The notes under the pieces are model-generated. The model was not told where the DNA came from. It was given only the letters and a program-made list of their open reading frames with translations, and searched no databases. Positions 1 to 49,564 of a stretch of DNA of 49,564 nucleotides are shown here, in pieces. Where the stretch lies: positions 1 through 49,564 of the forward strand of contig JAHRYP010000020.1 in NCBI GenBank assembly GCA_020622105.1, read 5' to 3'. Each line of letters starts with the position of its first letter. Position 1 is the first letter of the stretch. The position numbers were made by a program, and so were the translations under genes. This DNA is from Methylotenera sp. GTDB taxonomy: Bacteria; Pseudomonadota; Gammaproteobacteria; Burkholderiales; Methylophilaceae.

Positions 1-95
1 TGACATAGTATAAAATTTTGTAAATAAAACATAAATATATTTTAAATATGTTTATTACGCAATAAATTTATATATTTAAGTCAGTTCTTAAGTAA

Positions 96-830
96 TTAAA
101 AATCACCCCATAATGCTTGCATAACAGATATCGCGGTCAAAGGCGCAGTTTCTGTACGCAAAATACGTGGACCCAAAACAATCGATTGAAAGTTCTGAGA
201 GCTCGCCAGGTCGATTTCACCCTGACTTAAACCACCTTCGGCGCCAATCAGAAGCTCGATCGTTGATGCGGGTTTTGGTATTTCATTCAGGCGTTTGGCG
301 CCAACCGGATTCAGTAAAATACGCAGTGTATTATTATAAGGGTTCTGGCTTAGCCAGTTTTCCAGAGAAAGTGGTGGCAGCACCTTGGGTACAAAAGCGC
401 GCCCGGATTGCTCACAGGCGGATATTGCAACATTCTGCCAGTGTTCGATGCGCTTTTCGGCGCGGTCTTGTGTGAGCTTTACTACGCTACGCTGGCTGTT
501 GATGGGCTGAATCCTTTTTACGCCAAGTTCGACCGCTTTCTGTATGGTGAAGTCCATGCGGTCGCCACTGGAGATACCTTGCAGCAAAGTAATGTCAAGC
601 GGGGATTCGTTGCTGATGGCCTTTGCGCCGGTGATCGTTGCGGTTACCGTATTTTTCTTAACAGAAGTCAGCGTGCATGCGTAATCAAAGCCATCGCCGT
701 TAAAGATGATGGCGTTGTCACCAACATTCAAGCGCAGGGCACGTGTGGCATGTGCCGCTGCACTCTCTGAAAGTTGTATGTCTGCATTTAGTGCAAGCGG
801 CGAGTCAGTAAAAAAGCGTAGATTAGCCAT
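96..830 (-). CDS. rsmE: 16S rRNA (uracil-1498-N3)-methyltransferase RsmE
   Basis: A 244-residue protein of normal RsmE length. The family methylates N3 of U1498 in 16S rRNA using SAM, in the assembled 30S subunit. The N-terminal part (about 1-70) resembles the PUA-like RNA-binding domain. The C-terminal part is a SPOUT methyltransferase with the glycine-rich knot segment LLIGAEGGLSQGEI (around 192-205) and the closing LGPRILRTETA, both hallmarks of RsmE. The ATG at 830 has no strong Shine-Dalgarno. The gene runs divergently from the thioredoxin-fold gene, with about 130 bases between them. No oddities. Confidence 0.95.
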   Translation of the reverse strand: MANLRFFTDSPLALNADIQLSESAAAHATRALRLNVGDNAIIFNGDGFDYACTLTSVKKNTVTATITGAKAISNESPLDITLLQGISSGDRMDFTIQKAVELGVKRIQPINSQRSVVKLTQDRAEKRIEHWQNVAISACEQSGRAFVPKVLPPLSLENWLSQNPYNNTLRILLNPVGAKRLNEIPKPASTIELLIGAEGGLSQGEIDLASSQNFQSIVLGPRILRTETAPLTAISVMQALWGDF

Positions 831-958
831 AAGTCAGGCAACTCCAAAAGATCAGAAAAAACAAAAACAAAAGTGATAATATCAGTGTCAATATTGTCAT
901 GCACGTTTAGATGTGCTGTTGCTGCATTGTGAAAGTATAACGAAATAAGGAAAAAAAG

Positions 959-1516
959 ATGGTTAGCTTGAATCCCCCTGTATGTAATTTTGGTCAGCCT
1001 GCCGTAGATTTTGATCTGCTCGGTGTGGATGGTAAGCGCTATACACTTGCTAATAGCGCAGGTGAGAATGGTTTGCTGGTGATGTTTATCTGCAATCATT
1101 GCCCGTATGTTAAAACCATTAAAACGCGTTTGGTGGCAGATTGCCGCGAGTTGCTCAAATATGGCATCAATACGATTGCTATCCAGAGTAACGATACCAA
1201 AAATTACCCTGAAGATTCTTATGAACGCATGCAGGAAGAAGCGAAGCTATTTGATTTTTCTTTCCCCTACGTGCTGGATGAAACGCAGGAAGTAGCAAAA
1301 GCTTATGGTGCAGTTTGCACGCCGGATTTCTTTGGATTTAACAAAAATCTTGAATTGCAGTATCGTGGCCGCTTTGATGCAGCTGGCCGCGGCGAGCCGC
1401 CGGCTGATAATCCAAGAGACCTGTTTAATGCGATGAAGTTGATTGCAGAAACCGGTAACGGACCAAAAGAGCAGATTGCAAGTATTGGCTGCAGTATCAA
1501 GTGGTTCACGGAATAA
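959..1516 (+). CDS. Thioredoxin-fold (AhpC/TSA-type) protein
   Basis: A 185-residue cytoplasmic protein without signal peptide. The fold is the peroxiredoxin/thioredoxin type: an N-terminal segment ending in DFDLLGVDG, then the strand VMFICNHCPYVK with a CxxC pair (C-N-H-C) around residues 45-48. This CNHCPYV version marks a widespread subgroup often named thioredoxin family protein or redoxin. A role in thiol-disulfide exchange or peroxide reduction is family knowledge; the substrate is unknown. The ATG at 959 follows an AAGGAAAAAA stretch. It lies 18 bases upstream of the oxidoreductase gene and is probably co-transcribed with it. Confidence 0.85.
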   Translation: MVSLNPPVCNFGQPAVDFDLLGVDGKRYTLANSAGENGLLVMFICNHCPYVKTIKTRLVADCRELLKYGINTIAIQSNDTKNYPEDSYERMQEEAKLFDFSFPYVLDETQEVAKAYGAVCTPDFFGFNKNLELQYRGRFDAAGRGEPPADNPRDLFNAMKLIAETGNGPKEQIASIGCSIKWFTE

Positions 1517-1534
1517 TTTATAAAAGGAATGGTC

Positions 1535-2596
1535 ATGTCAGATAAAAAATTGAAGTGGGGTATTTTAGGTGCTGCCCGCGTGAATGAGCGGTTGCTGCCG
1601 GCCATTATTGAAGCGCCTAATTCGCAACTGGTAGCGATAGCCAGCCGCCGTGACGGTGCAGCTAGAGCCACTTTGGAAAAATATGCGCCTCAAGGTTTTG
1701 ATCTTAATAATGTGCAATGTTATGACAACCTGCTAACTTTGATTGAAGACCCCAATGTAGACGCTATTTACTGCCCGATGGCGAATAACGAGCATATTAC
1801 ATGGGCGATGCATGCGATCAATTCCGGCAAGCATGTGCTGATTGAAAAGCCGATGGCGCTTACCGTCGAGGATATTGAGGCAATTGAAGCTGCAGCCATT
1901 AACAATAACGTCAAGGTGATGGAAGGTTTTATGTACCGCTTCCATCCACAGCATGCGCGTGTGCAGGAGATAGTTGCTTCCGGTTTGATTGGCGATGTAC
2001 TCTCCGTGCGTGCCAGTTACTCGTTTTTAATGCGTCCGGCACGCATGTATCGCATTGCCAATGGCGTTGAATCAGGCGGTGGTGCGATGTGGGACATTGG
2101 ACCGTATGCAATTCATTCATTGCGCTGGTGCTTTGGCTTGGCGAATGCGGCGCAGAATTACCAACCGCTGGAGCCGGTATCTGTGGTGGCGCATGCCAAG
2201 TTCAATGACGCCGGTGCGGATATCGTGACCAGCGGCGTACTGGATTTTGGTATAGATGCAGAAGGGCGTGCGCGTTTCGGTCATTTTGACATCAGCTTTG
2301 AGCGCTCCCGTAAATCCGAGTATGAAATTATCGGTACTAAAGGCTGGGTGAAATGCCATGCGGCTTGGGTGTTCCAGAATGATGTGCCGGTGATTTCGTG
2401 GGCGCTGGAAGATGGTAAATATGCCGAAGAGCGCTTTGCCCCGAGCAATCACTTTAATCTGGAAATCGAACATTTCAGTGATTGTGTGCTGAATGACAAG
2501 CAGCCACACCTGACATTTGACGATGCAAAAGCGAATTGCCGCGCGATTGAACTGGCATTGCAGTCAGCATTAACAGGGCAAAAGATTAAGTTTTAA
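1535..2596 (+). CDS. Gfo/Idh/MocA family NAD(P)-dependent oxidoreductase
   Basis: A 353-residue protein with an N-terminal Rossmann fold (KWGILGAARVNERLLPAI, a GxxGxAR nucleotide-binding variant) and the EKPMALT motif near residue 96 that carries the conserved lysine of the Gfo/Idh/MocA family. The C-terminal half is the usual alpha/beta substrate domain. Members oxidise or reduce sugars, inositols or pseudo-sugars; the substrate cannot be read from sequence. An in-frame ATG at 1529 exists, but AAAGGA (1522-1527) sits directly against it, whereas the ATG at 1535 has 7-base spacing, so 1535 was chosen. The gene follows the thioredoxin-fold gene closely. A weak hairpin (CCAGCG/CGCTGG, 2624-2644) without a T-run lies downstream. 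Confidence 0.88.
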   Translation: MSDKKLKWGILGAARVNERLLPAIIEAPNSQLVAIASRRDGAARATLEKYAPQGFDLNNVQCYDNLLTLIEDPNVDAIYCPMANNEHITWAMHAINSGKHVLIEKPMALTVEDIEAIEAAAINNNVKVMEGFMYRFHPQHARVQEIVASGLIGDVLSVRASYSFLMRPARMYRIANGVESGGGAMWDIGPYAIHSLRWCFGLANAAQNYQPLEPVSVVAHAKFNDAGADIVTSGVLDFGIDAEGRARFGHFDISFERSRKSEYEIIGTKGWVKCHAAWVFQNDVPVISWALEDGKYAEERFAPSNHFNLEIEHFSDCVLNDKQPHLTFDDAKANCRAIELALQSALTGQKIKF

Positions 2597-2849
2597 TATA
2601 GCGGTTCTAGCAAATTCAGGCTGCCAGCGGCTAAAAGTCGCTGGTGAACATAGTGATATGCGCTGATTATAAAGATACTTTTCTGATGTTGTACTTGCCG
2701 AAAAAGGCTATCTAAGCAATAATTTACCCTTCAAGGAAAAGCGGCTTAATTTACTGGCTTTTTGAATAGTTCATTTAAGGTTTTATGGGGTTTCGCGCAA
2801 ACCGTCATCTTTCATAAGTCCTCAAGTTTAAATCATTAGGGAGAAAACA

Positions 2850-4835
2850 ATGGCAACACGTCAAGATTTATGCAATGCCATCCGTGCGTTATCCATGGAT
2901 GCAGTGCAAAAAGCCAACTCAGGCCACCCAGGTGCGCCTATGGGCATGGCTGAGATCGCAGAAGTTTTGTGGAATCACAACATGCGTCACAATCCAACAA
3001 ATCCAAACTGGGCTGACCGCGACCGCTTTGTGCTCTCTAACGGCCACGGTTCAATGCTGATCTACTCTTTACTGCATCTGACCGGTTACGATTTAAACAT
3101 GGAAGACATCAAGTCATTCCGTCAATTACATTCACGTTGTGCAGGCCACCCTGAATACGGCTATGCGCCAGGCGTTGAAACAACGACAGGCCCATTAGGT
3201 CAAGGTATCACCAACGCGGTTGGTTTTGCGATGGCTGAAAAATTAATGGCTAGCCAATTCAACAAACCAGGTCACGATATTGTTGATCACTACACATACT
3301 GCTTCCTGGGTGATGGCTGTATGATGGAAGGTGTATCACACGAAGCTTGTGCTTTGGCTGGTACATGGGGCTTGGGTAAATTGGTTGCGTTCTGGGATGA
3401 CAACGGCATCTCTATCGACGGCCATATCGAAGGCTGGTATACAGACGACACAGCTAAACGCTTTGAAGCTTATGGCTGGCACGTTCAATCAGTAGACGGT
3501 CATGATTCTGACGCTATTGATGCTGCGATTAAAGCGGCTAAAGCAGTGACAGACAAACCATCATTGATCTGCTGTAAAACAATCATTGGTAAAGGTTCAC
3601 CAAACAAATCAGGTAGCCATGACTGCCACGGTTCTGCATTAGGCGACGCTGAAGTTGCTGCAACTCGTGCTGCGATCGGCTGGCCACACGCGCCATTTGA
3701 AATTCCTGCTGACGTTTACGCTGGCTGGGATCAAAAAGCTAAAGGCGCTAAACTGGAATCAGACTGGAACGCTAAGTTTGATGCTTACGCTAAAGCATTC
3801 CCTACAGAAGCTGCAGAGTTCAAACGCCGTATGGCAGGTGACTTGCCAGCTAACTGGAAAGAAGCAACTGATGCATTCATCGCTGCAACTAACGAAAAAG
3901 CTGAAGGTGTTGCAACGCGTAAAGCTTCACAAAATGCAATTACTGCATTAGCACCAATCTTGCCAGAGTTCCTGGGCGGTTCAGCCGACTTGACAGGTTC
4001 TAACCTGACAGCAGCACCAAGCTTCAAACACGTATCTGGTAAAGAGCCAGGTAACTACATCTCTTACGGTGTACGTGAGTTCGGTATGTTTGCAATCATG
4101 AACGGTATGGCATTGCACGGTGGCTTGTTGCCATTCGGTGGTACATTCCACATGTTCTCAGACTACGCGAAGAGTGCACTGCGTATGGCTGCGTTGATGA
4201 AACAACGTACGATTGCTGTATTGTCACATGACTCTATCGGTCAAGGTGAAGATGGTCCTACACACCAACCAGTAGAAAACACTTCAGGTTTACGTTACAT
4301 TCCTAACATGGATGTATGGCGTCCAGGTAGTTCAACTGAGACTGCAGTCGCTTGGGTAGCTGCTGTTGAGCGTAAAAATGGTCCTTCAAGCCTGGTATTG
4401 AGCCGTCAAAACGTTGCTGGCATCAAACACGATGCTGCACAATTCGACTTAATGCGTAAAGGTGGTTATGTATTCTCAGACGTAGCTGGTAAAGCAGATG
4501 TGATCATCATCGCTAACGGTTCTGAGCTTGATTTAGCGGTTAAAGCAGCTGCTGAATTAAACGCTGCCGGTACTAAAGTACGTGTGGTTTCAATGCCATC
4601 AACTAACGTATTTGACCGTCAAGACAAAGCTTACAAAGACAGCGTATTGACTCCAGGTGTTAAACGCGTAGCTGTTGAAGCTGCTCATACTGACTTCTGG
4701 CGCAAATATGTAGGTCTTGAAGGTGCAGTAGTTGGTATCGACACATTCGGTGAATCAGCACCTGGTGGCGTATTGATGAAACACTTTGGCTTTACAGTTG
4801 AGAATGTAGTAGCCACTGTTAAATCGGTGCTTTAA
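2850..4835 (+). CDS. tkt: Transketolase
   Basis: Full-length transketolase of 661 residues, the thiamine-diphosphate enzyme that moves two-carbon units between sugar phosphates in the pentose phosphate and ribulose monophosphate cycles. Visible signatures include SGHPGAPMG near the N-terminus, the TPP/Mg site [10 protein letters not shown] (about 152-161), GSHDCHG, and the pyrimidine-domain motif [16 protein letters not shown] (about 458-475). A good ribosome site (AGGGAGAAA) precedes the ATG. Codon choice is strongly biased (AAC, CGT, GGT, GTT) compared with neighbours, which fits very high expression. It heads the run tkt-gap-pgk-pyk but is cut off from gap by a strong terminator. Confidence 0.98.
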
Positions 4836-4883
4836 TTTCTAGTACTGTATTGATAAGCCTAATAAGCTTAGTTAGCTAGTCTG

Positions 4884-4916
4884 CAAGGCACCTCATTATG
4901 GGGTGCCTTGTTTTTT
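4884..4916 (+). terminator. Rho-independent terminator after tkt
   Basis: A stem of CAAGGCACC (4884-4892) pairs with GGTGCCTTG (4902-4910) and is followed by a run of six T. It lies about 50 bases after the transketolase stop codon. Confidence 0.92.
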
Positions 4917-5109
4917 GTAGAAGCACTGAAGTTTAGTGCCGCATTAACGTAAAATTCAGTAAATATAAAAGTTAAGTTTTTAAAAAAACGGTTTTGGTTG
5001 TATTGTGTTCAGTAAGGCTTAAGTAGTAATTACTTTTGATTTAGACGGTTATTTCGGCTTTTCGAGCGGCTTTAACCTTTGTGCTAACAGTATAAATTTA
5101 GGAATTATC

Positions 5110-6138
5110 ATGGCAATTCGAGTCGCAATTAATGGTTATGGACGTATTGGCCGCAATATTTTGTGTGCTATCTATGAGCAGCAACGTAAAGATATAGAAA
5201 TTGTGGCAATCAATGGATCTGCCAATTTAGAATGCACTGCACATTTGACTAAACATGACACTATTCATGGCAAATTTAAAGGTACTGTAGAAACACTGGA
5301 CGAAGATGGCAAACATTACCTGGTGCTCAATGGCGACAAAATTCGCGTGACTACCGATCGTAACCCGGCCAATCTGCCATGGAAAGAACTGGGTGTGGAT
5401 GTGGTGCTGGAGTGTACCGGTGCATTCCGTACTAAAGAAAAATGTCTGCCGCACATAGAAGCTGGTGCGAAGAAAGTCATTATTTCTGCTCCGGCAGATA
5501 AAAACGAATGTGACGCGACTATTGTATACGGCGTAAATCACGACATTCTGACGGCAAATATGAGTGTGATCTCAAATGCATCATGCACCACCAATGGCTT
5601 GGCACCGATGGTTAAGGCTTTGAATGATAAGCTAGGCATCGAGTTAGGCTTGATGACTACTATCCATTCCTATACCAATGACCAGATGCTTGTGGATGGC
5701 CACCACAAAGATTTGTACCGTGCACGTGCCGCAGCCTTGAACATGATTCCTACTAAAACCGGCGCAGCACAAGCTGTTGGTATTGTGATTCCAGAATTAC
5801 ACGGTAAGCTTTCAGGCTTTGCAGTGCGTGTTCCTACGGCAAACGTTTCTGTGGTTGATCTGACTTTTATCCCAGGCCGCGACACCACTAAAGAAGAAGT
5901 GAATGCAATTATCAAAGAAGCTTCGGAATCAGGCCCGTTAAAAGGCATTCTTGCTTACAACACCGAGCCTCTGGTTTCATCTGATTTTAATCATACTGAA
6001 ACGTCATCAAATTTTGATGCGAAGCAAACTACAGTGATTGGCGGCAGGCTGGTTAAAGTCATGGCTTGGTATGACAACGAGTGGGGCTTTAGCTGCCGTA
6101 TGCTGGATACTGCAGTGGCATTAATGAACGCAAAATAA
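5110..6138 (+). CDS. gap: Type I glyceraldehyde-3-phosphate dehydrogenase
   Basis: A 342-residue GAPDH that interconverts glyceraldehyde 3-phosphate and 1,3-bisphosphoglycerate. Seen: the NAD-binding start [14 protein letters not shown], the catalytic cysteine in [12 protein letters not shown] (near residue 157), the conserved [10 protein letters not shown] with the catalytic His, and the C-terminal [15 protein letters not shown]. Erythrose-4-phosphate dehydrogenases are close relatives, but the location directly before pgk favours GAPDH. The ATG at 5110 follows TTTAGGAATTATC. There are 27 bases between its stop and the pgk start, so the two are very probably one transcript. Confidence 0.95.
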
Positions 6139-6165
6139 GATCTAACAGGGTTGGGGGAGTTAACC

Positions 6166-7347
6166 ATGCATTACATCAAAATGACTGATCTGGATTTACA
6201 AGGTAAGCGCGTATTGATTCGCGCTGATTTGAATGTACCGGTAGCTGACGGCAAAGTAACATCAGATGCACGCATTACTGCATCAATGGCAACGATTGAG
6301 CATGCGCTCAAAGCTGGTGCAAAGGTCATGGTTACTTCTCATCTGGGGCGCCCGGAGGAAGGTGTTTATTCAGAAGAAAACTCTCTCAGACCTGTAGTGG
6401 ATGTAATCACTGCCAAGCTAGGCAGGCCGGTTCGCCTGCTAAAAGACTGGGTTGATGGCGGTTTTGATGTGGCGGCCGGTGAATTGGTGGTACTGGAAAA
6501 CTGCCGCTTTAACAAAGGCGAAAAGAAATGCGTCGATGAATTGTCACAAAAATATGCCAAGCTATGTGATATTTTTGTCATGGATGCTTTTGGCACCGCG
6601 CATCGCGCAGAGGCAAGCACCTATGGCGTGGCTAAATTTGCACCGGTAGCTGCGGCAGGTATTCTGCTGGTAAATGAGCTGGAAGCCTTAACTAAGGCGC
6701 TGTTAAGCCCGGCGCGCCCAATGGTGGCAATTGTCGGCGGCAGTAAAGTTTCAACAAAACTGACCGTATTGGAAAGCTTGTCTGAAAAAGTTGACCAAAT
6801 GGTGGTCGGCGGCGGTATTGCAAATACCTTCCTGAAGGCTGCCGGGTTTGAAGTCGGCAAGTCCTTGTGTGAAGATGACTTGGTGCCTGTTGCACGTGCA
6901 TTAATGGAACAAATGTCAGCTAGAGGTGCAGCAGTACCTATTGCGACGGACGTTGTATGCGGCAAGAAGTTTGATGCTAATGAGCCGGCGGTCAGCAAAG
7001 ACGTGGCTTCAGTCACTGCCGATGACATGATTTTTGATATTGGCATGAAATCTGCTGATCAATTAGCTGAGATCATTAAAAATGCAGGTACCGTAGTTTG
7101 GAATGGTCCGGTTGGTGTATTTGAGTTTGATCAGTTCGGTGAGGGTACAAAAACGATAGCCAATGCGATTGCAAATACCAAGGCATTTACATTGGCAGGT
7201 GGCGGCGACACGATTGCCGCCATTCAGAAATATGGAATTGAAAGTAAAGTAGACTACATTTCAACCGCTGGCGGCGCATTTCTGGAATTTCTGGAAGGTA
7301 AGAAATTACCGGCTGTAGAGATTCTGGAGCAACGTGCTAAAGGTTGA
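6166..7347 (+). CDS. pgk: Phosphoglycerate kinase
   Basis: A 393-residue phosphoglycerate kinase that transfers phosphate between 1,3-bisphosphoglycerate and ADP. Diagnostic segments are [13 protein letters not shown] at the N-terminus, SHLGRPEEG, the substrate-binding [10 protein letters not shown], and the nucleotide-binding GGGDTIAA near residue 345. The frame is open from a TTG at 6151, but the ATG at 6166 is preceded at good distance by GGGGGAG (6153-6159), so it is taken as the start. It follows gap by 27 bases and ends at a clear terminator. Confidence 0.97.
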
Positions 7348-7371
7348 TAGCTCTGATTATTTTGTGTTTTA

Positions 7372-7403
7372 AAAATGGGGCTGATAGCCCCATTTTGTTT
7401 TTT
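7372..7403 (+). terminator. Rho-independent terminator after pgk
   Basis: AAAATGGGGCT (7372-7382) and AGCCCCATTTT (7386-7396) form an 11-bp stem with a three-base loop, followed by a T-rich tail. It separates gap-pgk from pyk. Confidence 0.93.
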
Positions 7404-7447
7404 AAGTGCGTATAAAATATAAGAAGCAATAATAAAAGGTAAACACA

Positions 7448-8887
7448 TTGATACTTCGTAAAACAAAAATTGTAGCAACACTAGGGCCATCCTCAACCAG
7501 TGAAGAGATGCTGGCACGGATGATTATGGCCGGCGTGAATGTGGTGCGACTTAATTTTTCGCATGGTACCGCTGAAGAGCATATCCAGCGCGCAGAAATA
7601 GTACGTAATATCGCCGTGAAGCTGGGACGTCCTGTTGGCGTGCTGTGCGATTTGCAGGGGCCTAAAATCAGGATCGGTAAATTTGAACAAGGTAAGATTG
7701 CCTTGAGAACCGGCGATATATTTGTGCTGGATGCAGATTGTGAACTGGGTGACCAGTATCGCGTGGGGCTTGATTACAAGGCTTTGCCGAAAGAGGTGGT
7801 CGAGGGCGATGTGCTGCTGCTGGACGATGGCCGTATTACGATGCAGGTGGATCGTGTGAAAGGCAACCAGATTCACTGCGTAGTGTTTAACGGCGGCATA
7901 CTGTCGAATAATAAAGGGATCAATCGTCATGGCGGTGGATTATCGGCAGAAGCCTTGACCCAAAAAGACCGTGAAGATATTAAAACTGCCGTAGCACTTG
8001 AAGCAGATTACATTGCGATTTCATTTCCTAAATCTGCAGCGGATGTTGAGCTGGCGCGTACCTTGGTAAAAAAAGCCGGCGGCACTGCAAGCATCATTGC
8101 CAAGATTGAGCGCGCAGAAGCGATTCATGAACTGCAGGCAATTATTGAAGCTTCAGATGCGATCATGGTGGCACGCGGTGATTTGGGTGTAGAGGTGGGT
8201 GATGCTGCAGTACCAGGTTTGCAGAAGCGCATGATACGCATGGCACGTGCGCAGAATAAGTTGGTGATCACTGCAACTCAGATGATGGAGTCCATGATTT
8301 CGAGTCCGATTCCAACGCGGGCTGAAGTTTCAGATGTAGCTAATGCAGTGCTGGATGGTACAGATGCGGTAATGCTCTCAGCAGAAACTGCATCAGGACA
8401 GTATCCGCTGGAAACGGTAGAAGCTGTGAACCGTGTGGTGATTGAAGCTGAAAAAGAGTATTTCAGTGAGCATCATGCACAAAAGCTCGACCAAGTGTTT
8501 ATTAAAACCGATGAGGCGATAGCCGCTGCCGCAATATATACGGCACAGCATTTGAAAGTTAAAGCGATTGCCGCACTGACGCAGTCGGGTAATGCTGCAC
8601 AGTGGTTATCACGTGCCGATGCGGAGGTGCCGATCTATGCGTTGTCACCAGATAAATTTGCACGTAGAAAGCTCACTCTGCATCGTGGCGTCTACCCGTA
8701 TCCGATTGAGCAGGCCAATAAAAATCGAGATGAAATCCTGCAGGAAATGGAGCAAGTGCTGTTACATCAAAGAGTTGTACTTGCTGGGGATCTGGTGTTG
8801 CTGACATTCGGTGAACCAATAGGCAGCCCTGGCGGCACTAATACCATGAAAATCGTTAAAATCGGTGAGAACAGACCGGTGGCCTAA
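7448..8887 (+). CDS. pyk: Pyruvate kinase
   Basis: A 479-residue pyruvate kinase, making pyruvate and ATP from phosphoenolpyruvate. Visible are the N-terminal RKTKIVATLGPSS, NFSHG, CDLQGPKIRIG, the active-site stretch IIAKIERAEAI with the catalytic Lys, MVARGDLGVEV, and ITATQMMESMI. The reading frame has no suitable ATG at its beginning; the TTG at 7448, with AAAGGT 8 bases upstream, gives a protein that starts just where family members do. It is probably transcribed on its own, because a terminator precedes it. Confidence 0.96.
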   Translation: MILRKTKIVATLGPSSTSEEMLARMIMAGVNVVRLNFSHGTAEEHIQRAEIVRNIAVKLGRPVGVLCDLQGPKIRIGKFEQGKIALRTGDIFVLDADCELGDQYRVGLDYKALPKEVVEGDVLLLDDGRITMQVDRVKGNQIHCVVFNGGILSNNKGINRHGGGLSAEALTQKDREDIKTAVALEADYIAISFPKSAADVELARTLVKKAGGTASIIAKIERAEAIHELQAIIEASDAIMVARGDLGVEVGDAAVPGLQKRMIRMARAQNKLVITATQMMESMISSPIPTRAEVSDVANAVLDGTDAVMLSAETASGQYPLETVEAVNRVVIEAEKEYFSEHHAQKLDQVFIKTDEAIAAAAIYTAQHLKVKAIAALTQSGNAAQWLSRADAEVPIYALSPDKFARRKLTLHRGVYPYPIEQANKNRDEILQEMEQVLLHQRVVLAGDLVLLTFGEPIGSPGGTNTMKIVKIGENRPVA

Positions 8888-9019
8888 GCTGTCATTATAA
8901 AAGCTCGGGTGCAGGCATGTCGCAAAAAAATAGATAAAGATCTGCTTGCACTTTATAATAGTCAATTCGAGTTGATAATTAACCCGATTACCGATTAATT
9001 CAGCGAATATCATAAATCC

Positions 9020-9922
9020 ATGAATAAACCACTCTTAGAAACCAGTATCAAAAGCCTGAAACGCATCCATCAAGGTAAAGTGCGCGATATCTACGATATT
9101 GATGCCAATACCATGCTGCTAGTCAGTACAGACCGTTTATCCGCGTTTGATGTGATCTTGCCTACAGGTATTGCCAACAAAGGTGCGATGCTGACACAGA
9201 TGGCTAATTTCTGGTTTGAAAAACTGCAGAATGTAGTACCTAACCACCTTACCGGCATCGACCCTGTCAGTGTGGTTACCGATGGGGCAGAAAAAGCGCA
9301 GTTGGCTAATCGCTCAGTTGTGGTTAAGAAGCTGAAAGCATTGCCGATTGAAGCAATTGTGCGCGGCTATCTGGTTGGCAGTGGCTGGAAAGAATACAAA
9401 GCTAAAGGCACCGTGTGCGGTATTCAATTACCTGCTGGCCTGCAGGAAGCATCAAAATTACCGGAACCTATTTTTACGCCATCTAGCAAAGCCGCGGTAG
9501 GTGAACATGATGAGAATATCAGCTTGGATGAATGTGCTGCTTTGATTGGCAAAGACATGGCAGCGCAAGTGGCCAAAGTAGCGATTGCGCTATATAGCCA
9601 GGCTGCGGAGTATGCACTTACTCGCGGCATTATCATTGCTGATACCAAATTCGAATTTGGTCTGGATGAAAACGGCGTATTGCATGTCATGGATGAAGTG
9701 CTGACCCCGGACTCTTCACGTTTCTGGCCTGCGGAAAGTTATGCAGTCGGTAAAAATCCACCAAGTTACGATAAGCAATATGTGCGCGATTGGCTGGAAG
9801 CAAGCGGTTGGAACAAAACGCCGCCGGCACCGGCTTTGCCTGATGATGTAGCTGCAAAAACCAGTGAAAAATATATGGAAGCGTTTGAGCGCCTGACGGG
9901 CAAGCCATTGAGCATAAGTTAA
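9020..9922 (+). CDS. purC: Phosphoribosylaminoimidazole-succinocarboxamide synthase
   Basis: A 300-residue SAICAR synthase of the longer type common in proteobacteria and yeast. It joins CAIR and aspartate using ATP in purine synthesis. Family segments are HQGKVRDIYD, LVSTDRLSAFDVILP, EAIVRGYLVGSGWKEY, IADTKFEFG and the C-terminal DEVLTPDSSRFWP with the product-site residues. Downstream, the DUF1232 gene starts after about 20 bases and may be co-transcribed. Confidence 0.97.
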   Translation: MNKPLLETSIKSLKRIHQGKVRDIYDIDANTMLLVSTDRLSAFDVILPTGIANKGAMLTQMANFWFEKLQNVVPNHLTGIDPVSVVTDGAEKAQLANRSVVVKKLKALPIEAIVRGYLVGSGWKEYKAKGTVCGIQLPAGLQEASKLPEPIFTPSSKAAVGEHDENISLDECAALIGKDMAAQVAKVAIALYSQAAEYALTRGIIIADTKFEFGLDENGVLHVMDEVLTPDSSRFWPAESYAVGKNPPSYDKQYVRDWLEASGWNKTPPAPALPDDVAAKTSEKYMEAFERLTGKPLSIS

Positions 9923-9943
9923 GCCGGCAAAGGATTGCAGGTA

Positions 9944-10243
9944 GTGTCTGTTTTGATCAATAAGCTCAAGTCGCTAGGTCGCCAGCTGAAACATGAGTTT
10001 TTGGTATATCGGCTGGTTTTGAAACATCCGCAGACACCGTGGATAGCTAAATTATTTTTAGGCTTGGCAGTGGGTTATTTACTGCTACCGTTTGATCTGA
10101 TACCTGACTTTATACCGGTCATTGGCCAGCTTGATGAGGTCGTTATTATTCCAGTGTTACTTTATTTGGCACTGCTGTTTATTCCAAAATGGATTATTCA
10201 AAGCTGTCGTGAGCAGGTCCGTGAAGAAGTAAAGGCCCAGTGA
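9944..10243 (+). CDS. DUF1232 (YkvA-type) small membrane protein
   Basis: About 99 residues. The core segment YLLLPFDLIPDFIPVIGQLDE is the signature of the DUF1232/YkvA family, with flanking hydrophobic helices (about 38-60 and 65-85). Function is unknown. The start is uncertain: a TTG at 9935 is open, but AAAGGA (9929-9934) abuts it, while the GTG at 9944 lies 9 bases beyond that site and is preferred. It follows purC by about 20 bases. Confidence 0.8.
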   Translation: MSVLINKLKSLGRQLKHEFLVYRLVLKHPQTPWIAKLFLGLAVGYLLLPFDLIPDFIPVIGQLDEVVIIPVLLYLALLFIPKWIIQSCREQVREEVKAQ

Positions 10244-10297
10244 AATAGCCATTTAGCAATTTGTTACAAGACTTTTAGTATGCGTTTGGTGCGGACT

Positions 10298-10306
10298 TGC
10301 TATAAT
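10298..10306 (+). promoter_or_regulatory. Extended -10 promoter upstream of ppa
   Basis: TGC-TATAAT matches an extended -10 element (TGnTATAAT) about 57 bases before the ppa start. No good -35 hexamer is seen at the normal distance, which is typical of extended -10 promoters. Confidence 0.5.
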
Positions 10307-10362
10307 TGCGCCTCAAAATTAGTCGTTTATTTATTTAGTAAATTTATATTTAGGAATAAGCA

Positions 10363-10911
10363 ATGTCATTGAACAAAGTGCCAACCGGCAAAGACGTCCC
10401 GAATGATTTTAATGTGATCATTGAAATCCCGATGCAGGGTGATCCAGTAAAATATGAAGTGGATAAAGAAAGCGGCGCGATTTTTGTAGACCGTTTTATG
10501 GGTACTGCAATGCATTATCCAGCGAATTATGGCTATGTACCACACACACTGGCAGATGATGGTGATCCTGTAGATGTGCTGGTAATTACACCGGTGCCTT
10601 TGATTCCAGGTGTAGTTGTACGTTGCCGTCCAATTGGTGTGCTGTTGATGGAAGATGAAGCAGGCCTGGACGCTAAAGTGCTGGCGCTGCCGGTTGAAAA
10701 AGTGTGCGGTTTGTATACGCACCTCAAATCATACAAAGATGTATCTGAAGGTCGTCTTGATATGATTGCCCACTTTTTTGCCCATTATAAAGACCTTGAT
10801 AAAGGTAAATGGGTAAAAATCAACGGTTGGGGTGATGTAGACCAAGCGAAGAAAGAAATTCTGGATGGCGTTAAGAACTACAATGATGCAAAAGTAAAAC
10901 CAGCGTTTTAA
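10363..10911 (+). CDS. ppa: Soluble inorganic pyrophosphatase (family I)
   Basis: A 182-residue cytoplasmic family I pyrophosphatase that hydrolyses PPi from biosynthetic reactions. The signature [10 protein letters not shown] with its metal-binding aspartates is at about residues 65-74. The earlier segments [11 protein letters not shown] and [16 protein letters not shown], and the later [20 protein letters not shown], match the family. The ribosome site is TAGGAATAA before the ATG. It is monocistronic and shares a two-way terminator with the convergent VIT-family gene. A membrane-bound pyrophosphatase is encoded about 17 kb away. Confidence 0.97.
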
Positions 10912-10940
10912 TTTGCATTAAACAAAAAACGTTAGAAAAT

Positions 10941-10970
10941 AAAAAGGCAGCTTTAGCTGCCTTTTTATTT
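10941..10970. terminator. Bidirectional terminator between ppa and the VIT-family gene
   Basis: AAAAAGGCAGC (10941-10951), loop TTTA, GCTGCCTTTTT (10956-10966). The A-run and T-run on both sides allow termination in both directions, fitting the two convergent genes. Confidence 0.92.
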
Positions 10971-10977
10971 TGATAAG

Positions 10978-11670
10978 TTAGCCCGTAACAACACCAAATA
11001 AATTACCAACGGCAGCAGTTGCTGCCATAGCCAATACTCCCCAGAACGCCACGCGAGATGCACCTTTAAGCAGCCCGGCGCCTCCGGCTTGTGCAGCCAA
11101 TCCACCCAGAGCTGCCAAAAAGAAAAGCGAGGTAGCCGCAACGTAAGGGATGATATTGCTAGTAGAAGCCAGAATAACGACTAATAGTGGCAGTGCCGCG
11201 CCAAGTGCAAAGGTGCCGGCAGATGCAAACGCCGCCTGTACCGGTTTTGCGTTCATGGTGTCTATGATACCAAGCTCATCTCGTGCATGTGTACCAAGTG
11301 CGTCATGCGCAGTCAGCTGTATTGCAACCTGGCGCGCTAACTCCGGTGTTAGGCCACGTAAGGTATAAATTCCAGTCAGTTCTTCCAGCTCATGCTCCGG
11401 CTGTGTAGCGAGCTCTTCAGTTTCGCGTGCAATATCTGCGGCTTCTGTATCAGACTGTGAACTGACGGACACATATTCACCGGCTGCCATCGACATTGCC
11501 CCCGCCACGAGACCGGCAACGCCGGTAATAAGAATTGCATCATACGTTGTACCAGCTGCAGCAACGCCGATTACCAGACTGGCTGTTGAGACAATCCCGT
11601 CATTAGCACCTAAAACAGCGGCGCGTAGCCAACCGATGCGATGTAAACGATGGAATTCTGAATGTCTCAT
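10978..11670 (-). CDS. VIT/CCC1 family metal ion transporter
   Basis: A 230-residue membrane protein of the VIT1/CCC1 family, whose members move Fe(II) or Mn(II) out of the cytosol. Typical segments are LRAAVLGANDGIVSTASLVIGVAA at the N-terminus, GAMSMAAGEYVSVSSQSDTE with the conserved GEYVSVSSQ signature (residues about 63-75), a charged cytoplasmic metal-binding stretch (about 75-130), and three hydrophobic segments in the C-terminal half (about 148-228). The ATG at 11670 is preceded by AAGG at suitable distance. The ion cannot be assigned from sequence. Confidence 0.9.
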   Translation of the reverse strand: MRHSEFHRLHRIGWLRAAVLGANDGIVSTASLVIGVAAAGTTYDAILITGVAGLVAGAMSMAAGEYVSVSSQSDTEAADIARETEELATQPEHELEELTGIYTLRGLTPELARQVAIQLTAHDALGTHARDELGIIDTMNAKPVQAAFASAGTFALGAALPLLVVILASTSNIIPYVAATSLFFLAALGGLAAQAGGAGLLKGASRVAFWGVLAMAATAAVGNLFGVVTG

Positions 11671-11972
11671 AATAATTGCCTTGTCTAGTGAGTATGTCTG
11701 GATAAAAATTGTTGATGATGAATCAACATCTTATTTTAGCGGATAAGTTGGATTTTAGTGTTTGAGAGTTTAGCATCAGTATTGTGTGATCGATTTGACC
11801 CAAAGTAATTGAATCAGGAAAATAGTAAAGTTTGTTTGCTTATTGTAATTCTCGAATATCAGCTTTGTGGCAAGTGATTTGAAAAATGATAATCCCCTCA
11901 GTCACTATCTCATTAATGGTGTGAGGCAGCTAAATCCGCATAGTTGACAGTCAGTTCTTACAGATAATACGT
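11671..11972. other. Intergenic stretch, no gene seen
   Basis: About 300 bases upstream of the VIT-family gene and downstream of the REC-EAL gene. AT-rich. No convincing open frame, RNA or repeat was seen. It probably holds the VIT-gene promoter. Confidence 0.5.
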
Positions 11973-13172
11973 CTAGTAATTCAGATTGCCAGGCAGGTAC
12001 CTCGAAAATGAGGCCAGATTCATTGGCTTTGCTATGAAATAACCCTGCGCAGTATCGCACCCCAAACTTTTAAGCATATCCCAGTCTTTTTGTGATTCCA
12101 CTCCCTCGGCAACACTCTTAACCTTCAGCTTATGTGCCATGTCAATACAAGACTCAACGACAATACGCATTGCCTCGTTATCAGACAGATCCTTAACAAA
12201 TGACTGATCAATCTTCAGCTCACTAAAAGCAATACGTGTAAGCTGCTGCATCGAGGAATAACCAGTGCCATAATCGTCGATAGAAAGAGTGAATCCTTTC
12301 ATGCATAAGCGTGCCAGATTTTCCAATGCATGTGCTGCATCAGTCATAGCTGCGGTTTCAGTGATTTCTAGAATAATATGGTGGGGATCAAGCCCGACAT
12401 TACGCACAATCGAAGTGATTTTTTCGGCAAAGGCAGTATCATTCAATGAAGCCAAGGAGATATTAACTGATAGATTAAAGGTATGACCGTTATCGTGAAA
12501 CTCACGCAGTGCAACTGATGCCTTTTCAAGCATCATAAAAGTTAAACCTTCAATATTTTTGCTTTGTTCGAGTTGTGGAATAAAACCATAAGGCCCGACC
12601 ACGCCTAACTTGGGATGATTCCAGCGTGCCAATACTTCAGCGCCTACCAGTTGGTCTGTAGCCAAATCTACTTTAGGTTGAAAGAATGGCTCAAATTCAT
12701 CCGCCTGGATTCCTTGCAGAATATCTTTAAGTAAAAAACCATCTGAAGTGTTTGCCGCTTCCAGCCATTTATTTTCTGAGCGATCATACTTATGGAACAT
12801 ATTCTTAATTTGCTGTAATGCAATTGGTTTTTCAATCGCCCCAAGCAGTTTTATGCCATACATTTTCGCCATTCTTGCAGCAGAGCCCAGCAAGCGGCTG
12901 CCTAGTGCGCTGACCAGAATAATAGAAACATTATGGTGTTCCTGGCCTAAATGCCGAAGAAATTCCAAGCCATCCATTTCCGGCATATTCAAATCGCATA
13001 TTATGATGTCTACGAGCTTTTCACTCTTCCCACGAATAATTTCAATCGCTTGCTGGCCATTGGATGCATCATATACCGACGCCACACCTAGTGAGCGCAA
13101 CATATTAATGACCATCTGACGCTGAAAATCATCGTCTTCAACAACTAAAATACTCAGCTCTCTTACTCGCAT
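11973..13172 (-). CDS. Response regulator with EAL (c-di-GMP phosphodiesterase) domain
   Basis: A 399-residue two-domain protein. The receiver domain (about 5-125) has the acidic pair in VVEDDD, phospho-acceptor Asp60 in IIICDLNMPEMDG, and Lys115 in EKP. The EAL domain (about 150-395) retains the catalytic set: E179-V-L-A-R, NLSVNIS, EITET, SIDDYGTGYSS, ELKIDQSFVKD and VAEGVES. It is therefore expected to be an active c-di-GMP phosphodiesterase. It begins 16 bases after the stop of the hybrid kinase gene, so that kinase is the likely partner, either directly or through its Hpt domain. Confidence 0.92.
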   Translation of the reverse strand: MRVRELSILVVEDDDFQRQMVINMLRSLGVASVYDASNGQQAIEIIRGKSEKLVDIIICDLNMPEMDGLEFLRHLGQEHHNVSIILVSALGSRLLGSAARMAKMYGIKLLGAIEKPIALQQIKNMFHKYDRSENKWLEAANTSDGFLLKDILQGIQADEFEPFFQPKVDLATDQLVGAEVLARWNHPKLGVVGPYGFIPQLEQSKNIEGLTFMMLEKASVALREFHDNGHTFNLSVNISLASLNDTAFAEKITSIVRNVGLDPHHIILEITETAAMTDAAHALENLARLCMKGFTLSIDDYGTGYSSMQQLTRIAFSELKIDQSFVKDLSDNEAMRIVVESCIDMAHKLKVKSVAEGVESQKDWDMLKSLGCDTAQGYFIAKPMNLASFSRYLPGNLNY

Positions 13173-13188
13173 AATTTTTCACTTTTAA

Positions 13189-15507
13189 TTATGTTTTTGG
13201 GTCTTCCATTCCCAAAAGGCATACTTCAAACTGCTGTATGGCGTCATTTAATTCAGCGATTATTGCTTGGAAGTTAGTTATATCACCGCTTTGTGACGCT
13301 TTTTCGATGGATGCATAGATATTGGTCAATTGAATCGCCCCAACCATGCGGCTAGATCCCTTCATGCGATGAGCCATGCGTTCAGCATTCACTTGATCAC
13401 CGAGTTCCAGAAGCTTCATCAACTTAAGATTATCTGTGCGGATATATGCTAGAAAGTCTTGCAACACCAGAGCTTGTTCAATATTACTGGGGACTATTTC
13501 CTTCAATATTTTGAAGTTAATCGGATTATTGACTTGGCTGGCGTCTCCAAGCATAGAAATGTCAGCCTGCTGATCCATAGTTTCAGAAACAGGTAGCCAC
13601 TTAATGAGCACTTCTTTCAATTGCATCAAATTAGCTGGCTTGACCAATAAATCATCCATGCCGGCTGATTTGCAATGATCACCTTCCTCTGCCAATGCAT
13701 TGGCAGTCCAAGCGACTATTGGAGTGTAGGGCCGCCTATCTTCCGCCTCAAGCTTGCGTATTGCCTGCGCAAGTGTGTAGCCATCCATCTCCGGCATATG
13801 GCAGTCAGTGATGACCATATTAAAAGCACCATCCCGCCACATAGAGAGTGCTACTAGCCCGTTTTCAGCAGTCTCGGATCGCAAACCGAGCAATTTAAGC
13901 TGCCGTGCCAGCAAATTACGGTTGATGGGATGGTCGTCCACCGCCAATATAAGCGGTGCGTTATTGCTGTAGTCAAATAAAGGAGCAACAGCTCTTCGCT
14001 CAACCTCCGGATGCTGGCTCTGAACGACCTCCCCTGAGTTAACGGAAACCGGCAAAGTTAGAATTAGACTGAAAGTAGACCCGCGTCCTGGTTCACTTTC
14101 CAATTCGATTTTACCCCCCATGAACTCTGCCAATCGACGGCAGATTGCCAGCCCAAGGCCGGTTCCGCCATACATGCGTGCAGTGTCTGCACTTTCTTGA
14201 TGATAGTGCTGGAAGAGGTGCTTCTGGACTTCTTCATTCATGCCAATGCCGGTATCTTTCACAGAGAAGCATATCGTCTCGCTACTATCAAGCTGGCTGA
14301 TCAGTTCAGCACGGAGCTGAACTCCCCCATGTTCGGTAAACTTAATCGCATTACTCACAAAATTATTCAATACTTGTGAAAGCCGCAGCGGATCAACGAT
14401 ATGCGCAGCACTGAGGTGTGGATCTATGTGCTGGATAATCATCAGGCTTTTAGCACTGGCAACACGAGAATAAGTATTGGCCACTTCTTGCAGCAGTTGA
14501 TGAATGGATGTAGAACGGGGAGATAGTTCCAGCTTTCCTTCCTCGATCTTTGACCAGTCCAGAATATCGCTAACAATACGCAATAAGCTTCTGCCGGAAT
14601 CCCAGGCTGCATGCAAAGTTTCGTTCTGTTCACGGTCCAGCGATGTCAAAGAAAGCACTTCCAGCATACCCAGCATGCCGGTAAGTGGTGTACGTATTTC
14701 ATGGCTCATGGTGGCAAGAAACGAATCCTTGGCACGATTAGCTAGCTCAGCTTGCTCTTTGGCTGAAACGAGTGCTTGCTCGTTTTGCTTACGCTCAGTA
14801 ATATCTTTAAATAGAATACCTACTTGCCGACTTCCATCTCCACCGATGCGGGAAGCAAAGACATCGTAGTGCCGCTTCATCGCATTGGCGCGATTTTCAA
14901 AGCGAATGGCTTCACCGGTCATGGCGACTTTTCCGAAGATCTCAAACCAGGTGGCGTCGTGATCGGGCACCATCTCGCGTATCGTCTTGCCTAAGGCTTG
15001 CGGCAACCCCGTTTGCTTGTCAAAAGCCTGGTTGATTTCTACAAACCGGTAATCCACTGCCTTGCCGCTGGAGTCATAAAGTATATCAATTACGCAGAAG
15101 CCTTCATCCATTGCGTCGAACAGCATGCGATAACGCTCCTCGCTGTTGCGCAAAGTCATATTTGCTTCATCAACCCGTTTGATCATTTTCTTCTGGCGGC
15201 CAAGAATAATGCTAAAAACCACTCCCATCAGGCTGAACACGCCAACAGAAATCAATGAGACGGGAGACTTCAGGACGAACGAGAATTGTGGCGGAATGAA
15301 AAACCACCAGACAATAACTACAGAAATGAACGTGGCGACAAACCTCCACGTAACCACCTTGCAGGCGCTGATAAAAACTGCAGGATAGAAAAGAAACCAT
15401 GCAAATGGCTGCACGGCATCGCCATACATCCACTGTATGAAGAAGGCAAAGAATGGTAGCAAAACTGCCAGAACCAGAGGCAGGCTATTTAAACTGCGCT
15501 CATTCAT
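13189..15507 (-). CDS. Hybrid sensor histidine kinase (membrane-PAS-HK-REC-Hpt)
   Basis: A 772-residue multi-domain kinase. The N-terminus has about four membrane segments (10-103) with little periplasmic sequence, resembling a DUF4118-like sensor region. Then follow a PAS domain (about 122-240), a HisKA domain with His269 in [11 protein letters not shown], and an HATPase domain with [16 protein letters not shown] and [10 protein letters not shown] receiver follows with Asp568 in [11 protein letters not shown], and a C-terminal Hpt domain with His713 in AHRMKGSS. This is a complete intramolecular phosphorelay of the BarA/EvgS type. The downstream REC-EAL protein is the obvious output. The stimulus is unknown. 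Confidence 0.94.
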
Positions 15508-16032
15508 TGCGTATGATGAATCTGTGTATCAATAACAACGGTAGCCCGGCACAGCATAGGATTCCTTATTATTATTTTTAGATATCGATTTAATTATGTA
15601 TCTTTATATAAATAAATGCAAAAATAAATATATTATTTAAATAAAAATTATAGAGAAAATCGTCCTAATCACTTAATTACCCTGAGTCGACCAAGATGTT
15701 GTAGATACACTTTAGGCTCATCGAATTTTAATAACTATTGAAATTTATTGAATATATGACTGGCGGTTTTGTCCCGTATTTCCGCTCAATCCGCAAAGCA
15801 GACAGTCATTTGCAATATCTAAATGGTAAGTACAAATTGTATTAATTACTTTATTTTCGTATTCTAATTAAAAAAACTCTTAAATTAAGTTGTTGATTAC
15901 TTAAAATTTTAATTAACAAGAAATGATTTTATGTAGTTGTATTTTCGGCTTAATCTTTCATACATTGATCCCTAAACGAATGCATAAGGCTATACTAGAA
16001 GCTAAATAAATCCCCATCGGAAGCGCTAGCAT
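15508..16032. other. Long AT-rich intergenic region
   Basis: About 525 bases without a convincing gene, clearly more AT-rich than the flanking housekeeping genes. It holds one copy of a short imperfect palindrome (15756-15809) and, near its right end, TTGATC and TATACT hexamers with a long 20-base spacer that may serve the small gene at 16033. It marks the left edge of the accessory stretch. Confidence 0.5.
15756..15809. repeat. Dispersed imperfect intergenic palindrome, copy 1
   Basis: ATGACTG at 15756-15762 and CAGTCAT at 15803-15809 are inverted. The right part contains AATCCGCAAAGC, which recurs exactly in copy 2 (20719-20730). Confidence 0.4.
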
Positions 16033-16266
16033 ATGGATAAGTCAGCGGTATTAACTGAAGATGAAATTCACTATCTGGAAATGGTCTTCAATGGAAAATT
16101 CATTAATGTTGCATCAGCACCTATTAATATTGAGGCAATGGTTTTAAAAGGCTGTGTTTCCAAAACACCTTTAGCACTTATGCCTATGATGCCGATTAGA
16201 TATAGTTACGCACTGACTGTTTATGGATTAATTTTACTGCGTGAGTATCGTCCACAATACTATTAA
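16033..16266 (+). CDS. Small hypothetical protein
   Basis: 77 residues, not recognised. It starts MDKSAVLTEDEIHYLEMVF, is predicted soluble with a slightly acidic N-terminal helix, has a Met/Pro-rich middle (LALMPMMPIRY) and ends in aromatic residues. No signal peptide or known motif. The ATG at 16033 has a weak GGAA upstream. It stands alone between the long AT-rich gap and the KdpD-like kinase gene, in the same direction as the latter. It could be a real small gene or a chance frame. Confidence 0.45.
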   Translation: MDKSAVLTEDEIHYLEMVFNGKFINVASAPINIEAMVLKGCVSKTPLALMPMMPIRYSYALTVYGLILLREYRPQYY

Positions 16267-16460
16267 CATAGCTGAATTTACCATCGTTAATGATTGAATA
16301 TTATTGATATTAAGTCAAAAGCGTTGGTCAAGTTGAATTCAAGTCCCATAGCGAACAGTCATATTTAGAATTTAATTACTTTCATCAACTTAAAGCTGTA
16401 ATTCATATCATTACTAAATCCTTTTGAGTTCTAGGATCCATAAAATATACATATTAAAAT

Positions 16461-17929
16461 ATGTTATTAAACAAGTTTTCCTTATTAATTATTCTGTTAT
16501 TAACCATTACTCTCACAAGTTATCAATGGTCTGAAAGTTTAGGATTAACAGGTATTTCGATGCTCTACTTGTTATTTGTAGTGGGGGTCGCTTATCACTA
16601 TTCTAAAAATCAAGCAGTGATTGTTGCTTTTGCAAGTTTTCTCATCATTAATTATTTGTTTATTGAGCCAAAATTTACATTTCAAGTAGGTAATGCTGCG
16701 TCATGGGCGAGTTTGATAAGTTTTTTGATTGTATCGGTAGTGATTACTTCTCTGGTTAAACGGTTAAGAGTTGAAACTTTACAATCACAACAGACTTACT
16801 TGCGAGCAGAGTTTTTAAGAAAACTTGCTGAAAATCTTTCATACCCAGACACCATTCAAGGATTATTAGAGGACTGCCAAGCATTGCTTGAGAAAGAGTT
16901 TGGTAGCACTGTGTTAATCGTTAAAAATGGGGTTCCCATACTGGGTAATTACACACTTACTTCTGAACAATGCAATGCCATTGCATGGGTGCAAGCCAAT
17001 GGCAAATCATTTGGGATTGGGACTAACAATTGGGCTGATGCGAATTTTGTAATTTTCCCGTTTAATCGGTTACAAAGTTATGATCCCGTTGTACTGATTC
17101 CCCAAATTAGCCCCTTGGCAGATTCTCATTTACTTGGAAACATCAAACTTGCCGTAGTCCACATTGCAGTCGCATATCAACATCTTATGCAAAAAGAAAA
17201 AACGCTTGCTGCAGAGAATCAGGCTAGGGAGGAAGCGATAAGAAGTGCATTACTTGCTTCGATTGCCCATGACATGCGAACACCGCTAACTGATCTTGGG
17301 CAGCAACGACGCTCAACCAGCCAGAGATTTCATTCAATGAACATGAGATGCAGCACCTGACTACCATTATTTCATCTCAAGCAAAGCATTTGGCACGAAC
17401 TACAGAAAACATATTATCCTTGGTCCGACTAGAATCGGTCTCTAGAGAGACCATTTGTATGGAGGTTCAGTCACCAGAGGAAATGGTAGGTGCGTTGGTT
17501 AATCTTTATCAATATCAAACAGATGCGCCTCTGTTAACCATTCAGGTAAATCAAGCCGACATCTTGATTAATGCTAACCATGACCTTGTGGTTTTGGCGT
17601 TGGCTAATTTGGTTGAAAATGCAAAGCAAGCCAATATTGATAACAATTGTCCTGATGCCACAATACATATCGTCGTGGGGGAAGCTGAGGATAAGGTCTT
17701 TATTCAGGTGTGTGACAGCGGCCGTGGTTTTGCAGATGGATTTAATGTAGACCATATTAAGAAATTTGAATCTAGCCGCAATAAAGGTTTTGGTTTGGGC
17801 TTGTCGATTGTGGATGCCGTCGCAAAGATACACCAAGCAACGCTAATCTTCGAAAAAGTGGAAAAACATGGTGCTAAAGTGAGCCTAATTTTCAGAAAAC
17901 CTAATATCAATATTGATCATGTCAAATAA
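16461..17929 (+). pseudogene. KdpD-like sensor histidine kinase (DUF4118), frame broken
   Basis: The first frame (16461-17360, 299 residues) gives a DUF4118 four-helix membrane domain (about 5-100), a linker/GAF-like region, and the phospho-acceptor His270 in SIAHDMRTPLT. Just after this motif homology leaves the frame: the G-run at 17298-17300 appears one base short. It resumes in another frame (AATTL, then NEHEMQHLTTII) to 17929. The second part carries the ATPase motifs NLVENAKQAN, DSGRGF and KGFGLGLSIV. It lacks the N-terminal KdpD/Usp domains of full KdpD. As written no functional kinase is made; decay and sequencing error are both possible. The regulator gene overlaps its end. Confidence 0.8.
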
Positions 17930-18608
17930 CCCATATATTTTAATTGTCGAAGATGATGTTGAAATTAAACAGTTTCTTCAATCCAGCTTGCAGTTAAATG
18001 GCTATTCAGTGATTTGCGTGACTCACCTAGAAGACGCCAAGCATCACTTCGTACGCATTAAGCCTTTGTTAACCATTTTGGATTTAAATCTTCCCGATGG
18101 CGATGGTTCAGAATTCATCACCAGTATTCGAGCCTATTCAGATTTGCCCATCATTGTGTTGTCTGCCAAGCAATCCGAGCAAGAAAAGGTGCGTTGTTTT
18201 GATTTGGGAGCAGACGACTATCTTGCCAAACCTTTTGGAATTCAAGAGTTGTTGGCGCGCATTCGCGTTAGTTTAAAACGAACAAGTAAGATGTCACTCA
18301 GGGATGATGTTTATCTAGCTGACGCATTAGAAATCGATATGGCGAATCAAACCGTTAAACTCAACAATCAACCCGTTCACCTAACCCCCATTGAGTTTAA
18401 GTTGCTGTTTCAGTTGGCGCAAAAGCCTGGCAAAGTATTTACCCACCGCCAGCTGCTGAGTGCCGTTTGGGGAAGTGAATATGTAGACGAACTTCATTAT
18501 TTGCGTATCCACATGGGTAGACTACGTGCGAGGTTAGAGGAGAATCCAGCAACTCCTCAATATATTCTGACTGAGGCTGGAATAGGTTATCGTTTAGCTG
18601 CTAATTAA
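17919..18608 (+). CDS. KdpE-like OmpR-family response regulator
   Basis: 229 residues. The receiver domain (1-120) has the acidic pair in IVEDDVE, the acceptor Asp in LTILDLNLPDGDG and the Lys in YLAKPFG. The C-terminal winged helix (130-228) carries LTPIEFKLLFQLAQKPGKVFT and ends TEAGIGYRLA, typical of KdpE. The frame is open from TTG 17913, but ATG 17919 is the natural start. It overlaps the end of the kinase gene by 11 bases, as kdpD-kdpE pairs do. With kup directly downstream, a role in potassium-dependent control is inferred. This gene itself is intact although both neighbours are broken. Confidence 0.9.
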   Translation: MSNNPYILIVEDDVEIKQFLQSSLQLNGYSVICVTHLEDAKHHFVRIKPLLTILDLNLPDGDGSEFITSIRAYSDLPIIVLSAKQSEQEKVRCFDLGADDYLAKPFGIQELLARIRVSLKRTSKMSLRDDVYLADALEIDMANQTVKLNNQPVHLTPIEFKLLFQLAQKPGKVFTHRQLLSAVWGSEYVDELHYLRIHMGRLRARLEENPATPQYILTEAGIGYRLAAN

Positions 18609-18678
18609 CAGATTTTGTTTATGCGATTGATATATTGATGGTGTTGAAATGCTCCCAATCATTAATAGGGGCAGTTAA

Positions 18679-20543
18679 ATGAGTCAACCATCCAAAGGCC
18701 TTGCCGCACTCACACTAGGTGCGATTGGTGTCGTATACGGAGACATCGGGACAAGTCCGCTTTATACAGTTAAAGAAATTTTTGGGGAATCGACCGGGAT
18801 TGCATTAACACATGCTAATATTTTAGGTGCGGTATCTGCCATATTTTGGGCGCTTATGTTTGTTGTCTCGCTTAAATATGTAATGTTAGTCCTTCGGGCC
18901 GACAATAAGGGAGAAGGTGGCATCATGGCGTTGCTAGCATTGGCTTCCTCTTCTGTGCATCAGCATCGAGCAAAAACTGTTTTATTTGGACTAGGTGTAT
19001 TTGGCGCTGCTTTGTTTTATGGAGACAGCATCCTAACCCCAGCGATCTCAGTTTTGTCAGCCGTCGAGGGTTTGTCATTGATTACACCAAAACTTACCCC
19101 TTACATTTTGCCATTATCAATTGCTATATTGATTGGCCTGTTCTTCTTCCAGAAAAAAGGCACGGACCAAGTTGGCAAATTGTTTGGCCCCATCATCGTC
19201 ATTTGGTTTTTAACGCTGGGTACTATTGGCGTTTGGCACATTATCAAAATGCCATCTATTCTTCTGGCCGTTAATCCCTTATACGCCCTGCAATTTCTCG
19301 CAGACAGAGGAGCGGGAGTGTTTCTTGCAGTGGAGCTGTATTAGCAATTACTGGGGCCGAAGCGTTATATGCTGATATGGGCCACTTTGGTCGCCCTGCC
19401 ATTAGGATTGCCTGGACAGGTTTAGTATTACCGGGCTTAGCACTTAATTACTTTGGACAAGGCGCCTTATTATTGGCACATCCAGAAGCGGTGACCAACC
19501 CTTTTTACCTCGCATTCCCGGATAGTTTACTGATCCCTGCCGTGGTGCTGTCCACGCTTGCAACAATTATTGCATCACAAGCGGTCATTTCTGGCGCGTA
19601 TTCAATTACAAGACAAGCCATTCAACTCGGCTTTTTGCCTCGTATGCGCATAATGCATACCTCAGCTAAAGAGTCTGGGCAGATTTATATTCCTGCCATA
19701 AATTGGGCTTTACTCATTGCCGTATGTTTGACGGTAATTTCCTTTAAGAACTCGTCAGCCATTGCGGCGGCTTACGGTATAGCGGTTACAGGCACAATGC
19801 TGATTACCTCAATATTAACCTTTTTTGTTGTACGCAATATTTGGAAGTACCCTTTGTGGATTGCCATTGGAGCCACAGGTATATTTATCTCGTTAGATAT
19901 ATTGTTATTAGCATCTTGTTCTGTAAAGTTTTTTAATGGTGGTTGGTTTCCAATAGCATTGGCAATGATTTTGGTTGTTGTAATGTGGACATGGCGAGAA
20001 GGAAGGCAAATCCTTTTAAGTAAAATCCATGAGGATGATCCTAAAATGGAATTATTTATCAGTAGCTTGGAGAATAGTGATATTTCAATTGTTGAACGTA
20101 CAGCCGTTTATCTCAATGCAAGCAAAGATACGGTGCCTCAAGCATTGTTGCATAATATTAAACATAATCAGGTACTTCATAGGACTAATCTGATTGTTAC
20201 AGTTTCGTATGCTGACATACCCTCTGTTGCCCCTGAAGAGCGTAACTCTATAAAGTTTCTGGGTAATGGTTTCTGGCAAGTAGGTTTAAATTATGGTTTT
20301 ATGCAGGCACCAGATATTCCTCGAGCATTAGCGGAATGTAACATCCCTGGGTTTACTTTTGATCCATTTACAACTTCTTATTTCGTGAGCAGGGAAATTA
20401 TTATTTCTGGACATGGCGGTGCCATGTCTAAGTGGCGTGATGATATGTTTAGTGTGATGTCAAGAAATGCTGGGAGTGTCGTAGATTATTTTAATATTCC
20501 TAGCAATAGTGTCATTGAGTTGGGGTCACGTGTGCACATTTAA
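18679..20543 (+). pseudogene. kup: Kup potassium transporter, frame broken
   Basis: The two frames together give about 620 residues, the normal length of Kup/HAK/KT proteins, which take up K+ with protons. The first frame (18679-19344) begins [20 protein letters not shown], the family signature. It runs into a TAG at 19342 because one G seems missing in GTGGAGC (about 19332): restoring it gives [22 protein letters not shown]. The second frame runs to 20543 through NYFGQGALLL and ASQAVISGAYSITRQA to the C-terminal VIELGSRVHI. A good ribosome site (AGGGGCAG) precedes 18679. As written the protein is cut within the membrane domain; a sequencing error would give an intact transporter. Confidence 0.85.
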
Positions 20544-20678
20544 CTTAGGTTAGACCTGTTTTTCAATCTGCAATTGTCCTTAACTTGGTGGTATGAAATT
20601 AAAATGTATAAAATTCGTCAAAAGTTCGAAAGACATTTGTTTGTTTTGAGGTGATCGCTTAAAACAGAAAATTCATCT

Positions 20679-20739
20679 GAATGGCAGCTTAGTCCGGCTA
20701 ATATGCCGAAGGCGTGTTAAATCCGCAAAGCTGTCATTC
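20679..20739. repeat. Dispersed imperfect intergenic palindrome, copy 2
   Basis: GAATGGCAGCTT at 20679-20690 pairs imperfectly with AAGCTGTCATTC at 20728-20739. The interior has TAGTCCGGCTAA and AATCCGCAAAGC, shared with copies 3 and 1. It sits in the 295-base gap after kup, which holds nothing else recognisable. Confidence 0.5.
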
Positions 20740-20838
20740 TAAACATCATTAATTTAAGTGGTCTTTTATGGAGTTACGCTGCATAACCTGTATTTATACT
20801 GAGGTAACCCCAAGAAAATCATCTTTAACAGCTAATGA

Positions 20839-21690
20839 TTAAAGTTCTAAAACTACTTCTAATAATTTTTTCGGGTTGTCCACAAATCCAAAATGCCCTG
20901 TATTTTCTAACGTAATGATATTGATGTTACCCAGTGCTTTTGCAGTGCGTTGGCGCTCAGAAACTCTTGACCAATCGTGATCGCCGTAAACTAAGGTGAC
21001 AGGCGCTTTTACACCAGTGTATTGCGCTTTAGCTTTATCCCAAGATCGCCAGTTGGCAAAAACGTTACGCTCCACATATCTAAAACCTCTGCGGTAGCCC
21101 GCGCGATTAAATTCACTTAAGAGCCTAAACGGCATCCAGCTTTTATTTCTTAACCCACCTTTCATTGAAAGGCCTAAAAATAACCAGTTTTCAAAAAAGG
21201 CAAAAATGGCACCATGGATAGGTACTGCATAATTGGCAATCACAATGTTGGAAAATAAATTGCCCCTGCGCAAACCATCTGCATAGCGTGTTTCATAGTC
21301 GTAGGTGTTAGAGGAAATTACTTTGAGAATACGCTCTGGTATCTCACTAGCCACTGTAAGCGCCAACACTGCGCCTATCGATTCGCCTACCAGAGTGACA
21401 TCGCTTAAATCTAATTTTTCAATAAAAGCGACTATTGCTTGTCGCATATAAGGTTCATCGTAATTAACTTTGGTATCGATCGATGATCTACCATGACCAG
21501 GTAAATCCACTGCATAAACCGTATAGTGTTTTGCCAACTCGGGAATGACTTCTTGAAAGTAATCTAACTGCGTGCGTATGGTATGCATCAAAATGAGCGG
21601 CTTGCCGGCACCTGCTTTTAGGTATCGAAGTGTGCAGTTGGCACCTATGTTAATTTCCAGAAGTTGTCCTAACGCGGAGATTTGATTCAT
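20839..21690 (-). CDS. Alpha/beta hydrolase
   Basis: 283 residues of alpha/beta-hydrolase fold: oxyanion region LILMHTIRTQ, DLPGHGRSS, nucleophile Ser104 in VGESIGAV, the acid in YGDHDW and the His in NTGHFGFVD, so the catalytic triad is complete. Esterase, haloperoxidase-like and C-C hydrolase roles are all possible and the substrate is unknown. The ATG at 21690 has AAGGAATAACC upstream. It is the last gene of a minus-strand group SDR-DUF2798-hydrolase controlled from the tetR intergenic region. Confidence 0.88.
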   Translation of the reverse strand: MNQISALGQLLEINIGANCTLRYLKAGAGKPLILMHTIRTQLDYFQEVIPELAKHYTVYAVDLPGHGRSSIDTKVNYDEPYMRQAIVAFIEKLDLSDVTLVGESIGAVLALTVASEIPERILKVISSNTYDYETRYADGLRRGNLFSNIVIANYAVPIHGAIFAFFENWLFLGLSMKGGLRNKSWMPFRLLSEFNRAGYRRGFRYVERNVFANWRSWDKAKAQYTGVKAPVTLVYGDHDWSRVSERQRTAKALGNINIITLENTGHFGFVDNPKKLLEVVLEL

Positions 21691-21739
21691 TGTTGGTTAT
21701 TCCTTAAGGTTTAATTTGAAGATTTTATTTTCACTACGT

Positions 21740-21976
21740 TTATGTAGGCTCAATAAACACATTTAAAAGTTTGTTAACAAGTGGTGCGATGATAAGAATG
21801 GCGACAAACACAATTGGCCATGCAATTGCAAATGACGATGGCCAAATATGTAAAAATCCCTCTAGAGTGCTAGTGCGCAAACTAATCACAGTGGCGGAGA
21901 CAATCATCGATGTAAAAAACGACATGACTAGCGCAAAACAATATACGCGGTAACGAAATGGAATTTTTTTAGCCAT
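21740..21976 (-). CDS. DUF2798 small membrane protein
   Basis: 78 residues with two membrane helices (about 12-32 and 44-66) and the YRVYCFALVMSFFTSMIVS segment typical of DUF2798 proteins. Function unknown. It starts 14 bases after the SDR stop codon and precedes the hydrolase gene by 49 bases, so it belongs to the same transcript. DUF2798 genes often stand beside TetR regulators and oxidoreductases, as here. Confidence 0.8.
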   Translation of the reverse strand: MAKKIPFRYRVYCFALVMSFFTSMIVSATVISLRTSTLEGFLHIWPSSFAIAWPIVFVAILIIAPLVNKLLNVFIEPT

Positions 21977-21990
21977 GTCTATTTCCTAAC

Positions 21991-22734
21991 TTACCAAGGG
22001 AGTGGGTCTGTTTCATGGAAAAAACCACCGCTTGGACCATTTTCATCTAATGTGGCAAGGTGAAGGCTGGTTTTGTAACTATCTGCAACTTCCATTGGCG
22101 CATGTTCACCGCCAAGCTCAGTTTTTACCCAGCCTGGGTGTGCGGAATTCACTTTGATATTGGTATCACGCAACTCGTGGGCTAAATGAACCGTATAGAC
22201 ATTCAATGCTGTCTTTGAAGCGTTATAGGCAAACGCTTTAGCAGGGGCTATTGGGGAGTTTGGCATGCTGTGCAGAGTTAGTGATGCCAGTATGCTAGAT
22301 AGATTCACAATGCGACCAGCAGGTGCTTTGCTAATTAAAGGCAATAATTTCTGTGTAATTTCAATTACGGAAAACAAGTTGGTTTGGAATGTATTTTGCA
22401 ACGCATCTTTACTTACCGAACTACTGTTATTCTTGCCCATCAATTGCTCGTGGTTGACGCCTGCATTGTTCACAAGAATATCTAATTTCCCATAATGCTT
22501 ATCAATATAAGCATAAACATCGTTTGCGGATTTTGAGTCATTCGCGTCGTAGTAAATTGCATCTGCTTCTATCCCTCTTGAAATTAAGTCATTCGCGGCC
22601 GCTTTACCTTTTGTGATATCACGCGCACCGATAATGACTGTTATCCCTAACTCACCTAATTTTTTGGCTGTTTCAATGCCAATACCACGATTCGCTCCAC
22701 TAATGAAAGCCACCTTGTTTTTATGATTACTCAT
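21991..22734 (-). CDS. Short-chain dehydrogenase/reductase
   Basis: 247 residues of classical SDR type. The cofactor loop SGANRGIG is at about 11-18, NNAGV near residue 90, and the active-site YNASK near 170, followed by HPGWVKTELGG. It probably reduces a carbonyl compound with NADPH; the substrate is unknown. The frame opens at ATG 22746, but the ATG at 22734 has GGAG at the right spacing and is chosen. It is divergent from the tetR gene, with two matching operator-like sites between them, and is probably repressed by that regulator. Confidence 0.9.
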   Translation of the reverse strand: MSNHKNKVAFISGANRGIGIETAKKLGELGITVIIGARDITKGKAAANDLISRGIEADAIYYDANDSKSANDVYAYIDKHYGKLDILVNNAGVNHEQLMGKNNSSSVSKDALQNTFQTNLFSVIEITQKLLPLISKAPAGRIVNLSSILASLTLHSMPNSPIAPAKAFAYNASKTALNVYTVHLAHELRDTNIKVNSAHPGWVKTELGGEHAPMEVADSYKTSLHLATLDENGPSGGFFHETDPLPW

Positions 22735-22771
22735 TTTAATCTCCATAATATTGCATCCCTTGTTTAATATG

Positions 22772-22783
22772 TACCAATCGGTA
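22772..22783. promoter_or_regulatory. TetR-type operator, site 1
   Basis: TACC-AATC-GGTA, a palindrome with arms TACC/GGTA, followed by AATAAAT. It lies 38 bases upstream of the SDR start. Confidence 0.55.
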
Positions 22784-22826
22784 AATAAATACTAAAGGGC
22801 ATTAATTTATTTGTCAATACATTTAT

Positions 22827-22838
22827 TACCAAATGGTA
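22827..22838. promoter_or_regulatory. TetR-type operator, site 2, overlapping a -10 box
   Basis: TACC-AAAT-GGTA, the inverted relative of site 1 with its ATTTAT flank on the other side. The TATAAT hexamer at 22837-22842, a likely -10 of tetR, overlaps its end, so binding here would shut off the regulator's own promoter. Confidence 0.6.
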
Positions 22839-22869
22839 TAATATTTAAAAATTACTTGTGAGTTAACTA

Positions 22870-23505
22870 ATGAGTGTCACAGAAAATCAACAAACAGAGG
22901 TTTTAAAACGGCGCGGAAGACCGCCTGCGTTTAACTATGAAGAGGCGTTAGAAAAAGCCATGCAGACATTTTGGACGTTTGGCTATGAAGGCACTTCTAT
23001 GGCAGCGCTTATTGAAGCCATGGATATGAATAAACCTAGTATCTATGCAGCTTTTGGCAATAAAGAAGCTTTGTTTAATCAAGTGTTAGATAAATATGTC
23101 AGTGGCCCAAGCGCATTTGTGAAGGAGGCGATGGCAGAACCCACTTCTTATCTGGTAGCTAAAACGTTTCTTACTAAAGCCGTGGAGTTATTAACCCAAC
23201 ATCAAAATCCACGAGGATGCATGATTGTGCAAGGTGCATTATCTTGTGGACCAGAAGCAGAAATGATGCAAAAAAAACTCATCGCCTATCGTGCCAATAT
23301 GGAAGAAAGTATCAAAAAACGTTTTGATTTAGCGAAAGACAATAGAGATTTGCCCGAAGATACCAATACAACTGCACTGGCAAAATATGTCGCCACAATT
23401 CATCAGGGGATTTCTGTGCAAGCTTCTAGCGGTGCAAGCAAGGATGCACTCATGGATATTATTGATATTGCCATGCAGAACTGGCCAGGCAACACCAAGA
23501 AATAG
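22870..23505 (+). CDS. TetR/AcrR family transcriptional regulator
   Basis: 211 residues. The N-terminal helix-turn-helix (about 20-65) contains TSMAALIEAMDMNKPSIYAA followed by FGNKEALF, the family consensus. The C-terminal ligand domain has GCMIVQGALSCG, with Cys residues that could sense electrophiles, although this is inference. It is transcribed away from the SDR operon across a 135-base gap with two similar palindromes. The simplest model is auto-repression plus repression of the SDR-DUF2798-hydrolase operon. Confidence 0.93.
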   Translation: MSVTENQQTEVLKRRGRPPAFNYEEALEKAMQTFWTFGYEGTSMAALIEAMDMNKPSIYAAFGNKEALFNQVLDKYVSGPSAFVKEAMAEPTSYLVAKTFLTKAVELLTQHQNPRGCMIVQGALSCGPEAEMMQKKLIAYRANMEESIKKRFDLAKDNRDLPEDTNTTALAKYVATIHQGISVQASSGASKDALMDIIDIAMQNWPGNTKK

Positions 23506-23514
23506 TTTAACTGA

Positions 23515-23547
23515 GAATGACCGCTTTGTCCGGCTAAGCGGACTATT
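23515..23547. repeat. Dispersed imperfect intergenic palindrome, copy 3
   Basis: GAATGACCGCTT at 23515-23526 pairs imperfectly with AAGCGGACTATT at 23536-23547, around GTCCGGCT. It starts 10 bases after the tetR stop. Its core is shared with copy 2. Confidence 0.5.
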
Positions 23548-23577
23548 AATAACGTTCGATATACAGAACGATGTTGT

Positions 23578-23611
23578 GAATGCTGCCTATTATCATGGAT
23601 AGGCAGCATTC
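23578..23611. terminator. Perfect 13-bp hairpin between convergent genes
   Basis: GAATGCTGCCTAT (23578-23590) and ATAGGCAGCATTC (23599-23611) are perfectly inverted around an 8-base loop. It lies at the end of tetR and overlaps the DUF1294 stop codon. No T-run follows, so terminator activity is likely but not certain. Confidence 0.55.
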
Positions 23612-24222
23612 ATAAAGTGCCAAGTATGGAATGGAGAGTTGCATTTCCAGAAGATGTGAGTAACCAGCCCAGAGCACCACAATTCAATACGACAGTCATC
23701 CAAAAAGCGAATTGAAAAGACTGTTTCTTGGATTTGTGGCGAAGTAGCCTTTGTGCTGCTAAAGCACCGGGCCAACCACCAACCAAAGCGAACAAATGCA
23801 GAGTGTTCTCTTTGGTTCGCCATTGATCATTCCTGGCAGCTGATTTATCGAATGCATAAACACCAAATGTGATGGCGCTGGCAGCTATAGAGCACAAGGA
23901 TAGAAAAGGGTAACATGTCAGCGAAAACTGCCCCGACTAAAAAGGCGAGAAAAGCAGCAGTCAAAACGGGAGGAATTTTGCTATGTTCTGATGAAGTAGC
24001 TGATTGCGCCTGCTCACCAAGGAATCTAACACTTTCAGCATTTAATCGACCGTTTACATCGGTCTTAAGCTCGTAGGTCACTATTTCATTACTGACAGGT
24101 CTTCGTTGTCGGTTCGAAAATGACTTGATGTGAACGAATACTTGTTTTCCGCCGCCATTCGGCGTGATGAATCCAAAACCTTGATCGTCTTTCCAGTTGC
24201 TTACTTTTCCTTGATGGCGCAT
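23610..24222 (-). pseudogene. Cold-shock domain-DUF1294 membrane protein, frame broken
   Basis: The first frame (24222 down to 23845) starts with a cold-shock domain (HQGKVSNWKDDQGFGFITPN, FVHIKSF) at 1-65, then a linker and a hydrophobic helix. Homology continues in another frame (23897 down to 23610) with YAFDKSAARNDQWRT and LVGGWPGALAAQRLLRHK, the DUF1294 domain. In family members the two are one protein of about 200 residues. The switch falls at a run of four A on the plus strand (23904-23907), where one base seems inserted: removing it gives LPFLSLCSIAASAITF. As written only the cold-shock part would be made. A hairpin lies just upstream of the start. Confidence 0.82.
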
Positions 24223-24250
24223 ATCAAATTTATAAGTGATAACAGTGGTG

Positions 24251-24272
24251 ATAGAGACCCGAACGTCTCTAT
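24251..24272. promoter_or_regulatory. Hairpin upstream of the cold-shock gene
   Basis: ATAGAGAC (24251-24258) and GTCTCTAT (24265-24272), an 8-bp inverted repeat around CCGAAC, about 30 bases before the cold-shock-domain start. It could be an operator or a 5' leader hairpin. Confidence 0.35.
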
Positions 24273-24464
24273 ATTAAAAAGTGAAAATTTCAGATGCATG
24301 GTTGAAAACTCTTATATTTTTTGGTTTTATTATTTTTCAATATTTATAACGAAATACTAGAACAGAAACCAGCAGACTCAAATTAAATTTATAAATGACC
24401 TGCATCGACATTGTGAGGATAATGTCGCCCACATCACTTTTGCACTATTTTTGGAATTATCACC

Positions 24465-26669
24465 ATGGAAATTAAGGTCAACTTTCTCGATAAGCTACGT
24501 CTTGAAGCCAAGTTCGATGACTTCTCGGTGATTGCCGACCAGCCTATTCGATATAAAGGCGATGGCTCAGCACCGGGTCCCTTCGATTATTTTCTGGCTT
24601 CATCGGCCTTGTGTGCGGCTTATTTTGTGAAGTTGTACTGCAACACGCGCAATATCCCTACCGAAAATATCCGCCTTTCGCACAATAATATTGTTGATCC
24701 GGAAAATCGTTACCAGCAGATTTTCAAGATTCAGGTGGAATTGCCCACAGATATCTCCGACAAAGACCGCCAGGGTATCTTGCGCTCCATCGAGCGTTGT
24801 ACCGTTAAAAAAGTGGTGCAGGCCGGCCCCGAGTTTGTCATTGAGGAAGTCACTAATCTGGATGCTGATGCACAGACGCTACTGGCGATGAATCCAGCTG
24901 GGGACGCGCTGACCTATATTACTGGCAAGGATCTGCCGCTGGAGCAGACCATCGCCAATATGTCAGGGCTACTCGCGAGCTTGGGCATCAAGATTGAAAT
25001 CGCTTCGTGGCGCAATATCATTCCCAATGTATGGTCGTTGCATATCCGTGATGCGCACTCGCCGATGTGTTTTACCAATGGTAAGGGCGCAACCAAGTAA
25101 AGCGCGATGGAATCAGCCTTGGGCGAGTACATCGAGCGATTGAGAAACAACCATTTCTAACCAGGGTCGATCAGGGGCGAGGACATCGCCAATGCAGCGT
25201 TTGTACATTATCCGAACGAGCGTTGGTTCAAGCCGGGCCGTAAGGATGCGCTACCGAAAGAAATTCTGGATGATTACTGTCTGGAAATTTATAACCCAGA
25301 TGGCGAACTGCGTGGCTCGCACCTGATAGACACCAACTCGGGTAATGCCGAGCGTGGTATCTGCTCACTGCCGTATGTGCGCCAGTCGGATGGCGAGGTT
25401 GTGTATTTCCCATCTAACCTGGTCGAAAATCTTTACGTCAGCAATGGCATGAGCGCAGGTAATACGCTGGTCGAGGCACAAGTACAGTGTTTGTCGGAGA
25501 TTTTTGAACGCGCAGTGAAGCGCGAAATTCTCGAAGGTGAAATCAGCTTGCCTGATGTGCCGCAGGAAGTGCTGGCAAAGTATCCTGGCATTGTGGCCGG
25601 CATTCAGGGCTTGGAAGAACAGGGCTTTCCGGTGCTGGTCAAGGATGCGTCGCTGGGCGGAATTTATCCGGTCATGTGCGTTACTTTGATGAATCCGCGT
25701 ACTGGCGGCGTATTTGCCTCATTCGGTGCGCATCCAAGTTTAGAGGTGGCGCTGGAACGCAGCCTAACAGAATTACTGCAGGGGCGTAGTTTAGAAGGCC
25801 TGAACGATTTGCCGCAACCAACTTTTGCAAGTGAAGCTGTGACTGAACCAAATAACTTTGTTGAACACTTCATTGATTCCAGCGGTATTGTGTCTTGGCG
25901 CTTTTTCAGCGCAAAATCAGATTACGCTTTTGTTGAGTGGGATTTTTCTGGCGAAGGTGAAGACTCCAATACCGAGGAAGCCGCGACCTTATTTGGTATT
26001 CTCGAAGCCATGGGTAAAGAAGCTTACGTGGCTGTGTATGACCAGCTAGGTGCAACTGCCTGCCGCATTCTGGTGCCGGGCTATTCGGAAATTTATCCGA
26101 TAGAGGATCTGGTCTGGGATAACACTAACAAGGCGCTGTTGTTCCGCGCTGATATTTTGAACCTGCATCGCCTAGACGATTCCAGCTTGGAAGCACTGCT
26201 TGAGCGTTTAGAGAATAACGAGCTGGATGACTACGGTGACATTGGCACATTAATCGGCATCCAATTTGACGAGAATACGACTTGGGGTCAGCTTACAGTG
26301 CTGGAGTTAAAGCTGCTGATTCATCTCGCCTTGCAGCAATTTGATGAGGCGCATGAACTGGTGGGCGCCTTCCTGCAGTATAACGACAACACGGTTGAGC
26401 GCGGATTGTTTTATCAGGCCTTGAATGTTGTGCTGGAAGTGCTGCTGGATGACGACCTGGAACTTGACGACTACGAAGTCAACTTCCGCCGCATGTTTGG
26501 CAATGCCAGGATGGACGCGGTCATGGGCTCAGTGGGCGGCAGCGTGCGCTTCTTCGGCTTGACACCAACTAGTATGAAACTGGAAGGTCTAGACAGGCAC
26601 CACCGCCTGATCGACAGCTACAGAAAATTGCATATTGCTCGCGCCAATGTGGTGGCTAAGGCTAGTTAG
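24465..26669 (+). pseudogene. ycaO: OsmC-YcaO domain protein with two in-frame stop codons
   Basis: A single reading frame of 735 codons has TAA at 25098-25100 and 25158-25160. Residues 1-140 are an OsmC-like domain (GPFDYFLASSALCAAYFVKLYC). From about 165 the sequence follows E. coli YcaO: NVWSLHIRD, FTNGKGATK, then past the first stop SALGEYIERL, past the second GEDIANAAFVHYPNERW, NLYVSNGMSAGNT, FASFGAHPSLEVALER. YcaO enzymes activate amide backbones with ATP; E. coli YcaO has been linked to RimO-dependent ribosomal protein S12 modification. The stop codons lie only 60 bases apart, and the residues between and after the second stop fit the family poorly, so local base changes or indels are likely. 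The last frame could restart at 25377 or later. Confidence 0.82.
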
Positions 26670-26720
26670 GGGTTCATGCTATTTTTAATTGGCTTACCTT
26701 ATATTTTTAAAGGCTATGCT

Positions 26721-27260
26721 TTATTCTAAGCTATCAACTCCATTCCATACAGCGACGCCATCTGCACTTGTGATGAATTTCTTGCGATACACTTGAAAGA
26801 TGAGTTTATTAACTTCATTAAATTCACTTAATAATTGATCACAATCGGCTCTATTCACAGCCTCACACCGAAGCGCCATATCTACATTGACGTGATCTGT
26901 AGAGCCGACATCTATGATGCGTTTAATGACACTAGGGTGTGCATAATGACCACCTTCGGTAAATGCCCATTCAATATGTTTACCCTCTTTAACAACATAC
27001 CAAGGCCCAGTGCGCTCTTGCCAACCGAAGGGTCTGGCATTGTCTTTTAAAACAGCATCTTTGTGCTCTTTAACTGAATTGCGCGCCATGATGATCGTTG
27101 GATAACCAATTCCAATGACGTATGCCGGATTTACTGGAACTATTTTTTTTGTTTTGACTTTGCCCTTGCTCTTCTTTTTGCTCGCAGCTTTAGTTAAAGC
27201 ATCTGCATTTATTGATGCAAGGCCAATAAAAATGGCTAGTATGTAAACAATGATTTTCAT
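26721..27260 (-). CDS. Hypothetical secreted protein
   Basis: 179 residues, family not recognised. The N-terminus MKIIVYILAIFIGLASINADA looks like a Sec signal peptide (cut near residue 20). A lysine-rich stretch follows (about 24-41), then a compact region with GPWYVV, KHIEWAFTEGGHYAHPSV and two cysteines in RCEAVNRADC that could form a disulfide. The ATG at 27260 is preceded by GGATTTAAATG. It is convergent with the broken ycaO gene and separated from hppA by a terminator, so it is probably a single-gene unit. Confidence 0.7.
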   Translation of the reverse strand: MKIIVYILAIFIGLASINADALTKAASKKKSKGKVKTKKIVPVNPAYVIGIGYPTIIMARNSVKEHKDAVLKDNARPFGWQERTGPWYVVKEGKHIEWAFTEGGHYAHPSVIKRIIDVGSTDHVNVDMALRCEAVNRADCDQLLSEFNEVNKLIFQVYRKKFITSADGVAVWNGVDSLE

Positions 27261-27487
27261 TTAAATCCAATAACTTGTCTGTTTAGTATCAGTAACTAGG
27301 AGTAAGGGTTAACCGTCTGAAGTTGCGTCACTAGTTATCTACTATAGATATATGAATCTAAGGTATATGTGAGGCAGGGCACATAAGATTGATATTTTTT
27401 AACTGTAATAGCTCAATTCTCTGAGCTTAATAATAAATGCAAATTTGAACGTCAGCAATGGGCCAATTGCTGGAATTTTAAAGCCAG

Positions 27488-27520
27488 GAATGAACGGCTG
27501 CTTTATCTCGCTAGACATTC
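27488..27520. repeat. Dispersed imperfect intergenic palindrome, copy 4
   Basis: Begins GAATGAACGGCTGCTTT and ends GCTAGACATTC at 27520. The GAATG/CATTC ends and the GCTTT interior match the pattern of copies 2 and 3, but with less conservation. Confidence 0.35.
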
Positions 27521-27587
27521 AACACAATATGCAGATGGCATAGCTAGGGCGCTAGTGACTCTCAATTAGCATCTGCGAAATATAAAA

Positions 27588-27607
27588 AAGGCGACCGAAG
27601 TCGCCTT
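27588..27607 (-). terminator. Rho-independent terminator after hppA
   Basis: On the minus strand AAGGCGAC pairs with GTCGCCTT around a TTCG loop, followed by a T-run. The UUCG tetraloop is unusually stable. It is 16 bases after the hppA stop. Confidence 0.9.
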
Positions 27608-27623
27608 GAGTTACTGAGCTGAT

Positions 27624-29651
27624 TTATAGCAATGGCACGATCAGTAATGCCACAATGTTGATAATTTTAATCAGTGGGTTAACTGCAGGGCCAGCAGTAT
27701 CTTTGTAAGGGTCACCTACAGTATCGCCGGTAACAGCTGCTTTGTGCGCGTCTGAACCTTTGCCGCCGTGATTGCCATCTTCAATATACTTTTTAGCGTT
27801 ATCCCATGCGCCGCCGCCGGTGCACATGGAGATTGCTACAAACAAGCCAGTTACAATGGTACCCATTAACAGGCCGCCCAGCGCTACCGGGCCCAGTAAC
27901 AGACCTACGGCAACAGGTACCGCTACTGGCAGCAGTGATGGAATCATCATTTCCCTGATGGCTGCTGTGGTCAGCATATCTACAGCTTTGCCGTATTCCG
28001 GTTTTGCAGTACCTTCCATAATGCCTTTGATATCACGGAACTGGCGGCGTACTTCTTCTACCACTGCACCTGCGGCACGACCTACTGCTTCCATTGCCAT
28101 TGCTGCAAACAGGAACGGAATCAGGCCACCAATAAACAGGCCGATAATGACCATAGGATCGCTGAGGTCGAATTTAACTGCAATGCCAGCACCTTCCAGC
28201 TTGTGGGTGTAATCGGCAAAAAGTACCAATGCAGCCAAGCCGGCAGAGCCGATTGCATAGCCTTTAGTGACGGCTTTGGTGGTGTTGCCTACTGCATCCA
28301 GCGGGTCAGTGACCTCACGTACGCTGCTCGGCAATTCTGCCATTTCGGCAATACCGCCTGCATTGTCGGTGATAGGGCCGTAGGCATCCAATGCCACAAC
28401 AATACCTGCCATACTCAGCATAGAGGTTGCAGCAATCGCAATGCCATACAGGCCGCCTAAATGATAGGATGTCCAGATAGCGAGACACACTGACAGCACA
28501 GGCAGTGCAGTTGATTTCATGGAAATACCGATACCGGCAATAATGTTGGTTGCATGACCAGTAGTTGAAGCCTGTGCAACGTGGCGTACCGGTGCATAAT
28601 CAGTGCCAGTGTAGTATTCGGTAATCCATACCAAAGCAGCAGTCAGTACCAAACCTACGGCACAGGCGCCAAATAGCTGATTGGCAGAGATGGCAAGTTC
28701 ACCGGCTGTTAAGCCATCAGGGAACATTTTCATTGTGACAACATAAAATGCCCCCAGTGAAAGTATGCCGGCAACAGCTAAACCCTTGTACAAGGCCGGC
28801 ATTACATTTTTCATGCCAGGTGAAGCCTTAACGAAAAAGCAGCCGATAATGGAAGCCACAATAGAGACTGCACCCAGCATCAGTGGGTAAAGCACGCCAT
28901 TGGCACCTGATGTAGTGATAAGCAGGCTGCCTAAAACCATGGTGGCAATCAAAGTCACGGCATAGGTTTCAAATAAGTCAGCTGCCATGCCTGCGCAGTC
29001 ACCTACGTTGTCACCCACATTATCCGCGATCACCGCAGGGTTGCGTGGATCATCTTCCGGAATGCCAGCCTCAACTTTACCTACCAGATCAGCACCTACG
29101 TCAGCCCCCTTAGTGAAGATGCCACCGCCTAAACGCGCAAAGATGGAAATAAGGGATGAGCCGAATGCGAGGCCGATGAGTGGGTCCAGGTCGGTAGCAG
29201 CTTCGCCACCCAGAAACGCGTAAAAACCGGCAACACCCAGTAAGCCCAAGCCCACTACTAGCATGCCAGTGATGGCGCCCCCTTTGAACGCAACATCCAG
29301 TGCTGGGCCTATGCCTTTGGTTGCAGCTTGCGCGGTTCGTACATTGGCTTTTACTGACACATTCATGCCGATAAAGCCGCATGCGCCAGAAAGCACTGCG
29401 CCGACAACAAAACCGATAGCGGTGGTGATATTGAGGAAAATACCGATTAATATTGCCAGAACGACACCGACGATAGTGATCGTTTTGTATTGGCGGGCCA
29501 GATAAGCAGCAGCCCCTTGTTGAATTGCACTGGCGATTTCCTGCATGCGTGCATTGCCTGCGGGTAAACCTGAAATCCATTTGCTCATAACTGCTCCATA
29601 CAGAACCGCAACAATTGCGGCGCCGATGGCAACCATTAGTTCGACTGACAT
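27624..29651 (-). CDS. hppA: Membrane proton-translocating pyrophosphatase (K+-independent)
   Basis: A 675-residue integral membrane protein with about 16 hydrophobic segments that couples PPi hydrolysis to proton pumping. The catalytic stretch [19 protein letters not shown], then [20 protein letters not shown] with the Asp-rich PPi/Mg sites, lies near residues 180-220. [12 protein letters not shown] and [15 protein letters not shown] near the C-terminus complete the site. The segment [18 protein letters not shown] has Lys after GNTT, where K+-dependent enzymes have Ala, so this is the K+-independent type. AGGGAGAAGTC precedes the ATG. It is monocistronic with a strong terminator. Confidence 0.97.
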
Positions 29652-29899
29652 GACTTCTCCCTATCTAAATTTTTATAAATTGCGTTACTTAAAACTTTCT
29701 GTAAAACGTCAAAATAAAACTAGTATGTGAACCCAGGTACTAAACATTTGTGCTGCTAAAGCGGTAAAAACAATATGGCGGTGGCTGACTCCTTTGGTGT
29801 TGCGATGTTAATAAATTGTAACATTAGGGCATTATTGCATTATTAAACTGCACCCACAATAGACAAGGCTTCTATGTGCTGGAGAGGTTCAATATTGGA

Positions 29900-30316
29900 T
29901 TAGTCGGCGCTTTTGTAAAGCTTGTTCAGCGCATCGCCCAATGCGGTACCAGTCAGTTTTACACTCAGTTCTTTTAGGCTGCTAACGGCTGCCGGAGTGA
30001 GCTTTCTGGGTGTTTTAAGCTTGGGTTGGGGGCTAGATTTTACTTGCACTTTTACGCGAATTGCAGTAACTTCACACACTTGCTTTTGTAGCTGAATCAA
30101 TAGACTAGGTGACAAAAGCTTAATTTTTGCCGCAACCACACTATTGTCGGCATATATATTTAATTGCTTGTTCTTGATGCTGCTAGCGCGACTGAATTTT
30201 GCCAGGTAATCTGGAACAATCGCCTCCCAGATTTTTTGTGCAGCCTGAGTCTCTTGTGTGCGCGTATTCAGCGCATTCAGCTCGGGATGTTTAAGCAATG
30301 TGTTAAATCGTTGCAT
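29900..30316 (-). CDS. DUF721 (DciA-like) protein
   Basis: 138 residues of the DUF721 family, which includes DciA, the ancestral helicase loader that interacts with DnaB. The N-terminal domain has the pattern KIWEAIVPDYLAKFSRASS...LNIYADNSVVAAKIKLLSP. A basic, Pro-rich tail follows (about 100-118). It is divergent from the M23 peptidase gene, a position typical of betaproteobacteria. The helicase-loading role rests on family membership only. Confidence 0.75.
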   Translation of the reverse strand: MQRFNTLLKHPELNALNTRTQETQAAQKIWEAIVPDYLAKFSRASSIKNKQLNIYADNSVVAAKIKLLSPSLLIQLQKQVCEVTAIRVKVQVKSSPQPKLKTPRKLTPAAVSSLKELSVKLTGTALGDALNKLYKSAD

Positions 30317-30354
30317 GGCTGGGTAATGTAATGCCGGTAATGATCAGGGGTAGT

Positions 30355-31302
30355 ATGAATATCATTTTAGTCTCAAATAATATGGCGAAAGCGAAAACGC
30401 TTTCTGTGCTGCAGGTGAGTATGATTCTGGCAGCACTGGTGTTTTTGCCGATTTTAATCGCAATGATGCTAATTGTGCCACAGCAGCCTAATGCACAACA
30501 GGGCTCCAAGTCATTAATACCTAATCATTTGCGTTTTTCTTTTAATAATCCTCAAAAACATCTTGATGCCTATGCTTTGCAGTTGGGTGAGTTGCAGGCA
30601 CGTATGATGCGTCTGGATGCGCAAAGTGAGCGGTTGGCGAAGCTGGCTGGTGAAAAAAGCACGGTGCGTGATAACTCGGCTGATACTAAAAACGCCAAGA
30701 CTTTGGCTAAGCCAGAGCTTGGTAGTCCAGTTTCCAGCTTGGCTGGCACTGCTAATGTGGGTGGCCCCCTGGTTGAAAGCGCGCCGTTGTCTGAAACTGA
30801 GTTACAGGCCAAAATAGCCGATTTGATAGAAAAAATAGAGTTCAGTACGGAGCGACTGAGTAGCATTGAAGCCAAGTTGTTACAGCAAAGCGTGTTGAAA
30901 GATACCCTCCCTAATAGCAGCCCGGTAGCTGCGGCATTTAATTCTTCCAGTTTTGGCTGGCGTATAGACCCTTTTAATGGACATAAAGCGTTTCATGAGG
31001 GGCTGGATTTCACAGCCGGAACCGGTACGCCGATATATGCTGCAGCGGGCGGTATCGTGTCAACTGCCGAGCAAACGCCCGATTATGGTAAACTTGTGAA
31101 AATTGATCATGGCTCAGGTCTGGAAACACGCTATGCACATGCTTCAAAACTTTTTGTAAGAGCTGGTGAACGTGTAGAAAAAGGCCAGAAAATTGCTGAA
31201 GTAGGTAGTACCGGCCGCTCAACCGGGCCGCATCTGCATTATGAAATAAGATTGGCGGGGAACCCTTTGGATCCGAGAAAATATCTTAATGCAGGCAATT
31301 AG
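30355..31302 (+). CDS. M23-family peptidoglycan endopeptidase, membrane-anchored
   Basis: 315 residues. One membrane helix near the N-terminus (about 17-42), a coiled-coil-like stretch (about 65-185), then a LytM/M23 domain with the zinc ligands in FHEGLDF (HxxxD) and TGPHLHYEI (HxH). SFGWRIDPFNGHKAFHEG is the standard beginning of the domain. It should act in the periplasm on peptide cross-links. The frame is open from ATG 30331, but ATG 30355 with AGGGG upstream is preferred. It lies directly before secA, a conserved neighbourhood. Confidence 0.92.
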   Translation: MNIILVSNNMAKAKTLSVLQVSMILAALVFLPILIAMMLIVPQQPNAQQGSKSLIPNHLRFSFNNPQKHLDAYALQLGELQARMMRLDAQSERLAKLAGEKSTVRDNSADTKNAKTLAKPELGSPVSSLAGTANVGGPLVESAPLSETELQAKIADLIEKIEFSTERLSSIEAKLLQQSVLKDTLPNSSPVAAAFNSSSFGWRIDPFNGHKAFHEGLDFTAGTGTPIYAAAGGIVSTAEQTPDYGKLVKIDHGSGLETRYAHASKLFVRAGERVEKGQKIAEVGSTGRSTGPHLHYEIRLAGNPLDPRKYLNAGN

Positions 31303-31505
31303 CATTCATTTTAATTAACCATAGCATATGGGGCAAAGTAACTTAGAAGGTAGAACTAGCACTTGTTAAATTACTACTTGTTAAATCCAGTACTCGTTAA
31401 ATTTAGTAGATTTAATTAATTCTTCAGTATCCCAACATTACAATTCCATATTCGTTCATAAATTAACCATAAAGCTCTATCCTCTAGCGGAAAGTCACTC
31501 ATTTC

Positions 31506-34235
31506 ATGATCTCCACGTTGTTCAAAAAATTATTCGGTAGCCGTAATGAAAGGCTTGTTAAACAGTATGCGCAGAAGGTTCAGCAAATCAATGCGTTAGA
31601 GCCGGCGATGCAGGCGCTGAGTGATGACGCACTTAGAGCAAAAACAGAGGAGTTCAAACAGCGTTACGTGAATGGCGAAAGCCTGGAAAAACTGCTGCCG
31701 GAAGCTTTTGCAGTTGTGCGTGAAGGCAGTCGCCGTGCTTTGGGTATGCGCCATTTTGATGTGCAGCTCATTGGCGGCATGGTGCTTAACTCAGGAAAAA
31801 TCGCAGAGATGCGTACCGGTGAAGGTAAAACTTTAGTGGCTACCTTACCAGCCTACCTGAATGCCTTAAGCGGCAAAGGCGTACACGTTATTACGGTGAA
31901 TGACTATCTGGCCAGGCGTGATGCGGAGTGGATGGGTAAGCTTTATAACTTTTTAGGTTTATCCATCGGCATTAATCTGTCACAGATGACAAATGAAGCC
32001 AAGCGACTCGCCTATGCAGCGGATATTACATACGGCACCAATAATGAATACGGTTTTGACTACCTGCGCGACAACATGGTTTACAGTGCAGAAGAGCGTG
32101 TACAACGCAGTTTGAACTATGCACTGATTGATGAAGTGGATTCAATTCTGATTGACGAGGCACGTACGCCTTTGATTATTTCAGGTCAGGCCGATGATAG
32201 CGTAGCGCTATACACTCAAATCGATGCTATTGCTGCAAAGCTGGTAGCGCAGACTGAAGAAGAAGGTACTGGCGATTTCTGGGTAGATGAAAAAGCGCAG
32301 AATGTGGTGATGTCTGAACAGGGCCACGAGCATGCAGAAGCATTACTGACAGAAGCAGGTCTGCTGGCAGAAGGTTCAAGCTTGTATGAGGCTTCTAACA
32401 TTACCCTGGTACATCACCTGTATGCATCACTGCGTGCACGCAACCTTTATCACCGCGACCAGCATTATGTAGTGCGCGATGGCGAAATCGTGATAGTCGA
32501 TGAATTCACCGGCCGCATGATGGCGGGCCGTCGCTGGTCTGATGGTTTGCATCAGGCAGTTGAGGCTAAAGAAGGCGTAGAAATTCAGAAAGAGAACCAG
32601 ACGCTGGCTTCAATTACGTTCCAGAACTATTTCCGTATGTACCAGAAACTATCAGGTATGACCGGTACGGCAGATACTGAAGCCTATGAGTTTAACCAGA
32701 TTTATGGTTTGGAAACAGTGGTGATTCCAACGCACCGTCCGATGCAGCGTAAAGATGGCATGGACAAAGTGTACAGAACTGCACGTGAAAAATATGCGGC
32801 AGTGATTGAAGACATTAAAGGTTGCCAGAGCCGTGGTCAGCCGGTGCTGGTAGGTACTACCTCAATTGAGAACTCAGAACTGATTTCCAGATTGCTGACA
32901 GAAGCCAAACTGGAACATCAGGTCTTGAACGCGAAACAACATGAACGCGAAGCACACATTATTGAACAGGCTGGTCGCCCGGGAGTGATTACAATTGCAA
33001 CCAATATGGCAGGCCGCGGTACCGATATTGTGCTTGGCGGTAATCCTGAATCTGATATTGCTGCGGTTGAGGCCGACGCTAATTTAACTGATGCGCAAAA
33101 AGCTGAACGTGTAGCACAGCTTAAAGCTGAATGGAAACTACGCCATGATGGCGTACTGGCTGCCGGTGGTTTGCATATTGTAGGTACCGAGCGCCATGAG
33201 TCACGTCGCGTGGATAATCAACTGCGTGGCCGTTCCGGTCGTCAGGGTGATGCCGGCTCTAGCCGTTTCTATTTGTCACTGGAAGATCAGCTGTTACGCA
33301 TTTTTGCTTCCGACCGCGTATCAGCCATTATGGGCAAACTGAATATGCCGGATGGTGAGGCGATTGAACACCCGTGGGTAACACGTGCGATTGAAAATGC
33401 ACAGCGTAAGGTTGAAGGCCGTAACTTTGATATTCGTAAACAATTGCTCGAGTATGATGATGTGGCGAATGATCAGCGTAAGGTGATCTATGAGCAGCGT
33501 AATGAATTGTTGGAAGCAACGGATGTTGGTGCAACCATTGCTGCCATGCGTGAAGATGTATTAGTCAGCATGATCGCAACACACATTCCACCTGAAAGCG
33601 TTGAAGAGCAATGGGATGTGCCGGCGCTGGAACGTGAATTAAAAGCAGAAACCGGTCTCGAACTACCGCTGCAGAAAATGCTGGAAGATAATCCAGATAT
33701 TCATGAAGAAACGCTGCGCGACTTTATTCTTACTGAGGCCAACAAAGCCTACGCAGAGAAGGAAGAGCAAGCCAGCCCCGATATCCTGCGTCAGTTCGAG
33801 CGATCAGTTATGTTGCAGAGCGTTGATAATCATTGGCGTGAACATTTATCCGCTTTGGATCATTTGCGTCAGGGTATTCATTTACGTTCATATGCGCAGA
33901 AAAACCCTAAGCAGGAATACAAGCGTGAAGCGTTTGAGTTGTTTGAAGGCTTGCTGAACACGATTAAAACTGAAGTGACAAAAGTGACCATGCTGGTACA
34001 GGTGAAAACTGAAGCTGACGTTGAAGCCGTTGAGAAGCCGGTAGAGGTCGAGAACGTGCAATATCAGCATGCCAACTATGATGAGGCATTAGGCGTATCT
34101 GCTGCTGAAGAAGGTGTTGATGACGCTTCGGCTTCACAGACTATGGTGCGTGAGGGCGTTAAGGTCGGCCGTAATGATCCATGCCCATGTGGCTCCGGCA
34201 AGAAATATAAGCAGTGCCACGGTGTATTGAGTTAA
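31506..34235 (+). CDS. secA: Protein translocase ATPase SecA
   Basis: A complete 909-residue SecA, the ATPase that pushes preproteins through SecYEG. Walker A is in [11 protein letters not shown] (about 100-110) and Walker B in [20 protein letters not shown]. The preprotein cross-linking and helicase domains follow, with [14 protein letters not shown] and [13 protein letters not shown]. The C-terminal zinc-binding tail [18 protein letters not shown], which contacts SecB and lipids, is intact. A secM-like leader was not found in the 200 bases upstream. Confidence 0.98.
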
Positions 34236-34288
34236 CAGCAGCGCTTATCAATACAAGATAATTAAATTAGATAGAAGCGATTAATAGT

Positions 34289-34486
34289 ATGTCTGAAATT
34301 GCACAAGAAGAAGTTCAATCACCATGCATAGGTGTTTGCAGTATGGATGAAGCATCAGGTTATTGTCAGGGATGCTATCGTACGATTGAAGAAATAAAAG
34401 GCTGGTGGAATATGAGTCATCCAGAGCAGACGCAGTTGGTTGCTGCGTTGGAACAGCGTCAGGCGCAAACAGTCAGTTTTGACTAG
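34289..34486 (+). CDS. DUF1289 family protein
   Basis: 65 residues of the DUF1289 family, marked by SPCIGVCSMDEASGYCQGCYRT, a four-cysteine CxxxC...CxxC array that probably binds zinc or an Fe-S cluster, followed by WWNMSHPEQ. Function unknown. It follows secA by about 50 bases and its end overlaps the convergent kinase gene by 4 bases. Confidence 0.88.
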   Translation: MSEIAQEEVQSPCIGVCSMDEASGYCQGCYRTIEEIKGWWNMSHPEQTQLVAALEQRQAQTVSFD

Positions 34487-36039
34487 CGAGTCCTGAATAA
34501 GCGGTTGCATTGCAGCAGTTTATTCAAGGCATCTTTTGCGCAGGTATCTATCAGGATGACTTTGTCCTGTTCTGTAGCGGAAAAGCCTTGCGCTGTTTTT
34601 AGCTGATGTTCCAGTACGGCCAAGGTTGCTTCAGAGGCATCGTTGCCGGACTGCTGACGTTTGCTGACCCGCTGTTTTAATTCCTGTTCTGGTGCCCAGA
34701 AATCTAATATTAAAAAATCCACCTGTTTTCCCACGGCTAATTCTGCAAACAGTTCCCGCTGTCTAGCTTGTAAAAAAGCAGCATCAATCAATACTGAAAA
34801 ACCGGAATCCAGCAGTGCTGATGCCAACTCGGCCAGCCTGCGATAAACCAGCAGTACGTTGTCCGGTGTGTAAAGCCCCTGATTCACTTCGTTGCTGGCA
34901 TTCTTCTGGAGCTGATCTTGCTCAGGTTTATATATGAGTCGCTTACGCTCAATATCTGAACGCAGGTGAATAATGCCGAGATTTTCTGCGATCTGTGCAC
35001 TGAAAGTAGATTTTCCTGAACCTGAGTAGCCATGGGTAATGAGTAATTGATTGGGCTTCGGCTGGCTGTAGTTTTCAGCTAAAGAAGCGTAACTCTCGGC
35101 TTCCTGTAAATCCTGAGGATTTTGATGTTGTTCCCAGCGTAGCAACGCTACTTTACAACGCACCAGCGCTCGGTACACCAGAAAGTAAGGCAATAAGGCC
35201 AATCCTTCGTAATCACCGCTAGCGCTTGAATAGCGATTCAGAAAACGATAGGCAAGCTGGTTAAAACCGCGTTGTTGCAAGTCCATGACCACGAAAGCGA
35301 TTTCGCTGATCACGTCTATCCAATGCAGCCCCGGATTAAACTCGATACCATCAAACGGTGTGACTTTGCCATCAATGAGTGTAATGTTGCCCAGATGCAA
35401 ATCACCATGACACTCGCGAATAAACCCCTGTTGCTTACGTAGCTGCATTAAATGCTGGTTTTTTAACAGTGCTTGCTCACCCCAGCGCTCTAATTGCAGT
35501 ATCTGCTGTATGAACTTTTCATTGTTGATTAAAGGGCGAATGTGGGCGAAGTTGCCTTGGAACCAATGGTGGGTTTCCTGCGGCGTGCCAAAATGGCTAT
35601 TTGAGGTATCGCTTGCTGCATTACAGTGAAATTCAGCCGTAAGCTCAGCTAGTTGGTCGATAATGGCAGGGCTTAGTTCGCCGCGGTCCGCGACATGGCT
35701 TAATAGCAGACTGCCATCAAATTGCTGCATTTGCACTGCATATTCGATGGCTTCACCGCTACCATTAATCTGCGGGTGTTGCGCAGTGCCGGTAATCGGG
35801 ACTACTTGCAGGTAAAGATTCGGGGCGAAGCGGCTGTTAAAACGTAATTCTTCCTGACAGTAGAAATGCCTTTTATCCAGCGTAGAGAAATCAAGAAAAT
35901 CAAATTGCACATTTTTTTTGATTTTGTAGGCGTAGTGACCTGTTAACAAAACCCATGAAATATGGGTTTCAATCAGCTCAATATGCGTTACGGGGTGTGG
36001 ATATGCGGCAGGATTTAATAAGGCTTGAATTAGATTCAC
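34483..36039 (-). CDS. APH-like phosphotransferase/P-loop kinase two-domain protein
   Basis: 518 residues. The N-terminal half (about 1-320) resembles aminoglycoside phosphotransferase-like kinases, with the catalytic-loop motif ECHGDLHLGNI (about 213-223) and the metal site TPFDGIEFNP. The C-terminal half (about 330-515) is a P-loop kinase with Walker A in GYSGSGKSTFS. This fusion (COG2187 plus COG0645) is widespread and uncharacterised. It begins 32 bases after the DUF2063 gene of the RiPP operon and is likely co-transcribed, but the family is not usually a RiPP component, so a functional link is only possible. Confidence 0.88.
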   Translation of the reverse strand: MNLIQALLNPAAYPHPVTHIELIETHISWVLLTGHYAYKIKKNVQFDFLDFSTLDKRHFYCQEELRFNSRFAPNLYLQVVPITGTAQHPQINGSGEAIEYAVQMQQFDGSLLLSHVADRGELSPAIIDQLAELTAEFHCNAASDTSNSHFGTPQETHHWFQGNFAHIRPLINNEKFIQQILQLERWGEQALLKNQHLMQLRKQQGFIRECHGDLHLGNITLIDGKVTPFDGIEFNPGLHWIDVISEIAFVVMDLQQRGFNQLAYRFLNRYSSASGDYEGLALLPYFLVYRALVRCKVALLRWEQHQNPQDLQEAESYASLAENYSQPKPNQLLITHGYSGSGKSTFSAQIAENLGIIHLRSDIERKRLIYKPEQDQLQKNASNEVNQGLYTPDNVLLVYRRLAELASALLDSGFSVLIDAAFLQARQRELFAELAVGKQVDFLILDFWAPEQELKQRVSKRQQSGNDASEATLAVLEHQLKTAQGFSATEQDKVILIDTCAKDALNKLLQCNRLFRTR

Positions 36040-36071
36040 AGCAATGCCCTCACAATAATACCTAGCAGTAA

Positions 36072-36833
36072 TTAATGATGCGTGCCGATAATCACGCCCT
36101 GACGCTGCAGGTCTTCCAGTATGGATAGACCAAATTCAATGATACTCTCTGGCTGGGGATGCTGTAACTCTTTTGCCACTAGTGTGAGTGCCTGAGTCCC
36201 GGTAAGAGGCGCATTTTGTAGTAATGAAATTAATCTGTGTGTGACAGCATTCAGTTCTATGAATTTTACCTGGTCATCAGTGTTGAGGAATACCAGAAGC
36301 TGGGTACTTTCAGGTTGCTTAGGTTTATACCGTGGTGAAATTTTATGTACGGCATAGTCGTAATTGAGTAACTGCATGGTCGGTGCAAACGCCGGTTTGC
36401 TGTTAGCAAGATCGCATTCAGGCGCAATATCAATTGGCTTCGCAGTGTCAGCACTTGAGGCTACAAACAGCTCTATCCATTCATAATGGCATAGGCTGTT
36501 GAGATAAGGCGGCAGCATTGCCTGCAATTCTAGATCAGCATTATTGAGGAATTGTAGAAACTGCTCAGGAATTTTGCGGAACAAAGGGTTGTTTGCAGAA
36601 TATTCGCGCATAAAAGCTTGATTCAGTTTTAACCATTTGCGCTTGCCAAGGACTTTGTGTGCAACAGGGAAGCATGCAGATACTGATTCAAATAAATTGT
36701 TGAATACAATTTCTTCATATACGGCCATGCGTTCATGCGGCACACCAACTAGCGGCGGTTGCTTGTGCGGGTCGCGCAGGCGCGCGGTAAATGCCAGTTG
36801 GTAGCGCTGAAAGCCGGGTAGTTCTGCAGTCAT
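36072..36833 (-). CDS. hvfC: DUF2063 RiPP maturation partner (HvfC/BufC-like)
   Basis: 253 residues. The N-terminal domain has the DUF2063 pattern: FQRYQLAFTARLRDP, VYEEIVFNNLFESVSACFPV, then REYSANNPLFRKIPEQFLQF (about 75-95). The C-terminal half is the winged-helix-like part of the same family. Known members partner DUF692 oxidases in RiPP pathways, binding the precursor and presenting it to the enzyme. Only 4 bases separate it from the DUF692 gene, so the two are translationally coupled. Confidence 0.88.
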   Translation of the reverse strand: MTAELPGFQRYQLAFTARLRDPHKQPPLVGVPHERMAVYEEIVFNNLFESVSACFPVAHKVLGKRKWLKLNQAFMREYSANNPLFRKIPEQFLQFLNNADLELQAMLPPYLNSLCHYEWIELFVASSADTAKPIDIAPECDLANSKPAFAPTMQLLNYDYAVHKISPRYKPKQPESTQLLVFLNTDDQVKFIELNAVTHRLISLLQNAPLTGTQALTLVAKELQHPQPESIIEFGLSILEDLQRQGVIIGTHH

Positions 36834-36837
36834 GACA

Positions 36838-37731
36838 TTAGCCCGTAGCTGCTAACTGTTCAGAGGCAATAAAACGTCGCTCGATTTTGTTCTGGTAATC
36901 AGCAATTTTATTGATTTCATGCATGAGTTCCAGCAGCGGTGGTATGTTGTTATCGCGTTCCAGCAGTGTGGGAAAGCTGCCGAATAACTGGTAAGCATCC
37001 TCAAGCAGCGCCCACACCGGATCAATGACATTCTCGCCATGGGTATCAACCAGCAGGTTAGGTGTCTGCTGGTAATGGCCTGCCATATGGCTGTAAATAA
37101 TGCGTTCACCCGGAATGCCGCGCAGAAATGCATGCGGGTCAAAGCCGAAATTGACGCTGTTGACGTAAATGTTATTGATATCCAGATGCAGCAGACAGTC
37201 AGCTTCTGTGATGACGGCATTAATGAAGTCGAGCTCACTCATCTCGGAAATTGGCGCAGCAACATAAAATGAGGCATTCTCAATCCCGATGCGTTGGCCA
37301 AGAATGTCTTGTGTCTGCCGTATACGCTGTGCCACATAATGCACGGCTTCTTCGGTAAAGGGTATCGGCAGCAGGTCATACAGGTATCCTTGCTCGCCTT
37401 TGAAGCCATCGGTGCAGTAACTTAAATGCTCGGTATAAACAGGTATCTGGTATTGGTGCAGGAATGTTTTGACCTGCTGTAGAAAGTCGACATTAAGTGG
37501 ACTTAATCCGCCTAATGATAAACATAAGCCATGGCACACAACAGGATAACGCTCAACGAACCAGTCCAACTGTTTAGCAGCTTTGCTACCGGCGCTGATC
37601 CAGTTCTCTGGTGCTATTTCCACGAAATTGATATTCGCTAATTGTGCCTGTCCATACAGCGACTGAATCTGGGGTATCAGCTCACGCTTAAGCCCCAGAC
37701 CCGTGCCTTGTATCTGGCTGATGATTGCCAT
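36838..37731 (-). CDS. hvfB: DUF692 multinuclear non-heme iron oxidase (HvfB-like)
   Basis: 297 residues of the DUF692/MNIO family, TIM-barrel enzymes with two or three iron ions that oxidise cysteines of peptide substrates. MbnB is the model; TglH and BufB are relatives. The start GTGLGLKRELIP is diagnostic. Conserved putative metal ligands are visible: H67 in VCHG, E101/H102 in TEHLSY, E151 in IGIENASF, D184/N186 in LHLDINN, H215 in YSHMAGH, D229/H231 in VDTHGE, and E258 in LLERD. All appear present, so an active enzyme is expected. It follows the Cys-rich peptide gene by 31 bases, so that peptide is its likely substrate. Confidence 0.92.
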   Translation of the reverse strand: MAIISQIQGTGLGLKRELIPQIQSLYGQAQLANINFVEIAPENWISAGSKAAKQLDWFVERYPVVCHGLCLSLGGLSPLNVDFLQQVKTFLHQYQIPVYTEHLSYCTDGFKGEQGYLYDLLPIPFTEEAVHYVAQRIRQTQDILGQRIGIENASFYVAAPISEMSELDFINAVITEADCLLHLDINNIYVNSVNFGFDPHAFLRGIPGERIIYSHMAGHYQQTPNLLVDTHGENVIDPVWALLEDAYQLFGSFPTLLERDNNIPPLLELMHEINKIADYQNKIERRFIASEQLAATG

Positions 37732-37762
37732 GGGTGGTTATTGATAACAGTAAATCTATTTG

Positions 37763-38086
37763 TTATTTTTTCTCGCCGCCACATTTACCTTCGTGGGCTT
37801 TTTCTGCGCTACATTTGCCTTCAGCAGCTTTGTCGCCGCCACATTTACCTTCATGGGCTTTCTCTGCACTGCATTTGCCTTCAGCTTCTTTTTTCATGCT
37901 GGAACCACATTTACCGGTACCGCATTTACCATCTGCAGCTTTTTCGTGGTGATCTGCGACTTGATAACCGCTGGACAGTGATTTTATTGCAAATGGATTT
38001 TCTGCTGCATTGACGGTTGTTGCTGCGATAGAAAGTGCAAACGCGCTGCCGATAGCAAGAGAAATAGTTTTCTGAGTTTTGTTCAT
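37763..38086 (-). CDS. hvfA: HvfA-like RiPP precursor, Cys-rich with EGKC motifs
   Basis: 107 residues. Residues 1-28 are a Sec signal peptide (basic start, hydrophobic core, VNAA before ENPF). The stretch LSSGYQVADHHEKA follows, then six Cys at 55, 60, 72, 82, 92 and 102 in DGKCG, TGKCG, EGKCS, EGKCG, EGKCS and EGKCG. This matches the HvfA family, whose EGKCG cysteines are turned by the DUF692/DUF2063 pair into oxazolone-thioamide copper ligands. The frame is open upstream to 38143, but the ATG at 38086 with TTAAGGAAATTAAC gives the proper signal peptide. Expected role: exported metal-chelating peptide. The modification is inferred, not seen. Confidence 0.92.
   Translation of the reverse strand: MNKTQKTISLAIGSAFALSIAATTVNAAENPFAIKSLSSGYQVADHHEKAADGKCGTGKCGSSMKKEAEGKCSAEKAHEGKCGGDKAAEGKCSAEKAHEGKCGGEKK
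37766..37882 (-). repeat. Tandem 60-base repeat inside the RiPP precursor gene
   Basis: Two near-identical copies: 37823-37882 (60 bases, residues 69-88) and 37766-37822 (57 bases, residues 89-107). Each encodes EGKCS-AEKAH-EGKCG-G followed by D/E-K. The pattern indicates growth of the core region by duplication. Confidence 0.9.
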
Positions 38087-38143
38087 GTTAATTTCCTTAA
38101 ATTTAATTAAAAATAACCAGGCTTGATTTAACAGATTCAACAC

Positions 38144-38398
38144 TTATTGCTGATCAGATTCGACCCTGTGCAGAATCCTGTTTTTTACATTTAACGGTAG
38201 CTTTATAGAGCTGTCGTGTTCTGTGCTGTTTCTAATCCGCTGCAGAGCAGTGCGCAACATATAAAGTTGACGCTTGAACTGCGTGCATGGATTGCACATT
38301 AAAAGATGCAGTCTTAACATTACCTTTTCTGACCACGTCAGTGGACGGTCTAAAGATTGTGAAAGGAGTTTGCTGGCTTGTTTACAGGTAAGCATCAA
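38144..38398 (-). CDS. Small zinc-finger (zf-HC2-like) anti-sigma factor
   Basis: 84 residues. The N-terminus MLTCKQASKLLSQSLDRPLT and the HLLMCNPC segment give the C...HxxxCxxC zinc site of zf-HC2/ZAS anti-sigma factors. There is no membrane helix, so it should be a soluble cytoplasmic regulator, unlike most membrane anti-sigma factors. Two adjacent ATG codons (38398 and 38395) are possible starts. It lies 11 bases after the ECF sigma gene and 57 bases before the RiPP precursor. A metal or thiol state acting on the zinc site could release the sigma factor; this is inference from family and context. Confidence 0.82.
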   Translation of the reverse strand: MMLTCKQASKLLSQSLDRPLTWSEKVMLRLHLLMCNPCTQFKRQLYMLRTALQRIRNSTEHDSSIKLPLNVKNRILHRVESDQQ

Positions 38399-38409
38399 AA
38401 TTTACCAAT

Positions 38410-38964
38410 CTAAGACCAATTCAACTCTAGACATTTTCTTAATCCCATCCGCGCTCTATATAACATTACCCAAGCATTGGTCGCGGTAATATCCAGTTCC
38501 TTACAAATATTTTCATTTTCAAGTTCGTGTACATCGCGCAGCATGAAAATGGCTTTTAATTTCTTGGGTAATTTGCTTAGGCACTCGTCTAGGACAGCTA
38601 AAAACTGTTTCTGTTCCAGAGAGTTATCCGGCATCTCCAGCGTTTGTGGTTTATCGAGCCAGTGGCCGGATTTGTCAAAAAAGTCATCCATGCTATTTTC
38701 GCAAGCATCGAGGTCAATGACATCTGAAACAGGCTGCTCGCGCATCTGTTTGCGCTGTAAATCAATGATTTTGTGCTTCAGTATGCCCGTTAGCCAGGTT
38801 CTCGCAGATGAGTTGCCATCAAAACTATTGTTTTTAATGGCTGCCAGCATGGTCTCCTGCACAGCATCTTCTGCCTGATGCGGGTCTTTAAGTCTTGCCA
38901 GTGCAAAGCGATATAAATAATCGCCATGTTCAGTAAGCCAGTCGTTAAGATTGTTTTCTGCCAC
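38410..38964 (-). CDS. ECF-type RNA polymerase sigma factor
   Basis: 184 residues of group IV sigma-70 type. Region 2 (about 12-80) includes LYRFALARLKDPHQAEDAVQ and TWLTGILKHKIIDLQRKQ. Region 4 (about 125-182) includes LPKKLKAIFMLRDVHELENE and CKELDITATNAWVMLYRARMGL, the promoter-reading helix-turn-helix. The start is GTG at 38964, overlapping the TAG stop of the DUF1841 gene by one base, with GGAAAAG upstream. Directly before an anti-sigma gene and the hvfABC-like genes, it is the likely activator of this module. Comparable sigma control is known for copper/gold-induced DUF692 operons. Confidence 0.92.
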   Translation of the reverse strand: MAENNLNDWLTEHGDYLYRFALARLKDPHQAEDAVQETMLAAIKNNSFDGNSSARTWLTGILKHKIIDLQRKQMREQPVSDVIDLDACENSMDDFFDKSGHWLDKPQTLEMPDNSLEQKQFLAVLDECLSKLPKKLKAIFMLRDVHELENENICKELDITATNAWVMLYRARMGLRKCLELNWS

Positions 38965-39404
38965 TATGCTTTTCCAACTCTTTCATTTAGCAGTCCAAGA
39001 TAATGAGCTGAATCTAAAGGCACATTGTTGCGCTGCGAGTGCCAGATAGTTTCAGCCAGGCATTCGAGCAGATCATGCTGTGCGCTGTGTTTGTCAGCGT
39101 GTTTTTCTACTAATGTAGCATAAACTTTACTGATGCCGATAGGCTGGTTGATACTGACCTGCTCAATGACTGAGAGGTGCAGGCTGATATGCAGAAACGG
39201 ATTGGTTTCTCCCATTTCCGGAAAATACTGCTGACTCATATAGCGTTCCGGTGCGTCTAATATTGCATGATATTCCGGATGCATCTGTATGACTTCAACC
39301 GCAATCTTTTCTAAATCCGTCAGTGGGGAGTTTTGTTTGAATTTGGCCCATGCATCAAATAAAAATTGGCGTGCCTGATCTCGGCTAGGATTGTATAAGC
39401 TCAT
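38964..39404 (-). CDS. DUF1841 family protein
   Basis: 146 residues of the DUF1841 family: YNPSRDQARQFLFDAWAKF at the N-terminus, PEMGETNPFLHISLHLSVIE in the middle, and HDLLECLAETIWHSQRNNVP near the end. Helical, soluble, function unknown. It ends by a one-base overlap (TAGTG) with the sigma gene start, which implies translational coupling, and follows the FIST gene by 16 bases. Common beside nth in betaproteobacteria, so its tie to the sigma gene may be only positional. Confidence 0.87.
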   Translation of the reverse strand: MSLYNPSRDQARQFLFDAWAKFKQNSPLTDLEKIAVEVIQMHPEYHAILDAPERYMSQQYFPEMGETNPFLHISLHLSVIEQVSINQPIGISKVYATLVEKHADKHSAQHDLLECLAETIWHSQRNNVPLDSAHYLGLLNERVGKA

Positions 39405-39420
39405 ATTGAATACCGGCTAT

Positions 39421-40512
39421 CTATGTTGTCTTGGCGCTTGAAAATAAAGAAAGTACTGCAGAGTAAGGCAATAAGCGATTGTCGCCGTTAAGATAGGCAA
39501 TTTCACCATTACCATAAAAGCCTAATACTGGCATGTTTGGAAAAGTTTTGGTGATCACTTTCAAATCACGGTCTATGCCATTGTAAAAATATGGGCCTCT
39601 TCCCAGACAGGAAAACAACAATGCAAAATCTGGTGGGCAGCCAAGTTTTTCAGTCAGGTGGCTTGCCAGTATTGTAATGTCGGCTTCAGCAGCTGAGGTA
39701 GCACGTAAAGACCAGCTTAAAAATTGGCCAGCTTGTAGTGGCTGTGCCAGAGTAATGCTGCCATTATCCTCATCATAGCTGATAATCGTAGTTTGATTAA
39801 AATGGCCTTGTGTTATCGCTTCTGCACTGTCGGCATATAAGGCTACAATCAGATGTAGCGGTACAGTTTCATCACTCTTGCTGTGGGCTTTCCAAGCCTT
39901 TTGCAGCCCGTTCAGCGGAACTTGATGATTGAGTAGTTTAAGGTCAAATTGGTCTGTCAGCTGAATCTGTTGCGGTTGTGTGAGCAGTTGTACACCGTGT
40001 GAAGTCCCGGTAGCAATGTTGACGCCTGAGAAAAAGGCTTCAACATACCCTGATACCTCACCTTTGGCATTTTGCCATACTGAAAATGGGCCCTGACCAA
40101 TTGCATCCCCGGATACACCACCATAACGTCGATTGCTGTTATTAAGCCACGTGCTGTTAATGGCATTGGGCGCACTGAGTGTAAGCAAGGGCTGATTGCA
40201 GAAGTTGTTTTGTGGCAATTCGAGGCTTACACCGTCCCCGAACACCATGGCCGCCGCCGCAGGTGCATCTAGTACCCAGTCTTCTTCGGTAAAAATTCCG
40301 GTCGCAGAGCAGCCCATGACCTGCATGCAATTAGCAGCTTTGGCTGCTGCTTTAATGGCATCCTGCGGGTTACTCGCAAACTCTGATGTCAGTAACAGCA
40401 GCACGCTGCTGGCAATACTGATATCTGCCTTTTGCATGGCATTGGTCACGGCTTGTGCCGCTAAATCTGCAGAAGCTGTTTTACCTAATATGATGCTGGT
40501 TGCGACTTTCAT
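39421..40512 (-). CDS. FIST domain sensory protein
   Basis: 363 residues with FIST N and FIST C domains, a ligand-sensing module thought to bind small molecules such as amino acids. Seen: VMGCSATGIFTEEDWVLDAPAAAAMVFG in two parts of the N-domain, YGGVSGDAIGQG, and in the C-domain LLFSCLGRGPYFY followed by NMPVLGFYGNGEIA. There is no output domain, so it would act on a partner. It starts 2 bases after the nth stop, so it is co-transcribed with nth and the rsx genes. Confidence 0.9.
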   Translation of the reverse strand: MKVATSIILGKTASADLAAQAVTNAMQKADISIASSVLLLLTSEFASNPQDAIKAAAKAANCMQVMGCSATGIFTEEDWVLDAPAAAAMVFGDGVSLELPQNNFCNQPLLTLSAPNAINSTWLNNSNRRYGGVSGDAIGQGPFSVWQNAKGEVSGYVEAFFSGVNIATGTSHGVQLLTQPQQIQLTDQFDLKLLNHQVPLNGLQKAWKAHSKSDETVPLHLIVALYADSAEAITQGHFNQTTIISYDEDNGSITLAQPLQAGQFLSWSLRATSAAEADITILASHLTEKLGCPPDFALLFSCLGRGPYFYNGIDRDLKVITKTFPNMPVLGFYGNGEIAYLNGDNRLLPYSAVLSLFSSAKTT

Positions 40513-40514
40513 TG

Positions 40515-41177
40515 CTAATGCTGCAAAAAATTATCTGGCGCAGAGATGAACTCTTTCGCCTTGTATTCACATAAGTCTGCAATACAGCATTGGCCGCATT
40601 TTGGCTTGCGTGCTGTGCAGGTATAACGACCATGCAAGATTAACAGGTGATGTGCATCCTTCAGGTATTGTTTCGGAATGGTTTTGAGATATTTCTTTTC
40701 AACTTCGAGAACGGTTTTGCCGGGGGCAAGATTAATGCGATTGCCTAACCTGAATAAATGGGTATCCACTGCTATGGTAGGCTCGCCAAACGCGGTATTC
40801 AGAATGACATTGGCTGTTTTGCGGCCAACACCGGGTAGGGCCTCCAGCGCGGCACGGCTGTGAGGAACCTGCGACTGATGCTCGGCAATGAGTGTCTGGC
40901 AAGTCAGCAGTACATTCTTGGCTTTTGAGTGATAGAGGCCAATCGATTTGATATAGCTTTCCAGTCCATGCAGCCCTAGTGCCAGAATGGCTTCCGGCGT
41001 GTTGGCAACACTAAATAACTTATCTGTAGCGAGATTTACGCCTTTATCTGTAGCCTGTGCCGACAGTATCACCGCGATCAAGAGCTCAAAGGTGCTACTG
41101 TGTTTGAGCTCGGTGGTCGGGTTTGGAATGGCTACACTTAAGCGTCTGAAAATTTCTAGGCGTTGCTGAGCATTCAT
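40515..41177 (-). CDS. nth: Endonuclease III
   Basis: 220 residues. A bifunctional DNA glycosylase/AP lyase that removes oxidised pyrimidines. The helix-hairpin-helix LPGVGRKTANVILN carries the catalytic Lys near 120, the catalytic Asp is in VDTHLFRLGNR, and the four-Cys Fe-S cluster is C-x6-C-x2-C-x5-C near the C-terminus (residues about 188-204). It stands directly downstream of rsxE, a very common arrangement in gamma- and betaproteobacteria. Confidence 0.97.
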   Translation of the reverse strand: MNAQQRLEIFRRLSVAIPNPTTELKHSSTFELLIAVILSAQATDKGVNLATDKLFSVANTPEAILALGLHGLESYIKSIGLYHSKAKNVLLTCQTLIAEHQSQVPHSRAALEALPGVGRKTANVILNTAFGEPTIAVDTHLFRLGNRINLAPGKTVLEVEKKYLKTIPKQYLKDAHHLLILHGRYTCTARKPKCGQCCIADLCEYKAKEFISAPDNFLQH

Positions 41178-41206
41178 TAATTAACACTAACTGAGCGGGG
41201 GAGAAT

Positions 41207-41890
41207 TTAGTGATTAAGCACTGGTTTAAGGCTATTTTCCGGAGTGTCAGTTTTTTTGGCTTTTCTGACCTCGGCCCAGTTACGCAGCGCAATCAATGCA
41301 CCTAAGCCCAGAAAAGCTCCCGGCGGCAATACCGCAAGTAAGAAGCCATGGTAATCAGGGATCACAGTTAATACAAAGTGTTTGGCTTGCGGGCCAAATA
41401 CCAAGTCAAGGCCGGAGAATAGTGTGCCTTTGCCTATGATTTCACGCATGCCGCCCAGTAAACCCAATACCAGCGTTAGCCCTATACCCATCATAAAGCC
41501 ATCCAGTATAGAAGGTACGAAAGTGTTTTTTGCCGCAAAAGACTCAACACGCGCCAATACAATGCAATTCACTACGATAAGCGGAATGAATATGCCCAAC
41601 ACTTTATGTAGCGGGTGAGCAAAAGCGTTAATCGACATATCGATGATGCTTACCAGAGCTGCAATGATCAGAATAAATACCGGAACGCGGATCTCACTCG
41701 GCACCAGTTTGCGCACCGGTGATACGGCACCGTTTGAAGCTGCCATAACCAGTGCGGTCGCCAGACCTAAGCTGATGCCATTGACTGCGGTGGTGGTTAC
41801 TGCCAGAGTCGGGCACAGTCCAAGGAGCTGCACCACTCCGGGATTTTGCTTCCACAGTGCATTAACGGTGATTTCTTTATAGTTGCTCAT
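41207..41890 (-). CDS. rsxE: Electron transport complex subunit RsxE/RnfE
   Basis: 227 residues, about six membrane helices. NALWKQNPGVVQLLGLCPTLAVTTTAVN is the family beginning (given here in one split motif: WKQNPGVVQLLGLCP and LAVTTTAVNG), and LPLIVVNC-like IPLIVVNCIVLARVE follows. RsxE pairs with RsxA in the membrane core of the Rnf/Rsx complex that couples ferredoxin/NADH electron flow to ion gradients or keeps SoxR reduced. Two bases separate it from rsxG. Confidence 0.95.
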   Translation of the reverse strand: MSNYKEITVNALWKQNPGVVQLLGLCPTLAVTTTAVNGISLGLATALVMAASNGAVSPVRKLVPSEIRVPVFILIIAALVSIIDMSINAFAHPLHKVLGIFIPLIVVNCIVLARVESFAAKNTFVPSILDGFMMGIGLTLVLGLLGGMREIIGKGTLFSGLDLVFGPQAKHFVLTVIPDYHGFLLAVLPPGAFLGLGALIALRNWAEVRKAKKTDTPENSLKPVLNH

Positions 41891-41892
41891 GT

Positions 41893-42603
41893 TTAATCCT
41901 TATGCCCGGATTCATGTTCTGATGTTGATTGATGTTCTAGTTTCTGCTGCAGTTCATGCTGGTTCTGTTCATAAAACTGCAAGGCTTTTGCAACCGCCTT
42001 AACGACTGCACGCGGTGTAATGGTTGCACCAACCATATAATCAAATTTGCCACCGTCTTTTTTAACTTTCCATTGTTCGGCAGGTGTTTTTTCGACAGAT
42101 TCATTATCGAATAGTTTTATCCAGTTGCCATGTGCAATATCAATATAGTCGCCCAGCCCCGGTGTTTCTTTATGGGACAGCACACGCACGCCGCTGACTG
42201 TTCCGTCGGCGCGGATTGCAATTAGCAATTTGATATCGCCACTATAGCCATCATGGGCGATTGCTTCCAGTATTACCGCAGCAAACTTGTGATCCTGTTT
42301 GGCGATGTAAGCCTTACTTGGGGTTTTGTTGCCGAGTAAATCATTAGGTGCGATTTCGACCACGTTCTTTAACAAATTATTATCATCAGCGTCTTGTGTA
42401 TCATTTTTACTTTTAGGGTCGCCGTAATAATGTTGCTCAGGCAGAATCTGCCTGAATAATGCCAGTCGTGCTTCGGCTTCGCTTTTTTCAATCGGCTCCC
42501 GTGTAATATTAAATACGTAGGCAAGCATTGCCGTGCCAATTAAGGCAAAAGCAACCATGGTAACGGCAGTAACAGAGGTATGTTTAATCACGGTATCTGA
42601 CAT
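41893..42603 (-). CDS. rsxG: Electron transport complex subunit RsxG/RnfG
   Basis: 236 residues. One N-terminal membrane helix (about 12-34), then a periplasmic FMN-binding domain with VLSHKETPGLGDYIDIAHG and the flavin-attachment motif VGATITPRAV, whose Thr carries covalent FMN in the family. The frame opens upstream at TTG 42630, but ATG 42603 starts cleanly 7 bases after the rsxD stop and matches family length. An Asp-rich insertion (about 75-85) is local. Confidence 0.93.
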   Translation of the reverse strand: MSDTVIKHTSVTAVTMVAFALIGTAMLAYVFNITREPIEKSEAEARLALFRQILPEQHYYGDPKSKNDTQDADDNNLLKNVVEIAPNDLLGNKTPSKAYIAKQDHKFAAVILEAIAHDGYSGDIKLLIAIRADGTVSGVRVLSHKETPGLGDYIDIAHGNWIKLFDNESVEKTPAEQWKVKKDGGKFDYMVGATITPRAVVKAVAKALQFYEQNQHELQQKLEHQSTSEHESGHKD

Positions 42604-42610
42604 AAGTGGT

Positions 42611-43633
42611 TTAGTTCTTTGTATGACCAAAAACGCGTGGCTGCGTATGCATATCTATCAGCGGAACGCACATATTCATGATTAAAACGGCAAATGCGAC
42701 ACCATCCGGGTAACCGCCATACACCCGAATTAAATAGGTAAGCACGGCAACCCCCGCTGCGAAATACAGCTTGCCGCGTGGGGTAGTGGGGCCGCTGATC
42801 GGGTCGGTAATGATAAAAAAGGCGCATAGTATGGAAGCGCCGCTCATTAAATGAAATAGCGGGTTAGCAAAATGTGCCGGGTTAACTGTATAAAAAACTA
42901 ACGACATTGCTGCCAATGTAGCCAGAAATGCGGTAGGTAAATGCCAACTGATAATGCGCTGCTGAATCAGATACAAGCCGCCGAGCAGATAAGCCACAGT
43001 TACAAATTCGCCACCTTTTGCTCCCCATACTCCAAAAATAGGCGCCTGTGTGATGCTGGAAACTTCATGATTGAGCATGAGCTGGGTTTTTAAGTAATCC
43101 AGCGGCGTAGCAGAGGTGACAGCATCTATTTTCACATCTGTTGGCAGGGTGTTACTGAAAATAAAGTGCAGTTGATCCATGAAACCAAGCGGGGTTTGCG
43201 CCAGAATCAATGGTGCAGGCCATTTGGTCATGACGATAGGAAATGAGATAAGCAGTACCGCATAACCAACCATAGCCGGGTTGAATGGGTTGTAGCCGAG
43301 GCCACCGTAAAGTTGTTTGGCGATTACAATTGCGAATAATGTGCCCACGACCACTAGCCACCAAGGCGCTAGCGGCGGCAATGCCAGTGCCAGTAACAAT
43401 GCGGTAACGACTGCGCTTAAATCTGACAAATAGGGGCGAATTGGACGCTGGCGCAGTTTGAGTAACGCAGCTTCGGAAACCAGCGCGGTGAAAGTTGCCA
43501 GCACAATTGTGACTAAAATGCCGCCGCCGTAGATCCATACATAGGCAAAAATGCCGGGCACAAGTGCCAGCAGCACTTTAAGCATGATGATGCTGACGGC
43601 AGGCGCATCGGTGATATAAGGTGAACGGTTCAA
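42611..43633 (-). CDS. rsxD: Electron transport complex subunit RsxD/RnfD
   Basis: 340 residues with about nine membrane helices. Family segments: MNRSPYITDAPAVSIIM at the start, GGLGYNPFNPAMVGYAVLL, the covalent FMN-site region DAVTSATPLD, and the C-terminal FFIITDPISGPTTPRGK. It forms the membrane half of the Rsx complex together with RsxG. It lies 34 bases after the rsxC stop. Confidence 0.95.
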   Translation of the reverse strand: MNRSPYITDAPAVSIIMLKVLLALVPGIFAYVWIYGGGILVTIVLATFTALVSEAALLKLRQRPIRPYLSDLSAVVTALLLALALPPLAPWWLVVVGTLFAIVIAKQLYGGLGYNPFNPAMVGYAVLLISFPIVMTKWPAPLILAQTPLGFMDQLHFIFSNTLPTDVKIDAVTSATPLDYLKTQLMLNHEVSSITQAPIFGVWGAKGGEFVTVAYLLGGLYLIQQRIISWHLPTAFLATLAAMSLVFYTVNPAHFANPLFHLMSGASILCAFFIITDPISGPTTPRGKLYFAAGVAVLTYLIRVYGGYPDGVAFAVLIMNMCVPLIDMHTQPRVFGHTKN

Positions 43634-43667
43634 GTTTTTATCCTGGTAACAAGTGTGTTATTGCCCT

Positions 43668-45636
43668 TTAAGCTTCTGAATCCGAATCTTGCGCCTTGAC
43701 CGCTTGTTTTGCCTTTTCGCGGATAGCGTCAATTTCGCTGATTTCAGCTTTGACAGCTGGGCTGGCGTCTTCAACGTTCTTGGGAGCAATGCCGGCCTGT
43801 GCTGCGGCCAGTTTCTGTGCTTTTGCCCGTTCGATCGCTGCGGCAATCAGTGCCTGTTTGTCTTTTTTTGCTTGCTCAGCTTTTGCTTGTTCATCTTCAG
43901 TCTGTGCAGGTTTGCCACTTGCATCGGGTGCATCAGCAGTTATAGCATCTGATTTTTTCTGCGACTCACCAGCTTGCGCCGCAGCTGCTTTTAATGCTTT
44001 CGCACGCTCAATGGCAGCGGCAATAGCCGCTTTCTTCACATCATCTGTGTTTGTGCTGGATGCTGGTTGTTCGCTTTCTGTTGTAGCCGGTACAGCTTTA
44101 ACGTCTTCCGCTTTAGTGGGGGCTACTTTAGTACTTTCTGTTTTTGCACTTTCAGCTTTATTAGACGCCGCACGTTCGGCGTGCTTCTGGGCGCGCTCCA
44201 GTTTTTCGCGTTCAATTCGCGCCAGCCTGAACTCATTGCGCTCACGCGCAAGGTCAGCTGCTTCTTTGGCTTTATCGGCAGCAATAATCTCGCTTTTTGC
44301 GTAGCGGTAATATTGCACCAGCGGAATATTGCTTGGGCATACATAAGTGCAGCAGCCACATTCGATACAATCAAACAGATTATAGTCACGCGCCTTTTCA
44401 AAATTATCTGATTTTGAAAACCAGTAGAGTTCCTGCGGTTGCAGGTTTACCGGGCAGGCATCAGCACACCGTGCGCAGCGGATGCAAGGCATCGCTGGCG
44501 GCGGTGGTGCAAACAGGTTTGGCGTTGCAGCAATAATACAGTTCGCGGCCTTGGTGATCGGTACATCAATCGTCGGCAAATCAAAGCCCATCATCGGGCC
44601 ACCCATAATGAAATGTGTAGTACCTGACTGCACACCTCCTGCTGCATCTATTAATGTTTGCAGCGGTGTGCCAAACAGCACCTTAAAATTCTGTGGTGAG
44701 TTTACGCTACCCGTGATGGTAACAATACGGTCAATAGACGGTTCACCAAGTGCAAAGTAGCGATAAATAGCCAGCACGGTGGCTACGTTAAATACCTGTA
44801 TGCCGACATCGGTTGAACGTTTGTCATGCGGAATTTCAACGCCAGACACCAGATGAATCAGGCGGCGCGCATCGCCGCTCGGGTAAAGCGTAGGTACTAC
44901 CTTGACCGATGTCTCAGGCAAAGCCTTGCAGGCTTCGGTCATCGCGGCGGTTGCTTCCGGCTTGTTGTCTTCTATGCCGACAATGCAGTTTTCGGCACCG
45001 AGCAGAAATTTTACAATCTCCATACCTTTGACAATTTCATCTGCACGTTCGCGCATCAGCATGTCATCGCAGGTGATATAAGGCTCGCACTCTGCGGCAT
45101 TAAGGATCAAAGTGTGAACTTGGGATTTTCCATCGGCGCGCACTTTAATATGCGTTGGGAAAGTAGCACCGCCCAAACCAACAATGCCTGATGAGCGCAG
45201 GCTTGCCACTAATTCTTTTTTGTCGGTATTGCGCCAGTCTGTCGGCCGTAATGTCGTCCACTCATCCTTGCCGTCGGGCGTTAAGGTGATGCACATATCC
45301 GGTAAGCCGGATGGGTGCGGGATAATGGCTTCACTGATGGCAGTGACGGTGCCGGAGGTTGGCGCATGAATTGCAGCTGATACAGTACCTTCTGCCTCTG
45401 CCAGCATCTGGCCTTTCAGCACATGATCACCTACTTGTACTTTTGACTTTCGGAATGTAGCCTACATGCTGGCGCAGTGCAGAACAAGCTTGTGGAATCG
45501 CAAGTTTTGCAATAGGCAGAGTGGTAGATAGCTGTTTATGGCCTCTCCGGTGCACGCCACCATGAAATTTATGTATCAGCAGATCTGCAGTTTGGCCAAG
45601 AAGCAGTTTGCTGGCAAATTGAATAATAGAGTTCAT
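43668..45636 (-). CDS. rsxC: Electron transport complex subunit RsxC/RnfC, frame interrupted near N-terminus
   Basis: The N-terminus (from ATG 45636: [10 protein letters not shown], then [20 protein letters not shown]) lies in the rsxB frame. At four T on the plus strand (45441-45444) one base too many shifts the frame; removing it gives [15 protein letters not shown] and joins the 584-residue main frame (45422 down to 43668). That part has the FMN/NADH domain, two ferredoxin clusters in [12 protein letters not shown] and [12 protein letters not shown], and a long Ala/Lys-rich tail with two copies of an [12 protein letters not shown] repeat, usual in RsxC. As written, translation could restart at GTG 45422 without the N-terminal barrel-sandwich part. 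A sequencing error is a plausible cause. Confidence 0.85.
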
Positions 45637-46206
45637 GATTAAACGTGACTTATCTGCAGGCATTGCCTTGATTGGAATCACAGGGTATTTCCACTTCCAG
45701 TTATCAGGTGTTTCAGCAACAGGTTCCATGGTAATGCAGTCTACCGGGCATGGCGCCAGACATAGTTCGCAACCGGTACATTCTGAAGCGATAATGGTGT
45801 GCATGTGTTTTGCCGCGCCCAGAATTGCATCAACCGGGCAAGCCTGTATGCAAAGCGTACAGCCTATGCAGGTATTTTCATCAATAAAAGCCACGGCTTT
45901 GGGTTTGGGTAGTCCGTGCTCGGCATTGAGCGGCTTGTATTCCACCCCCATTAAGTCAGCCAGCTCGCGTGCGCCGGCATCGCCGCCGGGCGGGCAGTGG
46001 TTGATATCAGCTTCGCCTTTGGCAATTGCCGTCGCGTAGGGTTTGCAGCCGGGGTAGCCGCATTGTCCGCATTGTGTCTGTGGCAGTATTGCATCGATGC
46101 GAGCTACCAGCGGATCCCCCTCAACTTTGAATAGCAGTGCGGAAATGCCGAGCATAATGCCTAGCACCAAGGCTAGACCAAGCATAATGTAGAGAGCGGT
46201 TAACAT
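45427..46206 (-). CDS. rsxB: Electron transport complex subunit RsxB/RnfB (reads into rsxC)
   Basis: Residues 1-190 are a normal-length RsxB: an N-terminal membrane helix (3-27), the four-Cys cluster in [14 protein letters not shown], and two 4Fe-4S motifs [12 protein letters not shown] and [12 protein letters not shown]. The frame then has no stop and continues through residue 191 (Met, 45636) into what is plainly the RsxC N-terminus, ending at 45427 in KSTSR. A TAA two bases before this Met lies in another frame (GTT TAA TC ATG), suggesting that the native rsxB ended there and that a small indel near 45640-45650 removed the stop. Confidence 0.88.
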
Positions 46207-46229
46207 ATCACTGAATTTGTTATTTAAAG

Positions 46230-46823
46230 CTAATATTTATCAAGTCCGGCAAAACCCATAAATGCCAGACTCATGAGTGATGCGGTAACCATGGCGATTG
46301 CGGAGCCTTTAAAAACGGCCGGAACGTCAGCAGCTTCCAGTCTTTCGCGCATGGAAGCAAACAAAATCAATACCATTGAAAAGCCGACGGCGCCACCCAT
46401 GCCGAAAAATAATGATTCTAAAAAGCTGTGGCTGGATTGCGCGTTCAGCAGTGGAATGCCCAGTACTGCACAGTTGGTAGTGATGAGTGGTAAAAAGATA
46501 CCCAGTGCCTGATGTAATGGCGGGAAATTCTTTTCCATGACCATTTCAGTAAACTGCACGACGCCGGCAATGATTACAATAAACGATAGTGTGCGCAGAT
46601 ATACCAGGCCGTTTGGTTCGAGCAGATAATGATTGATACCCCAGCTTGTCATCGAGCCTATGCTCAATACAAAAGCAGTGGCGCCGGCCATGCCGATAGA
46701 AGCTTCCAGTTTTTTAGAAACCCCCATGAATGGGCACAGACCAAGGATTTTTACCAGTACGATATTATTTACCAGTACCGTGCCAATCAAAATCATGATG
46801 TAGTGATGCAAATCAAAAGTCAT
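46230..46823 (-). CDS. rsxA: Electron transport complex subunit RsxA/RnfA
   Basis: 197 residues, six membrane helices. The segments [31 protein letters not shown] and [17 protein letters not shown] match the RsxA family closely. RsxA and RsxE together bind a membrane Fe-S cluster. The frame opens at TTG 46844, but ATG 46823 (MTFDLHHY) aligns with the start of E. coli RsxA. It is the first gene of the minus-strand rsxABCDGE-nth run and diverges from dapA. Confidence 0.95.
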
Positions 46824-47032
46824 ATTGAATTGTTCTGCCAACAAGAGAGTATATGCAAGCTGGAATTATACCGTTTTTGTTACTATGCTGATTCAATAAA
46901 GCACAGTAAAAGCATTAAGATGCGTAAATATATTTAGTGCATATAAATAGCTTATAAGTTTACGAATAGAGTGTGTTTATTTATTCGGCTTTTAAGTTAA
47001 AATGGAATATTATAAATTGTTTTAGGTTTGCT

Positions 47033-47908
47033 ATGTTGCAAGGCAGTTTAGTTGCTATTGTTACGCCGATGTTTGAAGATGGGCGTTTGGATATTCCATC
47101 ATTAAAAGCACTGATTGATTTTCATATTGATCAGGGTACTGATGGTATCGTTATTGTGGGTACTACCGGGGAGTCACCTACGGTGGATTTTGATGAGCAT
47201 TGCCTGTTGATTGAAACTGCCGTGAGTCAGGTAAATCGACGCGTTCCGGTTATCGCTGGAACTGGTGCCAATTCAACTAGAGAAGCTATTGAATTAACAA
47301 AAAAAGCCAAAGATCTCGGTGTAGATGCCTGCCTGCTGGTAGCACCATACTATAACAAACCTACGCAAGAGGGTTTATATCAGCACTTTAAAGCGGTGGC
47401 TGATGCAGTTGATATTCCGCAACTCCTATATAACGTACCCGGCCGCACTGGTTGTGATATCAGCAATGACACAACCCTGCGTCTGGCTGCGCATCCTAAT
47501 ATTGTAGGTATTAAGGATGCGACTGGTGGTATTGAGCGTGGTACAGATTTATTGTTAAAAGCACCAAAAGATTTTGCCGTATTCAGTGGCGATGACGCAA
47601 CAGCAATGCCGCTTATGTTATTAGGCGCGCGCGGAGTGATTTCTGTAACCGCTAATGTGGCGCCAAAATTAATGCATGAGATGTGCGTTTCTGCTAAGGC
47701 GGGCGATGTTAAGGCTGCTTGTGAAATCAATGGTAAGCTGTTTGCATTACATCAAAAACTATTCGTTGAAGCTAATCCAATCCCGGTGAAATGGGTACTA
47801 CAGCAAATGGGTATGATTAAAACCGGTATCCGTTTACCGCTAGTAAATTTGTCAGCCCAGTATCACGATGTATTGCGCGCAGCTTGCAAAACAGCCCACA
47901 TTCTTTAA
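47033..47908 (+). CDS. dapA: 4-hydroxy-tetrahydrodipicolinate synthase
   Basis: 291 residues, a class I aldolase that condenses pyruvate and aspartate semialdehyde in lysine and peptidoglycan synthesis. Seen: [14 protein letters not shown] at the start, GTTGESPT (pyruvate-carboxylate site), the catalytic Tyr in [11 protein letters not shown] and the Schiff-base Lys in [10 protein letters not shown]. The frame opens at 46973, but the first 20 residues are unlike the family; ATG 47033 after TTTAGG is the expected start. bamC follows after 33 bases. Confidence 0.97.
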
Positions 47909-47941
47909 CGTAATACTTAAGATTTAAACAAAGAGGTTTTA

Positions 47942-49243
47942 ATGAAACAAGTCAATATCGACATAGCTGGCAATGATATTAAAAGCGCTAAAGCTAGAGC
48001 ATCATCATTACTGTTACCTTTATTTTTGCTGGCAAATTTAACTGCCTGCGATTCTATTCCTTTTGTTGACACAACTCCAGACTACAAGGGTGCAGGACGC
48101 GCGCGCCCATTGGAAGTTCCTCCGGATTTAACAGCTAGCCCGTCCAGTGATACTTTTTCGGTCCCGGGCGGCACCAGTTATTCAACATACACGCAGGCGC
48201 AGGAAGGTCAGGAAGCCGGAGTTGAGAAAGTACTGCAATCGCCTGAGGGTGTGCGTCTTGAAAGATCCGGTGCACAAAGCTGGCTGGTTGTAGATGCGCC
48301 TGCCGAGAAAATATGGCCAGTGATACGTGAGTTCTGGATTGATATGGGTTTTGCTGTACGCGTTGAGAACCCGCAAATCGGCGTGATGGAAACAGAGTGG
48401 ATCGAGTCTGATGCGATCAAAAAAGATGCGTCAGGTAATGTTCTGAGTAAATTTGATAAATGGCTGGATAAGTTATCAGGCTTTGCTGACAGGAAGAAGT
48501 TCCGCACACGTCTGGATCGCGGCGTTGAAGCCGGTACTACTGAGATTTACATGACACATCGCTCAGTATCCGGTGCACCGGACGATGGTAAGAATCGCAT
48601 CCAGACACAATTGGGTGAGATCGATACAGGATATCGGGCTGATGCGAAAGATGCGCCTAAAGCGGATGCAAACGATGCAGAATTGGATGCTGAGTTATTA
48701 CGTCGTTTAATGGTCAAGCTGGGTGTTGAAGAGCAGAAGTCACAATCCATTCTGGCTGAAGCAGTAACGATTAAACGTGCCGAGGTTATTAAAGAGTCTG
48801 ACGGCAGTGCAAGATTGTTGTTGAATGATCAGTTCGATCGTGCCTGGCGTCGTGTTGGCCTGGCACTCGACCGTATAGGTTTTGTGATTGAAGATAAAGA
48901 TCGCTCTAACGGACTGTTCTTTGTGCGTTACGCTGATGTTGATATCGACGATACGCCTAAGAAAAAGAAAGGTCTGCTTGATACTTTGAAGTTCTGGGGT
49001 GACGACGATAAAAAACAAGCGCAGACACCTGTTGAAAAAGAACAGAAGAGTGTGATTGATAGCCTGAAATTCTGGGGTAGTGATGACAAGGGCAAAACCA
49101 ACCCGGAAAAACAATACCGCATTAAAGTGGCTGATGGTGATGCAGGCAATGCCGTAGTGAGTGTAGTAGACACAAACGGCGCCCGAGTGCGCACTACAAC
49201 TGCAAATCGCATTATTGCCCTAATGTATGAACAACTAAAATAG
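47942..49243 (+). CDS. bamC: Outer membrane assembly lipoprotein BamC
   Basis: 433 residues. Hydrophobic stretch LLLPLFLLANLTAC with lipobox LTAC (Cys about 36) marks a lipoprotein, although the N-terminus before it is longer than usual. The BamD-binding segment VDTTPDYKGAGRARPLEVPPD and the two helix-grip domains follow (about 95-180 and 285-430). Between parts of the second domain is a charged insert with two copies of an LKFWG-D/S-DD motif. BamC is an accessory subunit of the BamABCDE complex. It is longer than E. coli BamC (344). dapA-bamC-MBL is a conserved order. Confidence 0.93.
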   Translation: MKQVNIDIAGNDIKSAKARASSLLLPLFLLANLTACDSIPFVDTTPDYKGAGRARPLEVPPDLTASPSSDTFSVPGGTSYSTYTQAQEGQEAGVEKVLQSPEGVRLERSGAQSWLVVDAPAEKIWPVIREFWIDMGFAVRVENPQIGVMETEWIESDAIKKDASGNVLSKFDKWLDKLSGFADRKKFRTRLDRGVEAGTTEIYMTHRSVSGAPDDGKNRIQTQLGEIDTGYRADAKDAPKADANDAELDAELLRRLMVKLGVEEQKSQSILAEAVTIKRAEVIKESDGSARLLLNDQFDRAWRRVGLALDRIGFVIEDKDRSNGLFFVRYADVDIDDTPKKKKGLLDTLKFWGDDDKKQAQTPVEKEQKSVIDSLKFWGSDDKGKTNPEKQYRIKVADGDAGNAVVSVVDTNGARVRTTTANRIIALMYEQLK

Positions 49244-49286
49244 TAGCTGTTTTTAATAATGGTTTTAGTTTGGGAGAGATAAGCAG

Positions 49287-49564
49287 ATGCGCTTTGCCTC
49301 GCTAGGTAGCGGTAGTGCAGGCAATGCGCTGGTAGTAGAAGTTCAGCAAACCCGTTTGATGCTGGACTGTGGATTTGGCATTAAAGACACCACGGCCAGA
49401 TTGGCACGTTTAAATCTGGCCCCTTCTGATATTGACGGCATAGTCATCACCCATGAGCATGATGATCATGCAGGTGGTGCATTCAAGTTTGCTGCCAAAC
49501 ATAATATTCCGGTGTGGCTGACCTATGGCACCCTGAAAATGGCTACACGCTATTTTCCTGGCCA
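49287..49564 (+). CDS. MBL-fold metallohydrolase (YycJ/WalJ-like), cut by window end
   Basis: The first 92 residues only. It starts MRFASLGSGSAGNALVVEV and contains the metal-binding ITHEHDDHAGG (HxHxDH), the signature of the metallo-beta-lactamase fold. The SLGSGSxGNA beginning is typical of the YycJ/WalJ subgroup, exonuclease-like phosphodiesterases. GGGAGAGATAAGCAG precedes the ATG. The gene runs off the right edge of the window. Confidence 0.9.
   Translation, partial: MRFASLGSGSAGNALVVEVQQTRLMLDCGFGIKDTTARLARLNLAPSDIDGIVITHEHDDHAGGAFKFAAKHNIPVWLTYGTLKMATRYFPG

Follow-up and report, generated by a model that had tools for sequence, protein, structure and literature searches.

A copper-peptide operon in Methylotenera probably controlled by a sigma factor through a promoter-like site within the sigma factor gene

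We analyzed a 49,564 nt stretch of DNA from Methylotenera sp. (GenBank contig JAHRYP010000020.1), referred to as the window. Judged from its genes, it holds an HvfABC copper-peptide operon of the captophorin/oxazolin type. Taking all results together, we consider it likely that an ECF sigma factor and a zinc anti-sigma (ZAS) factor control this operon via promoters of the form GTAAG-N16-CGAC(T/C)AA. The copper-peptide genes are probably switched on by their own sigma factor, using a promoter within the sigma factor gene. Gene identities, conserved gene order, a split hvfX-msrPQ locus, promoter-like sites and constraint on synonymous positions were computed directly.

Gene module and protein families

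The module occupies positions 38964-36072 on the minus strand in the order ECF sigma factor, zinc anti-sigma factor, hvfA, hvfB, hvfC. The gaps are 11 nt (ECF-ZAS), 57 nt (ZAS-hvfA), 31 nt (hvfA-hvfB) and 4 nt (hvfB-hvfC), which bears out the five genes in one direction with tight spacing described in the first-pass annotation. The sigma factor gene (38410..38964) matches Pfam Sigma70_r2 and r4_2 as well as TIGR02943 (200.5 bits, cut-off 162.2). Its GTG start overlaps the stop codon of a DUF1841 gene (38964..39404, minus strand; PF08897, 192 bits), which is also found upstream of the ECF gene in 19 of 20 long loci of relatives and probably shares the transcript supplying the sigma factor. The arrangement is not a chance finding, since ECF-ZAS-hvfA-B-C is complete in 26 of 30 HvfB loci, one of them that of the window and the others from 29 relatives; of the remaining four, L018 and L021 lie at contig ends, and L030 and L031 contain no ECF/ZAS match within the locus.

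The anti-sigma gene (38144..38395 from an ATG, 83 aa, or up to 38398 from a TTG, 84 aa; minus strand) scored 33.4 bits with zf-HC2 (cut-off 22.2) and 72.1 with NCBIfam antisigmaE (cut-off 50), and no long hydrophobic stretch was seen in the protein by eye. The motif Cys4-x25-His30-x3-Cys34-x2-Cys37, encoded next to its ECF sigma factor, has the layout of the zinc anti-sigma factors RsrA, MseR and HrsE, and all four residues are identical to those of MseR. It is present in 74 of 79 homologs (from the best 80 of 106 relatives); the other five are empty or one-residue translations from the estimated start. The score for the RsrA equivalog TIGR03988 is 21.5, below the cut-off of 62.5, and a PDB search gave no convincing relative of the anti-sigma factor (best E 0.55). 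The ECF sigma factor and the 84-residue zf-HC2 protein, proposed earlier as a soluble zinc anti-sigma factor, are both upheld by these scores and by the MseR-identical layout. By analogy, we assign the protein to the RsrA/MseR type, for which release of the sigma factor on oxidation is predicted.

The product of hvfB (36838..37731, minus strand), a DUF692 (MNIO) enzyme, exceeds the cut-off of the HvfB equivalog NF003818 (393.7, cut-off 360) and matches PDB 3bww (E 1e-73), and its DUF2063 partner from hvfC (36072..36833, minus strand) exceeds that of the HvfC equivalog NF050145 (246, cut-off 142; PDB 3dee, E 1.4e-12). The hvfA-like precursor (37763..38086, minus strand, 107 aa from an ATG at 38086) passes the family-domain model NF050137 (32.3, cut-off 19.5), its score with the HvfA equivalog NF050188 being 27 (cut-off 95). 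The DUF692 protein stays below the BufB maturase cut-off (260.9, cut-off 310) and that of the methanobactin enzyme MbnB (TIGR04159; 35.1, cut-off 325), and no window protein matched BufA2 or DUF2282. Searches against the Hvf and bufferin families thus confirmed the expected HvfB and HvfC, placed HvfA by its domain model only, and assigned nothing to bufferin 1, bufferin 2 or methanobactin.

Every one of the six cysteines of the precursor is part of a GKC, and a signal peptide, judged by eye, would be cut after VNA, in line with the secreted precursor noted at first. In the repeat part, the GKC sites are about ten residues apart, unlike the published 17-residue repeat with two EGKCG. Among the precursors of relatives (best 80 of 106), GKC is retained for 199 of 347 cysteines and many others have left the motif. 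The earlier statement that the DUF692 enzyme has all expected metal-ligand positions holds for site 3, the one site considered: N186/N187, D229 and H231 lie in motifs matching, by eye, the site-3 residues N175, D242 and H244 published for Haemophilus influenzae HvfB, and are invariant in six homologs. The host, Methylotenera, is a methylotroph as had been stated, and a role in copper handling is likely by analogy with the published EGKCG products.

A shared motif before hvfX and msrPQ, and the possible signal

hvfX, encoding a DoxX protein, is missing at the window locus. It was found on another contig behind msrPQ (L053, 1408-1944; NF050144 123.4, cut-off 80); a second DoxX-domain gene of this genome is not HvfX, and only that of L053 qualifies among the two tested. 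MsrPQ repairs methionine sulfoxide in the periplasm. The sole match to the PMSR (MsrA) family in the genome is a 179-aa open frame.

GTAAG-N16-CGACTAA precedes hvfX in 23 of 25 loci of the genus, the window genome included, with a spacer of 16 in all of them, when -10 variants CGACTAA, CGACCAA, TGACTAA and TGACCAA and spacers of 15-17 were allowed. In total, 28 loci were examined, excluding L085 and L088, where tblastn found nothing, and three additional matches that had no locus; the site is missing at a contig edge (L074), where hvfX directly follows hvfC (L079) and in other families (L084, L086, L087). By the same rule, with T also accepted for A in the -10, a site precedes msrP in 13 of 17 relatives and is missing upstream of the other four; the own-genome site, one mismatch from CGACTAA, brings the count to 14/18.

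The motif is convincing only through this conservation before hvfX. In the own genome, it gave fewer matches than its reversed control (4 versus 12 and 13 versus 30), and sequence by itself is thus not enough to call a site. A loose scan of the window with the neisserial consensus produced 81 matches and was rejected as noise; L052 was scanned with this loose consensus only. Across 23 genomes of the genus, 56 exact sites were found versus 13 for the reversed control. At least seven of the 56 fall within an fxsA-like gene, and for three a link is not evident. Counted by locus (28 loci with exact sites, genes named from the look of their translations; L103 and L121 share one contig and the same site was read for both), 19 have the site before hvfX or before a gene resembling MsrP, thioredoxin, DUF1223 or an anti-sigma factor, six have it inside the fxsA-like gene, and for the other three no connection is evident. 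Sites in the fxsA-like gene, which are on the opposite strand and stand before cutA- or dsbD-like genes, may be a coding coincidence and were left out. Four genomes of the genus (G002, G005, G006 and G008, 71-86% complete) have no ECF factor of this kind, no HvfB and no site. G015 has the ECF factor and HvfB, but neither an exact site nor an HvfX match, and G014 has one site and no ECF match.

Which signal the regulon answers to has two readings. The anti-sigma factor has the layout of MseR, and an H. influenzae relative of the system is, according to the published part consulted, induced by hypochlorite and peroxide; an oxidant is therefore, by analogy, no less likely than a metal to be the direct signal. 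In meningococci, a response of sigmaE to oxidants was not seen in the published account, as far as consulted. Alternatively, copper itself could be the direct signal, with Cu(I) or a similar thiophilic metal displacing the zinc of the anti-sigma factor and oxidant repair being secondary. The same promoter precedes a cysteine-rich, bufferin-like precursor in five of six regions around a second MNIO gene in relatives, and this favors copper; L232, the one region scored against BufA2 and BufB, passes both cut-offs. Against it stand the MseR-identical, RsrA-like layout, the induction of the H. influenzae relative by HOCl and H2O2, and the location of sites upstream of msrP and, among relatives, of DUF1223 and thioredoxin-like genes, which indicates oxidation of thiols and methionine. 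We regard copper as the direct signal as unlikely, if worth keeping in view. The 'metal stress' proposed earlier thus survives in the likely copper role, while its regulator belongs to a class linked to oxidants. Since the regulon is split over contigs, a self-contained metal-stress circuit is only partly supported.

A promoter-like site within the sigma factor gene

Codons 154-163 of the ECF gene (38477..38504, minus strand) contain GTAAG-N16-CGACCAA, one mismatch from the hvfX consensus, facing the anti-sigma gene and hvfABC. To judge this site, we used 80 ECF genes, namely the best 80 of 106 relatives minus one cut-off gene (L202) plus that of the window; this set and the HvfB-locus set (26 ECF genes) were counted apart and share some genomes. 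One could assume that these bases are conserved for protein, codon or RNA reasons and that hvfABC is transcribed by upstream read-through only. Indeed, the codons lie within the part of the gene for sigma region 4 (Pfam stretch 124-172), and the site is imperfect and no better than chance in the window alone (two matches with up to two mismatches versus 2.39 expected). However, it is present in 73 of the 80 genes, versus a mean of 7.0 and a maximum of 16 in synonymous shuffles. The shuffles preserve the protein and its codon usage, though not kinship; the 80 genes are related, so that their counts are not independent events. Codon 161 ends in CG in 79/80 genes although it encodes A, P, T or S, and lysine K155 is AAG in 77/77, compared with 28/79 and 26/80 at the control lysines K63 and K65. 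The element, its spacer unchanged, also stands before hvfX and msrP, and in L192, where hvfA is apart from the anti-sigma gene, it is absent from the ECF gene and found before hvfA instead. We therefore judge conservation for reasons other than a promoter to be quite improbable.

Returning to the promoter reading, the -10 is CGACCAA in 65 of 80 genes, which might make it a weak promoter; the perfect -10 (with ACT, also Thr) occurs in only 5/80, and seven genes lack the site. By eye, nothing but a ribosome-binding site is conserved in the about 57 nt directly before hvfA. In all three loci with hvfX immediately after hvfC, hvfX has no site of its own. The promoter-like sites track gene layout, as also seen from the site before hvfA in L192. 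Up to 400 nt upstream of the ECF gene, a sigma-type site (at most one mismatch) was found in only one of 80 loci (L192), which, together with hvfX and msrPQ on another contig, speaks against the 'self-contained' circuit of the first-pass annotation.

That the sigma factor serves mainly anti-sigma feedback and msr-type repair, with hvfABC carried behind, unmodified and unused for copper, would suit the 14/80 ECF-ZAS loci without hvfB nearby (including Nitrosomonas and Mariprofundus), genome G043 with its sites before MsrP-like and anti-sigma-like genes (named by eye) and no HvfB match, and the eroded GKC sites, but there is little chance of it given that hvfB follows the ECF gene in 62/80 loci (both counts from the best 80 of 106 relatives) and that hvfX, whose family name marks it as a dedicated partner, has the same promoter in trans.

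Proposed circuit and known systems

The following scheme is built from sequence comparison, and promoter activity, signal, peptide modification, copper binding and feedback are all predictions. Basal sigma factor would come from upstream transcription through nth-FIST-DUF1841-ECF and be held by the zinc anti-sigma factor. When the anti-sigma cysteines are oxidized, or zinc is lost to a thiophilic metal, the freed sigma factor would fire the GTAAG-N16-CGAC(T/C)AA promoters within its own gene (into the anti-sigma gene and hvfABC), before msrPQ and before hvfX. HvfB and HvfC would convert the HvfA cysteines to thiooxazoles, and the peptide would bind copper(I) in the periplasm, assisted by HvfX, while MsrPQ would repair oxidized methionines there. 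The induced anti-sigma factor would then turn the response off, so that the sigma factor would induce the factor inhibiting it along with the copper peptide, without inducing its own gene. Probable control in common with genes for the repair of oxidized proteins suggests that the copper peptide forms one branch of the envelope's response to oxidative and copper stress.

The physiological role of copper-binding RiPPs has been described as still open in the published part consulted. The scheme joins this field to that of ZAS-type redox-sensing sigma circuits by one promoter rule. Should it hold, MsrPQ and the copper peptides of these methylotrophs fall under one envelope-damage regulon, conserved GTAAG-N16-CGAC(T/C)AA sites outline this regulon in genomes with this sigma factor, and surveys of neighboring genes only miss the trans-controlled hvfX, msrPQ and bufferin members.

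Operons of bufferin 1 with a sigma factor and NrsF reportedly occur in organisms such as Caulobacter and Cupriavidus. New in the present case is the circuit, whereas precedents exist for the chemistry and for the link between sigma and anti-sigma factor (Neisseria sigmaE/MseR, Haemophilus RpoE2/HrsE). With somewhat less assurance than for the scheme as a whole, we favor the view that the DNA coding for region 4 is itself a promoter read by its own sigma factor, conserved at unchanged codon positions from Methylophilaceae to Nitrosomonas, Thiobacillus and partly Mariprofundus. In this view, copper-peptide genes downstream of the anti-sigma gene have been added to a circuit with negative feedback only, which also covers methionine repair in the periplasm and, among relatives, bufferins.

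The comparisons below are limited to the consulted parts of the published descriptions. In the bufferin 1 operons, sigma factor genes likewise adjoin MNIO copper-peptide genes, but with a DUF2282 precursor and an anti-sigma factor of the NrsF family, both different from those of the window; a survey lists sigma and anti-sigma genes in Buf1 clusters and not in Buf2. Fontiphorin/captophorin clusters share the EGKCG-type precursor, MNIO and DUF2063 partner, and thiooxazole chemistry and Cu binding were shown for their products, a mass change and absorbance at ~305 nm being reported for thiooxazole peptides; that description mentions neither a zinc anti-sigma gene nor a promoter inside a gene, and does not name MsrPQ. 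In Corynebacterium glutamicum, rshA is transcribed from a SigH-dependent promoter inside sigH, and sigH-rshA from housekeeping promoters; the lineage is distant, however, and its internal promoter serves rshA alone, copper-peptide genes being absent downstream. H. influenzae RpoE2 and its 67-aa ZAS anti-sigma factor HrsE are tied to the same gene families, controlling doxX-COG3767-UPF0276-DUF2063, which is driven after hypochlorite, and msrAB; there, sigma/anti-sigma genes and the four-gene operon with DoxX are at separate loci, whereas in the window the anti-sigma gene and hvfABC lie together behind the sigma gene. The sigmaE/MseR operon of Neisseria meningitidis (NMB2140-2145) comprises an ECF sigma factor, a zinc anti-sigma factor, a DoxX-family gene and three genes of then-unknown function. 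Besides the Cys4/His30/Cys34/Cys37 layout, our consensus resembles the neisserial sigmaE promoter (-35 GTMAGBWTT, -10 CGTCTAAH, 12-13 nt between). In Neisseria, however, all six genes including that of the sigma factor form one autoregulated operon with positive feedback and the repair genes of the regulon are msrA/msrB, whereas in Methylotenera the sigma gene lies upstream of the predicted promoter, and msrPQ and hvfX are in trans.

Gene identities and conserved order

All five genes that the first-pass annotation had described are present on the minus strand of the window (38964-36072), encoding an ECF sigma factor, a zinc anti-sigma factor (ZAS), the precursor HvfA, HvfB and HvfC. The search against HvfA, HvfB and HvfC families proposed there was performed and succeeded for the DUF692 enzyme (MNIO), which is HvfB according to NCBIfam (393.7 bits, cut-off 360), and for its DUF2063 partner, which is HvfC (NCBIfam, 246, cut-off 142). 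With the domain model of the HvfA family, the precursor (107 aa, ATG at 38086) scored 32.3, above the cut-off of 19.5; with the NCBIfam HvfA equivalog it reached 27, below the cut-off of 95. The small anti-sigma protein exceeds the antisigmaE cut-off (72.1 vs. 50, NCBIfam). In the PDB, HvfB is related by sequence to 3bww and HvfC to 3dee. The own genome, a 96% complete assembly whose named close relatives are Methylotenera, gave one MNIO match.

The 347 cysteines of 62 homologous precursors include 199 within GKC and 86 within GSC motifs, and a precursor most often has six (31/62). In many relatives (L002-L031, L130-L209), the C-terminal GKC motifs have drifted to GSC, GAC or GNC, while an N-terminal DGKC(G/S)-TGKCG-like pair has largely been retained.

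The order ECF-ZAS-hvfA-hvfB-hvfC is found in 26 of 30 HvfB loci, counting the window's own, and the longer order nth-FIST-DUF1841-ECF-ZAS-hvfA-hvfB-hvfC in the window and 19 of 20 long relative loci, the upstream part being absent from L051. The FIST-domain gene (39421-40512) keeps its position between nth and DUF1841 in 19/20 of these loci. Downstream of hvfC, on the same strand, a gene with AAA_33 and APH-like domains (34483-36039) has a match at this place only in the closest relatives (L003/L032, L130). The DUF1841 stop codon is overlapped by the ECF start codon and, therefore, the sigma factor is probably supplied by upstream transcription.

Beyond the genus, the best 80 of 106 ECF loci were inspected. 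The anti-sigma gene follows ECF in 79/80, and in 62/80 hvfB is on the same strand no more than 2.6 kb further downstream of ECF; no hvfB is near ECF in 14/80, and four contigs end too soon. ECF-ZAS pairs without nearby hvfB occur in Nitrosomonas-like and Mariprofundus-like genomes (L183, L184, L187, L188, L198, L203, L206, L208, L209), while the contig of L182 (Nitrosomonas) is too short to judge.

A promoter-like site inside the ECF gene

Within the ECF gene of the window (38504-38477), the element GTAAG-N16-CGACTAA occurs with one mismatch, facing the anti-sigma gene and hvfABC. In the window alone, such a site is at chance level (2 matches vs. 2.39 expected, allowing up to two mismatches). 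It recurs at identical codons in 26/26 genus ECF genes, the -10 part reading CGACCAA or CGACGAA. Over the last 79 codons of these genes, no degenerate third base is invariant except at four codons (151, 154, 155, 161), and three of these four are all three that match the consensus.

The codon survey was extended to 80 ECF genes (79 named ones and the window). Lys155 is AAG in 77/77 cases, vs. 28/79 and 26/80 at control lysines, Cys154 is TGT in 77/78 (vs. 31/79 and 53/80), and codon 161 ends in CG in 79/80 while coding for Ala (34), Pro (21), Thr (14) or Ser (11). Trp codons aside, the best-conserved third bases of the gene are exactly those of codons 154, 155 and 161; at the fourth third base (Thr162), the consensus T occurs in 5/80 genes only. 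GTAAG-N16-CGACNAA is found in 73/80 genes, compared to a mean of 7.0 and a maximum of 16 in 300 synonymous shuffles, and in 27/28 of the Methylotenera-like subset (shuffle mean 1.5, maximum 5). The internal site is also kept in several ECF-ZAS loci without nearby hvfB; Nitrosomonas L184 has a perfect copy, as does the short contig of L182.

The putative promoters follow gene layout. Where hvfX, encoding the DoxX partner, lies directly behind hvfC, it has no site of its own (3/3 loci). In L192 (= L030), hvfA is apart from the anti-sigma gene, the internal site is absent, and sites precede both hvfA and ECF; no other of the 80 loci has a site in the 400 nt upstream of ECF.

The same site before hvfX, msrP and other genes

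DoxX/HvfX is a common member of such clusters in the published excerpts, and hvfX is not within the stretch studied. The own genome holds two DoxX-domain matches, one of them above the HvfX equivalog (123.4, cut-off 80), directly behind msrP and msrQ for periplasmic methionine-sulfoxide repair (full MsrP 465.6 bits, cut-off 207; MsrQ 182.1, cut-off 130). Both genes are upstream of hvfX in 19/25 genus loci; in a few relatives, hvfX adjoins hvfABC or ECF (L079, L080, L082; L142, L152, L177, L180, L192, these sets sharing some genomes). The msrQ-hvfX gap of the own genome contains GTAAG-N16-CGACTAA, and with C/T permitted at the first and fifth -10 base, the site precedes hvfX in 23/25 genus loci, always with spacer 16. 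It also lies 31 to 64 nt before the msrP start in 13/17 relatives, and the own genome has a copy with one mismatch 63 nt upstream of msrP.

An exact search yielded 56 sites in 23 genus genomes vs. 13 for the reversed pattern, and 5 vs. 11 in 14 genomes of other families. Four genus genomes with neither this ECF nor HvfB have no exact site (G002, G005, G006, G008; 71-86% complete). Contrary to a clean rule, however, G015 has ECF and HvfB yet no exact site, G009 has ECF with neither HvfB nor site found, and G014 has one site though no ECF match. At 28 exact-site loci, with genes named by eye and two confirmed by family, the site precedes an hvfX, MsrP-like, thioredoxin-like, DUF1223-like or anti-sigma-like gene in 19, lies within an fxsA-like gene in six and has no evident link in three. 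Exact sites inside an FxsA-like gene that runs on the opposite strand (L090, L106, L109, L111, L113, L115, L119) are mostly upstream of CutA- or DsbD-like genes, named by eye, and may be either a coding coincidence or another intragenic promoter.

Furthermore, the site is upstream of a Cys-rich bufferin-like precursor in 5/6 regions of relatives that contain a second MNIO set (L227-L230, L232); in the sixth, the contig starts too close to tell. BufA2 and BufB cut-offs were exceeded in L232, the one region tested. Sigma control of these sets would act in trans; the excerpt of a published survey gives sigma genes as absent from Buf2 clusters.

Predicted circuit and known systems

In the circuit predicted from these sites, the sigma factor would switch on the genes for its inhibitor and for the copper peptide without acting on its own gene, which would give negative feedback without positive feedback. 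Among the matches listed (titles and abstract openings), no publication describes this intragenic promoter or joins MsrPQ with the HvfABC family. Excerpts of PMC12452194 and PMC13097082 mention sigma factors with Buf1, and EGKCG clusters with small numbers of molybdopterin-oxidoreductase and ferric-reductase genes, which may be msrPQ.

In H. influenzae, as excerpted, the related RpoE2/HrsE pair controls a doxX-COG3767-UPF0276-DUF2063 set and msrAB, the stress being HOCl. EGKCG products described in the literature contain thiooxazoles and are copper-binding. The module is therefore probably one part of a regulon against oxidative damage to the envelope, namely the part that binds copper. Its direct signal could be either an oxidant or copper. 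The msrPQ genes of E. coli, too, are linked to HOCl and copper. For meningococci, the passages available report no response to the oxidants tried.

The genus element resembles the neisserial sigmaE promoter as excerpted (-35 GTMAGBWTT, -10 CGTCTAAH, 12-13 nt between). Unlike the circuit predicted here, the meningococcal operon includes the sigma gene, and positive feedback is described in the portion available. The same logic as predicted here is outlined for SigH/RshA of C. glutamicum, where, according to the published extract, rshA has a SigH-dependent promoter located inside sigH.
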